A DNA stretch of 64,000 nt from Mesorhizobium onobrychidis (GTDB lineage Bacteria; Pseudomonadota; Alphaproteobacteria; Rhizobiales; Rhizobiaceae), in the NCBI RefSeq assembly GCF_024707545.1, contig NZ_CP062229.1, forward strand, positions 4,445,501 through 4,509,500, read 5' to 3'. The position numbers and the translations under genes were made by a program. This document shows, in pieces, positions 1 to 64,000 of the stretch (positions within the stretch are counted from its first letter, which is position 1; each line of letters begins with the position of its first letter). The notes beneath the pieces are model-generated. The model had not been told where the DNA came from, did no database searches, and worked only from the letters and a program-made list of their open reading frames with translations.

Positions 1-263
1 AAGGTTTCTCCCACGTCGAATGTCTGGCCACAGACGGGGCAGAACTCGAAATGCCCTGCATCGTCGTTGGCAGGCGGCGCCTGCCCTTGATGCCGGTTGC
101 GGGGTTGTCGGTTCGATCTCGTCTCACGTTGGTTGCTACCGCGCGCTTGATAGGGACGGCCCGACAGCCGCTGCGGGGTAGGCAACCGACCGGCGGGCCT
201 AACCGGCGGGGTGTGGGCGTGTCCAGCCGGCTGGGACGAATAATAAGCCGTTTCATGCATCAT
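1..263 (-). CDS. Small zinc-ribbon hypothetical protein, 3' end cut by window edge
   Basis: Reading the minus strand from an ATG pair at 263/260 gives an uninterrupted frame of 87 codons that runs off the window. The first 65 residues are low-complexity, rich in Gln, Pro, Arg and Gly. They are followed by FEFCPVCGQTFD, with Cys75 and Cys78 forming one half of a zinc knuckle; the second cysteine or histidine pair would lie outside the window. No function is recognised. A disordered basic N-terminus with a zinc ribbon suggests a small regulatory or nucleic-acid-binding protein, but that is only inference. No convincing ribosome binding site precedes either ATG, so the start is uncertain. The open frame together with the clean CxxC motif makes a real gene likely. 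Confidence 0.55.
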   Translation of the reverse strand, partial: MMHETAYYSSQPAGHAHTPPVRPAGRLPTPQRLSGRPYQARGSNQRETRSNRQPRNRHQGQAPPANDDAGHFEFCPVCGQTFDVGET

Positions 264-349
264 TGCTAATTTAGTAAAATGGTCACGTTCCGTTCCCCTA
301 GCCGCCAGATCGGACGGACCTAGACTCGAATCCGTGCGTAAACCAGTGC

Positions 350-772
350 GTGCCGCATGAAGCCAAATTCGACGGCTACCGCTCGCAAATCATCATCGAG
401 GACGCTGGCGTTCGCATTTTCACCCGGAGAGGTCTTGATTGGACTGCCAAGTTACCGCGATCTGGCCGAGGCAGCCAAAGGTCTCAACGTACCGAACGGC
501 ATCATCGACGGCGAAGTCGTCGTCTTGAATGATGCCGGCCTGTCGGATTTCGCGGCTTTGCGCAAGGCCATCACCAGGCGCCAGCACGACCTCTATTTCG
601 TCGCGTTCGATCTGCTGCATCTCAACGGTCACGACTTGCGCGACACGGCGCTTGAGGATCGGCGGGAAATCCTGGCCGGCCTTATTGGATCTGACAGCCG
701 CATCCAGTTCAGTGAGACAATACCAGGCGAAGCTAACGCGATCTATCATCTGATCGACACGGCCGGCCTGGA
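350..772 (+). pseudogene. ligD: Remnant of ATP-dependent DNA ligase (LigD-type nucleotidyltransferase domain)
   Basis: Two overlapping frames encode consecutive pieces of the ATP-dependent ligase adenylation domain. The first contains HEAKFDGYR, motif I with the lysine that becomes adenylated, then GLDWTAK. The second continues with YRDLAEAAKGL, motif IIIa-like DGEVVVLND and YFVAFDLLHLNG. Continuity is restored if one T at 452 or 453 is removed, so the gene carries a single-base insertion. The N-terminus before motif I and everything after about TAGLE (residues for motifs IV and V, the OB fold, and any primase/nuclease domains) are missing. The fragment ends against the opposite-strand receiver gene. 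In rhizobia LigD works with Ku in non-homologous end joining; this copy cannot be functional. Confidence 0.85.
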
Positions 773-1165
773 GGCGGTGGGCGCCGGCCCCAGTGCCCTG
801 TTGACAGCGTCGATCAACAAGGCGGCCGGAAACGGCTTGTGAAGGTAGGCGATACAACCTGCCTTGGCGCCTTGCTGTTCGAGGGCTGCATCGTCAACGG
901 CAGTGATGAAAATAACCGGGAGACGGGACCCCGCATCTTTCAGCCGCTGCCGCAGTTCGATGCCCGACATACCCTCAAGATGGATATCGAGCACAAGGCA
1001 GCCGATCCGGCTCGTGGTGTCGCGGTGGAGAAAGGCTTCGGCCGACGAAAATCCCTGGGTCAGAAAACCATGTGCGTTCAGCAGCCGCTCAAGACTCGTT
1101 CGCATGCTGGAATCGTCTTCGACGACCGCCACCACCCTGCGCTGGTCGGCTTGCCGGGTCATCAC
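746..1165 (-). CDS. Single-domain response regulator (receiver protein, FixJ/NodW-like)
   Basis: About 139 residues make up one receiver domain. VVEDDSS gives the acidic Mg-binding pair, VLDIHLEG contains the likely phosphoacceptor Asp60, the conserved threonine is in ITA, and the lysine is in LHKPF. There is no DNA-binding output domain, unlike full-length FixJ-type regulators. It may act through protein contacts, as a phosphate sink, or be the N-terminal half of a truncated regulator. The start can be GTG 1165 or ATG 1162, with GGAAGG just upstream. No histidine kinase is adjacent. Its 3' end overlaps the end of the ligase remnant on the other strand, so the C-terminus may be a recombination junction. 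Confidence 0.8.
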   Translation of the reverse strand: MMTRQADQRRVVAVVEDDSSMRTSLERLLNAHGFLTQGFSSAEAFLHRDTTSRIGCLVLDIHLEGMSGIELRQRLKDAGSRLPVIFITAVDDAALEQQGAKAGCIAYLHKPFPAALLIDAVNRALGPAPTASRPAVSIR

Positions 1166-1310
1166 CTTCCCGAATTTATTCTTCGGCTGTCAGCGGATAT
1201 GCGCGAGCACGACAATCACATATTAGTGAACCGGAATTAACCCCGCGCATAAAGCGGCCGCACCCAGACCATGATCCCGAACCGAAGGTCAGCGCGGGAT
1301 GTATCTGCCT

Positions 1311-1592
1311 CTATTGGTGGCCACCGAGCTCAAAGGCCATCTTGCAGAAGTCGCCATGCGCATCCCGAATGCCGTCCTCGTCGCAGTCCTTCATGATCCC
1401 GGCGCGATCCTCCTCCGCCGTCGCCGCCCACGCGGTCTTGAATTCCTCTTTCGACTTCAACGTCTTCATGTCGGCAGCGGTTTAGAAGGGCGCCATTTTC
1501 GTCGGCTCGTCGAGGATGCCTTCGCCAGCAAGTGCGGCGCCGGTCATCATCGGAAGCGCCATCGCGCCCATGCAAAGAATCTTGATTTTCAT
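1311..1592 (-). pseudogene. Small exported protein interrupted by an in-frame TAA
   Basis: From ATG 1592, preceded by AGGAGG at good spacing, the frame encodes a classical signal peptide (MKIKILCMGAMALPMM, cleavage near ALA) and a mature start EGILDEPTKMAPF. Codon 37 is TAA (1484-1482). The same frame then continues another 56 codons without a stop, encoding TAADMKTLKSKEEF, a DEDGIRDAHGDFC stretch and an end at TAG 1313-1311. One frame on both sides of a single stop, with protein-like composition throughout, indicates one gene of about 93 codons broken by a recent nonsense mutation or a sequencing error. Function is unknown; the Asp/Glu-rich DCDEDG segment resembles a calcium-binding loop only loosely. 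Two 11-bp direct repeats (GCTTGGTTGAG, 1606 and 1623) lie upstream. Confidence 0.7.
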
Positions 1593-1740
1593 GATCATTC
1601 CTCCTGCTTGGTTGAGCCTCCCGCTTGGTTGAGATCTGCAGCCTACGCTAACTGAAACGCCGAACGACTCATATTGTTCTTGTGGGCAAAATTCCCCTTA
1701 TCAAGGCGGGGCGGTCGGTTCGGGTGATTTGGGTTTGACC

Positions 1741-2133
1741 CTAGTTCTCAGGCGAGATGGTTTGCGCCCTATCGGCTGATGCAAAGTCCATCGTGAACGG
1801 CTGCCCGCCGATCCCCTGGGCCAACAGGGGAGACAGTTCAACAGGTGTGCATCGATCCACTGCGTCCATGGCAGCAGCGACGAATTGCTGACGTGCTTTC
1901 TCGTCGCCGGCGACATTGATGAACGTGGCTTCTGGTGGACCAATCAGCGATCCATCGCTCTTGAGGCTGAAACTCAGCCTAACGGTGGAGTTTTTAGCGC
2001 CGGACGGCGGTTTCCAGCACGACATGACGGCTGCCCCAACCTCGTCCATCGTGGTGAGTGGATCCGCATGTGTCGTCAGCGGCAGCAAAACCAGCGCAAT
2101 GGCAAAGGAAACATCTCGCTTGAGGCTTTTCAT
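1741..2133 (-). CDS. Exported protein with TonB C-terminal-like fold
   Basis: 130 residues. The N-terminus is a signal peptide (MKSLKRDVSFAIALVLLPLTTHA). The mature part, with VMSCWKPP, VRLSFSLKSDGSLIGPP, a run of Ala/Val residues and VDRCTPVELSP, matches the pattern seen in TolA/TonB C-terminal-like periplasmic domains (a conserved Cys, then beta strands reading V-R-L-S-F-S-L and G-S-L). Two cysteines could form a disulfide. A GGGGAAA ribosome site precedes ATG 2133. No partner ExbBD or TonB genes lie nearby, so the role is unknown; it is most likely a small periplasmic adaptor or orphan domain protein. It lies downstream of, and on the same strand as, the oxidase genes but is separated from them by about 220 bp. 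Confidence 0.65.
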   Translation of the reverse strand: MKSLKRDVSFAIALVLLPLTTHADPLTTMDEVGAAVMSCWKPPSGAKNSTVRLSFSLKSDGSLIGPPEATFINVAGDEKARQQFVAAAMDAVDRCTPVELSPLLAQGIGGQPFTMDFASADRAQTISPEN

Positions 2134-2355
2134 GGCTTTCCCCGATCTGGATGTCGCTTTTTCAAAATCCCGGCGGTGCGTAGTTGCGTCGATGCCTTGT
2201 CGCTCGGTCAGGCAAATCTGGCCTGCGCGCGTGTGCCCTCTCTTGTCGAAAAATTAGAGATACGAAATGCTTCGTGAGCATGATTAAACCCCTCTTTGGG
2301 CGTGCATGTCAGAAACCAAATGCATTGGTTCCGCGATGAGGCAGCAGACTTTCCA

Positions 2356-3357
2356 TTACGTCTTGAGGCGCTCAATCTTCCCGCGGAAGACCCAGTAGAC
2401 CCCGATCGTGTAGGCGACGATCACCGGCAGGACGACGATCCCGGCATAGAAGAAGAAGCGCAGCGAAACGTCCGGCGCGGCAGCGTCGGCCACCGTGACC
2501 GAATAGGGAATTAAATGGGGCCAGAACATTACGCCGAGCGTTAGAAATGCTGTGCAAAAGAACGCCATCGCCATCGTCAAAGGAACAGCATCCCGTCGCG
2601 TCCGTGCACCGGCAAGAAGGCCCAGAAGGGCAACAAGGCTGAACATCGGCAAGACCAGCCCCCAACTGCGCTGCCCAAGATTGCTCCTTGCAATGGCGCC
2701 TAAATCGGTCGTCAGCGCGATGATGAAGGCCACGCCCAGTACGGCAAACACCGCGGCGGCGAGCCACGGGATGCGCGCGTAGGCCCAGTCCCGCAGCCCG
2801 CCCTCCGTCTTCAAGACGATCCAGCAGGCGCCGAGCAGCGCATAGCCGAGCACAAGCCCGATTCCTGTGAGGACCGGGAAAGGGTGCAGCCAGGTGAAGG
2901 CGCCGCCGGCATATTGCATGTTCTCGACCGGAATGCCGCGGATCATTGCGCCAACCGCCGCCCCCTGGACAAAAGCGACCAGGATGGAACCGTAAGCAAA
3001 TCCGGCATCCCAAAACCGGCGCATACCCCCGCTGCGATAGCGGAACTCGAACGCAACGCCGCGGAAGATCAGGCCGACAAGCATCAGCAACACCGGCAGA
3101 TAGAAGGCCCCGAGGAAGACCGCATAGGCCGCCGGAAAGGCCGCGAAGAGACTTGCGCCGATTATCACCAGCCAGGTTTCGTTGCCGTCCCAGAACGGCG
3201 CGATGCTGGTCATCATCTCTCCGCGCTTGGCTTCGTCGCGGGTGGTGCCGAAAAGAATGCCGACGCCGATGTCAACGCCATCGAGGAGCACGTAGATCAG
3301 GATGGCGGCCGCGATGACCGCAGCCCAGAACAGGGCGAGCGTGCTCGGGTCAGTCAT
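2356..3357 (-). CDS. cydB: Cytochrome bd-type (cyanide-insensitive) quinol oxidase subunit II
   Basis: 333 residues starting MTDPSTLALFWAAVIAAAILIYVLLDGVDIGVG. The LDGxDxGVG signature in the first transmembrane helix and the GNETWLV motif are diagnostic of CydB/CioB. Hydrophobic segments along the whole length fit the expected eight membrane helices. Subunit II pairs with CydA to form a quinol-oxidising, oxygen-reducing terminal oxidase in the inner membrane. ATG 3357 lies 8 bp inside the end of cydA, so the two are translationally coupled; longer upstream starts were rejected because they overlap cydA extensively. CydX-like small subunits and CydCD transporters are not seen in the window. 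Confidence 0.95.
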   Translation of the reverse strand: MTDPSTLALFWAAVIAAAILIYVLLDGVDIGVGILFGTTRDEAKRGEMMTSIAPFWDGNETWLVIIGASLFAAFPAAYAVFLGAFYLPVLLMLVGLIFRGVAFEFRYRSGGMRRFWDAGFAYGSILVAFVQGAAVGAMIRGIPVENMQYAGGAFTWLHPFPVLTGIGLVLGYALLGACWIVLKTEGGLRDWAYARIPWLAAAVFAVLGVAFIIALTTDLGAIARSNLGQRSWGLVLPMFSLVALLGLLAGARTRRDAVPLTMAMAFFCTAFLTLGVMFWPHLIPYSVTVADAAAPDVSLRFFFYAGIVVLPVIVAYTIGVYWVFRGKIERLKT

Positions 3358-4768
3358 CGATGCCTCCGGCCCCTGTCTGGCTACCGGTCGCGGTGGCGGC
3401 CGTGTCGGCGAACGCCAGTGGCCGGCTGGCTGTCGCATTCGGGATCGCCTCGGCCGCCGTGACCGGCCCGTCGCGCAGCAGCTTGTAGATGTAAAAGGTG
3501 CCGAAGCCGCCAAAGACGGCATAGACCAGCACGTAAACAGTGAGCGAGAGGAGCACGTCGCCGGTGGTCAGCGATGGCGTCACCGCATCACTGGTTCGCA
3601 GGACGCCGTAGACGACCCAGGGCTGGCGGCCGACCTCGGCGGTATACCAGCCGCTCAGCACAGCGATGAACCCGGTCGGGAATGACAGGAATGTGCCCCA
3701 GAGGAACCAGCGGGTCGTCTCCAGCCGTCCGCGCCAGCGCAGGAGATTGCCGAACCAGGAGACGCCGAGCATGATCAGCCCCATGCCGACCATGACGCGG
3801 AAGCCGAAGAAGGGGATCACCACCGGCGGCCGATCGTCGACGGGAAAGGCATCCAACCCGGTCTCACGGGCAGTCCAGTTGCCCGAGGCGATGAAACTGC
3901 CGAGCCTGGGCACTTCAATCGCAAAGTAGTTGCGTTGGCTTGCCTCGTCGGGCCAGGCAATCAGCACCTCCGAGGCTGGTTGCTGGCTTTGCCAGCGGGC
4001 CTCGATCGCGGCGAACTTCGCCGGCTGGTGTTTTAGCACGTAAAGACCCGTGAGGTGGCCGAAGAACAACTGCACGGGGATCAGGACAGCCGCCAAGCCG
4101 AGCCCCCAGTGCAACATGACCTGTGCCGCCGGACGATGCTCTCTCCGCAGCATGTACCAGGCCCCTGCGGACGCGATGCTCATTGCGCTGGTCAGGAACG
4201 CAGCCAGCAACATGTGCGGCCAGCGCACCATCATCACCGGCCCGAGCACGATCTCGCGCCAGTCGGCGGGGATGATCCTGCCGTCGACGATCTCGTGGCC
4301 GACCGGCACCTGCATCCACGAATTGTTGGCGAGAATCCAGAACGAGGAGAGCATCGTTCCGAGCGACACCAGGCAGCAGGCAAAGAAGTAGAAGCCTGGG
4401 GGAACCCGGTCCCGGCCCAACAGCATGATACCGAAGAACGTCGCCTCGAGCATGAAGGCGGTGAAGGCTTCGTATCCCAGCAGCGGCCCCTGGATCGACC
4501 CGGTGCGCTCGGCGAGCACGCCCCAGTTGGTGCCAAACTGGAAGGCCATGACGATCCCCGTCACCACTCCCATGCCAAATGACACCGCAAAGACCTTCAG
4601 CCAGAAGTCGAAGATGCGCCGGTAGAGCGGATTGCCGGTGAAAAGCCGCATGCCCTCGATCGTCGCCAGCCACGCCGCCAGACCCATGGTGAAGGCCGGG
4701 AAGATGATGTGGAAGCTGATGACGAACGCGAACTGGATGCGCGACAGGATTACCGGGTCGAGTTCCAT
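3350..4768 (-). CDS. cydA: Cytochrome bd-type (cyanide-insensitive) quinol oxidase subunit I
   Basis: 472 residues, start ATG 4768 with a strong GAGGAGGA site. It has the CydA fold: RIQFAFVISFHIIFPAF with the axial-ligand His20, GTNWG, a second haem ligand in VRWPHMLLAAF, and GWYTAEVGRQPW. The periplasmic Q-loop is short compared with canonical E. coli CydA, as in the CioA/cyanide-insensitive branch. Subunit I binds the haems and oxidises quinol. The gene follows a PQQ-dependent dehydrogenase by 98 bp on the same strand and overlaps cydB. A plausible reading is that the operon couples periplasmic PQQ-dependent oxidation, through the quinone pool, to oxygen. That link is inference. No clear FNR/FixK box was found upstream. 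Confidence 0.95.
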   Translation of the reverse strand: MELDPVILSRIQFAFVISFHIIFPAFTMGLAAWLATIEGMRLFTGNPLYRRIFDFWLKVFAVSFGMGVVTGIVMAFQFGTNWGVLAERTGSIQGPLLGYEAFTAFMLEATFFGIMLLGRDRVPPGFYFFACCLVSLGTMLSSFWILANNSWMQVPVGHEIVDGRIIPADWREIVLGPVMMVRWPHMLLAAFLTSAMSIASAGAWYMLRREHRPAAQVMLHWGLGLAAVLIPVQLFFGHLTGLYVLKHQPAKFAAIEARWQSQQPASEVLIAWPDEASQRNYFAIEVPRLGSFIASGNWTARETGLDAFPVDDRPPVVIPFFGFRVMVGMGLIMLGVSWFGNLLRWRGRLETTRWFLWGTFLSFPTGFIAVLSGWYTAEVGRQPWVVYGVLRTSDAVTPSLTTGDVLLSLTVYVLVYAVFGGFGTFYIYKLLRDGPVTAAEAIPNATASRPLAFADTAATATGSQTGAGGIDD

Positions 4769-4866
4769 TGCATCTCCTCCTCGGCACCGTCAGGCGGATC
4801 GGGAGCCGCCTCACTCGGAGGCGCTGCCGACCCTGACTTGGATCTCCCTCAGTTCTTTTATGCAGG

Positions 4867-6681
4867 TCACGGGCTCGCCTCGGCGCCGTCAAGGCCCAGC
4901 ACGACGACCTTGGCCTTCACGACCTTCGTCGGCCACATCGGCGAGGTGAAGCCAGCCGCCACCGCGACCTTCTGCTTGTCGTCGGCGGTGTAGGTGATGA
5001 CGCCGCCGCCGATGCCGCCGCCGATATGCTCACCCCAGAGTTTCTCGCCGGTCGCTGCATTGAGCGCGTAGAAATTGCCGTCGACGTCACCGAAGAAAAC
5101 GACGCCGCCCGCCGTCGGGGTCATGCCGCTGAGGACAGGGTAGTTCAGCTTGGCCCGCCAAGCCCATTGGCCGGTATCGGCGTCGATGGCATAGACCCAG
5201 CCGTGCCAGTCCTCGTCGCCCTCAAGAGGGTGGCCGAAATCGTTGAACGGATTCAGCGCCGACATGCCTGACCAGGGAACCCCCATCGGCGCTGTCTCGA
5301 GCTTGTGCCTGTCCTCGAGCGTTACCGCATAGCACCAGTCGACCTCGCCAACCAGGACGAGATTGGTCGCCGGATCATAGGCTGGGCTGTTCCATTCCGC
5401 GCCGCCCACCGAGCCGGGGCAAAACCGCACCGACTTGCCCACCACGAAGGGAGCCTCGACGTTCTCAATCGTTGTCGCCGGCACCCTGTACAGTCGCTCG
5501 CCGGTAGCGCGGTCGATGCCGTAGACGTGACCGTCCTTGGGTGTGACCACGACCAGGTCCTTGCCGCCCTGTGTCCTGACAAGGATCGGCGGGTTCGACA
5601 CATCCCAGTCGTGCCAATCATCGGGGCTGATGTCGTAGTGGTCGCGGTAGTCGCCGGTCTTGGCGTCGAGGATGACCACCGAGCCGGAATAGAGGTTCGC
5701 AGCCTCTCCGGCGACGCCCTCGCGCACCCCGACGGCGAAGTCCGGCGCCGGGTTGCCGCCGGGGACATAGAGCGAGCCGGTCTCCGGGTCGAGGGTGGTC
5801 GACGTCCAGACCGCGCCGCCGCTGATCGGAATGCCGGGCTTCGTATTCCAGGTCGCTTCGGTGCGCGGCGATTTCCCGAGCGGGCCGCGGACCAGGTCGC
5901 CCTCCTGATAGGGCACGAGGTAGAACTCCCAGACGATCTTGCCGGTCTTGGCGTCGAGCCCGTACATGCGACCCTTCACGCCCTTGTAGTCGCCGCCGGC
6001 CTGGCCGACATACACCATGCCGTCCCAGGCGATCGGGGCGGCAGGCACTGTCTCGCCGATGCTCGGATCGGCGATCGTCGTCTGCCAAAGCCGCTTTCCG
6101 GTCTTGAAGTCATAGGCCAATACCTGTCCGTCCTGGGTGCCGCGAAACAGCATGCCGTCCCAGTAGGCGGCGCCACGGTTGACCCCCAAAATGCTCGGCG
6201 GAATGTCCTCGTGTGTGCGCCAGTTCTCGGCGCAGGTCGCCGGATCGAGCGAGAAGATGTCGAACTCCGTGGTGCCGATCAGCGCCCCGTCCACCATGAT
6301 CAGGCCGGTTTCGAAGACGGTGAGGACGCCGGTGTCGTAGGTGCAGAGGACCTTCATCTGCCCGACGTTCCCGGGGGTGATCTGCGTCAGCGGCGAGTAG
6401 CGGTCTGACGTCACGGTGCGGTTATAGCTCGGCCAGTCCGCGCCCGCCGCCGGCGCCTGTGGCGTTCCGTTCGAGCGCGGCGCCTTAGCCGTCGAACCGC
6501 CCTGATGCTCAGGATTCGCCTCCGTCGCCAGCGTGCCCTTCGGGGCGTCGAAGCTCCGGTAGAAGTTGAACGCCATTCCGCCATATTTGGCCATTTGAGC
6601 CGGGAACATCTTGTAGATGGCGGCCCCTGCCGCCACACCGAGCAGGGCTAAGACGACGACGGCAAGCAGAATTCTACGCAT
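4867..6681 (-). CDS. PQQ-dependent (quinoprotein) dehydrogenase, membrane anchored
   Basis: 604 residues with an N-terminal hydrophobic segment (about residues 4-24) that is a signal anchor or signal peptide, then a Pro/Ala-rich linker and a WD-like propeller of quinoprotein repeats (for example DWPSYNRTVTSDRYSPLTQI, WDGMLFRGTQDGQVLAYD, LDAKTGKIVWEF, GGVVFFGDVDGNFYALN). The DDWHDWD and EWNSPAYDP segments are typical of quinoprotein alcohol dehydrogenases. The adjacent-cysteine disulfide of methanol dehydrogenases is absent. There is no C-terminal cytochrome c domain, so electrons may pass to a separate acceptor or to quinone. A GGGAGGG ribosome site precedes ATG 6681. The substrate cannot be read from the sequence. 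No pqq biosynthesis genes are in the window. Confidence 0.85.
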   Translation of the reverse strand: MRRILLAVVVLALLGVAAGAAIYKMFPAQMAKYGGMAFNFYRSFDAPKGTLATEANPEHQGGSTAKAPRSNGTPQAPAAGADWPSYNRTVTSDRYSPLTQITPGNVGQMKVLCTYDTGVLTVFETGLIMVDGALIGTTEFDIFSLDPATCAENWRTHEDIPPSILGVNRGAAYWDGMLFRGTQDGQVLAYDFKTGKRLWQTTIADPSIGETVPAAPIAWDGMVYVGQAGGDYKGVKGRMYGLDAKTGKIVWEFYLVPYQEGDLVRGPLGKSPRTEATWNTKPGIPISGGAVWTSTTLDPETGSLYVPGGNPAPDFAVGVREGVAGEAANLYSGSVVILDAKTGDYRDHYDISPDDWHDWDVSNPPILVRTQGGKDLVVVTPKDGHVYGIDRATGERLYRVPATTIENVEAPFVVGKSVRFCPGSVGGAEWNSPAYDPATNLVLVGEVDWCYAVTLEDRHKLETAPMGVPWSGMSALNPFNDFGHPLEGDEDWHGWVYAIDADTGQWAWRAKLNYPVLSGMTPTAGGVVFFGDVDGNFYALNAATGEKLWGEHIGGGIGGGVITYTADDKQKVAVAAGFTSPMWPTKVVKAKVVVLGLDGAEASP

Positions 6682-6752
6682 AGCGTCCCTCCCAGGCTTT
6701 CAGGCGACCTCGCCCGTTGAGATCATCTCGGCCGATGCTAGCCGTTCGCGCG

Positions 6753-7802
6753 CTACTCAAAATCGAAGATGCGCTTCCAGTCCTTCTTCATGCTGATGAC
6801 GATCCAGCCGTCCTTCATTGCTTCGTCGTAGAGTTCCTGCGGGAATGCGCCCACCTTGGTGTCGGGCAGGCCCTGGGCCGGACCGTAGGCGTACTCGCGC
6901 TCGGCGTCGTCGTGGAGCAGCAGCATGGCGAGCCGCGCACCGTCTCCGGCCATGGTGTATTCCAGCATCTCCCGGTCGCCGGTCGAATTTCCGAACGCCG
7001 CAACCGGACGCCGCCCGATCATCAGATGGATGCCCTCTGGCTTGCCGGCATTGTTGTCGTTCAGCAGAAGCTTCGGCTCCTTGGTCAGGATCGGCTTGCC
7101 GTCTTCGCCATAGCTATACGTGGTACTTCCAGCCGTCCCCACGACTTGCTCCGGCGGGATGCCGTATGTTGCCTCGGAATAGACGCGAACGAAGTCCTGC
7201 CCGCCCCCGGTCACAATGTAGGTCTTGTAGCCGTTGGCACGCAGGTAGCGTAGGACTTCCTGCATCGGCTGGTAGGTCAGCTCGGTATAGGGACGCTTCC
7301 AGCGCGGATCCTTGGCGGCTGCGGTCCACTTCGCAGCCTCGGCGTTGAACTCATCAGTTGTCATCCCCGTGAGCGTGGCCGCGAGGAGCTTTTCGAGTTC
7401 GTGCATCGGCAGCTTGGCGATCGCCTCGCGGTCCCCTGTCAGCACGGTCTTGAACGGCTCGACATCCTTTAGTTCGGGCTTTGCCTTGACGAGGTCCGGC
7501 ACCCTGTCCAGGCAATAGATGACCTGGCTGTACATCGGGTGTTCGACCCAGAGCGTTCCGTCCTGGTCGAAGGTCGCGACCCGTTGTTCGGCCGGTACAA
7601 ACGTCGCGCCGCCTTCCTTGGTCGTCGCCTCTACGAACTCGACGATCGCCTTCTTCGCCACGCCGTCATTCCAGGAGGGCAACGGGTCATCCTGCGCTCG
7701 CGCGATCAGGCTGGTGCAAGCAACAGCAATTGGAACCAGAATGGCGGTTAGTGCCGCAAAGAATGTACGGCGGCTGATCACAGGATGTTGGAACCTATCC
7801 AT
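6753..7802 (-). CDS. Exported HAD-superfamily phosphatase (twin-arginine signal)
   Basis: 349 residues. The N-terminus has SRRTFFAAL followed by a hydrophobic stretch and ends near ARAQDD, fitting a Tat signal peptide. The mature domain carries HAD motifs: FDQDGTLW (nucleophile Asp79 and Asp81), IVTGGG for motif II, a lysine near KPEG for motif III, and FGNSTGDREML for motif IV. This arrangement resembles phosphoserine-phosphatase-like exported HAD proteins. It probably hydrolyses a phosphate ester in the periplasm; the substrate is unknown. AGGAGG lies upstream of ATG 7802. It is 71 bp upstream of the PQQ dehydrogenase on the same strand and is likely cotranscribed with it. Confidence 0.85.
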   Translation of the reverse strand: MDRFQHPVISRRTFFAALTAILVPIAVACTSLIARAQDDPLPSWNDGVAKKAIVEFVEATTKEGGATFVPAEQRVATFDQDGTLWVEHPMYSQVIYCLDRVPDLVKAKPELKDVEPFKTVLTGDREAIAKLPMHELEKLLAATLTGMTTDEFNAEAAKWTAAAKDPRWKRPYTELTYQPMQEVLRYLRANGYKTYIVTGGGQDFVRVYSEATYGIPPEQVVGTAGSTTYSYGEDGKPILTKEPKLLLNDNNAGKPEGIHLMIGRRPVAAFGNSTGDREMLEYTMAGDGARLAMLLLHDDAEREYAYGPAQGLPDTKVGAFPQELYDEAMKDGWIVISMKKDWKRIFDFE

Positions 7803-7885
7803 TTTGCCATCTCCTCCTGGATGTGAGCCAAGGCAGGCGCCTGAATCACCAGGCTCCTGGCTTCATCGGGTTCGGTCCGCCGTTC

Positions 7886-8362
7886 TCAGGGAGCGGCCCT
7901 CAACGTCATAGTGGTGACCCCGCCCGCGATGTTGATGCCCGTCTGGCCCTCGACAGAGATAGGCTGCAAGGAGAAGGCACGGCCGCTGCCGCCGACGAGA
8001 ACGTTGGCGCCTGCGCCGAGGCCAATCGACGCGTTTGCGCCCACTCCCGAATAGGTCCCGGCCAGGGCCCCCGCCGGAACACCGCTGCTGGCAGCAATCA
8101 CGCCCCAGATCAGATGACCCTCCGCAACCTCGCCGAGCGCCACGCCGAACTGATCGATTGACCCGGTGTAGTTTTCGACCTTTCCGCCCCGGTCTTGGAA
8201 GACGCACGAAAGTGTCTGCTTTTCGACCACGAACATTCCGATGCCGGCAGACACGTCACACGACAGCCTGCCGGCTTGCGTTGAGTCCTGAGAATTGGCT
8301 TCGAGAGGGACCAGTGCGACGATCAGTGCAAGACATGCGCTGCGGAGGTGGGCCATTGTCAT
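7886..8362 (-). CDS. Secreted DUF992 protein
   Basis: 158 residues with a signal peptide (cleavage near ANSQ) and the DUF992 pattern: RLSCDVSAGIGMFVVEKQTLSCVF, then GKVENYTGSIDQFGVALG, a Gly/Ala-rich middle and a final strand. Two cysteines in the first part probably form a disulfide. DUF992 proteins are small, abundant, exported proteins of Rhizobiales without an assigned function. The start is either ATG 8362 or ATG 8356; AAGGGAG fits the second better. It stands between the Gly/His-rich exported protein and the HAD phosphatase on the same strand, with an 83-bp gap to the latter. Confidence 0.8.
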   Translation of the reverse strand: MTMAHLRSACLALIVALVPLEANSQDSTQAGRLSCDVSAGIGMFVVEKQTLSCVFQDRGGKVENYTGSIDQFGVALGEVAEGHLIWGVIAASSGVPAGALAGTYSGVGANASIGLGAGANVLVGGSGRAFSLQPISVEGQTGINIAGGVTTMTLRAAP

Positions 8363-8514
8363 TTCTCCCTTCAGGTCGTGAACTCATAAATCTGATCGAA
8401 AATCTAAATGGTGTGAGGTCATCTGCTGGGTACGCATGGTCCCGAACCGAAGCCAGCGAAGCAACAAGTTGCAGACCTTTCGGGCAAGACCATGCGAGGT
8501 TCCCTTTGTTCTTC

Positions 8515-9291
8515 CTAGTAACACGGCGGATAGGGATAATACCCGCACTGGTCCCCATAGTAGGGGTAGCCGTAGCGGTAGGGAGCGGTCGCCGCGGCTC
8601 CAATGGCAGCGCCAGCCACCGCGCCCGCTGCAAGGCCTGCGCCGCCATACCAGGCCCCATGATAGACCGGAGCATGCCAGTAACTGCCGCCATGCCACCC
8701 GCCGCCATGCCATCCACCGACATGGGCGAAGGTGGCATCACCGACATGCGCATAACCGCCGTGGAAGCCACCGCCGCCAAAACCTCCGCCGAAGCGATCG
8801 ATGAAAAGCGCAGCCGGCCCAACAGCACCATCCAGATTTCCTTCGAGGACAGCGACGTCGAAGGTGAGCGTTGTTCCTTCGAGCTTCGGGGTTTTCAGGG
8901 TGACGACCGCATCGCTTACATCCGACCCGTCGCCGCCAAGCACCGAGACAGTCGCGTTCGGCGGATCGATGGCGAAGTTGTCCTTGCCTTCATCCCACTG
9001 CATGATGAATTGCTCTGTCATGACATGCCCCGCGGCCCGGATCGGGCGGTCGGCGAATACAATCGAGTTCTTGGATACGCCTGTCATGATCAATTTGCCG
9101 CCCTCCAGCTTGGCGCCCTCCGAGTTGAGGACGGCGAGCGATGGCACCGGGCCGGTCGGGGTAACCTCGCCGATGGTCTTTTCGAGCGGCACATGCGGCT
9201 TCTTGGCGGCGTCCTGGGCCATGGCTCCGGTTGTTGCCAGCGCCAGACCTCCAGCAAAAGCCACAAGGCTTGTGATGCGGGTCCTGTTCAT
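8515..9291 (-). CDS. Exported protein with Gly/His/Tyr-rich C-terminus
   Basis: 258 residues. A signal peptide ends at AMAQ. Residues about 30-155 form a compact domain (LNSEGAKLEGGKLIMTGV, MQWDEGKDNFAIDPPNATVSV) of unrecognised fold, predicted beta-rich. The last 90 residues are Gly, His, Tyr and Trp rich (GGFGGGGFHGG, GGWHGGGWHGG, then an Ala/Gly stretch and PYYGDQCGYYPYPP). Such tails may bind metal or sit in the envelope; this is inference. AAGGA lies 8 nt before ATG 9291. It is part of the run of exported proteins downstream of the sulfatase. Codons for the tail are G/C-rich, so length changes between relatives are likely. Confidence 0.75.
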   Translation of the reverse strand: MNRTRITSLVAFAGGLALATTGAMAQDAAKKPHVPLEKTIGEVTPTGPVPSLAVLNSEGAKLEGGKLIMTGVSKNSIVFADRPIRAAGHVMTEQFIMQWDEGKDNFAIDPPNATVSVLGGDGSDVSDAVVTLKTPKLEGTTLTFDVAVLEGNLDGAVGPAALFIDRFGGGFGGGGFHGGYAHVGDATFAHVGGWHGGGWHGGSYWHAPVYHGAWYGGAGLAAGAVAGAAIGAAATAPYRYGYPYYGDQCGYYPYPPCY

Positions 9292-9406
9292 TGCAGTTGT
9301 CCTTCGCGTTTGAGTTCGCCGGTACTGTCCTTGCGGTTTTCACCCTGATCGAAACCCGAAACCATGGTTCTACTTCTCTGGAAAAATCTGTTTCCAGTTT
9401 GCATAG

Positions 9407-9651
9407 CTAATTGCTCGACGGCGGGTTCCTGAGCTTCTCCATGGCCTGCTCCACCGAGAACGAGCCGGGCGCCTGACGGGGCGGAAACTCCTGGAAGCTC
9501 GCCAGATGCTGCGCGACAACTGACTGCGCCGGGACGAGGACGAAAGCGTGTTCGATGAACCATCGCACATAGTCGCCGGCCTCATGCTGGATGCGAGGCC
9601 GATGGCGACGGTTATCGCGGCTGCAAAACCAAATGCTATCGGTTTTTTCAT
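9407..9651 (-). pseudogene. Arylsulfatase remnant (signal peptide plus C-terminal tail, frameshifted)
   Basis: ATG 9651 starts a good signal peptide (MKKPIAFGFAAAITVAIGLAS). Within the next 30 nt the protein-like signal moves to another frame that encodes GDYVRWFIEHAFVLVPAQ, a LASFQEFPPRQAPGSFS segment and an end at TAG 9409-9407. That C-terminus has the same layout as the tail of the intact sulfatase upstream (GQQLWLKHLETYIAFPPLQ, PASYNLEQVM). The catalytic domain is missing. The best reading is a second sulfatase gene that lost its central roughly 450 codons by an internal deletion that also shifted the frame. It marks a former tandem duplication of sulfatase genes. Confidence 0.75.
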
Positions 9652-9733
9652 CTCGCTTCCTCGAGGTCGATGGCTTTGTCAACGCGTGAGCCGAGGGCCA
9701 GTTTGTATAGCGCGCAGCCAGGCTGACGCGCGA

Positions 9734-9762
9734 CCGGACGCCCCTCGAAGTGGGGCGTCCGG
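9734..9762 (-). terminator. Strong hairpin after the arylsulfatase
   Basis: A perfect 11-bp stem, CCGGACGCCCC pairing with GGGGCGTCCGG around a 7-nt loop, begins 10 nt beyond the sulfatase stop. There is no U-tract, so it could be a transcript-stabilising 3' hairpin rather than an intrinsic terminator. Confidence 0.55.
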
Positions 9763-9771
9763 CATGGCGGG

Positions 9772-11481
9772 TCAGTCGTGACCTGTCTTCATGCTCCGGA
9801 CTTGCGCCATCACTTGCTCCAGATTGTAGCTTGCAGGGTCCTGGAGCGGCGGGAAGGCGATGTAGGTCTCGAGATGCTTCAGCCACAACTGCTGGCCGAT
9901 GGGCAGGATGTTCCAGTCATAGACGTAGGCGGTGGACGGTGACGCGATGGAGCCGCCCATACCGGTGATTGTCTTGATCTGCTGTCCGACCGAAGTTTCG
10001 AACGGATCGCGCTTGATGTTGACGACCTGGGTCCAGGCAAAGGGCATTACACCGGCAATGAAGCCAGCCGGATCGTCTGATACCATCGCGAAATACATCT
10101 TCCAGTTCTTGTAGCGGACCGCCGACGGCTCCTTGCCGGAATAGTACAGGAAAGAGTCGCGCGCGGATGGCGACTTGCCTTCCAGGAAGTCGCGCTGATC
10201 GATGCCGTCGAGAGTGGTCTTGACGACATTCGGATATTTGCCCGTTTCGATCTCCTTCTTCAATCCGTCACCCTTCGGGCCGCCGGCGATGTTCACGAGC
10301 GTCGGCACCCAGTCGAGCGACGAGAAGATGTCGTTCTTGACCGTGCCGGGCTCGATGTGCCCAGGCCAGCGCACGACCAGCGGGGCACGCATGCCGCCTT
10401 CCCAAGTGCTGAGCTTGCCGCCCTTGAACGGGGTGGTGCCGCCATCCGGGAAGGTGATCGTCTCTGCTCCGTTGTCGGTGGTGAAGACGACGATGGTGTT
10501 GTCGAGCTGGCCCATGTCTTCCAGCTTCTTGAGGACGACGCCGATGTTGTCGTCCATCTGCTTCATGCCGGCTTCGTTCATGCCCCAGTCCTTGCCGCCG
10601 GGCTCGCCGATCATATTCAGATATTTGTCAGGCAACACCGTCGTGATGTGCATGCGCGCCGGGTTGTACCAGACGAAGAACGGCTTGTTGGTCTGCTTGG
10701 GGTCGTTACGGTCGAGGAAGTCGACGACCTTGGCAGAGATTTCCTCGTCAATGGTCTTTGACCGCTCCAGCGTCAGCGGACCCTCGTCCTTGCAGGATTG
10801 ATTTGCCGGGGATCCGTCGGAGGATGTGCACGCGAGCATTGGACGCGGTGGCGTCAGGCAGGTCGTTGTCTTGGGATCGACCGCGCCCGGAACCTCAGCC
10901 AGGCCTGGGATCGGTGTATTCATGCAAGGTGGCGCGATCCCCTGCTCAGTCGGGCTCTTGTTGATGTCGGGGAAGCTCACCCCCTGCATGGCGTCGAGGT
11001 GATAGAGGTAGCCCCAAAATTCCTGGAACCCGTGTGCGGTCGGCAGGGATTCGGTGGTATCTCCGAGATGGTTCTTGCCGAACTCGCCTGTCGAGTAGCC
11101 GAGATCATTCAGGAACCTGGCGAGGTGAGGCGTGCCGGCCCGCAGGTAGGACGGGCTTCCGGGAATTTCCGGCAGGACCATGCCGACGCGCACCGGCTGC
11201 ATGCCGGTGATAAAGGCGGTCCGCCCAGCAGTGCAGCTCTGCTCGGCATAGTAGGTCATGAATTTCGCACCTTCCTGGCCGATGCGATCGATGTTGGGCG
11301 TTTCGCCGACCATCAGGCCCTGATGATAGATGCTGGGCTGCATCCAGCCGATATCATCACCCATGATGAACAGGATGTTGGGCTTTTGCGCATCCTGGGC
11401 CTGTGCCGGCGCATGCGCGCCCCAAAGGACCGTCGCAGCGGTCAGTATCCCAATGCTGCAGTCAAGGATTCTACGACTCAT
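9772..11481 (-). CDS. Periplasmic arylsulfatase (sulfatase family, FGly-type)
   Basis: 569 residues from ATG 11481, chosen because AGAGGAGAGGG lies just upstream; a longer in-frame start lacks a site. A signal peptide ends near AQAQ. PNILFIMGDDIGW supplies the metal-binding aspartates (42, 43). The activation motif is CTAGR (Cys83, Arg87), matching the C-x-A/P-x-R rule for conversion to formylglycine. FGKNHLGD, NTIVVFTTDNGAE and FKGGKLSTWEGGMRAP are the remaining conserved sulfatase blocks. It hydrolyses sulfate esters, aryl or other, after export. A formylglycine-generating enzyme is not in the window and must be encoded elsewhere. It heads the exported-protein block and is divergent from the TolB/TPR regulator-like gene. 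Confidence 0.92.
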   Translation of the reverse strand: MSRRILDCSIGILTAATVLWGAHAPAQAQDAQKPNILFIMGDDIGWMQPSIYHQGLMVGETPNIDRIGQEGAKFMTYYAEQSCTAGRTAFITGMQPVRVGMVLPEIPGSPSYLRAGTPHLARFLNDLGYSTGEFGKNHLGDTTESLPTAHGFQEFWGYLYHLDAMQGVSFPDINKSPTEQGIAPPCMNTPIPGLAEVPGAVDPKTTTCLTPPRPMLACTSSDGSPANQSCKDEGPLTLERSKTIDEEISAKVVDFLDRNDPKQTNKPFFVWYNPARMHITTVLPDKYLNMIGEPGGKDWGMNEAGMKQMDDNIGVVLKKLEDMGQLDNTIVVFTTDNGAETITFPDGGTTPFKGGKLSTWEGGMRAPLVVRWPGHIEPGTVKNDIFSSLDWVPTLVNIAGGPKGDGLKKEIETGKYPNVVKTTLDGIDQRDFLEGKSPSARDSFLYYSGKEPSAVRYKNWKMYFAMVSDDPAGFIAGVMPFAWTQVVNIKRDPFETSVGQQIKTITGMGGSIASPSTAYVYDWNILPIGQQLWLKHLETYIAFPPLQDPASYNLEQVMAQVRSMKTGHD

Positions 11482-12190
11482 TTCCCTCTCCTCTGGTTGC
11501 TTACGGATAGATGCCTCGCCACCGCCCACGGCACGATTTCGAGCCTGAGCGACCTCCCGTCACCAGTCGGGGCGCTCAAGCTGACGCCACGGTAGCCCCT
11601 AGCTAACGCATGGTGATATTGTCCTTTGGGGAAGTTGTTCAGGTGCAGATGCGGTAACGCTGCCCGATCTACTTTCCCAGCTAAGAACTTGGCCTACGAG
11701 GGGACATCCGTCATGCTGCGCGACCCGGTTGGAGAAGCGCGCGATTGCCAGGCACCACGTGCCTATCAAGGATCAAATCGACGCGCCGGCATTGCGCTCG
11801 TATGGATTGCCGCCAATCTGCTGTTGATGTGCTGGCCGGCTGCGGCAGCCGCAGAGAACGAAGTCGGTCGCGCTCTGGAAATCTGGTCACGACGGCGGCG
11901 ATCCCTGGCCACATACTTGCTCCGCCCTGTTAGCGAGGTCGTTGCACCGGGGTATCATTGCTCTGAAGTCTGCAGGGCGGAAGGTGCGCACGGGTGCGCA
12001 CATGTGCGCACCCCATCTTTGGGGGCGGGCACGACAGGCTGACCCGCCAGCGGGACAGCACCAGGGACGTCACACAAGTGTCATCGATGTAGGCTAGCCA
12101 AATCCGTGCGCTTCCTTTGCTTCGTGCGATCAGCTATCTTCCACCGCTCGTAGTTTCGCTGGAAAAGGGTCGGCTTGGGGAGGGGTGTTT
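11482..12190. other. 709-bp divergent intergenic region with degenerate coding traces
   Basis: This separates the sulfatase (minus) from the TolB/TPR gene (plus). It contains the three-palindrome array at 11984-12011. From ATG 11713 on the plus strand a frame gives a signal-peptide-like stretch (IALVWIAANLLLMCWPAAAA) followed by Arg-rich sequence without family resemblance, most likely a decayed exported-protein gene. The promoters for both flanking genes should lie here, but no confident -35/-10 pair was identified. Confidence 0.5.
11984..12011. promoter_or_regulatory. Three GTGCGCAC palindromes at 10-bp spacing
   Basis: The perfect 8-bp palindrome GTGCGCAC occurs at 11984-11991, 11994-12001 and 12004-12011, separated by 2 bp each, so identical faces recur once per helical turn. 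The array ends 180 bp before the TolB/TPR gene and about 500 bp from the sulfatase start. It looks like a cooperative operator. The binding protein is unknown; the N-terminal domain of the adjacent TolB/TPR protein is one candidate. Confidence 0.5.
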
Positions 12191-14020
12191 ATGACACCAG
12201 CATCCGACGCCTCGGGTCGCGGGCCGGTATCACCCGGTCCACCGCCGGCCGACATCCGCTTACAGTTGGAACGTATCCTTGACAGTGCGACTCTTCAGGC
12301 GAGCCCGCGGCGGCGGGCCTTCCTCCGGTACCTGGTGGAAGAGACGCTCGCGGGACATGCCGACAGGCTGAAGGGCTATTCGCTCGAGCGTGCGGTCTTT
12401 GGCCACGACGGGACGTTCGGCTCGCAGTCCGAGTCGGTTGTCCGCTTCGAAGCCCGACGCCTGCGGCGCGACCTTGACAGCTACTACGTCGATGCCGGCG
12501 CGCGGGATCCCGTTCGTATCACCATTCCGAAAGGCCAGTACGTTCCACATTTCAAATGGCACCAGGCGCCGACAGAGGCACCGCCGTCGGATAACACCGA
12601 ACCCGACCCCAGAGGTGGGACGGTAGTCGGGGCAATTGGCGCAGCGCCGGCCGCCGACGAGGCGGGCGGTGCCGGCATAGCCGGGCGCCGCCGGGGCGTC
12701 TTGGCCGGCCTGCTCGCCGTCGTGGTCCTCGCTGCGGCCGGCGGGCTGTGGCTGTGGCTCCGCAGCCCATCGCCGTCGGGTGCTGAGCCAGTTCGCGGTC
12801 CGGCCGTTGTCGTCCTGCCCTTCGAGACGCTCAGCGCCGGGGAGGACGACCGCTTCCTTGCTGCCGGCGTGACCCAGGAGCTCATCACCGCCCTGATGCG
12901 GTTCGAGGGGTTCAGGCTCTATTCCGTGCCGGCGAGTTTCGGCCAGGACGCGCGGGCCGACCCGGTAACGCTCGGTCGTAACCTCGGGGTCGGCTACGTC
13001 GTCAAGGGCAGCGTCAGTTCCGACGCGGCGACCGTGCGGGTGGCGGCGCAGTTCTACGACGCGCAGACGGGCCGTGTGATATGGAGCGAAACCTACGACC
13101 GGGCGCGGACAGCGGGCGCTCTGCTCGGCGTCCGGGCGGAGCTCGCCGCCAGCATCGCGGCGGTGCTGGGTCAGCCCTACGGCGTCGTCAACAGCGACAT
13201 GGCGGCCCGCCTGTCGGGCGGCGTCGAGCCTAACATGGCCAGCTACACCTGCGTGCTGAAGGCCTACACGTACCGCCGCACCTTCCGGGACGAGCTTCGC
13301 CAGCCGGTCCTGGCATGCCTCGAGGCTGCGGTCGAGCGCGACCCGGACTATGCCGAGCCCTGGGCTCTGCTCGGCTGGCTGCACCTCGATGCCGCCCGCT
13401 TCGGCTTCGTGCCCGAAGCCGAGGTCCCGCGCGAACTGAGCCAGGCGCTCGACTTTGCCTCCAGGGCGGTCGCGATCGGCCCCGAGAACGTGGTCGCGCT
13501 GCGGGCGCTTTCGGCAGTCCAGTACCACCTCGGCAACTTCAACGAGTCGGAGCGCATCCAGCGGCAGGCGCTGGCGCTCAACCCGAACGATCCCGATACG
13601 CTGGCGCAGCTTGGCTGGCGGCTGGCCGTTCGCGGCCGCTGGGACGAGGGTCTTGCCTATAGCGAGCGCGCGATCGAGCGGACCATCGACCCACTTGGCT
13701 GGTACTACGATATGACCACGATCCACCTCTATCTCGAGGGTCGCTATCGCGAAATGCTCGCCTCGGCCGAGCATTCGGCGGCTGGGGACCCCACCGGGGT
13801 GTCGCTCCTTGCCATCGCCCACGGCGCCCTCGGAAACCACGCCGCGGCGCAGGAGGCGCTGGCCACGCTGGCTAAGCAGGCGCCGGCGTTCAACCGCGAT
13901 CCCGCCGCCGTCTTCCGCCGCTTCCAATTTCTCGAAAGCATCAGCGACGCCTACATGGATGGCCTGCGTAAGGCCGGCTGGACTGAACCCAGCGTTTCGA
14001 CCGTGCCCCACGGAAAATGA
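12191..14020 (+). CDS. Membrane-spanning TolB-like / TPR protein with N-terminal regulator-type domain
   Basis: 609 residues from ATG 12191 (GGAGGGG 5 nt upstream). Residues about 22-115 (LERILDSATLQASPRRRAFLRYLVEETLAG, LKGYSLERAVFG, VVRFEARRLRRDLDSYY, IPKGQYVPHF) form the domain that precedes TolB/TPR modules in proteins often annotated as adenylate-cyclase-like or CadC-like. One transmembrane helix follows (about 168-190). Next is a FlgO/TolB N-terminal-like domain (VVVLPFETLSAGEDDRFLAAGVTQELITAL, GYVVKGSVSSD), and then several TPR repeats (EPWALLGWLHLDAARFG, NDPDTLAQLGWRLAVRGRWDEG). No cyclase catalytic domain is present. It may sense envelope conditions and regulate the divergent sulfatase block; that is inference from position. 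Confidence 0.8.
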   Translation: MTPASDASGRGPVSPGPPPADIRLQLERILDSATLQASPRRRAFLRYLVEETLAGHADRLKGYSLERAVFGHDGTFGSQSESVVRFEARRLRRDLDSYYVDAGARDPVRITIPKGQYVPHFKWHQAPTEAPPSDNTEPDPRGGTVVGAIGAAPAADEAGGAGIAGRRRGVLAGLLAVVVLAAAGGLWLWLRSPSPSGAEPVRGPAVVVLPFETLSAGEDDRFLAAGVTQELITALMRFEGFRLYSVPASFGQDARADPVTLGRNLGVGYVVKGSVSSDAATVRVAAQFYDAQTGRVIWSETYDRARTAGALLGVRAELAASIAAVLGQPYGVVNSDMAARLSGGVEPNMASYTCVLKAYTYRRTFRDELRQPVLACLEAAVERDPDYAEPWALLGWLHLDAARFGFVPEAEVPRELSQALDFASRAVAIGPENVVALRALSAVQYHLGNFNESERIQRQALALNPNDPDTLAQLGWRLAVRGRWDEGLAYSERAIERTIDPLGWYYDMTTIHLYLEGRYREMLASAEHSAAGDPTGVSLLAIAHGALGNHAAAQEALATLAKQAPAFNRDPAAVFRRFQFLESISDAYMDGLRKAGWTEPSVSTVPHGK

Positions 14021-14334
14021 CCGCAGCGGCGCAGTCGCGCCCGCATGGAACCCGCCAGTCATTAGACGCATCGGGGCGGACCGAGTCGATGGCGGCCGAT
14101 ACCTGTGTGGCTTAGTAACCGTCTCGTGATGCCGCCGCCACGAACATATCGATTTTGCGAAGGTGATGACCAGACGGTTCGCGGTCTTCCAGATCAAAAC
14201 AGCAAAGTTCGCCTTGCGCCAAGTCGACCGCGCTGCTGCAAAATTGCTGCAAAGTGCATTGGAAAAGATGGTGAGAGGCGCGTCGGGAACCTTTACCAAA
14301 CGCCAGAAAATATAGTCGCGTCAATGAGTTGCTC
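14021..14334. other. 314-bp stretch without a supported gene
   Basis: Between the TolB/TPR gene and the tRNA cluster nothing protein-like was found on either strand. It includes a short near-repeat, GCTGCAAAATTGCTGCAAA (about 14232-14250). It is the likely inner flank of an integration boundary at the tRNA genes. Confidence 0.4.
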
Positions 14335-14417
14335 TGGTGCCCCCGGACGGGATCGAACCGCCGACCTTCGGTTTACAAATTCGGTGCCCCAAACAAGGGT
14401 TAACTCATATCGGGGGC
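14335..14417 (-). tRNA. Degenerate tRNA-like sequence, resembling tRNA-Thr(UGU)
   Basis: On the minus strand a perfect 7-bp acceptor stem (GCCCCCG with CGGGGGC), discriminator A, an encoded CCA and a good T arm (GGCGG, TTCGATC, CCGTC) are present. The segment GCACC.GAATTTGTAA resembles the anticodon arm of tRNA-Thr(UGU). The D arm is not recognisable, the anticodon stem does not pair, and the total length of 83 nt is about 7 too long. It is probably a decayed or rearranged tRNA; activity is doubtful. Confidence 0.5.
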
Positions 14418-14475
14418 AACGACCGCATACCGCCGTGAGGGAACTAGCAAGGGCTGTGCGATGGCACAGAAGAAT

Positions 14476-14565
14476 TGGCGGAAGGGGCGGGATTCGAACC
14501 CGCGGAAGACTTGCGCCTTCGATGGTTTTCAAGACCATTGCCTTAAACCGCTCGGCCACCCTTCC
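14476..14565 (-). tRNA. tRNA-Ser (anticodon UGA)
   Basis: A complete 90-nt class II tRNA including encoded CCA. The acceptor GGAAGGG pairs with CCCTTCC. The D arm has TGGCCGAGCGG, the anticodon loop CTTGAAA carries TGA, there is a long variable arm as expected for serine, and the T loop is TTCGAAT. It decodes UCN serine codons. It lies beside a second, truncated serine tRNA on the same strand. Confidence 0.95.
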
Positions 14566-14670
14566 ACTGTTATCTGCGCCAGCGCTTGCCGAACGGGCGC
14601 AGATTTGGGGCAGATTTCGTCCTCCTTTTCAGCGATGACCCTTGTGTTACAAGGCATTGTTCGCCATCAG

Positions 14671-14717
14671 ACACCGGTTTTCAAGACCGGTGCCTTAAAC
14701 CGCTCGGCCATCCCTCC
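14671..14717 (-). pseudogene. Truncated tRNA-Ser(UGA), 5' half only
   Basis: Starting at 14717 the minus strand reads GGAGGGATGGCCGAGCGG, the 5' acceptor strand and D arm of a serine tRNA. A perfect anticodon arm CACCGGTCTTGAAAACCGGTG with anticodon TGA follows. The sequence then departs from tRNA; variable arm, T arm and 3' acceptor strand are missing. It differs from the intact neighbour in acceptor and anticodon stems, so it is a separate gene cut in half, as expected at a recombination or integration site. Confidence 0.8.
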
Positions 14718-15135
14718 ATCGTGATTTTTCAACCACTTGGATGCTCGTCCTGATCTCGACTCATACCTGTTGGCACTGCTGCGCCGCCTGGAGATCGCGT
14801 TCGCGCTTCATTGCTCTAGTGCGCCCGACGAAGTCCTGTCAACCGGCCGTTGCCTGTTCCTGCCAACGGCTGGGCATGGGCGCTTTGACGGCGGGGCTGA
14901 AGCAGGACGAACAGCGCAGCGCCGAAGCTCGAAAAGCCGTGAGTTTTTACCGCGACCACCGGGACGGTTTGCGCCACAATCTCGCCCGGTTCCGACCATA
15001 TTCGGTTAATACGGTGATAAACAATTCCTGTGCACAAGGGATTGCGAATCAAGGTGGCGCTGCCATTGTCGAGTAGGTTTTTGGCCTGCCGACGGTCAAG
15101 TTGCGGCGCCTTTGTTGAGAGGGGACAATCGAAAA
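14718..15135. other. 418-bp stretch without a supported gene
   Basis: No coding frame on either strand has family features, and no clear RNA or repeat was found. It should contain the promoter of rlpA, which starts at 15136. It forms the outer side of the tRNA boundary, where conserved chromosomal genes begin. Confidence 0.4.
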
Positions 15136-16365
15136 ATGCAAAGCACGGCGCGCCCGCGTCTTCGTCGCGCTTCCGCTTTCGCGTTGTTTGCCATGTCGGC
15201 TGCCTTGCTGGCGGCTTGCGCCGCGCCGCCACAGCCGAAGGCGATGGTCAACAAGAAACCTCGCTCCAAGGAATATTTTTCCGAATCCGAATACGGCGTG
15301 AAGGCCAGCCCGCGCGTCACCTTCAAGATGTCGGGCCTGCAGCGTGGCGGCGGACGCGACCAGCTCGGCAAGCCCTATCAAGTGCGCGGCAAGTGGTATT
15401 ATCCGAAGGAAGACAAACGCTACGCCAAGATGGGTCTCGCTTCCTGGTATGGCGAAGCCTTCCACGGCAGGCTGACCGCCAACGGCGAAGTCTACGACAT
15501 GACACATCTGACCGGCGCGCATCCGACAATGCCGCTGCCGAGCTATGCACGCGTCACCAATCTGAAGACCGGCAGCTCGGTCATCGTGCGCGTCAACGAT
15601 CGCGGTCCTTACCATGACGGGCGCATCATCGATGTGTCGAAGCGCGCCGCCGAAATGCTCGACTATGCCAATATCGGCACGGCCAAGGTGAAGGTCGAAT
15701 ATGTCGGCCGGGCGCCGCTTGACGGCAATGACGATCGGTACCTGATGGCCTCCTATAATCCAGGCAACAGGGTGCCGGATCCGTCGGACGGCTTACCCAC
15801 CGGTGTCATGATCGCCATGAATGGACCATCGCCGAGTACGGCGTTGGCCGCCGCCGCTCCATTTCCCGGCCAGTTGACGAATTCCGCATCGGCACAGCCT
15901 GTCATTGCGGCGCAGGCGCCGGCCTCCGGGAATGTGACGCTGCCCGATTTCGGGCCGATCGTGCCGGAACGCCCGCAGATCAATCTGCCGGCGCAATCGC
16001 CGTTCAGCGTAGCGTCGCTGTCTTACGCGGACGAACGCGTGCAGCGCGCCTCCAATGTCTTTGCCGCGCTGGATGGCGCCGGCATGTCGCCTGCCGAAAT
16101 CCTTCGATCGTGGAAGCGGCAAGCTCCTCCGGCCGCTTCGCCCACGGACTTTATCGCGGCTGGCTCGTTCGAGGATGCCGCCGAGGCGCAGCGTGTGGCA
16201 GCCCGGCTTTCCAGCTTCGGCAAGACCGAAATCCAGCGCTCCGAATTCGAGGGCAAGGACTGGCATTCGGTCAACCTCTATCCGGACGGCCATGGCAGCC
16301 TGGACGAGATGCTGCAGGCGGCATGGTCGCATGGCGCACCGGACGCGCTCGTGGTTCGGAACTGA
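15136..16365 (+). CDS. rlpA: RlpA-like septal lipoprotein / lytic transglycosylase with SPOR domain
   Basis: 409 residues from ATG 15136. The signal peptide ends in LLAAC, a lipobox, so the protein is a lipoprotein. Residues about 90-190 are the double-psi beta-barrel: GLASWYGEAFHGRLTANGEVYDM, TAAHP-like THLTGAHPTMPLPSYARVTN, and VRVNDRGPYHDGRIIDVSKRAAEML; the DRGP and RIIDVS blocks are hallmarks. A Pro/Ala-rich linker follows. The last 75 residues (DFIAAGSFEDAAEAQRVAARLSSFG) are a SPOR-type peptidoglycan-binding domain. RlpA cleaves or binds denuded glycan at division septa. It is followed by a carboxypeptidase-family gene, a common pairing for cell-wall remodelling. A GGCAAAAC hairpin follows the stop. 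Confidence 0.92.
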   Translation: MQSTARPRLRRASAFALFAMSAALLAACAAPPQPKAMVNKKPRSKEYFSESEYGVKASPRVTFKMSGLQRGGGRDQLGKPYQVRGKWYYPKEDKRYAKMGLASWYGEAFHGRLTANGEVYDMTHLTGAHPTMPLPSYARVTNLKTGSSVIVRVNDRGPYHDGRIIDVSKRAAEMLDYANIGTAKVKVEYVGRAPLDGNDDRYLMASYNPGNRVPDPSDGLPTGVMIAMNGPSPSTALAAAAPFPGQLTNSASAQPVIAAQAPASGNVTLPDFGPIVPERPQINLPAQSPFSVASLSYADERVQRASNVFAALDGAGMSPAEILRSWKRQAPPAASPTDFIAAGSFEDAAEAQRVAARLSSFGKTEIQRSEFEGKDWHSVNLYPDGHGSLDEMLQAAWSHGAPDALVVRN

Positions 16366-16367
16366 CC

Positions 16368-16388
16368 GGCAAAACCTGAAGTTTTGCC
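16368..16388 (+). terminator. Short hairpin after rlpA
   Basis: GGCAAAAC pairs with GTTTTGCC around CTGAA directly after the rlpA stop. It is a small stem without a U-tract, so only a weak or attenuating terminator. Confidence 0.4.
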
Positions 16389-16480
16389 CTGTTGTCCATC
16401 GCGCGGTTGATCGGCCGGGACAAAGCCTGATAGCTTGTAGAGCTTGCCCCAGAAATGCCGGCTGACAGGTCGAACCTCTC

Positions 16481-17647
16481 ATGAAATTTCGCTTCGCCGC
16501 GCCTCTCGCCGGGCTCCTGGGTTTTGGCCTCCTGCTGCTTTCGCTGGCTCCGGCCGCGGCGCAGCTTTTCGAGACCAAGGCCGCGCAGGCCTTCATGATC
16601 GATGCCGAAACCGGAACGGTGCTGTTTTCCAAGGATGCCGACAGGCCGATTCAGCCGGCGTCGCTGGCCAAGCTGATGACGATGGAGGTGGTTTTCAACG
16701 CCATCAAATCGGGGCGCGTGACGCTCGACGACACATTCGTGGTGAGTGAAAACGCATGGCGCACGGGCGGGGCGCCATCCGGGACGTCGACAATGTTTGC
16801 CAAGCTGAAGTCAACGATCCGGCTTGAAGACCTGATCCAGGGGGTGACTGTTCAGGCCGCCAATGACGGCTGCATCATCATCGCCGAAGGTTTTGCGGGA
16901 TCGGAGGCGAATTTCGCGACTGAGATGACCGAGCGCGCAAGGCAGATTGGCCTCGAGAAATCGACATTCGTCAATTCAACCGGTCTGCCGGCCGACGGTC
17001 AGCAGACGACGGTTCGAGAGCTTGCGCTTCTGGCCCTGCATATCTGGCGCGAGTACCCGGACCTCTATCGCTATTACGGCCGAAAGGATTTCACCTGGAA
17101 CAAGATCACCCAGAGGAACCGCAACCCGCTGCTGGCGATGGATATCGGTGCCGACGGCCTGGCGATCGGCAGGAGCGAGGCATCCGGGTTTGGCGTCGTC
17201 GGCTCGGTCAGCCACAGTGGCAGGCGGGTCATTGCGGCGATGAGCGGCCTGACAAGCGACCGCGAGCGCGCCGAGGAAGCGCGAAAGCTGCTCGACTGGG
17301 GCCTTCGTTCCTTCCAGAAGACCGAGATTTTCGCCAAGGACGAGGTGGTCGGCGAGGCCCAGGTTTTCGGCGGTGTGAAATCCGGCGTGGCGCTGAAGGC
17401 AAAAGCGCCCGTGGTCATCTTCCTGCCCATCGCCAACCGCGACAAGCTGACCGCCAAGATCGTCTATGACGGGCCGGTTGCAGCCCCCGTGGAGGAGGGA
17501 CAACCAGTGGGTGCGCTGCGGGTCTGGATCGGTGATACGCTGAGCCAGGAGACGCCGCTTTTCGCGGCCGAATCGGTTGGCGTCGGCTCGCTGCCGCAAC
17601 GCGCGCTCGATGCCGCTAAGGAACTGGCGGTCGGCTGGCTGCGTTAA
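16481..17647 (+). CDS. D-alanyl-D-alanine carboxypeptidase family (DacC/DacF-like), atypical active site
   Basis: 388 residues. A signal peptide ends near AAAQ. The PBP5-type domain starts at AAQAFMIDAETGTVLF, with the SxxK nucleophile motif in PASLAKLMT (Ser61, Lys64). The second motif, usually SxN, reads AAND (127-130). The third, usually KTG, reads AIG (229-231) inside DGLAIGRSEASGFG. The C-terminal beta-rich domain is present and full length. PBP5 homologues trim the terminal D-Ala of peptidoglycan stem peptides. With SxxK kept but KTG lost, this protein may be a weak enzyme, a beta-lactam-insensitive variant, or a structural penicillin-binding fold. It lies 115 bp after rlpA on the same strand. 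Confidence 0.85.
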   Translation: MKFRFAAPLAGLLGFGLLLLSLAPAAAQLFETKAAQAFMIDAETGTVLFSKDADRPIQPASLAKLMTMEVVFNAIKSGRVTLDDTFVVSENAWRTGGAPSGTSTMFAKLKSTIRLEDLIQGVTVQAANDGCIIIAEGFAGSEANFATEMTERARQIGLEKSTFVNSTGLPADGQQTTVRELALLALHIWREYPDLYRYYGRKDFTWNKITQRNRNPLLAMDIGADGLAIGRSEASGFGVVGSVSHSGRRVIAAMSGLTSDRERAEEARKLLDWGLRSFQKTEIFAKDEVVGEAQVFGGVKSGVALKAKAPVVIFLPIANRDKLTAKIVYDGPVAAPVEEGQPVGALRVWIGDTLSQETPLFAAESVGVGSLPQRALDAAKELAVGWLR

Positions 17648-17694
17648 TGTATGTCGCCCAAAAGTGCGCATCGGTTTTGGGGCACGATATGCAT
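17648..17694. repeat. Dispersed palindromic repeat, family C
   Basis: An imperfect inverted repeat with arms TGTATGTCGCCCAAAA and TTTTGGGGCACGATATGCA directly after the carboxypeptidase stop. It resembles the palindrome at 28748-28787, which shares GCATGTCGC and a CCAAAA core. It may act as a transcript 3' hairpin. Confidence 0.6.
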
Positions 17695-17752
17695 GAAAGG
17701 GGCCGAAAGCGCGTCGCATATCTTCAGACGCGGCTCGCTTTAGCACCACGGC

Positions 17753-18478
17753 GTGGACCTTTTCTCAAGTCAGGACTATTACGGTCCCGCAGCATGGATA
17801 AGGGCTTTGGCATACGGATTTTTCATCACCTTCGAAGGCGGAGAAGGGGCAGGCAAGTCGACGCAGATCGAGCGGCTGGCCAGTAAGATGCGCGCCAAGA
17901 AATACGATGTCCTTGTCACACGTGAGCCGGGCGGCTCGCCGGGCGCAGAGGCGGTGAGGCATGTCCTGCTTTCCGGCGCTGCCGAGCCATTCGGCCCCAG
18001 GATGGAGGCGCTGCTTTTCGCCGCCGCGCGTTCCGACCATGTCGAGCAAGTCATCCGGCCGGCGGTCGAACGCGGCTCGATTGTGCTTTGTGATCGCTTC
18101 ATGGACTCCTCGCGCGTCTACCAGGGCGTCACCGGCGGTCTCGACCCGGTGTTCATGGGCGCGCTGGAAAAGGTCGCCATCAATGGCATGGTGCCCGGCA
18201 TGACGCTGATCTTCGATATCGACCCGGCCGAAGGATTGCGGCGCGCCACGGCACGACGGGGCACCGATGCCGGCGCCGACCGCTTCGAAAAGGAAACGCT
18301 TGATATCCATCAGCGCCGCCGCGAAGCCTTTCTGGCGATCGCCGCGGCAGAGCCCGAGCGCTGCATCGTCGTCGACGCGTCCGCTGACCCCGACACGGTG
18401 GAGAACGTCGTCACCGCCGCCGTATTCGCGGCCCTGGAGACGACGACGCCGGCGCACAGGAAGCAGGCGCCGGGATGA
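17753..18478 (+). CDS. tmk: Thymidylate kinase
   Basis: 241 residues from GTG 17753. [15 protein letters not shown] is the P-loop, [10 protein letters not shown] the nucleotide-contact motif, [12 protein letters not shown] the DRY/H-type motif, and [12 protein letters not shown] the lid region. The enzyme phosphorylates dTMP to dTDP. The N-terminus is odd: family members begin about 5 residues before FITFEGGEG, and here no ATG is in frame. ATG 17794 is out of frame, GTG 17753 has no clear ribosome site, and TTG 17807 (preceded by AAGGG) would give a protein of about 223 residues, close to normal. TTG 17807 may be the true start. The stop overlaps holB by 4 bp. Confidence 0.92.
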
Positions 18479-19530
18479 TTTTCGAACGGATCGCACCAGC
18501 ACAGCACGACACGCTGGACGGCGTACCGGAGCCATCCGAGACGCCGCGTCTGGTCGGGCATGGCCAGGCGGCGAACATGCTGGCGTCAGCCTATCGCTCC
18601 GGGAAGCTGCCGCATGCGCTGATCTTTGTCGGACCGGTCGGCATCGGCAAGGCGACGCTCGCCTTTCACCTGGCGCATCACCTGTTGAAGCATCCGGCGT
18701 TCGAACAGGCGCCGGAGGTCCTTGCCGTTCCCGATCCGGCGTCATCGCTGTTTCGCCAGATCGCCACCGGCGCGCACCCTTCGGTGCTGCATCTGACCCG
18801 CCCGCCGAACGACAAGTCGAAGAGCTTTAAGACGGTCGTCACCGTCGATGAGATCCGCAAAGTCAGCCGCTTCCTGTCGCTGACCTCGCATGACGGCAGC
18901 TACCGGGTGGTGATCGTCGACCCGGCCGACGACATGAATGCCAATGCAGCCAACGCTTTGTTGAAGAATCTTGAAGAACCACCGGCACGCACACTGTTCA
19001 TCCTCATCGTCCATGCGCCGGGCAGCCTTCTGCCGACGATCCGCTCGCGCTGCCAAATGGTGCGGCTGACGCCGCTCGATGCCGCGAGCCTGATGACGGT
19101 TCTGGAGAGCGTCGAACCACCGCCACCGGACGATTCCGCGGAGCGCGCGGCACTGGCCAAGCGGGCAGGGGGCAGCGCGCGCACCGCAATCCTGTTGACG
19201 CAGTATGGCGGGCTGGAAATCGCCGAAACGCTCGACGCTCTGGCGACAGCAAGAAAGAGCGACGTCGCCGGCGCCTATCGCCTCGCGGAGGCGGTCGCCG
19301 GTCGCGACCAGGCGATCCAGTTCGATATCTTCAATCGCCGTGCGCTCGACCTGCTCTCGACCGGTGCAAGCCAGGCCGCGCTGGCGGGCGATCTGGCGCG
19401 GGCCAAAGCGCTGTCGGATACTTGGCACGAGGCTTTGAACGCTATATCTGAAACCGACACCTACAATCTCGATAAGAAGCAGCACGCCTTGACCATGATC
19501 GACCGCCTGAATTCTGCAATGCGAATGTGA
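18475..19530 (+). CDS. holB: DNA polymerase III subunit delta prime
   Basis: 351 residues. The AAA+ clamp-loader fold starts at [38 protein letters not shown], with a P-loop (GPVGIGKAT). It continues with [38 protein letters not shown] (the sensor and SRC-equivalent region) and LPTIRSRCQ. Delta prime is the stator of the clamp loader that places the beta sliding clamp. The ATG overlaps the tmk stop by 4 nt, so translation is coupled; tmk-holB-metG-tatD is a typical proteobacterial order. Confidence 0.93.
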
Positions 19531-19611
19531 CGGCCCATCGGGATGGCAATCGCCGTTTCGATACGATATCTCACCGACATCTTTCATTCAGACATTCATG
19601 ACGGCTCATCC

Positions 19612-21165
19612 ATGGCACGCGAAAAATACTACCTCACGACGCCGATTTTCTATCCGAACGGCAAGCCGCATATCGGTCATGCCTACAATGTCATCGCCAG
19701 CGACACGCTGGCCCGCTTCCAGCGGCTCGACGGCAAGGACGTCTTCTTCGTCTCGGGAACCGACGAGCACGGTTTGAAGATGCAGCAGACGGCGGACGCC
19801 GAAGGCCTGACGCCGAAAGCGCTTGCCGATCGCAATTCGGCGATCTTCCGCTCGATGCTTGAAGCGACCGGCTGTTCGAACGACGTTTTCATCCGCACCA
19901 CCGAGGAGCGCCACTACAAGGCCTGCCAGGCGATCTGGACACGCATGGCAGAAAACGGCGACATTTACCTCGACCGCTATAGCGGCTGGTATTCGGTGCG
20001 GCAGGAAGCCTATTTCGACGAGGCCGAAACCAAGGTCGGCGACGACGGCATACGTCGCGAACCGCTCGGCTCGCCTGTCGAATGGACCGAGGAAGAGAGC
20101 TATTTCTTCCGCCTTTCCGCCTATCAGGACAGGCTGCTCGCGCTCTACGAGAACAGCCCCGAATTTGTCGGACCGGCGGAGCGGCGCAACGAAATCATCA
20201 GCTTCGTCAAATCCGGGCTGAAGGATCTGTCGATCTCGCGCACCACGTTCAATTGGGGCGTGCCGGTGCCGGGCGACGACAAGCATGTGATGTATGTCTG
20301 GGTCGATGCACTGACCAACTACATCACCGCTGCCGGTTATCCGGATACGGCCGATGACAGATGGTCCTTCTGGCCGGCGAACGTCCACGTCATCGGCAAG
20401 GACATCGTCCGCTTCCACGCCGTCTACTGGCCTGCCTTCCTGCTGTCGGCAGGGATCGAACTGCCGAAGCGCGTGTTCGCGCATGGCTTTCTATTCAACC
20501 GCGGCGAGAAAATGTCGAAATCGGTCGGCAATGTCGTCGATCCGTTCGTGATGATCGAGCACTACGGCCTCGATCAGGTGCGCTATTTCTTCATGCGCGA
20601 AGTGCCGTTCGGCCAGGACGGCAGCTACAGCCACGAGGCGATCGTCAACCGCACCAATGCCGACCTCGCCAATGATCTCGGCAATCTGGCGCAGCGCTCG
20701 TTGTCGATGATCGCCAAGAACTGCGGCGGCATGGTGCCCATGCGCGGTGAACTGAACGGTGCCGACAAGGCGATCCTCGATCAGGCAAGTGCGGCCCTTG
20801 TCACGGCACGCAAGACGATGGCCGAACAGGGCATCCATCTGGCGCTGGCGGCGATCTTTGGCGTGGTGGCCGAAGCCAACCGCTATTTCGCCGGGCAGGA
20901 GCCATGGGCGCTGAAGAAGACCGATCCCGTGCGCATGGAAACGGTGCTGTGGACGACGGCCGAGGTGATCCGGCGTATCGCGATCCTTTGCCAGCCCGTG
21001 GTCCCGACTTCGGCGGCGAAGCTGCTCGACCTGCTGGCGGTGCCGGCAGACAGCCGTGACTTCGCGCATGTCGTCGAAACTCACGCGCTGGTTTCAGGCA
21101 CGGCTCTGCCAGCGCCGGAACCGGTGTTTCCACGCTATGTCGAGCAAACGGTTGCAAGCGCCTGA
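19612..21165 (+). CDS. metG: Methionyl-tRNA synthetase
   Basis: 517 residues from ATG 19612 ([26 protein letters not shown]). The class I HIGH signature is in PHIGHAYN and KMSKS in [13 protein letters not shown]. The length and absence of the long zinc-knuckle insertion and the C-terminal EMAP domain place it in the short alphaproteobacterial MetRS type. It charges tRNA-Met for initiation and elongation. Longer upstream starts are unlikely because the conserved N-terminus begins at [10 protein letters not shown]. Its stop TGA shares a base with the ATG of the next gene. Confidence 0.96.
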
Positions 21166-21959
21166 TGTTGGTCGACAGTCACTGCCATCTCGACTTTCCG
21201 GATTTCGCAGAGGAGCGGGCGGCCATTGTCGCCCGCGCTTTAGCCGCTGGAATCGGTCGCATGGTGACGATCTCGACGCGTGTGAAGCGGTTCCCACAAA
21301 TACTTGAGATCGCTGAATCTTTCGACGAAGTCTATTGCTCTGTCGGCACCCATCCGCACAACGCCGCTGAAGAGCTGGACGTGACTGTCGAGGAGCTTAT
21401 CCGGCTGTCCGCTCATCGCAAAGTGGTGGCGATCGGCGAGGCCGGGCTCGACTATTTCTACGATCATGCGCCGCGCGATGCGCAGGCGCAGGGCTTTCGT
21501 ACCCACATCGCCGCAGCGCGCGAGACCGGCCTGCCTCTGGTCATCCACTCGCGAGACGCCGACAGCGACATGGCTGATATCCTCGAGGACGAAACAGGGA
21601 AGGGCGCCTTCCCCTTCATCCTGCATTGTTTTTCGTCAGGGCGTAGGTTGGCCGAAGTCGGCGTGGCGCTCGGCGGCTACGTTTCCTTTTCCGGCATCCT
21701 GACGTTCAAGAATTCGGCCGAGCTGCGCGCCATCGCCGTCGATGTGCCACATGATCGCCTGCTGGTCGAAACCGACGCGCCATACCTCGCGCCGATACCG
21801 TTTCGCGGCAAGCGCAACGAGCCTGCTTATGTCGCGCATACAGCCAAGGTGCTGGCCGAAACAATCGGCGTCAGCGAGGCGGAGATCGCTGATGTCACCA
21901 CGGACAATTTCTTCCGGCTGTTCAAGAAGATGCCGCGCCCGAGCGCGCTGAGCGCCTGA
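21165..21959 (+). CDS. TatD-family metal-dependent hydrolase (DNase)
   Basis: 264 residues starting [11 protein letters not shown], with the metal-binding HxH motif, then AIGEAGLDYFYDHAP, PLVIHSRDAD, FILHCFSSG and LLVETDAPYLAP. These are the full TatD set of metal ligands in a TIM barrel. TatD homologues have 3'-5' exonuclease or DNase activity and are thought to act in DNA quality control. It is translationally coupled to metG (TGATG) and followed 3 bp later by the MBL gene. Confidence 0.92.
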   Translation: MLVDSHCHLDFPDFAEERAAIVARALAAGIGRMVTISTRVKRFPQILEIAESFDEVYCSVGTHPHNAAEELDVTVEELIRLSAHRKVVAIGEAGLDYFYDHAPRDAQAQGFRTHIAAARETGLPLVIHSRDADSDMADILEDETGKGAFPFILHCFSSGRRLAEVGVALGGYVSFSGILTFKNSAELRAIAVDVPHDRLLVETDAPYLAPIPFRGKRNEPAYVAHTAKVLAETIGVSEAEIADVTTDNFFRLFKKMPRPSALSA

Positions 21960-21962
21960 CGC

Positions 21963-22781
21963 ATGAGCGACCGGCTGCGCCTCACCATTCTCGGCTGCGG
22001 CTCATCGCCGGGCACGCCGCGCATCACTGGTGACTGGGGCAATTGCGATCCGGCCAATCCGAGGAACCGGCGCATGCGCACCGCAGCGCTCATCGAGCGG
22101 ATAGCGGCAAACGGGGACAGGACCACAGTCGTCATCGACACCGGGCCGGATTTCCGCGAGCAGATGCTGCTGGCATCGGTCAGGCGCATCGATGCGGTCG
22201 TCTATACGCATCCGCATGCCGACCATATCCACGGCATCGACGATTTGCGCGGCTTCGTGCTCGAGCAGCGTCATCTGATCGATGTCCACGCCGACCAGCC
22301 CACGATGCTGCGGTTACAGGAAGCGTTCGGCTATTGTTTCGAAACACCGCTAGGCAGTTCTTATCCGCCCATCGTCGAGCCCCATATCATCGACCACGCC
22401 AGGCCGGTCGTGATCGAAGGCGAGGGGGGTGCCCTCACCCTCGAGCCGCTGCCGCAGATCCACGGTGACATCATATCGCTTGGTTTTCGCATCGGCGGGC
22501 TCGCCTATTGCCCCGATATCAGTGATTTCCCCGACGCCACGGCCGAACGGCTGCGCGGTCTGCACATGCTGGTCATCGACGCGCTGCAATACAGGACGCA
22601 TCCGAGCCATCTTTCGCTCGGTCAGGCACTCGACTGGATCGAAAAACTTGCGCCGAAAAAGGCCGTGCTGACGCATATGCATGTGCCGCTCGACTACGCC
22701 ACGGTGATGGCCGAGACGCCGGCCAACGTCGAACCTGCTCATGATGGTATGACGATCGAAATCCCTCTTGAATCATCATGA
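21963..22781 (+). CDS. MBL-fold metallo-hydrolase (PhnP/RNase Z-like)
   Basis: 272 residues. LTILGCGSSPGTPRITGDWGNCDP at the N-terminus and THPHADHIHGIDDLR with the HxHxDH zinc motif define a beta-lactamase-fold hydrolase. Downstream ligands include the histidine in HGDIISLGF, the aspartate in YCPDISDFP and the late histidine in LTHMHVPLDY. The layout matches PhnP-type phosphodiesterases that act on cyclic ribose phosphates or nucleotides. No phn genes are near, so the substrate is unknown. Only 3 bp separate it from the TatD gene, indicating one operon. Confidence 0.88.
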   Translation: MSDRLRLTILGCGSSPGTPRITGDWGNCDPANPRNRRMRTAALIERIAANGDRTTVVIDTGPDFREQMLLASVRRIDAVVYTHPHADHIHGIDDLRGFVLEQRHLIDVHADQPTMLRLQEAFGYCFETPLGSSYPPIVEPHIIDHARPVVIEGEGGALTLEPLPQIHGDIISLGFRIGGLAYCPDISDFPDATAERLRGLHMLVIDALQYRTHPSHLSLGQALDWIEKLAPKKAVLTHMHVPLDYATVMAETPANVEPAHDGMTIEIPLESS

Positions 22782-22796
22782 TCGGTTCGGTTCTTC

Positions 22797-23267
22797 ATGG
22801 CTGGTAGCATTGATCGTGTGACCAAGGCAGCAGCCGATTCTGGTCTCGACATCGAGATCAGGCGCATGGGTGCCTCGACACGCACCGCCGAGGAAGCCGC
22901 CGCGCAATGCGGCTGCACGGTTGCACAGATCGTCAAATCGTTGGTTTTCCAAGGAGAAGCCAGCGGAAAACTGTTTCTCTTCCTGGTCTCCGGCTCCAAC
23001 CAGCTCGATCTCGCCAAGGCTGCCGCGCTGACCGGCGAGCCGCTGAACCGCGCCGACCCGCGGCAGATCCGCGAGAAGACCGGCTTTGCCATCGGCGGCG
23101 TAGCGCCGATCGGCCATCTGATTGCGATCCCGGCGTTCGCCGACGAAACGCTGCTCGGTTTCGATCGCGTATGGGCAGCGGCCGGCGCGCACGACGCGGT
23201 GTTCGCCGCCGAGCCACACGCAATGCTCAAGGCGGCGCAGGCTCTCGTCGCGACGCTGACGACCTGA
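22797..23267 (+). CDS. YbaK/ProX-family aminoacyl-tRNA deacylase
   Basis: 156 residues matching the YbaK/prolyl-tRNA synthetase-associated domain: TRTAEEAAAQCGCTVAQIVKSLVF with the conserved lysine, LVSGSNQLDLAKAA, and GFAIGGVAPIGH. These proteins hydrolyse mischarged Cys- or Ala-tRNA-Pro. The start at ATG 22797 is 15 bp after the MBL gene, so it may be the last gene of the tmk-holB-metG-tatD operon. Its short length and lack of extra domains are normal for the family. Confidence 0.88.
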   Translation: MAGSIDRVTKAAADSGLDIEIRRMGASTRTAEEAAAQCGCTVAQIVKSLVFQGEASGKLFLFLVSGSNQLDLAKAAALTGEPLNRADPRQIREKTGFAIGGVAPIGHLIAIPAFADETLLGFDRVWAAAGAHDAVFAAEPHAMLKAAQALVATLTT

Positions 23268-23290
23268 GTCGAACACGCCCGCTATCGCAG

Positions 23291-23950
23291 CTATTCGGCG
23301 GCGACCGCAGTGTGAGCGGGCGGCAACATGATGTCGGGCACAACCGGCGCGAACAACATCTTCACGAAGCTGCGGAAGGCGAGGATCTGGCGTTCGAGGA
23401 CACGGGGATCGCCAAGCCCCCGGGACATGATGATGCCGCCATCAATCACGCAGGAGAACATGATGGCCACGTCGTCGAGGTCCATGCCTTTGCGGGCAGA
23501 ATAAACGGCCGCAATCTCATTCAGCGCATCGCGAAACCGCCCGTTCCAGGAGCGTACGGCGTCGGAGGCGATGTCGCGAACGTTGCGGTCGAAGAGGCGC
23601 TCCTGATAGGTGAACGTCGCGATCAGGCAGCCGGGGTGGCCGTTCGGCAGATCACCCATCAGCTCGGCAAGCAGCTTGAGCGTGATCAGGAACGACTGCA
23701 ACGGATCATCGGACAACTGCCGGCCGCGGTGAAACACATCATCGAAGATGCGGTCGTTCTCCTCGACGTAGCGCAGCATCAAGGCGCGGGCGAGTTCGTT
23801 CTTGTCCTTGAAATGATAGAAGAAGCCGCTCTTGGTGATGCCGGCTTCGGCGATCACCTCCTCGATGGACGTCGCGCCGAACCCCTTGGCGAGCACCGAG
23901 GCCTCGGCGATCTCCAGAATGCGTTCGCGCGTTTCCGCACCCTTGCGCAT
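23291..23950 (-). CDS. TetR/AcrR-family transcriptional regulator
   Basis: 219 residues. The N-terminal helix-turn-helix is clear: ETRERILEIAEASVLAKGF, TSIEEVIAEAGITKSGFFYHFKDKNELARAL. The C-terminal ligand domain resembles TetR_C of the YxaF/AcuR sort. It is divergent from the homocysteine S-methyltransferase gene, with a 243-bp gap that contains the palindrome TACCG-G-CGGTA close to its own start. Autorepression and control of the divergent gene are plausible. The inducer cannot be inferred. Confidence 0.88.
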   Translation of the reverse strand: MRKGAETRERILEIAEASVLAKGFGATSIEEVIAEAGITKSGFFYHFKDKNELARALMLRYVEENDRIFDDVFHRGRQLSDDPLQSFLITLKLLAELMGDLPNGHPGCLIATFTYQERLFDRNVRDIASDAVRSWNGRFRDALNEIAAVYSARKGMDLDDVAIMFSCVIDGGIIMSRGLGDPRVLERQILAFRSFVKMLFAPVVPDIMLPPAHTAVAAE

Positions 23951-23974
23951 GACCGAATGCCCTCAAATTTACTG

Positions 23975-23985
23975 TACCGGCGGTA
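23975..23985. promoter_or_regulatory. Probable TetR operator half or core
   Basis: TACCG-G-CGGTA, a perfect 11-bp palindrome inside ACTGTACCGGCGGTATGG, sits 25 bp upstream of the TetR gene start. The sequence ACTGTACCG resembles operators of related alphaproteobacterial TetR proteins; assignment to this regulator is from position only. Confidence 0.45.
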
Positions 23986-24193
23986 TGGTTTTCACCCCAG
24001 CCAACATCGGCACCGATAGCAATAAGGCCGGCCCAGCGCGGCTATCCGTCTGTTATTGCTGCGGTTTCCGCTTCGGTGGAGTACCGGACCACAAGCCTTC
24101 TACCGCACCGGCGGCACGTGCTGCTAAAACTTGGCTATTCCGAACCGGCCGCCACCAAGGCGGCACGGTGTTATCTTACCACTGGAGACAAAC

Positions 24194-25141
24194 ATGGCCA
24201 AGTACCGCCTGAATCTGCCGCAACTCGCCAACAGAAAATTCCTGAGCGATGGCGGCATGGAAACGACCCTCATCTTTCACGAAGGCCTCGACCTTCCGCA
24301 TTTTGCTTCATTCACGCTGATGGCGACGCCTGAAGGCCGGCAGAAGCTGAGGGAATATTACGTCCGTTATCTTACCATAGCGCGCAGAAGCGGGACCGGC
24401 TTCATCCTCGACACGCCGACGTGGCGGGCCAACCCGGATTGGGGAACCTTGCTCGGCTACGGGCCGGAAGCGCTACGCGCCGTCAACGAGAGCTCGATCG
24501 AGCTTCTTCTCGACCTGCGCAAAGAGTTTGAGACCGCCGAAACGCCGTGCGTCATCAGCGGCGCGATCGGACCGCGCGGCGACGGCTACAAAGCCGGCAC
24601 GATGGATGCTAACGAGGCGGAAGCCTATCACGCGGCGCAAATCGAGAGTTTCGCGCGGACCGAGGCCGACATGGTGGCAGCCTATACGCTCACCAATTTC
24701 AACGAGGCAATCGGCGTGGCGCGGGCGGCCAAGGCGCATGAGATGCCGTGCATGATCTCGTTCACCGTGGAGACGGACGGGAAGCTGGTGACCGGGATGG
24801 CGCTCGGCGAGGCGATTGACAGGGTCGACGACGCGACAGACGGTGCGCCGGCCTACTATTTGATCAACTGCGCCCATCCGACGCATTTCATGCAGGCGCT
24901 GAAAAAGGGCGAGCGCTGGCTCGATCGCGTTTATGGCGTAAAGGCGAACGCTTCGGCCAAAAGCCATGCCGAACTGGACGAATCGGAAACGCTCGACGCC
25001 GGCGACCCGGACGATCTCGGGCGGCGCTACAGCAGGCTGACAGCTTCGTTTCCGACGATGCGCATCCTGGGCGGCTGCTGCGGCACCGACCACCGGCACA
25101 TCGCGGCGATCTGCGAGGCCTGCGTGCCGCAAGCGGCGTAG
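24194..25141 (+). CDS. Homocysteine S-methyltransferase family protein
   Basis: 315 residues from ATG 24194 (GGAGAC just upstream). FLSDGGMETTLIFHEGLDLP is the N-terminal signature. NCAHP and GGCCGTDHRH supply the three zinc-binding cysteines of the Pfam S-methyl_trans barrel, and SGAIGPRGDGY and TLTNFNEAIG are conserved barrel segments. Members transfer a methyl group from S-methylmethionine, betaine or another donor to homocysteine. The donor for this one is unknown. No methionine-pathway neighbours are present and no SAM riboswitch could be recognised upstream. The divergent TetR may control it. Confidence 0.88.
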   Translation: MAKYRLNLPQLANRKFLSDGGMETTLIFHEGLDLPHFASFTLMATPEGRQKLREYYVRYLTIARRSGTGFILDTPTWRANPDWGTLLGYGPEALRAVNESSIELLLDLRKEFETAETPCVISGAIGPRGDGYKAGTMDANEAEAYHAAQIESFARTEADMVAAYTLTNFNEAIGVARAAKAHEMPCMISFTVETDGKLVTGMALGEAIDRVDDATDGAPAYYLINCAHPTHFMQALKKGERWLDRVYGVKANASAKSHAELDESETLDAGDPDDLGRRYSRLTASFPTMRILGGCCGTDHRHIAAICEACVPQAA

Positions 25142-25321
25142 GAACCTGTCCCAGGAGACGCAACGCTACCAACCGCAGTTCCGCTGGTTCCAAGGAACAA
25201 GCAGCTGCGGTTGGGGCCGAAAAGCAACGCAATCAAAACGCACCTCAGTTCCATAACCTATCTTATGCGACTTTCTCACTGCAACTGTAGCAGCCATATT
25301 GGGATGCGAAAGTTCAGCATT

Positions 25322-25828
25322 TTAGAGAGGCGGTAGTCCCCGGCTTTCACGGTAGCCGGGCGGATCTTCAACCACCACCATTGCTATTTTTTGTTGGACA
25401 ACGACGAAGCGCAGTACGTTTGATGCCAGCATGAACTCCGTTGGCTTGGCGCATTTCCACTCAACTTTAACAACGTCGGCATCAACACCTGTGTCGCTAG
25501 TGACTTTTCGTTCTGTTTGAATGAGAAACTTCGAACAATCCGATTCCGGAAGATGTTTTACAAACTCCGGAAAAACCCCCGCCAAATCCGCGCCGAAGTC
25601 AAATATGATCCAGGCTGCATCAGGTGCCAGGAAAGTTTTGGCCTTGTCCGGATTTTCGATCGAGAGGCTAATATAGTTCTCGACGAGTTGGGCAGGCGCG
25701 AGGTCGGAAGCGCTCGCAGCGGCGATGGAAAGGCAAGTAGCGGTCGCCAGCACGACGCAGCTTAACTTCGTGGCGAGCGGCAGCGGTCCTTCTGAGGCAA
25801 CAGTTTCGTTGGCCCGGTGATCGCTCAA
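25322..25828 (-). CDS. Exported hypothetical protein, possibly NTF2-like
   Basis: 168 residues. A signal-peptide-like hydrophobic stretch (LSCVVLATATCLSIAAASASD) is preceded by about 22 polar residues, so the true start may be further downstream. The mature segment reads LAPAQLVENYISLSIENPDKAKTFLAPDAAWIIFDFGADLAG, similar in pattern to the first helix and strands of SnoaL/NTF2-like proteins. Two cysteines (SDCSKF, EWKCAKP) could pair. Base composition is less GC-rich than its neighbours, hinting at horizontal origin. No function is recognised. Confidence 0.6.
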   Translation of the reverse strand: MSDHRANETVASEGPLPLATKLSCVVLATATCLSIAAASASDLAPAQLVENYISLSIENPDKAKTFLAPDAAWIIFDFGADLAGVFPEFVKHLPESDCSKFLIQTERKVTSDTGVDADVVKVEWKCAKPTEFMLASNVLRFVVVQQKIAMVVVEDPPGYRESRGLPPL

Positions 25829-25968
25829 ATCTGTCAGTCCGATTTAGAGTAGACGCAGTATGACTACGCTTACTGATGGAAGGCAACATCCGCGATGCGG
25901 CCACGACAATGATGACCGGTACCGCTCAAGGCGGCGCGCTCAACTCATTTCGAGCGGATCAGACCCCG

Positions 25969-26454
25969 CTAGTCAAGCACGACCACGGCTTCCACCTCGA
26001 ACAGCATGGGGTCGATCGCAAGCTTGGGCACGGGAATCAGAGTCTGCGCCGGCAGCGCCTCGCCGAACATTTCCTTGACGTTCTTGGTCAGCACCTCAAG
26101 CTTGGACATATCGTGATCGACCACGAAGACCGTGAGCTTGGCGACCTGATTGGGCTTCGCACCGATCCCCTCAAGCGCGGTGCGCAGGTTCGCATATGCC
26201 TGTTTCACCTGGACAGCGAAGTCGGGCGACAAGGCTCCCGTGCTGTCCTGGCCGCCCTGCCCGGAGATATATGCCACCCGGGCTTCGCGAGGCGCGATCA
26301 CCGCCGTGCTGTAGCCATTCGGCGACGGGTCGTAGAGGTTTTGTGGATTGACGATGGTCAGCTTGAGATCATTCTCATTTGCTGTCGTCGCAGTGGGAAC
26401 TCCGATGGTCATGACGATTAGCCCTCCGATAAGATGCTTGATTGCGCGTGACAT
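25969..26454 (-). CDS. Exported RidA-family protein
   Basis: 161 residues from ATG 26454, with AAGGAG upstream. The first 26 residues are a signal peptide (IKHLIGGLIVMTIGVPTATTA), unusual because RidA enamine/imine deaminases are normally cytosolic. The domain follows: VAYISGQGGQDSTG, VQVKQAYANLRTALEGIGAKPNQVAKLTVFVVD, and a C-terminal LIPVPKLAIDPMLFEVEAVVVL with the strand that in active RidA carries the catalytic arginine; here the residue pattern (DPMLFEVE) lacks the usual arginine. It may bind ligands rather than deaminate. It is divergent from a TetR gene with an elaborate operator between them. Confidence 0.8.
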   Translation of the reverse strand: MSRAIKHLIGGLIVMTIGVPTATTANENDLKLTIVNPQNLYDPSPNGYSTAVIAPREARVAYISGQGGQDSTGALSPDFAVQVKQAYANLRTALEGIGAKPNQVAKLTVFVVDHDMSKLEVLTKNVKEMFGEALPAQTLIPVPKLAIDPMLFEVEAVVVLD

Positions 26455-26515
26455 GATTTTTTCTCCTTGCTCTGCGGACTGCGAGCAACGGCCCCCGCGG
26501 TCGTACCGTCCAAGC

Positions 26516-26560
26516 GACTCGTACAACATACGAGTCATCGTATGGTACTCTGTACGAGTC
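26516..26560. promoter_or_regulatory. Nested palindromic operator between ridA-like and tetR genes
   Basis: A perfect outer inverted repeat, GACTCGTACA (26516-26525) with TGTACGAGTC (26551-26560), encloses an inner one, CATACGA (26527-26533) with TCGTATG (26538-26544). The half-site ACGAGTC recurs again at 26530-26536. It lies 62 bp upstream of the exported RidA gene and 69 bp upstream of the TetR gene, the expected place for an operator controlling both. Confidence 0.75.
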
Positions 26561-26628
26561 AACTGTTCAGGATCGACATTCCTGACGGTGCCTGCCAAAG
26601 TCGAGGTGCCGACTAGCGAGGAAGATGG

Positions 26629-27324
26629 ATGGCAGCCAAACGTAGCGGCGCCCGGATCAAACGGCCCCAACGGATAAGTGAGAGGCTCCAGCCCGTGCAG
26701 CAGCCGCACAGTGAACCGCCTCTCTCGCGCGAGCGCATCGTGGCGACCGCGGTGGAACTGCTCGACGCTCAAGGGCTCGACGGATTGACGATGCGTCGGC
26801 TGGCCGATCGCCTCGGCTCGGGCGTGATGAGCCTATATTGGCACGTTAACAACAAAGAGGATGTCTTTGATCTGGCGCTCGACTCGGTGCTCGAATATCG
26901 CGGACAGCCACAAATAGTCGAGTCTCAAGACTGGCGCGGAGAAGTCGGTCATATGCTCGAAAACTGGCGTGCCTGCATGCTGCGTCATCCTTGGTCGGCG
27001 TCGCTGTTGCCGCGCCGGGCGCTCGGCCCGAACATGCTCAGTCGCCTGGAACTGCTGAGCAAGATCCTGTCCAGAGCCGGTGTAGCGGACGCGGATCTGA
27101 ACGTAGCGATATGGTCGCTCTGGAACTATGTGATGGGCGCTACCATCACCCGGGCGAGCTTCGACCTCTCGGACGACGACAGGGCCGCCGCGCAGCAGCG
27201 CCTTGCACGCCTCAGCGAACGCTACCCCACAATCGAACGCTCTCGTCTGTTGTTGGACAACGATTGGGACGGCGCTTTCCGGAAAGGCCTCGACTTGCTG
27301 CTCGATGGCCTCGCCCCAAGATAA
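26629..27324 (+). CDS. TetR-family regulator (TetR_C_1 type)
   Basis: 231 residues. After a basic, Pro/Gln-rich leader the HTH reads RERIVATAVELLDAQGLDGLTMRRLADRLGSGVMSLYWHVNNKEDVFDLALD, characteristic of the class with the TetR C-terminal domain 1 (the SLYWHV form). The ligand domain has MLRHPWSASLLPRRALGPNML and YVMGATITRA. It is divergent from the exported RidA gene across the nested palindrome and most likely represses it. Its end abuts an agmatinase gene lacking its 5' part, so this two-gene module probably came in by insertion. Confidence 0.87.
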   Translation: MAAKRSGARIKRPQRISERLQPVQQPHSEPPLSRERIVATAVELLDAQGLDGLTMRRLADRLGSGVMSLYWHVNNKEDVFDLALDSVLEYRGQPQIVESQDWRGEVGHMLENWRACMLRHPWSASLLPRRALGPNMLSRLELLSKILSRAGVADADLNVAIWSLWNYVMGATITRASFDLSDDDRAAAQQRLARLSERYPTIERSRLLLDNDWDGAFRKGLDLLLDGLAPR

Positions 27325-27374
27325 TAAGCATTCCTTTTCATCGCCCAGCTATCCGGCCGGTATCGCACAATGCC

Positions 27375-28010
27375 GGAAACCGAGCCCGGATCGAGGCGAA
27401 GACGCGCGAGGTCCTGGCGTTGCCGGCGGTACCGATCCTGCTTGGCGGCGACGATTCCGTGCCCATTCCCTTCCTCGCCGGCTTTGCGGATCATGGGCCG
27501 GTCTGGATCCTGCAGATCGACGCCCATATCGACTGGCGCGACGAGGTGTCTGGCGAACGCTACGGCTATTCGAGCCCGATGCGCCGGGCGAGCGAGATGC
27601 CGCATGTCGCCGGCATCGTGCAGGTCGGCATCCGTGGCGTCGGCAGCGCACGGCTCACCGAAATCGAAGCGGCGCGGCGCTATGGCAGCCGCTTCGTGAC
27701 CGCCCGCGAGGTTCACGCCCAGGGCGTCGAAGCCGCACTCCGGCATATTCCGGAAGGAGCGCGGGTCATCGTCACTCTCGACTGCGACGGCCTCGACCCC
27801 GGCATCATGCCGGGCGTGGCGGCGCGTACGCCCGGCGGCCTCACCTACACGCATGTGATCGACCTGATCGCAGGCCTCGGCAAGAGGGCCAGGATCACAG
27901 GATTCGACCTTGTCGAGCTCTATCCTCCCGCCGACATCGACGGCCTGTCGGCCCTGACCGCCGCTCGCCTTCTCGTCAATGTGATCGGCACCATCGTCCG
28001 GCAGGTTTGA
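27375..28010 (+). pseudogene. 5'-truncated agmatinase/arginase-family gene
   Basis: From about 27375 one plus frame encodes 211 residues of the ureohydrolase fold: PILLGGDDSVPIPF (replacing GGDHS), WILQIDAHIDWRDE with the manganese-binding DAHxD motif, GRVIVTLDCDGLDPGIMPG with DxDxxDP, and FDLVELYPPADIDGLSALTAARL. The first roughly 100 residues of the family, before the GGDH motif, are absent. Upstream sequence in this frame overlaps the TetR gene and is not ureohydrolase-like. No proper start or ribosome site exists at the junction. The gene was probably cut by insertion of the tetR/ridA module. Confidence 0.85.
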
Positions 28011-28111
28011 AAACATCCCCCCGCGACATTTCCAGTTGCAGGGGATGTGACTGTCCCTTGCCCACGAAGGCCGATTTCCTGGTCAGACCGCCCTCCGCAC
28101 TTCCATTCGTG

Positions 28112-28675
28112 TCAAAACTCAATATCACCAAAGTCCCCGCCGCCATCGGAGCTGGCATCGCCTGCCTGGTCGGCAGCGGCTTCGTCTGGCTGTGACGCCG
28201 CCGGCTCGGTTGCCTGCGCTTCGCTTCCGCCAAACATGCCTGCGATCGCGTTGCCGAGAAGCACGCCGCCGGCCACGCCCATCGCAGTCTGCGCGGCTCC
28301 GGCGAGGAAACCGCCGCCTGCCCTTTGTTGATCATTGCCAGAAAGCGGCTCCTGCGGCGCAGCGGCAGCGGTGCGCCCGACCCGCGGGACCGAACCCGAG
28401 CGCCTGGCGCCGCCGCCGAAGAGCCCGCCAAGCAATCCGCCGCCGGCAGACTGCTGTGCCTGTTGTTCCAGTTCCTCGATGCGGGACTGTGCCGCGTTCA
28501 AGGCCTGCTCCTGCACGACGATCGTTTGCGCCATGTAGTATGGCGCGCCGGGCTGCCGGGCAATCCGGTCGTTGATGAAGCGTTCCGCTTCGGCATCGCG
28601 CGGCGGCGTCTGTCGCTCGACGTTCGCAAGTTTCTCGAAAAGGTTGCCGATCGCCTGCTGGTCGTTCCTGTCCAT
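28112..28675 (-). CDS. DUF2076 protein
   Basis: 187 residues from ATG 28675. MDRNDQQAIGNLFEKLANVERQTPPRDAEAERFINDRIARQPGAPYYMAQTIVVQEQAL is the standard DUF2076 N-terminus. A short coiled-coil-like stretch (RIEELEQQAQQS) is followed by Gly-rich GGGLLGGLFGGGARR, GGGFLAGAAQTAMGVAGGVLLGNAIAGMFGG and an acidic tail ending DFGDIEF. Members are envelope-associated proteins of unknown function. The Gly-rich helix could insert in a membrane. It is convergent with the agmatinase remnant and separated from the BI-1 gene by palindrome C. Confidence 0.85.
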   Translation of the reverse strand: MDRNDQQAIGNLFEKLANVERQTPPRDAEAERFINDRIARQPGAPYYMAQTIVVQEQALNAAQSRIEELEQQAQQSAGGGLLGGLFGGGARRSGSVPRVGRTAAAAPQEPLSGNDQQRAGGGFLAGAAQTAMGVAGGVLLGNAIAGMFGGSEAQATEPAASQPDEAAADQAGDASSDGGGDFGDIEF

Positions 28676-28747
28676 GGGAAGCAACTCCGGTTATCCAGGC
28701 GCGCCGCGTCCAGCAGATTCTCGCGACGCACTCTAAGTCCCTGTTTT

Positions 28748-28787
28748 ATGCATGTCGCGGTGCCAAAACCGCTGCCGCGACATGCAT
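28748..28787. repeat. Perfect palindrome, family C
   Basis: A 13-bp perfect inverted repeat, ATGCATGTCGCGG with CCGCGACATGCAT, around a 14-nt loop containing CCAAAACCG. It lies 13 bp beyond the BI-1 stop codon and resembles the element at 17648. It can serve as a 3' hairpin for the minus-strand BI-1 transcript. Confidence 0.7.
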
Positions 28788-28800
28788 TGATTTGACGCGG

Positions 28801-29517
28801 CTATTCGCGCTCGCCGGTGAAGTTCAGCAGCAGCTGGAAGATGTTGATGAAGTTCAGATAGAGCGAGAATGCACCGAAGACGGCGAGCTTCTGCTGCGAT
28901 TCCGCACCGAAGTTTTCCGCAAACTGCTCCTTGATCGTCTGGGTATCCCAGGCGGTGAGACCGATGAAGACGGCGATGCCGATCACTGAGATGGCGAACT
29001 GGAGCGCGGTCGAGCCGAGGAAGATGTTGACGATGCTGGCGATCACCACGCCGATCAGGCCCATGATCAGGAAGGACGAGAACTGGGTCAGGTCGCGTTT
29101 GGTCGTGTAGCCGTAAAGGCTTGTCGCGCCGAACATGGTGGCGGCGATGAAAAAGGTGCGCGCGATGCTGGTCCCGGTGAAGACCAGGAACACGGACGCC
29201 AGCGACAGGCCCATGACCGCACAGAATGCCCAGAACATCGCCTGAGCGCCGGCCGCGGACATCGTCTGTATTCGGAACGAGAACAGCAGCACGAAGGCGA
29301 GCGGTGCCAGCATCACCACCCACTTCAACGGGCTGGAAAAGATCGGCACGTAGAGGGCTGGCGTGGAAGCCACCACGAAGGCGATCACGCCGGTAACGAC
29401 GAGGCCAACTCCCATATAATTGTAGACGCGCAGCATATGCTGGCGCAGGCCTTCGTCGTAGACGGCGCCGGTTTGGGCTCCGACGCCGGTGCGGTATCCT
29501 AGATTGGGGGTGTTCAT
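28801..29517 (-). CDS. Bax inhibitor-1 family membrane protein
   Basis: 238 residues with seven hydrophobic segments. The family signature appears in the loop before the last segments: VFIGLTAWDTQTIKEQFAEN, and GATSLYGYTTKRDLTQFSSFLIMGL is typical. C-terminal residues SLYLNFINIFQLLLNFTGERE are conserved in YbhL/YccA-type proteins. BI-1 proteins of bacteria are proposed pH-sensitive calcium leak channels or regulators of membrane proteases. The gene stands alone, 20 bp downstream of the anti-sigma factor gene on the same strand. Confidence 0.93.
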   Translation of the reverse strand: MNTPNLGYRTGVGAQTGAVYDEGLRQHMLRVYNYMGVGLVVTGVIAFVVASTPALYVPIFSSPLKWVVMLAPLAFVLLFSFRIQTMSAAGAQAMFWAFCAVMGLSLASVFLVFTGTSIARTFFIAATMFGATSLYGYTTKRDLTQFSSFLIMGLIGVVIASIVNIFLGSTALQFAISVIGIAVFIGLTAWDTQTIKEQFAENFGAESQQKLAVFGAFSLYLNFINIFQLLLNFTGERE

Positions 29518-29537
29518 GCGGGTTCTCCTTTGTGAGG

Positions 29538-30320
29538 TCAGTAAAGCGTGTTGGCGAGCGTTTCTGCGGTGCGATCGAGATCGCGGACACCGCTTCGGGC
29601 GACGACTGCGTAAGCAACTTCGCCGATCTGGAAATAGGCCGAGGAAATTTCGCCCGAGGGGGCGACGGTCGGCTGGACCACGTCGAACGTTCCGGGCCTG
29701 ATCGCGAACAGTGAGACCAGCCCCAGGTCCCTAGTTTCGACAGCCATCTCGACGCTCGGGCCGAACTGCGACGGATAGATCTGCACGTCACGCACCTTCC
29801 AGTCCTTCGGCAGCGACGGCATGACGATCGCCGTGGCGGCGCGGATTTCGTCCGCATCGTAGTTCGGCGCTTCGGGCTGGGATGACATGGCCTCGCGCAT
29901 GATCGTCGTCCTGTGTGCCCGGATCGCTTCCTCCAGATAGACAGGCGGCTGGGTCGAGGCGACGACTTTCGTCACCGATATCGGCCCGACGATCCCGTTC
30001 GCCAACCAGCCCGCAGCCACCAAGACTGCGACCGCCGCAGCCCGCTGCAACGTGCGTAAGGCGCGCCCCCGGGCCAGTCCCCGCTCCAGCCGCCGTGCCG
30101 CATCGGCCGTTGCCGGCCGCGCCATGCCCCTGGATCCGGCAAGCGCCACGCGCAGTTCGTCGCGCGTCCTGAGGTCGGACATCACGCGAGCGGCCGCCTC
30201 CGGACGGGCGGAAAGAAACGCCTCGACCTCGATGCGGCGGGCAACGTCCAGCTGGTCGTCGACATAGGCGTCGAGGTCGGCATCGGTCACCGGGTCGCGC
30301 AGTTCGCTCATCACAGACAT
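29538..30320 (-). CDS. Membrane anti-sigma factor
   Basis: 260 residues from ATG 30320, which overlaps the sigma gene stop as TGATG with GGAGG upstream. The N-terminal cytoplasmic segment (VTDADLDAYVDDQLDVARRIEVEAFLSARPEAAARVMSDL) is the anti-sigma fold without the zinc-binding HxxxCxxC motif. One transmembrane helix lies at about 92-112 (AAAVAVLVAAGWLANGIV). The periplasmic domain of about 150 residues may be the sensor. It presumably sequesters the co-encoded ECF sigma factor at the membrane until a stress signal releases it. Confidence 0.85.
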   Translation of the reverse strand: MSVMSELRDPVTDADLDAYVDDQLDVARRIEVEAFLSARPEAAARVMSDLRTRDELRVALAGSRGMARPATADAARRLERGLARGRALRTLQRAAAVAVLVAAGWLANGIVGPISVTKVVASTQPPVYLEEAIRAHRTTIMREAMSSQPEAPNYDADEIRAATAIVMPSLPKDWKVRDVQIYPSQFGPSVEMAVETRDLGLVSLFAIRPGTFDVVQPTVAPSGEISSAYFQIGEVAYAVVARSGVRDLDRTAETLANTLY

Positions 30321-30868
30321 CACGGGCCTCCCACGATCTTGAGGTGGTTTTTCGCACGTGCCGGCAATTTGTCCTCCATCTCGCGGAGCGCCGCGCGCGC
30401 CCTGCCAATGCGCGACATCAGCGTTCCCAGCGGTACGCCGCTGACCTCGGCCGCCTGGCTGTAGGTAAGTCCCTCGATGGCGACGAGATGCAGCGCCGAC
30501 CGCTGCTCATCCGGCAATTTGAAAAAAGCTTCGCGCAACTGTGCCAGGCGGACGGAATGCTCCTGGGGAGCCTGCACGCTGGCGTCGACAAGATATCCGG
30601 CCTGCTCGACGCGCACCGCTTCAGACTTGCGGGACCGCAAACCGTCAATGAAAGCATTGTGGACGATCGACAGCAGCCATGCGCGCAGGTTCCCGCCCGA
30701 TCGGAATGTGCCGCGCCGCTCATAGGCACGCACCAGCGCGTCATGCACCAGATCCTCTGCTTCTGCGCTGTCGCGCGTCAGCGAACGCGCGTAGCGCCGC
30801 AGGGAACCAAGCTGTCCTATGATATCGAAGCGTGGCATCGACCCTCTCATGTCCTGTTTACGGAGCAT
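30320..30868 (-). CDS. ECF-type RNA polymerase sigma factor
   Basis: 182 residues (shorter by 6 or 10 if ATG 30850 or 30838 is used; the last has GAGGG upstream). Region 2 reads LRRYARSLTRDSAEAEDLVHDALVRAYERRGTFRSGGNLRAWLLSIVHNAFIDGLR. Region 4 reads FFKLPDEQRSALHLVAIEGLTYSQAAEVSGVPLGTLMSRIGRARAALRE. These are classic ECF features. Translation is coupled to the anti-sigma gene. Such pairs usually autoregulate; the 321-bp upstream region should hold the promoter, but no motif could be assigned with confidence. Confidence 0.93.
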   Translation of the reverse strand: MLRKQDMRGSMPRFDIIGQLGSLRRYARSLTRDSAEAEDLVHDALVRAYERRGTFRSGGNLRAWLLSIVHNAFIDGLRSRKSEAVRVEQAGYLVDASVQAPQEHSVRLAQLREAFFKLPDEQRSALHLVAIEGLTYSQAAEVSGVPLGTLMSRIGRARAALREMEDKLPARAKNHLKIVGGP

Positions 30869-31189
30869 GGCAGGTTTTTAATCCCGCTCTTTGAGTTTTT
30901 TGCGATCCGGGAAGGTCAGGCATCACCGGTATAACGCCACCATCGCGCGTACGGCTTGTTTGTCCGCGAACGAGCAGCCCTCCCCTCAGCCGCCACAATT
31001 CGCCGCGCGGTTTTGGCGCACCGGGGATTTCGATGTTTATATCTGAATTAATTTGTGACGCGGAAAATCGCGAAGGTGTCATCTTTCTCGGGGCACTTGC
31101 GAGTTATAGGCAGGAAACATTCACCGCCGAATCTTCGCTTCGCCGACGGCCCTTTGGGCCCGCTTTGTTCAACGAATTATCGACCCGAC
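30869..31189. other. 321-bp divergent intergenic region
   Basis: This lies between the ECF sigma gene (minus) and opgC (plus). It includes an AT-richer patch (TTTATATCTGAATTAATTTG near 31033) and GGAAACATTC near 31112 that could be promoter elements. A short minus-strand frame here shows no protein-family features. No RNA gene was recognised. Confidence 0.4.
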
Positions 31190-31213
31190 ATGACAAGCCC
31201 CGACATGACAAGC
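31184..31213 (+). repeat. 15-bp tandem duplication spanning the opgC start codon
   Basis: CCCGACATGACAAGC is repeated exactly twice, at 31184-31198 and 31199-31213. Each copy contains an ATG in the same frame, at 31190 and 31205, so the N-terminus can start at either and differs by five residues (MTSPD). Confidence 0.85.
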
Positions 31214-32359
31214 AATGTGCCAACCCAGCGGGATACCCGCATCGATGTCTTCCGCGCGCTAGCGCTGCTGACGATCTTCGTCAACCATGTGCCGGGGACG
31301 ATCTTCGAGTATTTCACGCACAAGAATTTCGGCTTTTCCGATTCGGCCGAAGCCTTCGTGCTGATTTCAGGGATTGCCGTTGGGCTCGCCTACGGACTGA
31401 AGTTCCAGCCGGGGAACCGGTTGCTCATCACCCTGAAGGCTTGGCGGCGTGCCGGCGTCCTCTATGTCACCCATGTCATGACCACTGTCGCGACGCTGGC
31501 GATCTTCTCGGCGGCCGCATTGCATTTCTCGCGGCCCGATCTTTTGAAGCTGATCAACATCCAGATGATCATCGAGGACACGCCGGAAGCGCTGCTCGGC
31601 ATCGCGGCGCTTGGGCATCAAATCGGCTATAACAACATTCTTTCCATGTATGCCGTCGTACTTCTGATGGTGCCGCTTTTCCTGTGGATCGGCACTTTCA
31701 GCCTGCGCCTGATGCTTGCTGCGTCCGCTCTCCTCTGGCTCATCGTCGGCATTTTCCAGATCGCGCCTTCGAATTTTCCCGGCGACGGCTTCTGGTTCCT
31801 GAACCCGCTCTCCTGGCAGTTTCTTTTCGTCATCGGGATCGCCGGCATGCTGCATGTCAAGCGCGGCGGCGAAATCCGCTTCAACTGGATGATGGCGAGC
31901 GCGGCCGTCGGGTATCTGGTCGGTGCGCTGATTTGGGTGCGGCTGCCGCTGTGGGGCATCGAGACGGCCTCCGGCCTGCCTACCGTGCTGACCGGCTTCG
32001 ACAAGACGTTCCTGTCGCTGTCGCGCCTCATGCACATTCTGGCGATCGCCTATCTGATCGTGGCAATCCCGGCGCTTTCCAACCTGGCGAGGACCAGGCC
32101 CAGACACCCGCTCGCGGTTCTCGGCAAGCATTCGCTGCCGGTCTTCATCGCCGGAACGATCCTCGCCATGATCGCGCAGGTCATGAAGGTCGTCAGCCCA
32201 GGCGGGCTCCCCTACGACGCAATCCTGATCTCGACAGGCATCGCGCTGCAATTCGGCTTCGCCTATTACCTCGAATGGTTGCCGCGGATCGGTTGGGGCG
32301 GCAAGAAACAGCAACCTGTCGCCCCCTTGCCGTCGGCCGCCCTCAAGCTGGCGTCATAG
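31190..32359 (+). CDS. opgC: OpgC-family protein (osmoregulated periplasmic glucan modification)
   Basis: 389 residues from ATG 31190 (or 384 from ATG 31205). TRIDVFRALALLTIFVNHVPGTIFEYFTHKNFGFSDSAEAFVLISGIAVG is the OpgC N-terminal signature: a conserved RxDxxR and the NHVPG histidine in the first helix. Around ten transmembrane helices follow, ending with FGFAYYLEWLPRIGW. OpgC is an acyltransferase-like membrane protein that succinylates cyclic or linear glucans in the periplasm. No opgG/opgH or ndvB gene is adjacent. It stands alone, divergent from the ECF sigma pair. Confidence 0.88.
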   Translation: MTSPDMTSNVPTQRDTRIDVFRALALLTIFVNHVPGTIFEYFTHKNFGFSDSAEAFVLISGIAVGLAYGLKFQPGNRLLITLKAWRRAGVLYVTHVMTTVATLAIFSAAALHFSRPDLLKLINIQMIIEDTPEALLGIAALGHQIGYNNILSMYAVVLLMVPLFLWIGTFSLRLMLAASALLWLIVGIFQIAPSNFPGDGFWFLNPLSWQFLFVIGIAGMLHVKRGGEIRFNWMMASAAVGYLVGALIWVRLPLWGIETASGLPTVLTGFDKTFLSLSRLMHILAIAYLIVAIPALSNLARTRPRHPLAVLGKHSLPVFIAGTILAMIAQVMKVVSPGGLPYDAILISTGIALQFGFAYYLEWLPRIGWGGKKQQPVAPLPSAALKLAS

Positions 32360-32521
32360 AACGGCGTCAACCAACTGACATGCGGAAGCCGCATTTGCCT
32401 GCTGCGCCGTGCCAATCAGGCCTGTCTCCCCGCTTTGGCGGTTTTCAGCTTGGTGCAAATGAAACCGCTGGCGCAGCACGGCCGATTTGCGTATCACTCC
32501 GCCGCCAACGGAACCGCGCCG

Positions 32522-33706
32522 ATGTTTGAAGACCTCCAGCCTGCCCTAGCCGACAAGATCCTCGCCTTGATCGGCCTCTATCGCGCCGATCCCCGCCCCG
32601 GCAAAGTCGACCTTGGCGTTGGCGTCTACAAGGATCTCGATGGCAAGACGCCGGTGATGCGCGCCGTGCGCGAAGCCGAAAAGCGATTGCTGCAGAGCCA
32701 GGATACCAAGACCTATCTCGGCCTTGCCGGCGATACCGGCTTCAACACGGCGATGGCGGGGCTGGTCTTTGGCCCTGCGGCCGAGCTGACGCGAATCCGT
32801 GCGGCGCAGGCGCCCGGCGGCTCGGGCGCGCTGCGACTGGTGGCTGAGCTGCTCAAGAGGACGCGATCGGACGCGACGATCTGGCTGTCGGACCCGACCT
32901 GGCCGAACCACATGCCGGTGATGCGCGCCGCCGGCCTGCAGATACGCGAATATCCCTATTTCGACGCCGCCTCAGGTGCTGTTCGCTTCGCCGACATGAT
33001 GAGTGCGCTGGCGACCGCCAGGAGCGGCGACGTGGTGCTGCTGCATGGTTGCTGCCACAATCCGACAGGCGCCAATCTGGACACCGCGCAGTGGGCTGAA
33101 ATAGCCGACCTAGTCGTCGAGCGCGGCTTGCTGCCCTTTGTCGACATTGCCTATCAGGGTTTTGGCGAAGGCCTCGACGCTGACGCCGTCGGCTTGCGCC
33201 TGCTGGCGGCGAAAGTCCCGGAAATGGTCGTTGCCTCGAGCTGCTCGAAGAACTTTGCCGTGTATCGTGACCGTGTCGGCGCGGCGATGATCCTGGCCAA
33301 AGATAGCGCGCAGGCGGATGTGGCAATGAGCCAGATGCTGTCGGCCGCCCGCGCTATGTACTCGATGCCGCCGGACCACGGCGCGGCCGCGGTGCGCATC
33401 GTGCTCGAAGACGCCACGCTGCGGGCCGACTGGGAAGCTGAGCTTGAGGAGATGCGCCTGCGTATGCTGCGGCTTCGTGTCCAGTTCGCCGAAGCGCTGC
33501 GGCGGCAGTCCAATTCCGACCGCTTCGATTTCGTCGCCAGCCATCGCGGCATGTTTTCCCGGCTCGGCCTGTCCGAAGCGCAGGTCGAGCGGCTGCGCGT
33601 CGAACACGGCGTCTATATGGTCGGCGACAGCCGCATCAACGTCGCCGGCCTGCCGGAGGACGGCATGGACGCGCTCGCCAAGGCGATCGTCTCCGTGCTC
33701 GACTGA
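32522..33706 (+). CDS. tyrB: Aromatic amino acid aminotransferase (class I, AspC/TyrB type)
   Basis: 394 residues from ATG 32522. MFEDLQPALADKILALIGLYRADPRPGKVDLGVGVYKD is the standard start. The substrate-arginine region and LLHGCCHNPTGANLD precede the PLP lysine in SSCSKNFAVYRDRVG, and the C-terminal active-site arginine region reads GVYMVGDSRINVAGL. It transfers the amino group between aromatic amino acids or aspartate and 2-oxo acids. The upstream 160 bp hold no recognisable leader. It is followed by a palindromic repeat. TyrB versus AspC preference cannot be read from sequence. Confidence 0.9.
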   Translation: MFEDLQPALADKILALIGLYRADPRPGKVDLGVGVYKDLDGKTPVMRAVREAEKRLLQSQDTKTYLGLAGDTGFNTAMAGLVFGPAAELTRIRAAQAPGGSGALRLVAELLKRTRSDATIWLSDPTWPNHMPVMRAAGLQIREYPYFDAASGAVRFADMMSALATARSGDVVLLHGCCHNPTGANLDTAQWAEIADLVVERGLLPFVDIAYQGFGEGLDADAVGLRLLAAKVPEMVVASSCSKNFAVYRDRVGAAMILAKDSAQADVAMSQMLSAARAMYSMPPDHGAAAVRIVLEDATLRADWEAELEEMRLRMLRLRVQFAEALRRQSNSDRFDFVASHRGMFSRLGLSEAQVERLRVEHGVYMVGDSRINVAGLPEDGMDALAKAIVSVLD

Positions 33707-33718
33707 CACTTTGCTTGA

Positions 33719-33763
33719 CCATGATCTTTTCCGAAAGCCGGCTTCCACTTTTCGGGATCATGG
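33719..33763. repeat. Dispersed palindrome, family A
   Basis: Outer arms CCATGATC and GATCATGG enclose TTTCCGAAAGCCG and CTTTTCGGG. GACACTTTGC precedes it, the same linker found beside other family A copies. It lies just after the aminotransferase stop. Confidence 0.75.
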
Positions 33764-33843
33764 CCTGCGCGCAACTGTGGACAATGCGCCCTTGCCGGCT
33801 GACAGCATTTGCCGAGTGATCGGTGCACGATAGCATTCGACGG

Positions 33844-34668
33844 ATGAAACCCTCGAAAGACATTTCCCGGCTGATCGAAATCATGGCGGCGCTGCGGGCG
33901 CCGGAAACCGGCTGCCCGTGGGATATCGAGCAGGATTTCTCGACCATCGCGCCCTACACGATCGAGGAAGCCTACGAGGTGGCGGACGCGATCGCACGCG
34001 GCGACCTGGACGATCTGCGCGACGAGCTCGGCGACCTCCTGCTGCAGGTCGTCTACCATGCGCAGATGGCCGAGGAGGCCGGTGAATTCGCCTTTGGTGA
34101 CGTGGTCCAGGCCATCACCACAAAAATGATCCGCCGCCATCCGCATGTCTTCGGCGACGAGGAGGCGCGCAGCGCCGGCATGGCCAAGGGCATGTGGGAG
34201 AAGATCAAGGCTGAGGAAAAAGCGGAAAAGCGAAACGCCCGCCTCGCCCGCGGGCACGATCCTGAGGATCATGGCAAGGGTTTTCTGGACAGCGTACCGG
34301 TCGCCCTGCCCGCTTTGACCCGGGCGCTCAAGCTGCAGGAAAAAGCGGCCCGCGTCGGCTTCGACTGGAGCGAGGCCACGCCGATCCTCGACAAGATCGA
34401 GGAAGAGATCGGCGAGTTGCGCCAGGCCCTTGCCAAGGGCGATACGGCTTCGATCAAGGACGAGTTCGGCGACATGCTGTTTGCCGTCGTCAATCTCGGG
34501 CGTCATCTCAAGGTCGATTCCGAAGCGGCGCTCAGCGGCACCAACGAGAAATTCCGGTCGCGGTTCCACTATGTCGAGCACGCGCTGGAAGCGTCCGGAA
34601 ACACCCTGGAAAAGGCGACGCTCGACGAGATGGAGGCGCTTTGGCAGCAAGCCAAGAGCGTGAAGTAA
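33844..34668 (+). CDS. mazG: Nucleoside triphosphate pyrophosphohydrolase MazG
   Basis: 274 residues from ATG 33844 (a GTG at 33823 is also possible). Two MazG domains are present. The first has LRAPETGCPWDIEQDF, EEAYEVADAI and DLDDLRDELGDLLLQVVYHAQMAEE with the ExxE...ExxD metal site. The second has KIEEEIGELRQAL and IKDEFGDMLFAVVNLGRHL. It hydrolyses NTPs to NMPs and PPi, removing non-canonical or excess nucleotides. It converges on hflX with only 6 bp between stops. Confidence 0.94.
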   Translation: MKPSKDISRLIEIMAALRAPETGCPWDIEQDFSTIAPYTIEEAYEVADAIARGDLDDLRDELGDLLLQVVYHAQMAEEAGEFAFGDVVQAITTKMIRRHPHVFGDEEARSAGMAKGMWEKIKAEEKAEKRNARLARGHDPEDHGKGFLDSVPVALPALTRALKLQEKAARVGFDWSEATPILDKIEEEIGELRQALAKGDTASIKDEFGDMLFAVVNLGRHLKVDSEAALSGTNEKFRSRFHYVEHALEASGNTLEKATLDEMEALWQQAKSVK

Positions 34669-34674
34669 CAGCGA

Positions 34675-36066
34675 TTACCCGTTGTTTTTACGGCGCAATC
34701 TGCTTTCTATCTCTTCATGCGCGCTTTGCGTGGCCTTGAGCGCGACGGTCACGCCGCCATCTTCATTGTCGGTGCGCGAGACGACGTCGCCATTGCGGTA
34801 GAGCCAGTCGACGAGCCCGAGCTGCTCAGGCTTGAGCGTGACGGTCAGCGTTTCCAGTTCGCCAGACACTCTTGTCTCGATGATCGCCTTCAGCACATCG
34901 ATGCCCTCGCCGGTGGCGGCCGATATGGCAATCGGCGGCGCCTTGTTGCCGTCGATGCCGTCGGCGAGCAATCGCGCCCGGTTGCCTTCATCGAGCCGAT
35001 CGATCTTGTTCCACACTTCGATGACACGCTTGGTGTCGCCGGCATCGACGCCGAGATCGGCGAGGATGCGCTCGACATCCTCGGCCTGGGCGGCCGTGTC
35101 GGGGTCCGAAATATCGCGCAGATGGATGACGAGATCGGCCTCGACCACCTCTTCCAGCGTTGCCCGGAAGGCTGCAATCAGATGCGTCGGCAGATCCGAA
35201 ATGAAACCGACCGTGTCCGAAAGGATGATCGGCGTGCCGTGCGGCAGTCGCACTCGACGCAGTGTCGGGTCGAGCGTGGCAAACAGCATGTCCTCGGCCA
35301 GCACCCCTGCTCCGGTTAGCCTGTTGAATAGCGTCGACTTGCCGGCGTTGGTATAGCCGACGATCGCCACCACCGGGAACGGCACCTTCTTGCGCTTGGC
35401 GCGGTGCAGGTCACGGGTGCGCCGCACGGTTTCCAGCTCGTGCTTCAGCTTCTTGATCTTGTCCTGCAGGGCACGGCGGTCCGACTCGATCTGTGTTTCA
35501 CCAGGACCGCCGAGGAAACCGGCGCCGCCGCGCTGGCGCTCGAGGTGGGTCCAGCTTCGCACGAGCCGGCCCTTCTGATAGTTGAGGTGAGCCAGATCGA
35601 CCTGCAGCGTGCCTTCCTTGGTCCGTGCGCGCTCGCCGAAAATTTCCAGGATCAACCCGGTGCGGTCCAGCACCTTGGCGTTCAATTCCTTTTCCAGGTT
35701 GCGCTGCTGCACCGGCGTCAGCGGATGGTCGACAATGACCAGTTCGGCACGGCCCTCTTTGACGATCTCCGCGAACTCCGCGACCTTGCCGCTGCCGAGC
35801 AGGGTTGCAGGCCGGGGATCGTTGACGGTCACCACCGCGGTATGGATCGGGTCGAGGTCAATGGCTTGGGCAAGGCCAACCGCCTCGTCGTGGCGGGCCT
35901 CGGCGGAACGCGTCAGGCGCGGACGATTCGTGTCTTCGTCGCCTCGTGGCTGGCGGGTAAGCACGGGCACAATGACCACGGCCCGGGTCGAGCCTTCGGT
36001 TTCCGTACTCGGCTGATATGCTGGTTTTTCGCGAACGCTGCGGTCCGCGTCTTTCTTACGTGCCAA
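34675..36066 (-). CDS. hflX: GTPase HflX
   Basis: 463 residues, beginning at TTG 36066 directly after the hfq stop (TGATTG). The N-terminal HflX domain includes DPRPATLLGSGKVAEFAEIV and DHPLTPVQQRNLEKELNAKVLDRTGLILEIF. A coiled linker (DKIKKLKHELETV) leads to the G domain: GYTNAGKSTLFNRLTG (G1), SDTVGFISDLPTHL (G3), WNKIDRLD (G4). HflX splits or rescues stalled 70S ribosomes during stress. The long basic N-terminal region is less conserved, so a start further in cannot be excluded. hfq-hflX is an ancient operon. Confidence 0.93.
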   Translation of the reverse strand: MARKKDADRSVREKPAYQPSTETEGSTRAVVIVPVLTRQPRGDEDTNRPRLTRSAEARHDEAVGLAQAIDLDPIHTAVVTVNDPRPATLLGSGKVAEFAEIVKEGRAELVIVDHPLTPVQQRNLEKELNAKVLDRTGLILEIFGERARTKEGTLQVDLAHLNYQKGRLVRSWTHLERQRGGAGFLGGPGETQIESDRRALQDKIKKLKHELETVRRTRDLHRAKRKKVPFPVVAIVGYTNAGKSTLFNRLTGAGVLAEDMLFATLDPTLRRVRLPHGTPIILSDTVGFISDLPTHLIAAFRATLEEVVEADLVIHLRDISDPDTAAQAEDVERILADLGVDAGDTKRVIEVWNKIDRLDEGNRARLLADGIDGNKAPPIAISAATGEGIDVLKAIIETRVSGELETLTVTLKPEQLGLVDWLYRNGDVVSRTDNEDGGVTVALKATQSAHEEIESRLRRKNNG

Positions 36067-36312
36067 TCAGGCGCCCTGGCTTTCCTCGCCATCGAACATC
36101 TGAACCGGCTGGCTCGGCATGATCGTGGAAATGGCGTGCTTGTAGACGAGCTGGGAATGGCCGTCTCGACGCAGCAGAACACAGAAATTGTCGAACGAAG
36201 TGACCACGCCGGTCAGCTTCACGCCGTTGATGAGGAAGATGGTGAGTGGGTTTTTGCTTTTGCGAACTGAATTCAGGAACAGGTCCTGAAGATTTTGCGA
36301 TCGTTCCGCCAT
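36067..36312 (-). CDS. hfq: RNA chaperone Hfq
   Basis: 81 residues from ATG 36312 ([35 protein letters not shown]). Sm1 ([18 protein letters not shown]) and Sm2 ([10 protein letters not shown]) motifs are intact. It forms a hexamer that brings small RNAs and mRNAs together and, in rhizobia, influences nitrogen metabolism and stress responses. An upstream in-frame ATG at 36348 adds 12 residues not found in the family and was rejected. Transcription probably begins in the 145 bp before the gene and continues into hflX. Confidence 0.96.
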
Positions 36313-36457
36313 TGTTCTTGTCTTTCGCCGATCCCCTTCGGTTTGCAAGCCAATGCGCCAAATTACCCGGCACGTGTCAAGCGCGCAAACACCATCTTGC
36401 CGTCAATAACGACAAGCAGAACGAGATATATTGATGTTCATTCCACCTGTGCGGTTA

Positions 36458-37318
36458 TCAGGCTGGACTTTTTTCCGCAACGTCAAAAAAGGCTTGCCGC
36501 AAGGAAAGTGTTATCGAGCCCGGATGGCCGTTGGCGACGGGTGCACCGTCGATCGCCACGATCGGCATGGCGATCGTGGTGGCGGAGCTGATGAAAACCT
36601 CGCGCGCGGCTTTGGCTTCGGCGACCGAAAAGCCCCGCTCCTCGATCTTCAGGTCGAGCTTGGCGGCCACTTCGAACAGCGTGGTGCGGGTGATGCCGCG
36701 CAGGATGCCGTGCTCGGCCGGACGCGTGACCAGCACGCCATCCCTGGTGATGATCCAGGCGTTCGACGATCCACCTTCCTTGACGATGCCGTCGGCATCG
36801 ACGAACCAGGCTTCCTGGGCGCCGGCTTCCTTGGCCTTCTGCTTGGCCAGCACATTTGGCAACAGGCCGACCGACTTGATATCGACCCGATCCCAACGGT
36901 TCTCCGGCACGGTGATAACCTTGATTCCGCTTTCGGCTCGCTTCGCGGCAGCAGCGGGGTCGGCTTTCCTGGCGGTCACCACCAGCGACGGCTTCGTGCC
37001 CGCCGGAAAAACAAAATCACGGCTGGCGACGCCACGCGTCACCTGAAGATAGACCAGGCCATCGGTGACATGGTTGCGGCGGACCACCTCGCGCATGATG
37101 ATCGGCAACACGCCCCGCGTGACCGGCCAGTCGATCGACAATTCGGTCAGCGAACGGTTCAACCGCCCGAGATGGCGAGGCATATCGACGATGAAGCCGC
37201 ACGCCACCTCGCAAACCTCGTAGACGCCATCGGCGAACTGATAGCCGCGGTCCTCGATATGCACGAAAGCGTCGGCGTGAGCGACATAGCGCCCGTTCAC
37301 ATAGGCAATGCGCGGCAT
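36458..37318 (-). CDS. dat: D-amino-acid aminotransferase (class IV)
   Basis: 286 residues. RIAYVNGRYVAHADAFVHIEDRGYQFADGVYEV is the class IV start. RHLGRLNRSL, YLQVTRGVASRDF and KSVGLLPNVLAKQKAKEAGAQEAWFVDADGIVKEGGSSNAWII contain the PLP lysine and phosphate-binding residues; TRTTLFEVAAKLDL follows. The pattern matches D-alanine transaminase rather than branched-chain enzymes. It supplies D-glutamate or degrades D-alanine. The next upstream sequence is an A/B palindrome pair, and the gene lies between hfq and the ntr cluster on the same strand. Confidence 0.88.
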   Translation of the reverse strand: MPRIAYVNGRYVAHADAFVHIEDRGYQFADGVYEVCEVACGFIVDMPRHLGRLNRSLTELSIDWPVTRGVLPIIMREVVRRNHVTDGLVYLQVTRGVASRDFVFPAGTKPSLVVTARKADPAAAAKRAESGIKVITVPENRWDRVDIKSVGLLPNVLAKQKAKEAGAQEAWFVDADGIVKEGGSSNAWIITRDGVLVTRPAEHGILRGITRTTLFEVAAKLDLKIEERGFSVAEAKAAREVFISSATTIAMPIVAIDGAPVANGHPGSITLSLRQAFFDVAEKSPA

Positions 37319-37339
37319 GGGTCACCCCTGGAGAAGTCA

Positions 37340-37383
37340 GCGCATGACCCCGAAAATCGGAATCGATTTTCGGGGTCATGCGC
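37340..37383. repeat. Perfect palindrome, family A
   Basis: Arms GCGCATGACCCCGAAAATCG and CGATTTTCGGGGTCATGCGC pair perfectly over 20 bp around a 4-nt centre. It lies 22 bp upstream of the D-amino-acid aminotransferase and 13 bp from a family B element. Confidence 0.85.
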
Positions 37384-37396
37384 GCAAAAATCAAAA

Positions 37397-37444
37397 CGCT
37401 ACAGCGCCCTCTGCGCGTCCCAAAAGACGCGCGGCGCTGTAGCG
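37397..37444. repeat. Palindrome, family B
   Basis: CGCTACAGCGCC pairs with GGCGCTGTAGCG, with an inner GCGCGTC/GACGCGC stem. It sits between family A (37340) and the ntrX stop codon and could form the 3' hairpin of the ntr transcript. Confidence 0.8.
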
Positions 37445-37508
37445 CTTTCTTAGGCGATTCCGCCGCCGCCGTAACCGATAATTGCGTAAGCCACGATTGG
37501 ATTGGCTA

Positions 37509-38870
37509 TCAGACGCCCAGCGACTTCAGCTTGCGGTGAAGCGCCGAGCGCTCCATGCCGATGAACTCGGCCGTTTTCGAGATGTTGCCGCCAAAACGGT
37601 TGATCTGGGCGATCAGATAGTCCTTCTCGAACTGTTCGCGCGCTTCACGCAACGGCAGCGCCATGATGTGCTGATCGGACTGGTTTGGCGTGCGCGGCAT
37701 GACATCGCCGATCTCGGCAGGCAACAGATCGGCGGTGATCGGTGCATCGATATCGTCGCCGCGCGCCAGGATCATCAACCGCTCGACATTGTTGCGCAAC
37801 TGGCGGACGTTGCCTGGCCAGTTGTGCGCCTGCAGCACCGCCAGCGCGTCGTCGCCGATGCGCCGCGGCCGGATGCCGGCCTGGCGGGCGATCTGCTTCA
37901 TGAAATTGTCGACCAGATAGGGAATATCCTCCCGCCGCTCGGCCAGTCCCGGCACCATGACCGGAACCACCGCCAGACGGTGATAGAGATCCTCCCGGAA
38001 ACGACCGTCGGCGATCATCGCCTCCAGGTTCTGCGAGGTCGACGAGATGATACGGACATCGACCTTGACCCGTTTGGTGCCCCCTACCCGCTCGAACTGC
38101 TGCTCGACCAGCACGCGCAGGATCTTGTTTTGCGTTTCGCGCGGCATGTCGGCCACTTCGTCGATGTAGAGAATGCCGCGATGGGCTTCCTCAAGCGCGC
38201 CGACCTTGCGTTCGACACCGTTTGATTCGGTGCCGAACAGCTCGACCTCCATGCGTTCGGGCGTGATGTTGGCAGCGCTCAGCGTGACAAATGGGGCGTT
38301 CTTGCGCGCCGACAGCGTGTGGATGGCGCGTGCCGCGAGTTCCTTGCCCGAGCCGGACGGGCCGATGATCATGACGCGGCTGTTGGTCGGCGCGACGCGC
38401 TCGATGGTCTGGCGCAACTGGCTCATCGCCGACGACATGCCGATCAGGTCGAAGGTTTCGCCGCTGCGCAGCTTGAGATCAGAAACCTCGCGTCTCAGTT
38501 TCGAGGTTTCAATTGCACGTTCGGCGATGAGGATCAGCCTGTCGGCCTTGAACGGTTTCTCGATGAAGTCATAGGCGCCGCGGCGGATGGCCGAGACCGC
38601 CGTCTCGATGTTGCCGTGGCCCGAGATCATCACCACAGGCAGGCTCGGATGCATCGTCTTGATCTCGTCCAGCAACGCCAGTCCGTCCAGACGTGAGCCT
38701 TGCAGCCAGATATCAAGGAAAATCAGCCTCGGCGCCCGGTCGGCGATCGCCGCCAGGGCGCTGTCGGCATCGAATGCCGTGCGGGTTTCGTGACCTTCGT
38801 CGCTCAGGATACCGGCGACAAGTTCGCGGATGTCTTCCTCGTCATCGACGATGAGAATGTCAGACGCCAT
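37509..38870 (-). CDS. ntrX: Nitrogen assimilation response regulator NtrX
   Basis: 453 residues. The receiver has ILIVDDEED and phosphoacceptor Asp53 in IFLDIW. The AAA+ domain has Walker A GPSGSGKEL and ILYIDEVADMP, and a Fis-type HTH ends the protein (GNISKTAEFIGMERSALHRKLKSLGV). The GAFTGA loop needed to contact sigma-54 is missing: the corresponding stretch is ELFGTESNGVERKVGALEE. This fits alphaproteobacterial NtrX, which regulates sigma-70 promoters. It receives phosphate from NtrY and affects nitrogen metabolism, respiration and envelope. Its ATG overlaps the ntrY end by 11 bp. Confidence 0.95.
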   Translation of the reverse strand: MASDILIVDDEEDIRELVAGILSDEGHETRTAFDADSALAAIADRAPRLIFLDIWLQGSRLDGLALLDEIKTMHPSLPVVMISGHGNIETAVSAIRRGAYDFIEKPFKADRLILIAERAIETSKLRREVSDLKLRSGETFDLIGMSSAMSQLRQTIERVAPTNSRVMIIGPSGSGKELAARAIHTLSARKNAPFVTLSAANITPERMEVELFGTESNGVERKVGALEEAHRGILYIDEVADMPRETQNKILRVLVEQQFERVGGTKRVKVDVRIISSTSQNLEAMIADGRFREDLYHRLAVVPVMVPGLAERREDIPYLVDNFMKQIARQAGIRPRRIGDDALAVLQAHNWPGNVRQLRNNVERLMILARGDDIDAPITADLLPAEIGDVMPRTPNQSDQHIMALPLREAREQFEKDYLIAQINRFGGNISKTAEFIGMERSALHRKLKSLGV

Positions 38871-41145
38871 TACCGACCTTTTCAGTTTCTCTTTCGTGTT
38901 CCGTCTTGCCTTCGCCGCGCGACGGCACGGTGGCGGCGAGCGGCAGGATGATGCTGATCATCGCGCCTCGCCCGTCGTGGAAATCCGCCGGCGCGTCATG
39001 CAATTCGAGCCGGCCGCCATGGTCCTCCACTATCTTCTTGACGATAGCGAGGCCGAGCCCCGTGCCCTTCTCGCGTGTCGTCATGTAAGGCTCGAGCAAT
39101 CGCTGACGATTCTCGCGCGGCAAGCCCTTGCCGTTGTCGATGACATCGATGCGAATCGCACCATTCTGGCGCCCGGCTTGAATCCGGATTATGCCGTGCG
39201 AGCGGTCCTTTTGATCAAGTCCGTCAATCGCCTCGGCCGCGTTCTTGATGACATTGCCAAAGGCCTGCGCCATCAGGCGGCTGTCGAAAGTGCCTTTGAG
39301 CGGTTCGTTGCCGAACACGCGCTCGAAGGTAATATCGGAGCGGCTCACTTCGACGAGGAACGAGGCTTCGCGCAACGATTCGCGCAAATCGAGGGCCTTC
39401 ATTTCGGGCTTGGGCATGCGGGCGAAAGCGGAGAACTCGTCGACCATCCGGCCGATGTCCTCCACTTGCCTGATGATCGTGTCTGTGCACTGATCGAAAA
39501 CCTCGCGGTCTTCGGTGATGACCTTGCCGTAGCGGCGCTTGATGCGCTCGGCGGAAAGCTGGATCGGTGTCAGCGGGTTCTTGATCTCGTGGGCGATGCG
39601 CCGCGCCACATCCGCCCAGGCCGAAGAACGCTGCGCCTGGACCAGATCGGTGATGTCATCGACCGTCACGACATAGGATTTCTCCTCCGCACCGTCGTCG
39701 CCGGCCTCGACCGTGATCTGCACGTTGAAGGTGCGCTCCGTACCGGCGCGATAGAAGGTCACCTGCTCGCGGTGGACAGGCTTGCCCGACTTGCGGCCGA
39801 TCTCGAAGACGCGGCCGACATGCGGCAGCACCGCGGAGAGGTTTTGCCCGAGTGCGGCAGTGGCGGATATGGCCAGCATCGTTTCGGCCGACCGGTTGAC
39901 GATGGTGACGATGCCATATGGATCGACCCCGATGACGCCGGCGGTGACACCGGCAAGCACGGCCTCCGAAAAGCGCCGCCGCTCGTCGATCAAATCTTTG
40001 GCGGACAGAATCTCGTTACGCTGCGATTTCAGTTCCAGCAGCATCTTGTTGAAGGTGTCGCCGAGCGAGGCGACGTCGCCGTCGGAGGGCCGAACCGGCA
40101 CGGCAACGTCGAGATTGCCGGTCGCGACCTCGTCGGCCGCGCCGATGAGCTGGCGGATCGGCCGCACCAGGCGGTCTGCCACGGCGATGCCGGTCCAGAT
40201 GGCGGACAGAATGATGATCAGCGTCAGCGACAGATAGGGAAGTGCGAAGGCGACCTGCGAGGTGCGGCGATTGTCTTCCAGACCGCGATATTCGTCGGTG
40301 TTGGATCTGACAATCTGCCGCGCCTTGATCACCTCGGGATCGACGAGCCGGATGGTGTAGAGATAGAGCCCTTCGATCTCGCGCAGCTTGACGATGGCGC
40401 CCATGATGTTGCGCGTCTTCGGCTCGATCAGCACCGGCCTGCCGTCGGCGGCACTGCTCATGGCGCCTTCCGGCGGCTCCGGCATGGCAAAATCGGCGTC
40501 GGTCTTGGCGCTCATGACGAATGAACCGTCGGGCCTGACCAGTGCGGCATGGGCCAGAGAGCGTCCGACAGCTTCCTTGTTCATGAGATCGAGGAAGCCG
40601 GTTCGATCGAGGCCGTAGAGCGTGCGGGAGGCGTCGAGATCGTAAGCCATCGACAGGGTCGTCCCCTGGAGATTGCGCGCGTTCTCCTGCACATAGGCGT
40701 CGGCGATCGACAGCGACGAATTGACGATCGTCTTGGTGCGGATCTCGAACCAGCGATCGAGGCCGATATCGAGTGTGATCGAGGCGATGATCGCCACCAT
40801 GATGGCGGGAATCGCGGCGACCAGCGCGAACATGGCGACGATCCGCACATGCAGCCGCGACGCCGCCTTGCCGCGCCGGCGCGCCATCAAAATGCGATGC
40901 ACTTCGCGGCCGACCAGCGCGATCAGGAACAGGATGAACGCCGCATTGAGGGCGATAAGCGCCAGCGTCGTCCTCTCGTCCGGCGTGATCGGCGTGGCGC
41001 CGACGAGAATGGCGAAGGAGATCGCTGCCGTAACCAGCGCACCGGCAATTGCCACCACGCCCGGCAGCGCGAGCAGCCGGCGCCCGTCCCGTGTGCCAGG
41101 TTCGCTGAAAAGCGTTTCGCTCGGTGTCGGTGCCTGTGAAGCCAT
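38860..41145 (-). CDS. ntrY: Nitrogen regulation sensor histidine kinase NtrY
   Basis: 761 residues from ATG 41145 (ATG 41190 would add 15). Transmembrane helices lie at about 25-48, 58-77 and 92-112, with another near 295. A periplasmic sensor region is followed by HAMP (DRLVRPIRQLIGAADEVATGN), a PAS domain (FSEAVLAGVTAGVIGVDPYGIVTIVNRSAETML), the H-box [30 protein letters not shown], and ATPase boxes NVIKNAAEAI, DNGKGLP and GTGLGLAIVKKIVEDHGG. It phosphorylates NtrX and may cross-talk with NtrC. The gap to ntrC contains an A/B palindrome pair. Confidence 0.94.
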   Translation of the reverse strand: MASQAPTPSETLFSEPGTRDGRRLLALPGVVAIAGALVTAAISFAILVGATPITPDERTTLALIALNAAFILFLIALVGREVHRILMARRRGKAASRLHVRIVAMFALVAAIPAIMVAIIASITLDIGLDRWFEIRTKTIVNSSLSIADAYVQENARNLQGTTLSMAYDLDASRTLYGLDRTGFLDLMNKEAVGRSLAHAALVRPDGSFVMSAKTDADFAMPEPPEGAMSSAADGRPVLIEPKTRNIMGAIVKLREIEGLYLYTIRLVDPEVIKARQIVRSNTDEYRGLEDNRRTSQVAFALPYLSLTLIIILSAIWTGIAVADRLVRPIRQLIGAADEVATGNLDVAVPVRPSDGDVASLGDTFNKMLLELKSQRNEILSAKDLIDERRRFSEAVLAGVTAGVIGVDPYGIVTIVNRSAETMLAISATAALGQNLSAVLPHVGRVFEIGRKSGKPVHREQVTFYRAGTERTFNVQITVEAGDDGAEEKSYVVTVDDITDLVQAQRSSAWADVARRIAHEIKNPLTPIQLSAERIKRRYGKVITEDREVFDQCTDTIIRQVEDIGRMVDEFSAFARMPKPEMKALDLRESLREASFLVEVSRSDITFERVFGNEPLKGTFDSRLMAQAFGNVIKNAAEAIDGLDQKDRSHGIIRIQAGRQNGAIRIDVIDNGKGLPRENRQRLLEPYMTTREKGTGLGLAIVKKIVEDHGGRLELHDAPADFHDGRGAMISIILPLAATVPSRGEGKTEHERETEKVGNGV

Positions 41146-41263
41146 GTCGCCGTCTAGAGCCAGTGATTGCGTCGGATGTATGCAACGCATTGTGGCGATT
41201 ATGCAACAAGTGTGGCCTGTACGGAAATGTTTCGGCGATCGATCCCCTGAAAAGGCTTCGCTC

Positions 41264-41318
41264 TGTCGCACCAGCCCGAAAAATCGGAATCGATTTTTTC
41301 GGAAAGCACGATGCGACA
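41264..41318. repeat. Palindrome, family A
   Basis: Outer arms TGTCGCA and TGCGACA enclose CCGAAAAATCGGAATCGATTTTTTCGG. It is followed by AACTCAAAGTG and a family B copy at 41331. It lies in the ntrC-ntrY intergenic space. Confidence 0.8.
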
Positions 41319-41330
41319 ACTCAAAGTGCT

Positions 41331-41368
41331 AGAGCGAACTTTGTACGTCCGAACGGACGGACGTCGCT

Positions 41369-41370
<2 letters not shown>
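41331..41370. repeat. Palindrome, family B, overlapping the ntrC stop codon
   Basis: AGAGCGA pairs with TCGCTCT, with inner CGTCC/GGACG stems. The last two bases of the right arm belong to the ntrC TAG stop (41371-41369), so the hairpin forms at the very end of the ntrC message. Confidence 0.75.
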
Positions 41371-42825
<1,455 letters not shown>

Positions 42826-42829
<4 letters not shown>

Positions 42830-43968
42830 TTGCGGTCTCCTTCACCATCGTCGTCTGTGCCGAACGGCGTTACTTTCCAGGCTGGCATCAGGATGCGGAA
42901 GGTGGTTGCGCGCGGCGTTGAATCGCATTCGATGATGCCGCCATGCTCGCCGACGATTTTCGCAACCAGCGCCAGACCAAGCCCCGACCCGTTAGGCTTG
43001 GTGGTGATGAAGGGGTCAAACAGGATCGGCAGGATATCTTCGGAGACGCCAGAACCGTTGTCGCGCACGCAAAATTCCAGCGGCAGCGATACGCGGCCCT
43101 GCGTTCCCGGAACGGAAACACGGATGCCCGGCCGGAACGCGGTCGACAGCGTGATCTCGCCTTGCGGATCGCCGCCAATGGCCTCGGCCGCATTCTTGAC
43201 CAGGTTGAGAAACACTTGGATGAGCTGGTCGCGGTTGGCGAAAACCGGAGGCAATGATGGATCATAATCCTCCAATATCTTGATCCGCTTGGCAAAACCG
43301 TTCTTGGCAATCGCCTTCACATGGTCGAGCACGACATGGATGTTGACCGGATAGCGGTCGATGGGCCGCTCGTCGGAAAACACCTCCATGCGATCGACCA
43401 GCGAGACGATGCGGTCGGTCTCGTCGGTGATCAGCCGGGTCAGCGCGCGATCTTCGTCGGAAGCGGACAGTTCGAGCAGCTGGGCAGCACCCCGGATGCC
43501 GGATAGCGGGTTCTTGATCTCGTGGGCGAGCATCGCAGCAAGGCCGGTCACCGAGCGTGCCGCACCGCGGTGCGTCATCTGACGATCGATCTTGTCGGCC
43601 ATCGATCGTTCCTGGAACATCACCACGACGGAGCCCGGGAATTCCGACACCGGCGCGACATAGAGGTCGACGACCTTCTCGATGCCGAGGCGCGGCGACG
43701 ATACGTCGACCCGGTATTCGTTGACGGGCGCCCGGCGCTCGCGCACCTGGTCGACAAGCGTCAGCAGTGGGCTGCCGAAGGGAATGAGCTTGGGTAATGT
43801 GTTGCGGGCGAGCATGGTCGCGCTCGAGCGGAAGAAATCTTCGGCATCGGCATTGGCGAAGGTGATGACCCCTTCAGCATCGACCATGATCACCGGGCGG
43901 CGGATGGTGTTGAGTAGGATGTGGGCGGCGTCCGCCATATCCATGCTCTGTGCAACGGTGGCATTCAT
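42826..43968 (-). CDS. ntrB: Nitrogen regulation sensor histidine kinase NtrB
   Basis: 380 residues, soluble. The N-terminal PAS domain reads [30 protein letters not shown]. The H-box is [24 protein letters not shown], followed by [18 protein letters not shown] and [18 protein letters not shown]. NtrB phosphorylates or dephosphorylates NtrC under control of PII. Both ends overlap neighbours by 4 bp (dusB upstream, ntrC downstream), showing a tightly coupled operon. Confidence 0.96.
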
Positions 43969-44993
43969 GCTGCGCTCCGCAGGTTCATCGTCTCGGCAGC
44001 GCGTGAAAACACCTCGCGCAACGCGGCAACGACGCGGACGGGCTCGAAGGAGGTGAGGATGGCCTTCCGCCGCTCATCAACGACGCCAGCGGCGTGGCGG
44101 TCGAGATACCAGCCAAGATGCTTGCGCGCCTGGCGCACGCCGCTTTCGATGCCGTGGAGCGTTAGCATGTCCTCGTAGTGGGCAACGATGTAGTCGGCCA
44201 GCGCTTGCGGACTTTCGGGCGCACCAGGCGTTGTCTCTTTTGCCGCGGCTGCCGCGATGCTGCCTGCCGTCCAGGGCGCGCCATAATGCGCGCGGCCGAT
44301 CATCACCGCGTCGGCGCCCGACTGGTCGAGGATCATTGCTGCCTCCGCCGGCGAGCCGACATCGCCATTGGCGACGACCGGGATCGACACAGCCTGCTTT
44401 ATGCGCGCGATGGCGCGCCAGTCCGCCTTGCCCTGGTAGAACTGGCAACGCGTGCGGCCATGCACCGTCACCATCTTGACGCCCGCCTGCTCGGCGCGGC
44501 GCGCCAGCAGCGGCGCGTTGAGCGCGCTTTCGTCCCAGCCGAGCCGCATCTTAACCGTGACCGGCACCTCGACGGTGCCGACCACCGCCTCGATCAGCGA
44601 CAAAGCGTGATCGAGATCGCGCATCAGCGCCGAACCGGCATAGCCGCCCGTCACCTTCTTGGCCGGGCAGCCCATGTTGATGTCGATGATGTCGGCGCCC
44701 TCGCCCGCAGCGATTCGGGCGCCCTCTGCCATATGCGCCGCCTCACGGCCGGCAAGCTGGACCATGTGCACAGGCAGCCCGGAATGGCGGATGCGCAGGC
44801 TGCAACCGGCTCTGCCCCTGGCAAGCTCGCCGCTCGCCACCATCTCCGACACGACCAATCCGGCGCCATGCGCATAGGCACGCTGCCGGAACGGCTCATC
44901 TGATATACCCGACATGGGCGCGAGGAAGGCGCGATTGCGGATTCTCACGCTACCCACGTCCAGCGGCGACGCCAATTTGGTCAGGTCAAGCAT
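43965..44993 (-). CDS. dusB: tRNA-dihydrouridine synthase DusB (NifR3)
   Basis: 342 residues from ATG 44993. [29 protein letters not shown] is the FMN-barrel start. [24 protein letters not shown] contains the catalytic cysteine, [16 protein letters not shown] the phosphate-site histidine and arginines, and VVANGDV and [13 protein letters not shown] complete the family. It reduces uridine in tRNA D loops. In rhizobia it is the first gene of the nifR3-ntrBC operon. A longer start at 45056 would run into a strong hairpin at 45016-45050 and was rejected. Confidence 0.95.
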
Positions 44994-45015
44994 GCACAAA
45001 AACCAAGCATTCTTA

Positions 45016-45050
45016 ATTGCTGCACATTCTCTAGCCAGAATGGCAGCAAT
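45016..45050 (-). promoter_or_regulatory. Nested inverted repeat in front of dusB-ntrBC
   Basis: ATTGCTGC (45016-45023) pairs with GCAGCAAT (45043-45050), and inside it ATTCT (45026-45030) pairs with AGAAT (45037-45041). The outer part also reads TGCACATT...AATGTGCA, resembling the TGCAC...GTGCA form of NtrC-binding sites. It starts 23 bp before the dusB ATG. It could be an autoregulatory NtrC site or a leader hairpin. Confidence 0.5.
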
Positions 45051-45150
45051 GTGCAACGCGCAATGACGTCACATTAAGGCGCATTTGGGAAAAATGCTGG
45101 CGTTCCGCCCATACCACGCTCAAAGCAGGACGCTCTGACACTTTGCACCT

Positions 45151-45198
45151 GCGCATGATCTCTTCCGAAAAGCGATTCCACTTTTCGGGATCATGCGC
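45151..45198. repeat. Palindrome, family A
   Basis: GCGCATGATC pairs with GATCATGCGC, with inner CCGAAAA/TTTTCGG. It is preceded by GACGCTCTGACACTTTGCAC, which is half of a family B element plus the conserved linker. It ends 14 bp before ispDF. Confidence 0.85.
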
Positions 45199-45211
45199 TA
45201 AGCGTCTCGGC

Positions 45212-46441
45212 ATGACAGATCCAAGCGAAATGCGAGCTTTGGCTGCGGACGACAAGGTTGCCGTTGTTATCGTCGCCGCCGGCCGCGGCGCGCGCGCCGG
45301 TCAGGCCGACGGACCGAAGCAATACCAAAGGATCGGTGGCCGTGCCGTCATCGCGCGCACATTGGATATGTTTTTGGCACATCCGAGAATCGGTCCTGTC
45401 GTCGTCGCCATCCACGCCGACGACAGCGCGCTTTTTCGCAGCGCCGCCGGGGCCAACGCCGATCGGGTCATCACGGTGACCGGTGGCGCGTCCAGGCAGG
45501 ACTCCGTCCGGCTCGGGCTGCTTGCGCTGAGAGGCTATGCACCGAGCCAGGTTCTGGTCCATGATGCCGTTCGCCCGTTCGTCGACGCGGAATTGATAGA
45601 CCGTACGATCGCCGGCATCGGCGAGCGCCAGGGAGCGCTCCCTGCCCTACCCGTCGCCGATACGCTGAAACGTGAGTCGGCCGCCGGCATGATCGGCGAG
45701 ACAGTTTCCAGGAACGGGCTTCATGCCGCCCAGACGCCGCAAGGCTTTCCGTTCTGGCCGATCCTGGCCGCCCATGAAAAGGCCCATCATCTTGGCAAGG
45801 CAGACTTCACCGACGATGCCGCGATTGCCGAATGGGCGCATATTCCGGTGAAAATTGTTCCGGGTTCGCCGGATAATGTCAAACTCACCTGGGCAAGGGA
45901 TATTTCGATGGCGGATCAGCGGCTTTCCGGCGAACGGCCGCGTTTTCCGGACAGCCGCACCGGCAATGGATACGACGTTCATGCCTTCGAGCCGGGCGAT
46001 CATGTCACCTTGTGCGGCGTCTCTATCCCGCACGAAAAGAAACTGTCCGGCCATTCGGATGCCGATGTCGGCCTGCACGCCTTGACCGACGCGCTGCTCG
46101 CCACCTGCGGCGCCGGTGACATCGGCACGCATTTCCCGCCTTCGGATCCGCAGTGGAAAGGCGTGGCCTCGCGGATCTTCGTCGAATATGCGGCGAAGCT
46201 GGTACGCGCGCGCGGCGGGCGCATCGCCAATGCCGACATCACGCTGATCTGCGAGGCGCCGCGCATCGGCCCACATCGCGAAGCAATGACCGAAACCCTT
46301 TCGGCAATGCTGGCAATTTCCCGAGACCGCATCTCGATCAAGGCGACAACCAACGAAAAGCTCGGCTTTGTCGGCCGCGAGGAAGGCATAGCGGCCATCG
46401 CGACCGCCAGCGTCGTGTTTCCAGGGGATGTCCCCGAATGA
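45212..46441 (+). CDS. ispDF: Bifunctional IspD/IspF enzyme of the MEP pathway
   Basis: 409 residues from ATG 45212. Residues about 15-240 are Isp[45 protein letters not shown] and [11 protein letters not shown] linker leads to Isp[47 protein letters not shown] (zinc ligands), [15 protein letters not shown] and [13 protein letters not shown]. The fused enzyme makes CDP-methylerythritol and then cyclises to methylerythritol cyclodiphosphate for isoprenoids. Fusion of ispD and ispF is usual in Rhizobiales. It overlaps pncC by 4 bp. Confidence 0.96.
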
Positions 46442-46947
46442 GCAACAGCGATCTCGTAGATGCCCTGCTTCAGGCCTGCCAACAGCGCGGCATCATGCTG
46501 GCGACGGCCGAGAGCTGCACCGGCGGCATGATCATCGCCGCCCTGACCGACATCGCCGGCTCTTCCACGGTGGTCGACCGGGGTTTCATCACCTATTCCA
46601 ACGAGGCCAAGACGGAGATGCTCGGCGTGTCCGCCGCCACGCTTGAGGCGCACGGCGCGGTCTCCCGGGAAACGGCGGTCGAGATGGCGCAGGGCGCCCT
46701 GACCCGTTCGCGCGCCGGGCTAACCCTTGCGGTCACCGGCATTGCCGGTCCAGGCGGCGGCTCGACGGAAAAGCCCGTCGGCCTGGTCTGGTTCGGCATC
46801 GCCTTGACTGGCCGGCCGGTCGTCAGCGAATGCCAGTTGTTCGCCGATAAGGGCCGCAATTTCATCCGCCGGGAGACGGTCAGGCAAGCGCTTGAACTGG
46901 GCTTGCGCGCACTCGCCGCGGATCAGGCTGCCGGCGTTGCGCCATAG
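46438..46947 (+). CDS. pncC: CinA C-terminal-domain amidase (nicotinamide-nucleotide amidase)
   Basis: 169 residues from ATG 46438, overlapping the ispDF stop. [37 protein letters not shown] contains the conserved serine and threonine/glycine residues of Pnc[26 protein letters not shown] is the second hallmark. It converts NMN to nicotinate mononucleotide. The N-terminal MoaB-like domain of full CinA is absent, as in stand-alone PncC. Its last 25 bp overlap the 3' end of the convergent COQ10/RatA gene. Confidence 0.92.
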
Positions 46948-47381
46948 ATGACGTCGGCCCGCTTCTCGAACGCCTCGGAGAACATGCGGAAGGCGCGATC
47001 GAACATCGCTCCCATCACCGCACCCAGAATACGGCTCTTGAATTCGTAGTCGATGAAGAAGCAGACATTGCAACCGCCGTCGGCCGGCTCGAAGCGCCAG
47101 GCATTGCTCAGATATTTGAACGGGCCGTCGATGTATTTGACGTCGATGGCGTTCTCGTCAGGCTTCAAAAACACCTGCGTGGTGAAAGTCTCGCGGATCG
47201 CCTTGTAGCCAATGCTCATGTCGGCGATGAGCAGGGTGCGTCCGTCGCGTTCCTTGCGCGAGCGAACCGTCAGTGCCTCGCAAAGCGGCAGGAATTGCGG
47301 ATAGGATTCGACATCGGCGACCAGGGCGAACATCTGTTCAGGCGTATGCGTGACGCGGCGATGGGCTTCGAATTGTGGCAT
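46923..47381 (-). CDS. COQ10/RatA-family START-domain protein
   Basis: 152 residues. FEAHRRVTHTPEQMFALVADVESYPQFLPLCEALTVRSR is the start of a polyketide cyclase/START fold as in COQ10 and RatA. NAWRFEPADGGCNVCFFIDYEFKSRILGAVMGAMFDRAFRMFSEAFEKRA completes it. In alphaproteobacteria these proteins are thought to chaperone ubiquinone; RatA of E. coli was described as affecting 70S assembly. The first interpretation suits a respiring rhizobium. It lies 12 bp downstream of lipA on the same strand and overlaps pncC tail to tail by 25 bp. Confidence 0.88.
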   Translation of the reverse strand: MPQFEAHRRVTHTPEQMFALVADVESYPQFLPLCEALTVRSRKERDGRTLLIADMSIGYKAIRETFTTQVFLKPDENAIDVKYIDGPFKYLSNAWRFEPADGGCNVCFFIDYEFKSRILGAVMGAMFDRAFRMFSEAFEKRADVIYGATPAA

Positions 47382-47393
47382 GAAACCAGTTTG

Positions 47394-48359
47394 TTAGGCG
47401 GATTTCCTGAGAAACGCTTCCCGCGCCGCGCGCAGCCTGGCGAAATCGTCGCCGGCATGGTGCGATGAGCGCGTCAGCGGGCTTGACGCCACCAGCAGGA
47501 AGCCCTTGGTCTGGCCGATCGTCTCGAAGGACTTGAATTCCTCCGGCGTGACGAAGCGGATCACCGGATGGTGCTTCTTCGACGGCTGCAGATACTGGCC
47601 GATGGTCATGAAGTCGACATTGGCCGAACGCAAATCGTCCATCAGCTGCAGGATCTCGTTCCGCTCCTCGCCCAGGCCAACCATGATGCCGGATTTGGTG
47701 AAGATCGACGGATCGAGCTCCTTGACCCGCTGCAGGAGCCTGATCGAATGGAAATAACGGGCGCCCGGCCGGACCGTCAGATAGTTCGACGGTACGGTCT
47801 CCAGATTGTGGTTGAACACGTCCGGCTTTGCCGCCACTACGATCTCCAGCGCGCCTTCCTTGCGCAGGAAGTCAGGCGTCAGGATTTCGATCGTCGTCGA
47901 AGGCGTTGCCGCCCTGATGGCGCGGATGACCTCGGCAAAGTGCTGAGCTCCGCCATCGGCGAGATCGTCGCGGTCGACTGAGGTGACGACGACATGGGTC
48001 AGACCCATTTGCTTGACCGCATGGGCGATGCGCGCCGGTTCATCGGGATCAAGCGCGGTCGGAATGCCGGTGGCGACGTTGCAGAAGGCACAGGCGCGCG
48101 TGCAGATCTCGCCCATGATCATGAAGGTGGCGTGCTTCTTTTCCCAGCACTCGCCGATATTGGGGCAACCCGCCTCTTCGCACACCGTCACCAGTCTGTG
48201 CGACTTCACGATCTCGCGCGTCTCGGCATAGCCTTTCGACATCGGCGCCTTGACGCGGATCCAGTCGGGCTTGCGCAGCACATCCTGGTCAGGCTTGTGC
48301 GCCTTTTCAGGATGCCGCAGGCGCGGCGCATTGGCGATCGTGTCGAGGACGGTGACCAT
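47394..48359 (-). CDS. lipA: Lipoyl synthase
   Basis: 321 residues. It carries two iron-sulfur cluster motifs: [13 protein letters not shown] for the auxiliary cluster, and [10 protein letters not shown] for the radical SAM cluster. Also present are [21 protein letters not shown] and the C-terminal [14 protein letters not shown] with the serine that ligates the auxiliary cluster. LipA inserts two sulfurs into octanoyl groups to make lipoate on E2 proteins, needed by the pyruvate dehydrogenase encoded just upstream. It follows lpdA and a small membrane protein gene on the same strand. Confidence 0.96.
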
Positions 48360-48438
48360 CAGAAATCCAGTTCATTCGCGATCGCCTTCCGGCGTTCGCT
48401 TTCAGAAGTCATCTAGGACTTTTCGCTGCAAAGAAAAA

Positions 48439-48466
48439 GGCCGCGGCGGCGCATGCCGCCACAGCC
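48439..48466 (-). terminator. Probable intrinsic terminator after the GlsB-like gene
   Basis: On the minus strand GGCTGTGGCGGC pairs with GCCGCCGCGGCC around ATGC and is followed by TTTTTC. It lies 26 bp beyond the GlsB-like gene stop. Two mismatched positions lower certainty. Confidence 0.65.
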
Positions 48467-48492
48467 GTTTTCGCATGGCAAGAGTTCAGCGA

Positions 48493-48750
48493 CTAACGGC
48501 GCACCATGCGCCCTACCCAGATCAGCAGGCAGGCGCCGACGAAACCGGTGATCAGATAAGCGATCCAGCCGGCGCCGAACGCGCCAATGTTGAGCGCCTG
48601 CAGGATGGCATTCAGCACGATCGCGCCGACGATGCCCAGAACGATGTTCATCAAGATGCCCATGTTGCTTTTCATGAACATCTCGGCAAGCCACCCCGCT
48701 AAACCGCCGATAATGATGGCTGTAATCCAGCCCACGCCATTCACGTCCAT
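48493..48750 (-). CDS. GlsB/YeaQ/YmgE-family membrane stress protein
   Basis: 85 residues with three hydrophobic helices rich in glycine (ITAIIIGGLAGWLAEMFMKS, GILMNIVLGIVGAIVLNAIL, AYLITGFVGACLLIWVGRMVRR). The GGLAGW and NIVLGIVGA motifs are typical of the transglycosylase-associated protein family. Members are induced in stationary phase or by stress; molecular function is unknown. GGAGAGGG lies before ATG 48750. It is framed by a terminator, so it is probably an independent transcript between lpdA and lipA. Confidence 0.9.
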   Translation of the reverse strand: MDVNGVGWITAIIIGGLAGWLAEMFMKSNMGILMNIVLGIVGAIVLNAILQALNIGAFGAGWIAYLITGFVGACLLIWVGRMVRR

Positions 48751-48846
48751 ATGCCCTCTCCTTGTGTGATGAATGCATCCGGAAACGAATTACCTTGCCG
48801 TTGAGTTCCTTGGCTTTCACGTGTCGAGTCTCACGCGGTCAATTTA

Positions 48847-50310
48847 TCACGCGTTCAGCGCGCGGCCATAGGCGTCGAGGACGCTTTCCTTCATCATCTC
48901 CGACAGAGTCGGATGCGGGAAGATCGTATGCATCAGTTCTTCCTCGGTGGTCTCCAGGTTCATCGCCACGACAAAGCCCTGGATCAGCTCGGTCACTTCG
49001 GCGCCGACCATATGCGCGCCGAGCAACTGCCCAGTCATCTTGTCGAAGATGGTCTTGACGAAACCCTGGTCTTCACCGAGCGCGATGGCTTTGCCGTTGG
49101 CGGCGAACTGAAAGCGGCCGACGCGGATGTCCTTGCCCTCGGCCTTCGCTTTCGCTTCAGTCAACCCGACGGAGGCAACCTGCGGGTTGCAATAGGTGCA
49201 GCCCGGAATCTTCAGCTTGTCAGTGGCGTGCACGCCGGGAAAATTTGCGATCTTTTCCACGCAGACCACGCCTTCATGTTCGGCCTTGTGGGCGAGCATG
49301 GGCGGGCCGGCGACATCGCCGATGGCATAGATGCCGGGCATATTGGTGTTGCCGTAGCCGTCGACGACGACGCAGCCGCGCTCGGTCTTCACGCCGAGCG
49401 CTTCGAGGCCGAGGTTCTCGACGTTGCCCTGCACGCCCACGGCCGAGATCATCCGGTCGGCGGTGATCTTCTCAACCTTGCCGTCCTTCATCTCGACATG
49501 CGCGGTTACCGAATTCGCACCCTTCTCGACCTTGGTGACCTTGGCCTCGAGGATGATCTTCATGCCTTGCTTCTCGAACTGCTTCTGCGCGAATTTCGAG
49601 ACCTCTGCGTCCTCGACCGGCATCACCGCCGGCAACAACTCGACCACCGTCACCTCCGCGCCCATGGTCCGGTAGAATGAGGCGAATTCGATGCCGATTG
49701 CGCCCGAACCCATCACCAGCAGCGATTTCGGCATCTCTTTCGGCACCATCGCTTCGAAATAGGTCCAGATCAGTTTGCCGTCGGGCTCGATGCCGGGCAA
49801 CGCGCGCGGTCGGGCGCCGGTCGCCAGGATGATGTGCTTGGCGGTGTAGGTGCCCTCACCCTTGACGCCCTTGGGCGCCGGCGGCTGCGGCTCCATCGGT
49901 TTCTTCGACGATTTCGACACGACGATCTCGCCCGGCTTATCGCCGGAAGCCGCCTTGGAAAGCTTGGCCTCGCCCCAGATGACGTCGACCTTATTCTTCT
50001 TCATCAGGAAGGCGACGCCGCCGTTCAGCCGCAACGAGACCTTTCGCGAGCGGTCGACCACGGCAGCGGTATCGACGCTGACCGTGCCGTCGATCTTCAA
50101 GCCGTAGTCCTTCAGATGATCGGAATAGTGCAAAATCTCGGCCGAGCGCAGCAGCGCCTTGGTCGGGATGCAGCCCCAGTTGAGGCAGATGCCCCCGAGA
50201 TGCTCGCGCTCGACGATTGCCGTCTTGAAGCCGAGCTGGGCGGAACGCACCGCCGTGACGTAGCCGCCGGGGCCGGAGCCGATGATGATGACGTCGTAGT
50301 TCTCAGCCAC
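48847..50310 (-). CDS. lpdA: Dihydrolipoyl dehydrogenase (E3)
   Basis: 487 residues. The FAD site is DVIIIGSGPGGYVTAVRSAQLG. The redox disulfide is in GGICLNWGCIPTKALL. The NAD domain reads LLVMGSGAIGIEFASFYRTMG, the second FAD segment GIYAIGDVAGPPMLAHKAEHEG, and the C-terminal catalytic histidine is in HTIFPHPTLSEMM. E3 reoxidises dihydrolipoamide of E2. It sits downstream of pdhC, with a hydrolase and a small membrane protein gene inserted between. The Lys/Gly/Pro-rich insertion near residues 125-145 (MEPQPPAPKGVKGEG) is typical of rhizobial PDH-type E3. Confidence 0.96.
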   Translation of the reverse strand: MAENYDVIIIGSGPGGYVTAVRSAQLGFKTAIVEREHLGGICLNWGCIPTKALLRSAEILHYSDHLKDYGLKIDGTVSVDTAAVVDRSRKVSLRLNGGVAFLMKKNKVDVIWGEAKLSKAASGDKPGEIVVSKSSKKPMEPQPPAPKGVKGEGTYTAKHIILATGARPRALPGIEPDGKLIWTYFEAMVPKEMPKSLLVMGSGAIGIEFASFYRTMGAEVTVVELLPAVMPVEDAEVSKFAQKQFEKQGMKIILEAKVTKVEKGANSVTAHVEMKDGKVEKITADRMISAVGVQGNVENLGLEALGVKTERGCVVVDGYGNTNMPGIYAIGDVAGPPMLAHKAEHEGVVCVEKIANFPGVHATDKLKIPGCTYCNPQVASVGLTEAKAKAEGKDIRVGRFQFAANGKAIALGEDQGFVKTIFDKMTGQLLGAHMVGAEVTELIQGFVVAMNLETTEEELMHTIFPHPTLSEMMKESVLDAYGRALNA

Positions 50311-50328
50311 GGATTTCTCCCTGATTCT

Positions 50329-50967
50329 CTAGAGTTCCAGCATGACGCGCACGATTGGCGCCAATGCCTGCCCGATTTTCCGCGTGTTCTCCGCGTCGAG
50401 ATGGACACCGTCGAGCGGCGTGGTCTCGGCCACCGAGCCCGCATCGAAGAAGCCGCAGCCGGCCTCGTCGGCAAGGGCGGAATATTGCGGTGCCAGCCGC
50501 TTCGACGCTTCATCGCCGCCGGCGAACATTTCCTTGAACTCGGCGTTTTCCGTGCGGCTGACCGCGGGCGGCGCGACGATCAGGATCTGCGGCGCCGGCC
50601 AATCGAATGGGTAATCGTGCCCGCGCACGATATCGACCAGGCGCTGCATGCCTTGTTTGGCGGCGACCGGATTGCCGTGGATCCACGGCTTCATGTCGTT
50701 GGCGCCGAGCATGATGATGATCAGGTCGATCGGCGCATGCGTCATCAGGATCGTCGGCAGCATTCTTGCGCCGTTACGGTCGGCGCCAGCCAGATGGTCG
50801 TCGAAAGCCGTCGTGCGACCGTTCAGACCTTCGGCGATGACCTCAATACCGTCCCCCAACGTCGCCTGCAGCACACTCGGCCAGCGGTCCTTGAGCGGGT
50901 GGCGATCCAGACTTGCCGCATCATAGCCCCAGGTCAGCGAGTCGCCGTAGCAAAGGACTGTTTTCAT
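50329..50967 (-). CDS. SGNH/GDSL-family hydrolase
   Basis: 212 residues from ATG 50967. Block I is VLCYGDSLTWGYD with the nucleophile serine. Block II glycine lies near AEGLNGRTT, block III is IIMLGANDMK, and block V DGVHLDAENT carries the catalytic Asp and His. The layout resembles arylesterase/acetylxylan-esterase-like SGNH enzymes. Substrate unknown, probably an ester or acyl group in the cytoplasm because no signal peptide is present. It starts inside the end of the small upstream gene (ATGA) and lies between pdhC and lpdA. Confidence 0.9.
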   Translation of the reverse strand: MKTVLCYGDSLTWGYDAASLDRHPLKDRWPSVLQATLGDGIEVIAEGLNGRTTAFDDHLAGADRNGARMLPTILMTHAPIDLIIIMLGANDMKPWIHGNPVAAKQGMQRLVDIVRGHDYPFDWPAPQILIVAPPAVSRTENAEFKEMFAGGDEASKRLAPQYSALADEAGCGFFDAGSVAETTPLDGVHLDAENTRKIGQALAPIVRVMLEL

Positions 50968-51098
50968 GCGCTTGCCCCGCTCCCGCCAAAGCCTGCTTGT
51001 GCGCGCTTTACCCGCCAGCCCACGAACAGCCATTGCACGATGATCGTCACGATGCCTGGAAGGCTGAAGGGAAAAAGGCTGGTGAAGAATTTCCGCAC
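50964..51098 (-). CDS. Small membrane protein between pdhC and the SGNH hydrolase
   Basis: 44 residues from GTG 51098 with GGAAGAAGG upstream. The sequence begins MRKFFTSLFPFSLPGIVTII and continues VQWLFVGWRVKRAQ, giving one hydrophobic helix and a positive C-terminal flank, consistent with an inner-membrane single-pass protein. The stop overlaps the ATG of the hydrolase (ATGA). It begins 15 bp after the pdhC stop. The tight spacing on both sides supports a real gene. No family was recognised. Confidence 0.6.
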   Translation of the reverse strand: MRKFFTSLFPFSLPGIVTIIVQWLFVGWRVKRAQAGFGGSGASA

Positions 51099-51112
51099 CG
51101 CCTTCTTCCTTT

Positions 51113-52486
51113 TTAGACCAGCATGCCCATCGGGTTTTCGATCATGCGCTTGAAGGCGCCGAGCAGTTCGGCGCCGAGCGCGCCGTCGACGGCGCGATGA
51201 TCGGTCGACAGCGTCACCGACATGATTGTCGCGATCTTGATCTCACCGTTCTTGACCACCGCACGCTCCTCGCCGGCGCCGACCGCCAGGATCGTCGCAT
51301 GCGGCGGGTTGATGACGGCGGCAAAGTCCTTGATGCCGAACATGCCGAGATTGGACACTGCCGTGGTGCCGCCCTGGTATTCTTCCGGCTTCAGCTTGCG
51401 GCTGCGAGCACGGCTGGCAAGATCCTTCATCTCGTTCGAGATGACCGACAGCGTCTTTTCGTCGGCGCGCCGGATGATCGGCGTGATCAGGCCGCCGGGG
51501 ATCGATACGGCAACGCCGACATCGGCATGCTTGTGCTTGACCATCGCGCTCTCGGTCCAGGAGGCGTTGGCATCCGGCACCGCCATCAGCGCCATTGCCA
51601 TCGCTTTGATCACCATGTCGTTGACCGACAGCTTGTAGGCCGGCGCCTCCCCCTTATCGGTCTTTTTCACCGGGGCGGCCGCGTTGATCTGCATGCGCAG
51701 TGCCAGAAGCGTGTCGAGCTCGCAGTCGAGCGTCAGGTAGAAATGCGGGATGGTGGTCGTGGCCTCGACAAGCCGGCGCGCAATGGTCTTGCGCATGTTG
51801 TCATGCGGGGCAAGCTCGTAGGAGCCTTCGGCAAACAGTTTTAGCACCTGGTCGTCCGACATTGGCTTTGGCGCGACAGCCGGAGCCGGAGCGCCGGCAG
51901 GTGCGGCTCTCGCGGCTAGTGCCGCCTTGGCGCCGCCACCGGAAATCGCTGCATCGACATCGGCTTTGACCACGCGGCCATGCGGGCCGGAGCCGGTCAC
52001 CACGGAGACATCGACACCGGCTTCCCGGGCGATGCGACGGGCAAGCGGCGAGGCGAAGGTGCGCTCGCTTGCATGGCCGTTGGCGACCGGAGCCGCTTCC
52101 GCCTTGGGCGCAGGTGCGGCGGCAGGTTCCGGCTTCGGCGCTTCGGGCTTTGGTGTTTCAGCTTTGGGGGCCTCCGCTTTCGGAGCCTCGGCCTTTGCCG
52201 GCGCAGCGCCGTCACCGCTCTTCGCGGCAGCCGCCGCATCTTCGCCTTCGGCTGCGAGCACGGCGATCAGCGCGTTGACCTTGACGCCTTCGGTGCCGGC
52301 CGGAACGACCAGCTTGGCCACCGTGCCCTCATCAACGGCTTCGACTTCCATCGTCGCCTTATCGGTCTCGATCTCGGCGATCACGTCGCCCGGCGAAATC
52401 TTATCGCCCTCCTTGACGAGCCATTTGGACAGATTGCCCTCTTCCATAGTAGGCGAGAGGGCCGGCATGGTGATGTTGATCGGCAT
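51113..52486 (-). CDS. pdhC: Pyruvate dehydrogenase E2 (dihydrolipoamide acetyltransferase)
   Basis: 457 residues. Residues 1-80 are one lipoyl domain with the modified lysine in [12 protein letters not shown] long Ala/Pro/Lys/Glu-rich swinging linker follows, then the E3-binding domain ([35 protein letters not shown]). The catalytic domain ends with [16 protein letters not shown], including the active-site His and Asp. It transfers acetyl groups to CoA and forms the complex core. pdhB lies 18 bp upstream. Confidence 0.97.
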
Positions 52487-52504
52487 GTTTTCCTCCCGCC
52501 CTGC

Positions 52505-53890
52505 TCAGCGATATGTGACGGCTTTGACCGCCTCGACGACCTCGCCGACATTGGGCAGCGCCAGCTTTTCGAGGTTCGCCGCATAGGGCATCGGCACGTC
52601 CTTGCCGGCAATGGTGATGACCGGCGCGTCGAGGAAATCGAAGGCGCGCTGCGACACCTGGTTGGCGATATGATCGCCGACCGAGCTCTGCGGAAACCCT
52701 TCTTCCACCACCACCAGCCGATTGGTCTTCTTGACCGAGGCGATAATGGTGTCGAAATCGAGAGGGCGGATGGTCCTGAGGTCGATGACCTCGGCATCAA
52801 TGCCCATGCCGCGCAATTCGGCCTCGGCCTTCACCGTGTAGGTCATGCCGATGCCGAAAGAGACGATGGTGACATCCTTGCCTGACTTGTGGATGCGCGC
52901 CTTGCCGATCGGCAGCACGAAATCGTCCATCTTCGGCACGTCGAAGGACTGGCCGTAAAGGATTTCGTTCTCGAGGAAGATGACCGGGTTCGCGTCGCGG
53001 ATCGCGGCCTTCAGCAACCCCTTGGCGTCCGCGGCGGTGTAGGGCATCACCACTTTCAGGCCGGGAACGTGGCTGTACCAGGCGGCATAGCACTGCGAAT
53101 GCTGGGCGGCGACACGGGCGGCCGCGCCGTTCGGCCCGCGAAACACGATGGGCGCGCCCATCTGGCCGCCGGACATATAGAGCGTCTTGGCGGCGGAGTT
53201 GATGATCTGGTCGATCGCCTGCATGGCGAAGTTGAAGGTCATGAACTCGACGATCGGTCTCAGGCCGGCCATCGCCGCGCCAACGCCGACGCCGGCAAAA
53301 CCGTGTTCGGTGATGGGCGTATCGACGACGCGCCGCGCCCCGAATTCCTGCAGCAGCCCTTGCGTGATCTTGTAGGCGCCCTGGTACTCGGCGACCTCCT
53401 CGCCCATCACGAAGACGTCGTCGTCACGGCGCATTTCCTCGGCCATCGCGTCACGCAGCGCTTCGCGCACGGTGGTCGAGACCATTTCCGTGCCGGCCGG
53501 GATGTCGGGATCGGCGGCGATTTCGGTTCTCGGCGCCGCGGCGACAGGTGCTGCGCCCTCGCTTTTGGCCGCAGCAGGCGCTGGCGCTGCTGTTTCAGCC
53601 TCGGCAGGTTCCTCGCCGATGCCTTCGCCTGCCTTGTCGATGTCTTCACCATCAAGGGCGAGCACGGCGATCAGCGTGTTGACCTTGACACCTTCGGTGC
53701 CGGCAGGAACCACGATCTTGGCTAGCGTGCCTTCGTCGACGGCCTCGACTTCCATCGTGGCCTTATCGGTCTCGATCTCGGCGATGACATCACCAGCGAC
53801 AACCTTATCGCCCTCTTTCTTCAACCATTTGGAAACATTGCCCTCTTCCATGGTCGGCGAGAGAGCGGGCATGAGAATTTCGATCGGCAT
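52505..53890 (-). CDS. pdhB: Pyruvate dehydrogenase E1 beta with N-terminal lipoyl domain
   Basis: 461 residues. Residues 1-80 form a lipoyl domain ([16 protein letters not shown]) nearly identical to that of pdhC. A Glu/Ala/Pro linker follows, then the transketolase-like E1 beta body: [87 protein letters not shown] and the C-terminal domain. A lipoyl domain on E1 beta is characteristic of rhizobial PDH. With pdhA it decarboxylates pyruvate using thiamine diphosphate. The linker is a likely recombination hot spot because it resembles that of pdhC. Confidence 0.97.
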
Positions 53891-53905
53891 GTCCTTGCCC
53901 TCTCG

Positions 53906-54946
53906 TTACAATACGATGTCGGTCCAGAGCTCGGACGGATCCGGCTCTGCGTCGTTCTGGGCAAATTCGGCGGCGTCGGCGACAATGTCGCGAACCTCCT
54001 TGTCGACGGTCTTGAGCTCGTCCTCGTCGGCCCAATTCTTGTCGAGCAGGCGCGCCTTGACCTGCTCGATCGGGTCACGCTCGGAGCGCATCTTCTGCAC
54101 TTCTTCCTTGGAGCGGTATTTTGCCGGATCGGACATCGAGTGGCCGCGGTAGCGGTAGGTCTGCATTTCGAGGATCAGTGGCCCCTTGCCGTCACGGCAC
54201 CATTCGGTTGCGAGATCGCCGGCTGCCTTGACCGCGCGGACGTCCATGCCATCGACCTGGATACCGGGGATCTTGAAGGAGGCGCCGCGGTGCGAAAAAT
54301 CCGTCTCGGCCGACGAACGCGATACCGAGGTGCCCATGGCATAGCGGTTGTTTTCGATGATGTAGATCACCGGCAGCTTCCACAGCGAGGCCATGTTGAA
54401 GCTCTCATAGACCTGGCCTTGATTGGCGGCGCCGTCGCCGAAATAGGTCAGTGTCACGTTGTTGTTGCCGCGATAGCGATTGGCGAAGGCGAGGCCGGTG
54501 CCGAGCGAAACCTGCGCGCCTACAATGCCGTGGCCGCCGTAAAAATGCTTCTCCTTGGAGAACATGTGCATGGAGCCGCCCTTGCCCCTGGACAAGCCGC
54601 CGCGGCGCCCGGTTAATTCGGCCATGACGCCGCGCGGCGACAGTTCCATCGCCAGCATGTGACCATGGTCGCGGTAGGCGGTGATCATCTGGTCGCCGTC
54701 GATCAGCGCCATCTTCATGCCGGTGACAACTGCTTCCTGGCCGATATAGAGATGGCAGAAGCCGCCGATGAAGCCCATGCCGTAGAGCTGGCCGGCCTTT
54801 TCCTCGAAGCGGCGGATAAGCAGCATGCGCCGGTAGGCGTCAAGCTCCTCGTCCTTGGTGAAGTCGACAGGTTTGGGGGCTGAAAGCCCCGCCGATTTGC
54901 CGTCGGATCTAGATTTGGCAGGCGCTTTTCTGGCGGCGGTGGCCAT
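53906..54946 (-). CDS. pdhA: Pyruvate dehydrogenase E1 alpha
   Basis: 346 residues. A Lys/Ala-rich leader precedes YRRMLLIRRFEEKAGQLYGMGFIGGFCHLYIGQEAV. The thiamine diphosphate motif is YFGDGAANQGQVYESFNMASLWKLPVIYIIENN (GDG...NN). The phosphorylation-loop equivalent is YRYRGHSMSDPAKYR. It is the first gene of pdhA-pdhB-pdhC; 15 bp separate it from pdhB. The 170 bp upstream contain an ATGCATG-gctga-CATGCAT inverted repeat. It links glycolysis to the TCA cycle and lies near enolase. Confidence 0.96.
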   Translation of the reverse strand: MATAARKAPAKSRSDGKSAGLSAPKPVDFTKDEELDAYRRMLLIRRFEEKAGQLYGMGFIGGFCHLYIGQEAVVTGMKMALIDGDQMITAYRDHGHMLAMELSPRGVMAELTGRRGGLSRGKGGSMHMFSKEKHFYGGHGIVGAQVSLGTGLAFANRYRGNNNVTLTYFGDGAANQGQVYESFNMASLWKLPVIYIIENNRYAMGTSVSRSSAETDFSHRGASFKIPGIQVDGMDVRAVKAAGDLATEWCRDGKGPLILEMQTYRYRGHSMSDPAKYRSKEEVQKMRSERDPIEQVKARLLDKNWADEDELKTVDKEVRDIVADAAEFAQNDAEPDPSELWTDIVL

Positions 54947-55050
54947 GCATCACTCCCTGTTGGCGTCTCTTGCGGACACTGAGGGAGATCAGTTCTCCCC
55001 ACCGATTTGGGGAGGCTAACACGCGAGAAAGCGTTTCGCCATGCTGAAAA

Positions 55051-55069
55051 ATGCATGGCTGACATGCAT
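55051..55069. promoter_or_regulatory. Inverted repeat upstream of pdhA
   Basis: ATGCATG and CATGCAT are separated by GCTGA, a perfect 7-bp inverted repeat about 105 bp before the pdhA start. It is a candidate operator for a regulator of pyruvate dehydrogenase; no protein was assigned. Confidence 0.45.
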
Positions 55070-55117
55070 CTAAGCGATTAAAATCGTTGTAAATATCGGC
55101 GATTAACTCGAATTTGG

Positions 55118-55441
55118 TTATCTTGCCGTAACCGGTAACATGATGGTGATTTCGTCGGCATGGGACATATTGAGCGCCTTGCGCGCCTGCTCGTCGAGCA
55201 TGTCCTTCTCCAGCGTGCCCTGATGCATCAGCTGAACGCGCCGCTGCAGATCGATCCGGCGCGCCTTGACGGCATCGAGCTTGCTTTGCAGATCGACGGC
55301 TTCGGTTTCCAACCGATACTTGGAATAGATGCCGAACTCGCCGTGATAGGCGTGGAAGCCGAAATAGGCGAGGAATGCCACGCAGAGCGAGGGAATGATC
55401 AGCCGACCGGTATTTCTCTGCTTGTGCTGACGTGTCCACAT
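55118..55441 (-). CDS. FtsB/DivIC-like septum formation protein
   Basis: 107 residues. A short basic N-terminus leads into one transmembrane helix (LIIPSLCVAFLAYFGFHAYHG). A periplasmic coiled coil follows (YRLETEAVDLQSKLDAVKARRIDLQRRVQLM), ending with LEKDMLDEQARKALNMSHADEI, the arrangement of FtsB/DivIC. It probably bridges FtsL and FtsQ in the divisome. It is located between eno and pdhA, as in many alphaproteobacteria. Confidence 0.88.
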   Translation of the reverse strand: MWTRQHKQRNTGRLIIPSLCVAFLAYFGFHAYHGEFGIYSKYRLETEAVDLQSKLDAVKARRIDLQRRVQLMHQGTLEKDMLDEQARKALNMSHADEITIMLPVTAR

Positions 55442-55453
55442 GATCCAAATCCC

Positions 55454-55497
55454 TTAGAGCGCCGCGCGTCCTCTTGGACGCGCAAAGGACGCTCTAA
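55454..55497. repeat. Palindrome, family B
   Basis: TTAGAGCG pairs with CGCTCTAA and the inner GCGCGTCC with GGACGCGC. It is followed by ACACTCTGCG, a variant of the linker that elsewhere joins B to A, but no A copy follows here. It lies 13 bp upstream of the FtsB-like gene. Confidence 0.85.
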
Positions 55498-55578
55498 CAC
55501 TCTGCGACCTAGCCCTTTCTCGCTCGATTGTGCTTAATGGACGGTTACGGACGACCGGATTTGGCGGTGTTGAAACAG

Positions 55579-55604
55579 AAAAGGCGGGGAATGCCCCGCC
55601 TTTT
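55579..55604 (-). terminator. Intrinsic terminator after eno
   Basis: AAAAGGCGGGG and CCCCGCCTTTT form a perfect 11-bp stem around a 4-nt loop, with a U-run on the minus strand. It starts 23 bp after the eno stop. Confidence 0.85.
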
Positions 55605-55626
55605 CATTCGGGTTATTTGTGTGGAC

Positions 55627-57030
<1,404 letters not shown>

Positions 57031-57058
57031 TCATCATAAGTCATGTCAGTCATAAGTC

Positions 57059-57088
57059 TTGGCGGCATGCGGCTTTCTGGTTTATGCT
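57059..57088 (+). promoter_or_regulatory. Sigma-70-like promoter of the small lipoprotein gene
   Basis: TTGGCG (57059-57064) and TATGCT (57083-57088) are separated by 18 bp and lie 36 bp before the start codon of the 39-residue lipoprotein. Two TCATAAGTC direct repeats overlap the upstream side. Confidence 0.55.
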
Positions 57089-57123
57089 CGCGCTGCGCGG
57101 GGCGAAACAGGAGGAGTTTCGCC

Positions 57124-57243
57124 ATGTCTCAGTTGAGCGGTATTGTGAGTTTGTTCCTGATCGCGGCGGCGTTTTTGACGTCGTGTGACACTCAGCAGCC
57201 TCAACAGGGCGCGGTAGAGTTGTCGACCCTTGCGGCGGAGTAG
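57124..57243 (+). CDS. Small lipoprotein, entericidin-like in size
   Basis: 39 residues, MSQLSGIVSLFLIAAAFLTS followed by the lipidated cysteine (LTSC lipobox) and a Gln-rich mature tail of only about 18 residues (CDTQQPQQGAVELSTLAAE). AGGAGG lies 10 nt upstream, a promoter-like pair precedes it and a strong terminator follows, so expression signals are complete. Sequence beyond the lipobox is unlike known entericidins. It probably sits in the envelope as a small stress or structural lipoprotein. Confidence 0.75.
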   Translation: MSQLSGIVSLFLIAAAFLTSCDTQQPQQGAVELSTLAAE

Positions 57244-57257
57244 ATATCCTGCAAAAA

Positions 57258-57285
57258 GGCCCCCGGTCCAACCGGGGGCCTTTTT
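57258..57285. terminator. Bidirectional intrinsic terminator
   Basis: GGCCCCCGGT pairs with ACCGGGGGCC around a 3-nt loop, with TTTTT on the plus side and AAAAA in front, so it can end both the small lipoprotein transcript and the convergent PRC-barrel transcript. Confidence 0.9.
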
Positions 57286-57303
57286 GATTCCGGCAGAGCA
57301 AGG

Positions 57304-57669
57304 TCAATGCCAATAAGGCTCGACCTTGTAGTAACTGTATGAAGCATCACGCGCGCCCTCGCCGTCGGCGCCCGTCAATTCGTTGATCGAATAGGCGGGA
57401 GCAGCCTTCAGTTGCTCCTTCGTGAACGGCACGACGTAGCCGCCCTTGTCCTCGTCATAGTCGAGGCTCGCCCACGGAATGGCGTGGTACTTCTCGCCGA
57501 TGCCGAGAAATCCGCCAAAGCCGATCACGGCAAACATGATTCCATTCGACAACTTGTCGAGCATGACATCCTCGATGTCGCCGATGTGCGTGCCTTCCGT
57601 GTTGTAGACGGATGTGCCGATGACCCGCGAGGCGGCGATGGCTTCAGTGTGTCCTGTCTGGGTGGTCAT
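57304..57669 (-). CDS. PRC-barrel domain protein
   Basis: 121 residues from ATG 57669 (GAGGAG upstream). AIAASRVIGTSVYNTEGTHIGDIEDVMLDKLSNGIMFAVIGFGGFLGIGEKYHAIPWASLDYDEDKGGYVV is the PRC-barrel beta pattern found in photosynthetic reaction centre H subunits and in small stand-alone proteins of rhizobia. The C-terminus is Tyr/Asp rich. Role unknown; related proteins respond to stress or take part in RNA metabolism. It converges on the bidirectional terminator. Confidence 0.9.
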   Translation of the reverse strand: MTTQTGHTEAIAASRVIGTSVYNTEGTHIGDIEDVMLDKLSNGIMFAVIGFGGFLGIGEKYHAIPWASLDYDEDKGGYVVPFTKEQLKAAPAYSINELTGADGEGARDASYSYYKVEPYWH

Positions 57670-57745
57670 TGTGTACTCCTCGTTGTCGTTGACGCTATGC
57701 CTGACAATGAGGGGCGCGGATGAAGGTTCCAGAGTTTTCGACGCT

Positions 57746-57785
57746 AGAGCGGGATGCATTCAAATTGAACTGAGCATCCCGCTCT
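57746..57785. repeat. Palindrome, family B-like
   Basis: AGAGCGGGATGC pairs perfectly over 12 bp with GCATCCCGCTCT; the loop reads ATTCAAATTGAACTGA. The outer arm AGAGCG matches family B, though the core differs. It lies between the dodecin and PRC-barrel genes and is followed by a short AT-rich run and GATTCCACTTGG, also seen beside family A copies. Confidence 0.8.
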
Positions 57786-57854
57786 ATCTATTTGTTTTAG
57801 CCGCATTTCTGCGACGTCAAGTGATTCCACTTGGCTGCAAAATGCTCTAACCGG

Positions 57855-58058
57855 TCACTCAGCGAGGATGAAGGTGACCTTCATGTTGACGCGATACGCG
57901 GAGATCTTGCCGTCCTCGACGACCACCTTCTGGTCCTGGATCCAGGCGCCTTCGACGTTCTTCAAGGTCTTTGCGGCGCGCGCAATTCCCAGTTCGATGG
58001 CTTCCTGAAAACTCTTATTAGACGATGATGTGATTTCGGTGACGCGGGCGACGGACAT
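57855..58058 (-). CDS. Dodecin (flavin-binding protein)
   Basis: 67 residues from ATG 58058 with TTGGAGGAG upstream. SVARVTEITSSSNKSFQEAIELGIARAAKTLKNVEGAWIQDQKVVVEDGKISAYRVNMKVTFILAE contains the dodecin fold and the tryptophan of the flavin-stacking site. Dodecins form hollow dodecamers that store or buffer flavins. An upstream in-frame start at 58121 is rejected because the family starts near MSVARV. Confidence 0.93.
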   Translation of the reverse strand: MSVARVTEITSSSNKSFQEAIELGIARAAKTLKNVEGAWIQDQKVVVEDGKISAYRVNMKVTFILAE

Positions 58059-58125
58059 GGCTTTCTCCTCCAAGGCACTCTGTTGCCTGGGCAGCGTACA
58101 ACCGGCACCTGTTGACCACAAGTTT

Positions 58126-58152
58126 AGGGGCCGGGACTTGGGCCCGGCCCCT
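58126..58152 (-). terminator. Hairpin after kdsA
   Basis: AGGGGCCGGG and CCCGGCCCCT pair perfectly around 7 nt, 9 bp after the kdsA stop. The 3' side on the minus strand reads AAACTTG, a poor U-tract, so efficiency is uncertain. Confidence 0.6.
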
Positions 58153-58160
58153 CAGCTTGC

Positions 58161-58991
58161 TCAGCCCTTGGCGACGCGATCGAAAGCCATCAGCCTTTCG
58201 AGCAGCGCCCGAAGGTCCTTCAGCGGCACCATGTTGGGACCATCGGAGGGGGCATTGTCGGGATCCTGATGCGTCTCGATGAAAACACCGGCGACACCGA
58301 CCGCAACCGCGGCGCGCGCCAGCGTCTCGACGAAGCGCCGATCGCCACCTGAGGAGCCGCCCTGGCCGCCCGGCTGCTGCACCGAATGCGTGGCGTCGAA
58401 AATCACCGGCGCGCCGATCTCGGCCATGATCGGCAGGGCGCGCATATCGGACACCAGCGTGTTGTAGCCGAAGGACGCGCCGCGCTCGGTGACCAGCACG
58501 TTGGCGTTTCCGGAACCGGTGATCTTGGCGACAACGTTCTTCATGTCCCACGGTGCGAGGAACTGGCCCTTCTTCACGTTGACGACCTTGCCGGTTCTTG
58601 CCGCCGCGATCAGCAGATCGGTCTGGCGGCTGAGGAAAGCCGGGATCTGCAGGATATCGACATGCGGCGCCACAAGCGCGCACTGTTCCTCGGTGTGGAT
58701 ATCGGTCAGGATCGGCAGCGAAAACGCCTTGCGCAAATCGTCGAAGACGGGCAGCGCCGCATCGAGGCCGGCGCCGCGCGTGCCGCCAAGCGAGGTGCGG
58801 TTGGCCTTGTCATAACTGGTCTTGTAGACGAGGCCCAGCCCCAGCTTCTCAGTCAGTTCCTTCAGCGCGCCAGCCATGTCGAAGGCGTGCTGGCGCGATT
58901 CAAGCTGGCACGGGCCGGCAATCAGCGATAGCGGCGCGGTGTTGCTGAAGACGACATTGCCGACAGTTACGGACGAATTGGGCTTGCTCAT
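58161..58991 (-). CDS. kdsA: 3-deoxy-D-manno-octulosonate 8-phosphate synthase
   Basis: 276 residues. LIAGPCQLESRQHAF, KTSYDKANRTSLGGTRGAGLD, LPILTDIHTEEQCA, VNVKKGQFLAPWDMKNV, LVTERGASFGYNTLVSDMRALPIM, FDATHSVQQPGGQGG and GVFIETHQDPDNAPSDGPNMV cover the full aldolase-type barrel. It condenses phosphoenolpyruvate and arabinose 5-phosphate for Kdo of lipopolysaccharide. It uses the PEP made by enolase, encoded nearby. The ATG overlaps the stop of the upstream VOC gene by 4 bp. Confidence 0.97.
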   Translation of the reverse strand: MSKPNSSVTVGNVVFSNTAPLSLIAGPCQLESRQHAFDMAGALKELTEKLGLGLVYKTSYDKANRTSLGGTRGAGLDAALPVFDDLRKAFSLPILTDIHTEEQCALVAPHVDILQIPAFLSRQTDLLIAAARTGKVVNVKKGQFLAPWDMKNVVAKITGSGNANVLVTERGASFGYNTLVSDMRALPIMAEIGAPVIFDATHSVQQPGGQGGSSGGDRRFVETLARAAVAVGVAGVFIETHQDPDNAPSDGPNMVPLKDLRALLERLMAFDRVAKG

Positions 58992-59911
58992 GCGATCTCC
59001 CGGAAAATGAAGGCCGCACCCTGCCCGGATGCCGGCCGCACGACAATATCATCGCCGCGTATGTCGTGTTCGACGGAACTGGCTGCAAGCAGCTTGGCGA
59101 CCGTGTCTGCGAAGCGAACTGAAAAGACGATCCCCGCGAAGCGGAGTTCCGATGGCGCGCCGGCAGGTATGCCGAAGCGCGTTTCGAAAGCAACGGGGTC
59201 AAGCAGGGTCAAGGTTGCGTTCGGCAGGCCAAACGCCGTGCTGCTCCCCTGTCCGGCAGCCGGACTGCGCGTCGCGATCGAAATCAATCGGTGCTGTTCG
59301 GATGGCTGGTTGCTGACCGCCACCACTTCGATGATGCCGGTTGCGCCATTGGCGTGGATCTGCAACGCGGTGCGGTCTACTTTCGGCGCATTGATCCGCT
59401 CGCAGGCGAACAGGAATGCGTCCGTCGCCCCGGTGCCGGAGGCGAAGGCCAGTTTGAACGATGCCGTGTCGCTCTCTCCCGCCGGGTCGGTGAAGGCGCG
59501 CGAAAAGCTCAGCATGTCTCCGGCAGACAGGCCGGCTTCGACATAGCGCACGTGATCGGCATCCGCATCTTCGGTGCCCAAGACCAGGGCGGAAAATCCC
59601 TCATTGCCGCGCTTGTCGCGATAGGCGCGATCGCGCGCGACGAAGACGTTGCCGTCGGCGATCGCTTTCGCCACCGCCTGCTCGTTGCCCACCGCCAGCG
59701 GCTCGAGATAGGTGCCGTCCTCAAGGAAGACACAGCAGTTTTCCGTCCCGAAAGGATGGATGCCGGTCGGCGCCACGACAAAGCCAAGCGAAACCAGCCG
59801 CGCCCGCGCCACGTCGAGGCTCGCGGTCGGCAGCACAAGATGGTCAAGCGGATAGGTGCCCGGCGGATAAGGGCCTGGCGGATAAGGGCCTGCTGTCTTC
59901 GTCTCGGTCAT
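58988..59911 (-). CDS. VOC-family (glyoxalase-like) protein with repeat-encoded N-terminus
   Basis: 307 residues. The N-terminus contains GPYPPGPYPPGTYP, encoded by a 15-bp tandem repeat. LDHLVLPTASLDVARARLVSLGFVVAPTGIHPFGTENCCVFLEDGTYLEPLAVGN is a glyoxalase-like domain of the type called Glyoxalase_3. A second half (GIIEVVAVSNQPSEQHRLI) completes two-domain architecture. The metal-binding site cannot be judged confidently. It is translationally coupled to kdsA; a role in Kdo or sugar metabolism is possible but unproven. Confidence 0.83.
   Translation of the reverse strand: MTETKTAGPYPPGPYPPGTYPLDHLVLPTASLDVARARLVSLGFVVAPTGIHPFGTENCCVFLEDGTYLEPLAVGNEQAVAKAIADGNVFVARDRAYRDKRGNEGFSALVLGTEDADADHVRYVEAGLSAGDMLSFSRAFTDPAGESDTASFKLAFASGTGATDAFLFACERINAPKVDRTALQIHANGATGIIEVVAVSNQPSEQHRLISIATRSPAAGQGSSTAFGLPNATLTLLDPVAFETRFGIPAGAPSELRFAGIVFSVRFADTVAKLLAASSVEHDIRGDDIVVRPASGQGAAFIFREIA
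59848..59892 (-). repeat. 15-bp tandem repeat in the VOC gene
   Basis: GCGGATAAGGGCCTG occurs exactly at 59863-59877 and 59878-59892, with a diverged copy at 59848-59862. It encodes the PYPPG repeats at the protein start and keeps frame, so copy number can vary without disrupting the gene. Confidence 0.9.
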
Positions 59912-60044
59912 CCCGGCGCGGTGTGCATCATTCCGGAAGTTGGTTCAAGAGCCTCGCCTGACGCCGCAAGGATCCAAGGCAGCCGATCGCGTGGCCGCAT
60001 TACGCGAACCTCCGGGATACTTGCCGCTGCCGGAAAACCAACCT

Positions 60045-60182
60045 ATGTGGTCCAAAATGAGAAAGATCCTTTTCATAGCGGCAGCGGTCATCGCAATGGC
60101 TGTTCTCGCCATGCTGGTCTGGGACGCGCCGAAGCGGCCGGGCGCCGCTTCGACAGAACCGACCGCCGCTCAGACGGAGTAA
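60045..60182 (+). CDS. Small single-pass membrane protein
   Basis: 45 residues from ATG 60045 (MWSKMRKILFIAAAVIAMAVLAMLVWDAPKRPGAASTEP). A hydrophobic helix of about 18 residues follows two basic residues; the tail is Thr/Ala/Pro-rich and ends QTE. A GGAAAA stretch upstream could serve as ribosome site; ATG 60057 is an alternative. Many Rhizobiales encode such short membrane proteins. Convergent with the Dabb gene. No function is recognised. Confidence 0.5.
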   Translation: MWSKMRKILFIAAAVIAMAVLAMLVWDAPKRPGAASTEPTAAQTE

Positions 60183-60210
60183 CGTTGCACCTGCTTCGCT
60201 CAATTTCCCT

Positions 60211-60501
60211 TCAGGTTGCAGCCACAACATCCGCCGAATATCGCAATTCGCGCAGCGGTTTGACCTGGCTGGTCGTCTCGGCATAGAGCGGATGCGCCTT
60301 GTAGGCGGCCAGAGCGCCATCATCCTCGAACTCGGCATAAACGACCACGTCGATCTCGTCCGAAAGCGGGTCAACCTTGCTGTTGAGCGTCACCTCGAAT
60401 AGACGGGAATGGGGGATGTTGCCCAGCGCCAGCAAGCCCGTGCGTACGGCCTCGACGTCCTCTTTGTGCCGCGCGCTGAAGAAAACGATATGCCGGATCA
60501 A
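60211..60501 (-). CDS. Dabb (stress-responsive alpha/beta-barrel) domain protein
   Basis: 96 residues from TTG 60501, which has AGGAGG with 6-nt spacing and gives MIRHIVFFSARHKEDVEAVRTGL, the normal family N-terminus. Upstream ATGs at 60531 and 60567 would add unrelated residues. HIVFFSAR, the VVVYAEFEDDGALAAYKAHPLY segment and a terminal strand match the Dabb fold, a dimeric ferredoxin-like barrel found in stress-induced proteins and some cyclases. The biochemical role is unknown. Confidence 0.85.
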   Translation of the reverse strand: MIRHIVFFSARHKEDVEAVRTGLLALGNIPHSRLFEVTLNSKVDPLSDEIDVVVYAEFEDDGALAAYKAHPLYAETTSQVKPLRELRYSADVVAAT

Positions 60502-60607
60502 CCCCAGCCTCCTCGATCGATGTGCAAGCATGTTTTGTGTGGGCAAAACGGTCGCGTCAACCGGCAACGATGTCGCGGCGACAACGCATTGGACAGGGAA
60601 AAGAACC

Positions 60608-60742
60608 CTACACCATCCCGGTGATGTAGCGCATGATGCGCGTTATCTCCCTGACCGTGGTGTCGAGATAGTGGCCCTGATTGTAGAGTCCGTCCCAGAT
60701 CAGGAAGAACGTGACGGCGCAGATGACGATGACATAACGCAT
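60608..60742 (-). CDS. Small membrane protein (44 residues)
   Basis: MRYVIVICAVTFFLIWDGLYNQGHYLDTTVREITRIMRYITGMV. One hydrophobic helix begins at residue 3 and is followed by an amphipathic WDGLYNQGHYLDTTVRE segment. The composition is clearly protein-like and the start ATG 60742 lies after an acceptable GGTGCAG stretch, though no strong ribosome site was seen. It may be a conserved rhizobial small protein; I do not recognise the family. It lies alone between the Dabb and cfa genes. Confidence 0.55.
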   Translation of the reverse strand: MRYVIVICAVTFFLIWDGLYNQGHYLDTTVREITRIMRYITGMV

Positions 60743-60982
60743 GGCTATAACTACTGCACCTGGGTGGCTGCAACCATAGTGATTCCGGCGTTGATCAGCG
60801 CCCTCCCCCAAAATCTATCCATTGATCCATGTTCGCTTGCCTTGGCTCTTGAAGTTCCCTTTGATGACGTGAAAGATTGCTGCGGGGATTCATCGGGAAG
60901 CGGCGCGCCCTGGCGAATGAACTGAGAGAGAGTGGAAACCGGCCATTTTGCGCCGGCGCCGCAGAGGTCCCGGGGGCGTGAC

Positions 60983-62239
60983 ATGGCTCACAAGGAAGAC
61001 ACCGGTGTTGCGTCGGGCGACGCGGTCAAATTGGACGAATTCAATTTCGCCGAGACCGTCAAAGGCCTGCCGGCCAAGGCGCGCATGGTGCTGTCGGCGG
61101 CGATGAACCTGCCGCGTGGCTCGCTCAAGGTGAGGATGCCGGACGGCCGCGCCGTCCTCGTCGGCGGCAAGGGCCCGGGTCCGGACGCCGAACTGGTGCT
61201 CAAGAACTGGCGCTTGCCCGGCCGTGCCTTCACCGGCGGCACCATCGGCATCGCCGAATCCTACATCGACGGCGATTGGGACAGTCCCGATGTGACCAGT
61301 TTCCTGGAACTGTTCGTAGTCAATTCAGAAATCGGAGAGCGCATCGCCGGCGGCGCCAGCTGGCTGATCAACGCCGTCCAGCGTGTCCGCCACTGGTTCA
61401 ACCAAAACACCCGCACCGGCTCGAAGCGCAACATTTCGGCGCATTACGATCTCGGCAACGCCTTTTACAAGGAATGGCTGGATCCGAGCATGACCTATTC
61501 GTCGGCGCTCTATGCGGCTGGCGCCAACGATCTGGAAAGCGCGCAAGCCGCCAAATATCGCGCGCTGGCCAAGGACACGGGCATCGGCGCGAACGACCAC
61601 GTGCTTGAAATCGGTTGCGGCTGGGGCGGCTTTGCCGAATTCGCGGCGCGCGAGATCGGCTGCCGCGTCACCGGGCTGACGATCAGCCGCGAGCAGCATG
61701 ATTTCGCCAGAGCACGCGTCCAGAAGGCTGGATTTGCCGACAAGGTCGACATCAAGCTGCAGGACTACCGCGACGAAACCGGTTCCTACGACCGCATCGC
61801 TTCGATCGAGATGTTCGAGGCGGTCGGCGAAAAATACTGGCCTGTGTTTTTCGGCAAGATGAAGGATTGCCTGCGGCCTGGCGGCACCGCCGGCCTGCAG
61901 ATCATCACCATCAACGAGAAAGCCTACGATACCTATCGCGCCCGGCCGGATTTCATCCAGCGTTACGTCTTCCCGGGCGGCATGCTGCCGACGCCGTCGA
62001 TCCTGAAAACGCTCGGCAAAGACCATGGCCTTGCTCATCTGCGCGAGCGCATTTTCCCGGACGACTATGCCCGCACGCTCGCCGAATGGCGCCACCGCTT
62101 TTGGGGGTCATGGGAAAAGATCGTCCCGCTCGGTTTCGACGACCGCTTCAAGAAGCTCTGGGAGTTTTATCTGCACTATTGCGAAGCCGGCTTCCGCGCC
62201 AGCTACATCGATGTCCGCCAGGTGGTTTACAGGGCCTAG
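60983..62239 (+). CDS. cfa: Cyclopropane-fatty-acyl-phospholipid synthase family protein
   Basis: 418 residues from ATG 60983. Residues 1-130 are the N-terminal CFA domain (LPRGSLKVRMPDGRAVLVGG, AESYIDGDWDSPDV). The methyltransferase domain starts SAHYDLGNAFYKEWLDPSMTYSSALY, with SAM-binding LEIGCGWGGFAEFAARE, and contains ASIEMFEAVGEKYWPVFF and RYVFPGGMLPTPS. It adds a methylene from SAM across unsaturated acyl chains, protecting membranes in stationary phase or acid. The stop TAG lies inside the CCTAGG target site of the adjacent IS, and the protein is intact. Confidence 0.92.
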   Translation: MAHKEDTGVASGDAVKLDEFNFAETVKGLPAKARMVLSAAMNLPRGSLKVRMPDGRAVLVGGKGPGPDAELVLKNWRLPGRAFTGGTIGIAESYIDGDWDSPDVTSFLELFVVNSEIGERIAGGASWLINAVQRVRHWFNQNTRTGSKRNISAHYDLGNAFYKEWLDPSMTYSSALYAAGANDLESAQAAKYRALAKDTGIGANDHVLEIGCGWGGFAEFAAREIGCRVTGLTISREQHDFARARVQKAGFADKVDIKLQDYRDETGSYDRIASIEMFEAVGEKYWPVFFGKMKDCLRPGGTAGLQIITINEKAYDTYRARPDFIQRYVFPGGMLPTPSILKTLGKDHGLAHLRERIFPDDYARTLAEWRHRFWGSWEKIVPLGFDDRFKKLWEFYLHYCEAGFRASYIDVRQVVYRA

Positions 62240-63248
62240 GTGTTTAGTCCCGGCATTTGATGGGTGGGATCGAGTCGGAACCGTTCGGGCTCTTTTGCCC
62301 AGATTTTGCAGATGAATTCGTGGGGCGTGAGGCCCTTGAGGGTCTTAAGCCGGCGCGCGAAATTGTAAGCTAAGATGAAGTCGGCGAGATGCCGACGCAG
62401 TTGCTCGTGATCGTCATAGTGGAAGCGCTTGACGGTGGCGTCCTTGATGGTCCGATTCATCCGCTCGACCTGGCCGTTCGTCCAGGGATGGTTGATCTTT
62501 GTGAGCCGGTGCTCGATGCCATGTTCGTCGCAGATGCCGTCGAAGATGTGCTGAAGGGCATGCCGGTCGCAGGTCCGGTTGGCGAACTGAATGCCGTTGT
62601 CGGTCAGAATGGTATGGATGGCATAGGGCACGGTCGCGATCAGGTTGCGAAGGAATTGGGCCACCGCCATCTTGCCCGCCGTCGGGTGCAATTCCGCATA
62701 GGCGAATTTCGACGTCCGATCGATGGCCAAGAAAAGGCGCAGCTTGCCCTCGGCGGTCTGCACCTCGGCGAGGTCGATATGGAAATAGCCGAGCGGATAG
62801 GCGTTGAACTTCTTCCTGGCCGGCTTGTCGGCGTCCACCTGCGGCAGCCGCGAAATGCCATGGCGCTGAAGGCAGCGATGCAACGACGAGCGCGTCAGAT
62901 GCGGGATCGAGGGCTGTAGGGCATAGAGACAATCATCCAGCGCCAGCAACGTGTGCTTGCGAAAGGCGACGATCACCGCTTCCTCTTCGAGCGACAGCAC
63001 TGTCGATCTTGGTTTCTTCGGGCCGGTGGGAAGATCGGCGGTCGAGATCCGGTTCCTCCACTTTCTAACTGTCTTCTGATCGACGCCGTAGCGCTTGGCC
63101 AGCGCTCTCAGGCTCTCTTGACTATGCTGTATCGCTCGACGGACTGCCTCTGTCGTCGTGGCGCGGCGGTGTAGAACCTGTCCCATAGCGCATCCTTTGA
63201 TTCGGACGGCAATGATGCGCCATTAAAGTCCGGGATCAAACACCTAGG
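62235..63248. mobile_element. IS481-family insertion sequence (1002 bp, 62241-63242) with CCTAGG duplication
   Basis: Terminal inverted repeats are TGTTTAGTCCCGGCATTT at 62241 and, read inward from the right end at 63242, TGTTTGATCCCGGACTTT. CCTAGG is present at both ends (62235-62240 and 63243-63248), matching the NCTAGN 6-bp duplication described for Bordetella IS481. A single transposase gene reads leftward. Boundaries, length of about 1 kb and target specificity all fit. It is inserted at the stop codon of cfa without altering it. Confidence 0.92.
62236..63186 (-). CDS. IS481-family transposase
   Basis: 316 residues. An N-terminal HTH ([29 protein letters not shown]) and a linker precede the rve integrase core: [32 protein letters not shown] (first Asp), [12 protein letters not shown] (second Asp) and [28 protein letters not shown] (Glu). 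A C-terminal [19 protein letters not shown] follows. All DDE residues are present, so it may be active. The reading frame leaves the element: the last codons are AAC-ACC-TAG, with CC of ACC and the TAG stop lying in the CCTAGG target duplication. Confidence 0.95.
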
Positions 63249-63470
63249 GCGTCCGCCGACGGGTTGATCGTGCCCTGGCTGATGGGGTAGCACAATCACG
63301 TCGCGGTTGGTGACGGGCGCCTTGCAGATGATCTTCGAGGTGTTGATCTCCGGGAAATTGCCGCCACCGCCGGCGCGGTAGTTGTTGGTGACGACGACGA
63401 ATTCCCACATGGGATCAATTGGTATTCCGTCGAACATCAAGTCGATGATGCGGTTCGAGGCGGCTGCTGT
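63249..63470 (-). pseudogene. cpdB: Remnant of 2',3'-cyclic-nucleotide phosphodiesterase / 5'-nucleotidase (cpdB-like)
   Basis: The minus strand encodes [39 protein letters not shown] and [10 protein letters not shown], the conserved C-terminal segment of CpdB/UshA-type nucleotidases. The frame then shifts: QGTINPSAD continues in another frame before the IS boundary. A stop precedes ASNRI upstream. The N-terminal metallophosphatase domain is not found in the next 130 bp. The gene therefore survives only as a short C-terminal fragment ending at the IS element. Confidence 0.8.
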
Positions 63471-63593
63471 TCAACGACGTGCCTGCCCTCAACAGCGTGC
63501 CAAGTCCTGCCCGGAGGCAATGCTTCGCGCCTGAATCCAGTCGAGTCCATCAGGAACAGATAATGTGCGGATGCATGTGCGCGCGCGGAGACT

Positions 63594-64000
63594 TCAGTTC
63601 CTGTCGTCGTCGCCTTGGGTGATCAGCCGCGCGCTGCGCTGACCTGTCGCGTAAATCCATAGCCAGCTCAGCGAAACCGCAAGCCGGTTACGGAAGCCGA
63701 TCAGGAAATAGATGTGCGCGAGACCCCACAGCCACCAGGCCAGCCTGCCGGTGAGCTTGATCCAGCCGAAATCGATCGCGGCGGCGCGCTTGCCGATCGT
63801 CGCCAGATCGCCGTCATGCTTGTAGCGGAAAGGCCGCGGGGTCATGTCGCCGGCAAGCCGGGCCTTGATTGTCGCGGCGACATGCCGGCCCTGCTGTTTG
63901 GCGGCGGGTGCTACGCCGGGCACCATGCGGCCATCCGGCCGCAGGACGTGTGCTGCGTCGCCGACGACGAAAATCTCCGGGCTGCCCGGCACGGTCAGGT
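63594..64000 (-). CDS. ndh: Type II NADH dehydrogenase-like FAD oxidoreductase, 5' part outside window
   Basis: The last 135 or so residues of the protein are visible. PGSPEIFVVGDAAHVLRPDGRMVPGVAPAAKQQGRHVAATIKARL is the second FAD-binding motif (the GD in VVGDAA) of the NDH-2 family. FRYKHDGDLATIGKRAAAIDFGWIKLTGRLAWWLWGLAHIYFLIGFRNRLAVSLSWLWIYATGQRSARLI is the membrane-attached C-terminal region typical of these single-subunit NADH:quinone oxidoreductases. The frame is open to the window edge, so the start is not visible. Confidence 0.88.
   Translation of the reverse strand, partial: LTVPGSPEIFVVGDAAHVLRPDGRMVPGVAPAAKQQGRHVAATIKARLAGDMTPRPFRYKHDGDLATIGKRAAAIDFGWIKLTGRLAWWLWGLAHIYFLIGFRNRLAVSLSWLWIYATGQRSARLITQGDDDRN

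Follow-up and report, generated by a model that had tools for sequence, protein, structure and literature searches.

A gene block in Mesorhizobium onobrychidis that probably joins a rhizobial sulfatase module to PQQ-type dehydrogenase and bd-type quinol oxidase genes

In acetic acid bacteria, electrons pass from PQQ membrane dehydrogenases to ubiquinone and on to a bo3 or a cyanide-insensitive oxidase (CIO). In M. onobrychidis, genes for a PQQ-type dehydrogenase and a bd-type oxidase lie next to each other and beside a sulfatase gene, in the window, i.e. the whole stretch of 64,000 nucleotides analysed here (contig NZ_CP062229.1, positions 4,445,501 to 4,509,500). Literature searches found no description of this gene set as a whole, nor of the sulfatase cluster that occurs in rhizobia. 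Because comparison with other loci separates the two halves of the block, it is split here into two modules side by side, a rhizobial sulfatase module (module 1) and a substrate-to-quinone-to-O2 cassette (module 2), a reading that we consider moderately probable. Each half seems to recur elsewhere. What is new is a gene-linked variant of the known quinoprotein/quinol-oxidase respiration, and the novelty is modest.

Gene content of the block

The initial annotation had listed a sulfatase, a sulfatase remnant, a Gly/His-rich exported protein, a DUF992 protein, a Tat-type HAD protein, a PQQ-type dehydrogenase and cydAB, all read one way. Open reading frames and Pfam matches agree with this list (sulfatase, DUF992, HAD, PQQ beta-propeller, cydA and cydB, all on the minus strand). 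The mostly short gaps were likewise found, at 71–152 bp between adjacent intact genes in the run that extends from the Gly/His-rich gene through cydA, and the genes may be cotranscribed. Export of nearly all products holds for the non-oxidase proteins, as judged by eye, but CydA and CydB are integral membrane proteins.

2356..3357, minus strand: cydB, oxidase subunit II (PF02322, E 4e-85; TIGR00203, 156 bits against a cut-off of 117)
3350..4768, minus strand: cydA, bd-type quinol oxidase subunit I with a short Q-loop (PF01654, E 7.6e-147)
4867..6681, minus strand: membrane-anchored PQQ-type dehydrogenase (PF01011, E 1.3e-59)
6753..7802, minus strand: HAD-superfamily phosphatase-like protein with a Tat-like signal, SRRTFF (PF12710, E 1.4e-9)
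7886..8362, minus strand: DUF992 exported protein (PF06186, E 9e-45)
8515..9291, minus strand: Gly/His-rich exported protein, 258 aa (no family model found)
9772..11481, minus strand: type I sulfatase, 569 aa, with a Sec-like signal (PF00884, E 4.5e-43)

The sulfatase is predicted to be of type I (formylglycine) from its PF00884 score (148 bits, cut-off 25) and its active-site motif C83-T-A-G-R, which has the CxAxR and not the CxPxR form; it matches PDB 7aj0 (E 4e-49). The HAD protein is assigned to the HAD-superfamily phosphatases by FDQDGT at position 78, a DxDxT-type motif, and by a PF12710 score of 39.1 bits (cut-off 27). It matches PDB 4ovy (E 6e-88) and scores below the TIGR01488 cut-off. 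The Gly/His-rich protein has no match in Pfam, NCBIfam or PHROG. Its relatives at E ≤ 1e-10 number at least 2,357, and its own genome has copies with 84% and 76% identity. Its first structure model had a pLDDT of 44; a model of the core reached 75 and matched no PDB entry at E ≤ 0.001.

The sulfatase module and its relatives

A fuller copy of the cluster, L020, lies 1.24 Mb away on the same chromosome, in the order sulfatase, sulfatase, HAD, Gly/His-rich protein, facing genes for a kinase and regulators. The window sulfatase is 98.8% identical in amino acid sequence to a copy there. Comparison with L020 and with two loci of a congener, L091 and L094 (genome G020), defined the following segments.

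746..1165, minus strand: short FixJ-like response regulator (64% identical to the L020 regulator; 83% DNA identity to L091)
9379..9402, minus strand: remnant of a HAD gene, 3' end (match at 7 of 8 C-terminal residues, E 0.01)
9407..9590, minus strand: C-terminal remnant of a second sulfatase gene (tblastn E 4e-7; 84.8% DNA identity to the final part of the second L094 sulfatase gene)
9710..11727, minus strand: duplicated 2-kb segment, sulfatase and upstream region (copy of C1:5.692–5.694 Mb; 96.1% DNA identity over 2,025 columns to L020 6347–8361)
11689..11727, plus strand: remnant of the start of a divergent histidine kinase gene, first codons (tblastn with the L020 kinase, residues 1–13, 77%, E 5e-4)

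The sulfatase remnant, noticed earlier, was borne out: 39 residues align with a sulfatase C-terminus (36% identity). DNA homology to L091 extends into the L091 HAD gene. From these alignments, the second sulfatase gene and another HAD gene evidently persist in the window as ends only. Module 1 (sulfatase, Gly/His-rich protein and DUF992, with the three remnants) is accordingly classed, on sequence grounds, as a duplicated and eroded copy of a two-component-regulated rhizobial cluster. The regulator at 746..1165 is related to one found in other copies of the cluster.

Further related clusters were found in genomes G204 (L064) and G220 (L060), the latter with its sulfatases separate and on the opposite strand. 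Rhizobium plasmids carry related clusters too (L111 and L112), and L113 has a broken form. In the rhizobial cluster, exemplified by Rhizobium leguminosarum plasmid NZ_CP030764, the sulfatase, HAD and Gly/His-rich proteins are common to the window copy, and the full form includes a divergent kinase gene and response regulators. A multihaem cytochrome c gene is also present in the cluster elsewhere. Neither the dehydrogenase nor cydAB was present in the copies read (L020, L060, L064, L091, L094 and L111–L113). Of eight full-length HAD relatives beyond the window, seven have a sulfatase gene beside them on the same strand, which supports joint travel of sulfatase and HAD genes, and the sulfatase/HAD/Gly-His grouping exceeds chance, since it is recurrent. 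The probable role of the cluster's exported sulfatase and HAD protein is to free sulfate and phosphate from esters outside the cell. This recurring cluster, which has a two-component system of its own, is a testable target in rhizobia.

The dehydrogenase and oxidase genes

The second HAD gene, the dehydrogenase gene and cydAB look inserted, because the collinear locus L091 of the congener has none of them. The collinearity resumes on the far side of the presumed insertion:

1337..1614, strand not assigned: flanking segment collinear with the congener locus (78.9% identity to L091 13332–13614)

This segment lies 1.4 kb past DUF992 in L091 versus 6.3 kb in the window. The four genes may have been acquired as one piece, with the HAD gene at 6753..7802 a putative member. 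Two signs of a foreign origin were sought and rejected. A genomic island at the tRNA-Ser gene (14476–14565) was dismissed, as neither the window nor the 10.5 kb to its left contains an exact repeat of the tRNA's last ≥16 bases, and the GC content of the cassette genes (0.61–0.66) is near the window mean of 0.62. A scan for promoter-like sites (0 versus 1.9 in shuffles) and terminator-like sites (8 versus 7.2) was uninformative.

CydA and CydB are both encoded, and the GRQPW motif and the His/Met/Glu segments, which we take to be the haem-ligand segments, are intact, as in cytochrome bd. Between the aligned pieces, CydA has ~65 residues fewer than E. coli CydA/AppC; the short Q-loop is expected of a CIO and is also common to other short-loop bd oxidases, hence not CIO-specific. 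With a cydB start at 3357, the two genes share 8 nt; the N-terminal extension of cydB in the listed open reading frame 2356–3522 is taken to be spurious.

The dehydrogenase belongs to the PQQ beta-propeller superfamily by its PF01011 score (202.9 bits, cut-off 26.7) and falls below the cut-off of TIGR03075, the PQQ-dependent methanol/ethanol family (326.8 bits against 480.05). It has a single N-terminal anchor, as judged by eye, and no CxxCH haem motif. Over ~500 residues of beta-propeller it aligns with PQQ alcohol and methanol dehydrogenases (PDB 1yiq and 4mae). The vicinal Cys pair at PQQ, presumably a feature of the TIGR03075 family, is CC in both structures and is replaced here by PPSILGVNRG at 161–170; in 121 sequences, the residues most common at these columns do not include Cys. 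In D358-W-D360, Asp occurs in 120 and 118 of the 121 sequences, respectively, and the metal-site Asp, Asn and Asp-x-Asp are near-invariant. D358 and D360 align with what we take to be the catalytic Asp of XoxF and the Asp two residues later, the latter presumably a mark of lanthanide-type (XoxF-like) quinoproteins. Lys replaces the PQQ-contacting Arg, and Asp replaces the Glu ligand.

At E ≤ 1e-100 the dehydrogenase family has at least 2,831 members, and no characterised one was found. Genome searches scored the first 3 or 4 candidates per genome and so can miss relatives: across the order, 396 other genomes yielded none above 37% identity, and a further 397 from a phylum sample, which overlaps the former in part, yielded none at E ≤ 1e-100. 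A contig scan with exact peptide patterns, which detects close relatives only, gave 6 loci and no match in viral contigs. Protein searches covered the best 120 of larger sets, each cluster being represented by its longest contig; that list does not include the dehydrogenase of the window, and near relatives may hide inside clusters.

Weighing the alternatives

The initial annotation had proposed one periplasmic pathway, encoded by one operon, in which desulfation and dephosphorylation precede PQQ-dependent oxidation and electrons leave through the adjacent oxidase. The common strand, the short gaps and the export signals are in its favour, as are an electron-transfer gene (the multihaem cytochrome c) in the cluster elsewhere, a sulfatase and a histidine kinase gene divergent beside a dehydrogenase gene (L018), and a 20-kb span with a HAD gene, a Gly/His-rich protein gene and a PQQ-propeller gene of distant similarity, 32% (L075). 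CydA (85%) and Gly/His-rich protein (88%) relatives in a Mesorhizobium sp. lie on contigs of equal size, 58,613 bp, and a contig of this size may carry both halves; the dehydrogenase and the Gly/His-rich protein share no contig size among the matches listed, which is weak evidence. Co-occurrence elsewhere was found in part: the sulfatase/HAD/Gly-His group recurs and evidence for a dehydrogenase-cydAB grouping beyond chance is moderate and mostly indirect, but no second genome read has the sulfatase module together with the dehydrogenase and cydAB. With the apparent insertion of the cassette also against it, the single pathway did not hold up and is quite unlikely. In the favoured two-module reading, the anchored dehydrogenase would oxidise an alcohol- or sugar-like substrate in the periplasm, and electrons would pass to ubiquinone and through the bd-type oxidase to O2.

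The link between dehydrogenase and quinol oxidase genes, also part of the original proposal, has support from contig sizes and from one other locus. Relatives of the dehydrogenase and of CydA share five contig sizes versus ~0.17 expected (sizes ≥ 5 kb); the matches, by size alone, include 5,309, 9,571 and 42,243 bp, and one 810-kb contig and one whole genome, neither of which implies adjacency. In a Glaciimonas MAG (L014), the dehydrogenase gene (65% identity) is followed on the same strand by CyoA-, CyoB- and CyoC-like genes and, past a CDF transporter gene, a CyoD-like gene; the products are over the Pfam and under the NCBIfam cut-offs. Both lines argue against an accidental adjacency, in which a surplus oxidase copy happened to insert here and the dehydrogenase passes its electrons to a different acceptor, e.g. 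a cytochrome c. That alternative draws on a second, degenerate cydA with a cydB of this type elsewhere in the genome, and on the related cydAB regions read in other genomes of the genus, all 12 of which have other neighbours and lack the dehydrogenase, sulfatase, HAD and Gly/His-rich genes. Of the 28 loci of the dehydrogenase family read beyond the window, one has a quinol oxidase nearby (1 of 3 at 60% or more identity), as searched with the window CydA/CydB and Glaciimonas cyo proteins at E ≤ 1e-5 in stretches several of which stop at contig ends. At another locus (L017) the dehydrogenase gene is followed, 1.2 kb downstream, by a gene for a two-domain cytochrome c, and a source database labels many family members 'alcohol dehydrogenase (cytochrome c)'. 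We regard an accidental adjacency as unlikely. Still less probable is that the beta-propeller protein is an 'empty quinoprotein' and no PQQ enzyme, so that the cassette encodes no substrate-oxidising chain. A match to TIGR04528 (acido-empty-quinoprotein; 231 bits, under the cut-off of 650), the missing Cys pair and the Arg-to-Lys change fit this view, whereas the conserved metal-ligand and catalytic Asp positions, pqqB, pqqC and pqqE in the same genome, and more distant relatives near pqq genes on two plasmids and in G361 count against it.

If dehydrogenase and oxidase form one unit with an exchangeable oxidase type, a complete periplasmic oxidation chain could be acquired in one step, and part of a large quinoprotein family would be likely to use quinone, not cytochrome c, as an acceptor. 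A bolder and rather improbable extension is that a transferable cassette of an XoxF-like dehydrogenase with its own quinol oxidase (bd here, bo3-type in Glaciimonas) was grafted into a sulfatase/phosphatase regulon, which elsewhere has the multihaem cytochrome c, for on-the-spot oxidation of desulfated or dephosphorylated products.

Relative to the rhizobial kinase/arylsulfatase/HAD/cytochrome c3 cluster, the window copy has lost the kinase, the second sulfatase and one HAD gene, lacks the multihaem cytochrome c gene, and adds the second HAD gene, the dehydrogenase gene and cydAB. The oxidase resembles short-Q-loop cytochrome bd oxidases, probably including CIO, in its CydA/CydB families, motifs and Q-loop, and is only about 43–46% identical in CydA to the common CydA of the genus. 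The dehydrogenase is like XoxF methanol dehydrogenase (4mae) and quinohaemoprotein alcohol dehydrogenase (1yiq) in the beta-propeller and shares with XoxF both Asp residues, but differs from the two in the Cys pair, the Glu and Arg positions and the TIGR03075 score. Both oxidase kinds, bo3 and CIO, are found beside this dehydrogenase. As in acetic acid bacteria, periplasmic quinoprotein oxidation would deliver its electrons to a bo3- or CIO-type quinol oxidase; in contrast to those bacteria, the dehydrogenase and oxidase genes are adjacent here, and the dehydrogenase has one N-terminal anchor and no haem motif.

Gene content of the block and origin of its sulfatase half

The window lies in the larger (7.32 Mb) of the two contigs of the 7.55 Mb genome. 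Open reading frame calls and Pfam and NCBIfam profile matches recovered, on the reverse strand, every gene that the initial annotation had listed for this block:

9772–11481 (−), sulfatase
8515–9291 (−), Gly/His-rich exported protein
7886–8362 (−), DUF992 protein
6753–7802 (−), second HAD gene
4867–6681 (−), membrane-anchored PQQ-type dehydrogenase
3350–4768 (−), cydA
2356–3357 (−), cydB

The start of cydB is most likely at 3357, overlapping the end of cydA. A fragment resembling an ATP-dependent DNA ligase gene was seen by eye at 357–842.

The sulfatase half of the block is a worn duplicate of another cluster on the same chromosome, L020 (C1:5,686–5,706 kb), which includes the following genes:

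One strand: three further exported-looking proteins, two response regulators and a histidine kinase
Facing strand: sulfatase, second sulfatase, HAD, Gly/His-rich protein, beta-barrel protein and TPR protein

Two of the three exported-looking proteins are presumably DUF3300 and DUF2950 proteins, and the beta-barrel protein gave a weak match under the Pfam cut-off. The first sulfatase of L020 and the window sulfatase share 98.8% identity; at the DNA level, 2,025 alignment columns that take in the upstream region as far as the first codons of the kinase gene are 96.1% identical. Two gene remnants follow the window sulfatase: the 3' part of a second sulfatase gene and then that of a HAD gene. In locus L091 of a congener the order is sulfatase end, sulfatase, HAD, Gly/His-rich protein and DUF992; the ancestral order would be sulfatase, sulfatase, HAD, Gly/His-rich protein and DUF992.

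The window sulfatase and its L020 neighbour carry CTAGR in place of CxPxR. The sole match in the genome to PF03781 (formylglycine-generating enzyme), at G000:C1:2658406–2658825 (L123), is partial, covering profile positions 110–255 of 255 in a 194-aa frame.

Recurrence of the sulfatase cluster and the Gly/His-rich family

The initial annotation had asked whether the genes of the block co-occur elsewhere, and for the sulfatase and HAD genes they do. A same-strand sulfatase adjoins seven of the eight full-length HAD relatives found outside the window in a search of 61 genomes (4-kb loci), the exception being L010 of genome G059. Kinase, regulator, sulfatase, HAD and Gly/His-rich genes occur within 20 kb in L094 (congener G020), L060 (G220) and L064 (G204); L060 differs in that its sulfatase genes lie on the other strand, one of them as a fragment. 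The cluster genes also lie within 20 kb in L091 of G020, with a partial kinase. Gly/His-rich matches occur in 63 plasmid records, of which three were examined. The cluster is present on a Rhizobium leguminosarum plasmid (L111) and on an R. jaguaris plasmid (L112), where only the HAD end is in place and a full HAD gene lies 7 kb on. On Sinorhizobium meliloti pSymA (CP130046; L113), the sulfatase, cytochrome and MscS-like genes match in pieces only, and no kinase match was found. The TPR protein of L020 (13128–15449) has eight CxxCH motifs, and its counterpart in L111 (10817–13105) is annotated as cytochrome c3 family; this protein is a member of the rhizobial sulfatase cluster.

The Gly/His-rich protein has many relatives (at least 2,357 at E ≤ 1e-10), which make up a large, conserved family of exported proteins whose Gly/His-rich tail ends in a CGYYPYPPCY-like sequence; the nearest named ones are from Mesorhizobium. 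The protein had no match in Pfam, NCBIfam or PHROGs, and neither a family model nor a confident fold match was found. Matches occur in 54 of 397 genomes of the order, at 88 places in total. The 36 best-matching places beyond the own genome were covered by 34 loci (L057–L090), of which eight had a sulfatase match and four a HAD match in the stretch read; hence, the protein is distributed more widely than the sulfatase cluster. One of these loci, L075 (G245:C30:29500–49499), has HAD, Gly/His-rich and distant (32%) PQQ-propeller genes within 20 kb, and no sulfatase match in the 20 kb read.

The dehydrogenase and cydAB genes

The second HAD gene, dehydrogenase and cydAB look like an acquired cassette. 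A flanking segment found 1.4 kb after DUF992 in L091 has its counterpart 6.3 kb after DUF992 in the window, and these four genes occupy 5.4 kb, roughly the difference in spacing. A search of 396 other genomes of the order for dehydrogenase relatives gave none exceeding 37% identity; three of these genomes had matches at E ≤ 1e-60 (35–37%). In a phylum sample of 397 other genomes, which overlaps the order sample, no match reached E ≤ 1e-100. Around the genomes of two distant relatives, matches at E ≤ 1e-100 were found in 5 of 294 and 12 of 286 genomes, the starting genomes included. CydA is matched at E ≤ 1e-50 in 121 of 146 genus genomes; the common type is only about 43–46% identical to the window CydA, and the nearest, own copies aside, 60%. 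None of the 12 genus cydAB regions read (the better CydA matches, with genomes G024 and G013 and second places left out) contained a dehydrogenase, sulfatase, HAD or Gly/His-rich gene. Elsewhere on the chromosome, L024 (C1:3816000–3832000) holds a degenerate cydA end and a cydB of the window's type, and a phage-type integrase gene lies in the same stretch.

The sizes of the longest contigs given for 119 of the best 120 dehydrogenase relatives (those with a size stated) were compared with those given for the best 120 CydA relatives; five sizes occurred in both sets, namely 5,309, 9,571, 42,243, 810,471 and 3,769,689 bp, the last being from Pseudomonas pohangensis. From near misses, about 0.17 chance coincidences are expected for sizes of at least 5 kb and 0.88 for all sizes. 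If the contigs are the same, those of 5,309, 9,571 and 42,243 bp indicate close linkage of dehydrogenase and CydA genes. In a tree of 129 sequences, the window dehydrogenase falls in a clade of 17 (support 0.99), which holds three of the five dehydrogenases with CydA-shared sizes; the other two lie outside.

The nearest of six dehydrogenase loci found in genome contigs, L014 from a Glaciimonas MAG, encodes a 65% identical protein. Genes best matching CyoA, CyoB and cytochrome o subunit III (NCBIfam) follow after 172 bp, with a CDF transporter and then CyoD located 3' of the subunit III gene; all four Cyo-like proteins score under NCBIfam and over Pfam cut-offs. Beyond the window, 28 loci of the dehydrogenase family were read, 26 in genomes and two on plasmids, and L014 alone has a bd- or bo3-type oxidase match in the stretch read. 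Therefore, the link between dehydrogenase and quinol oxidase, if real, is confined to the nearest relatives.

Predicted electron transfer and comparison with known systems

By eye, the N-terminus of the dehydrogenase is a hydrophobic anchor; the sequence lacks a haem motif, and pqq genes are present in the genome. The enzyme would oxidise an alcohol- or sugar-like substrate, and electrons would pass to ubiquinone and from there to the bd-type oxidase; a cytochrome is a possible alternative acceptor.

No description of this gene set was recognised in searches of open-access papers. A study of strain NGR234 reports that Leucaena bacteroids induce pqq genes as well as a periplasmic alcohol dehydrogenase gene located near them, and that expression of cytochrome bd genes differs between hosts (PMC3732241). 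These expression data provide a physiological setting and not a link to the window locus. In alignment with 4mae and 1yiq, the dehydrogenase retains the presumed catalytic Asp, an Asn that we take to be a ligand and the further Asp that we take to characterise lanthanide enzymes, and differs in having Asp for the presumed Glu ligand and Lys for Arg and in lacking the Cys pair. Acetic acid bacteria are known to couple PQQ dehydrogenases to quinol oxidases of the bo3 and cyanide-insensitive kinds.
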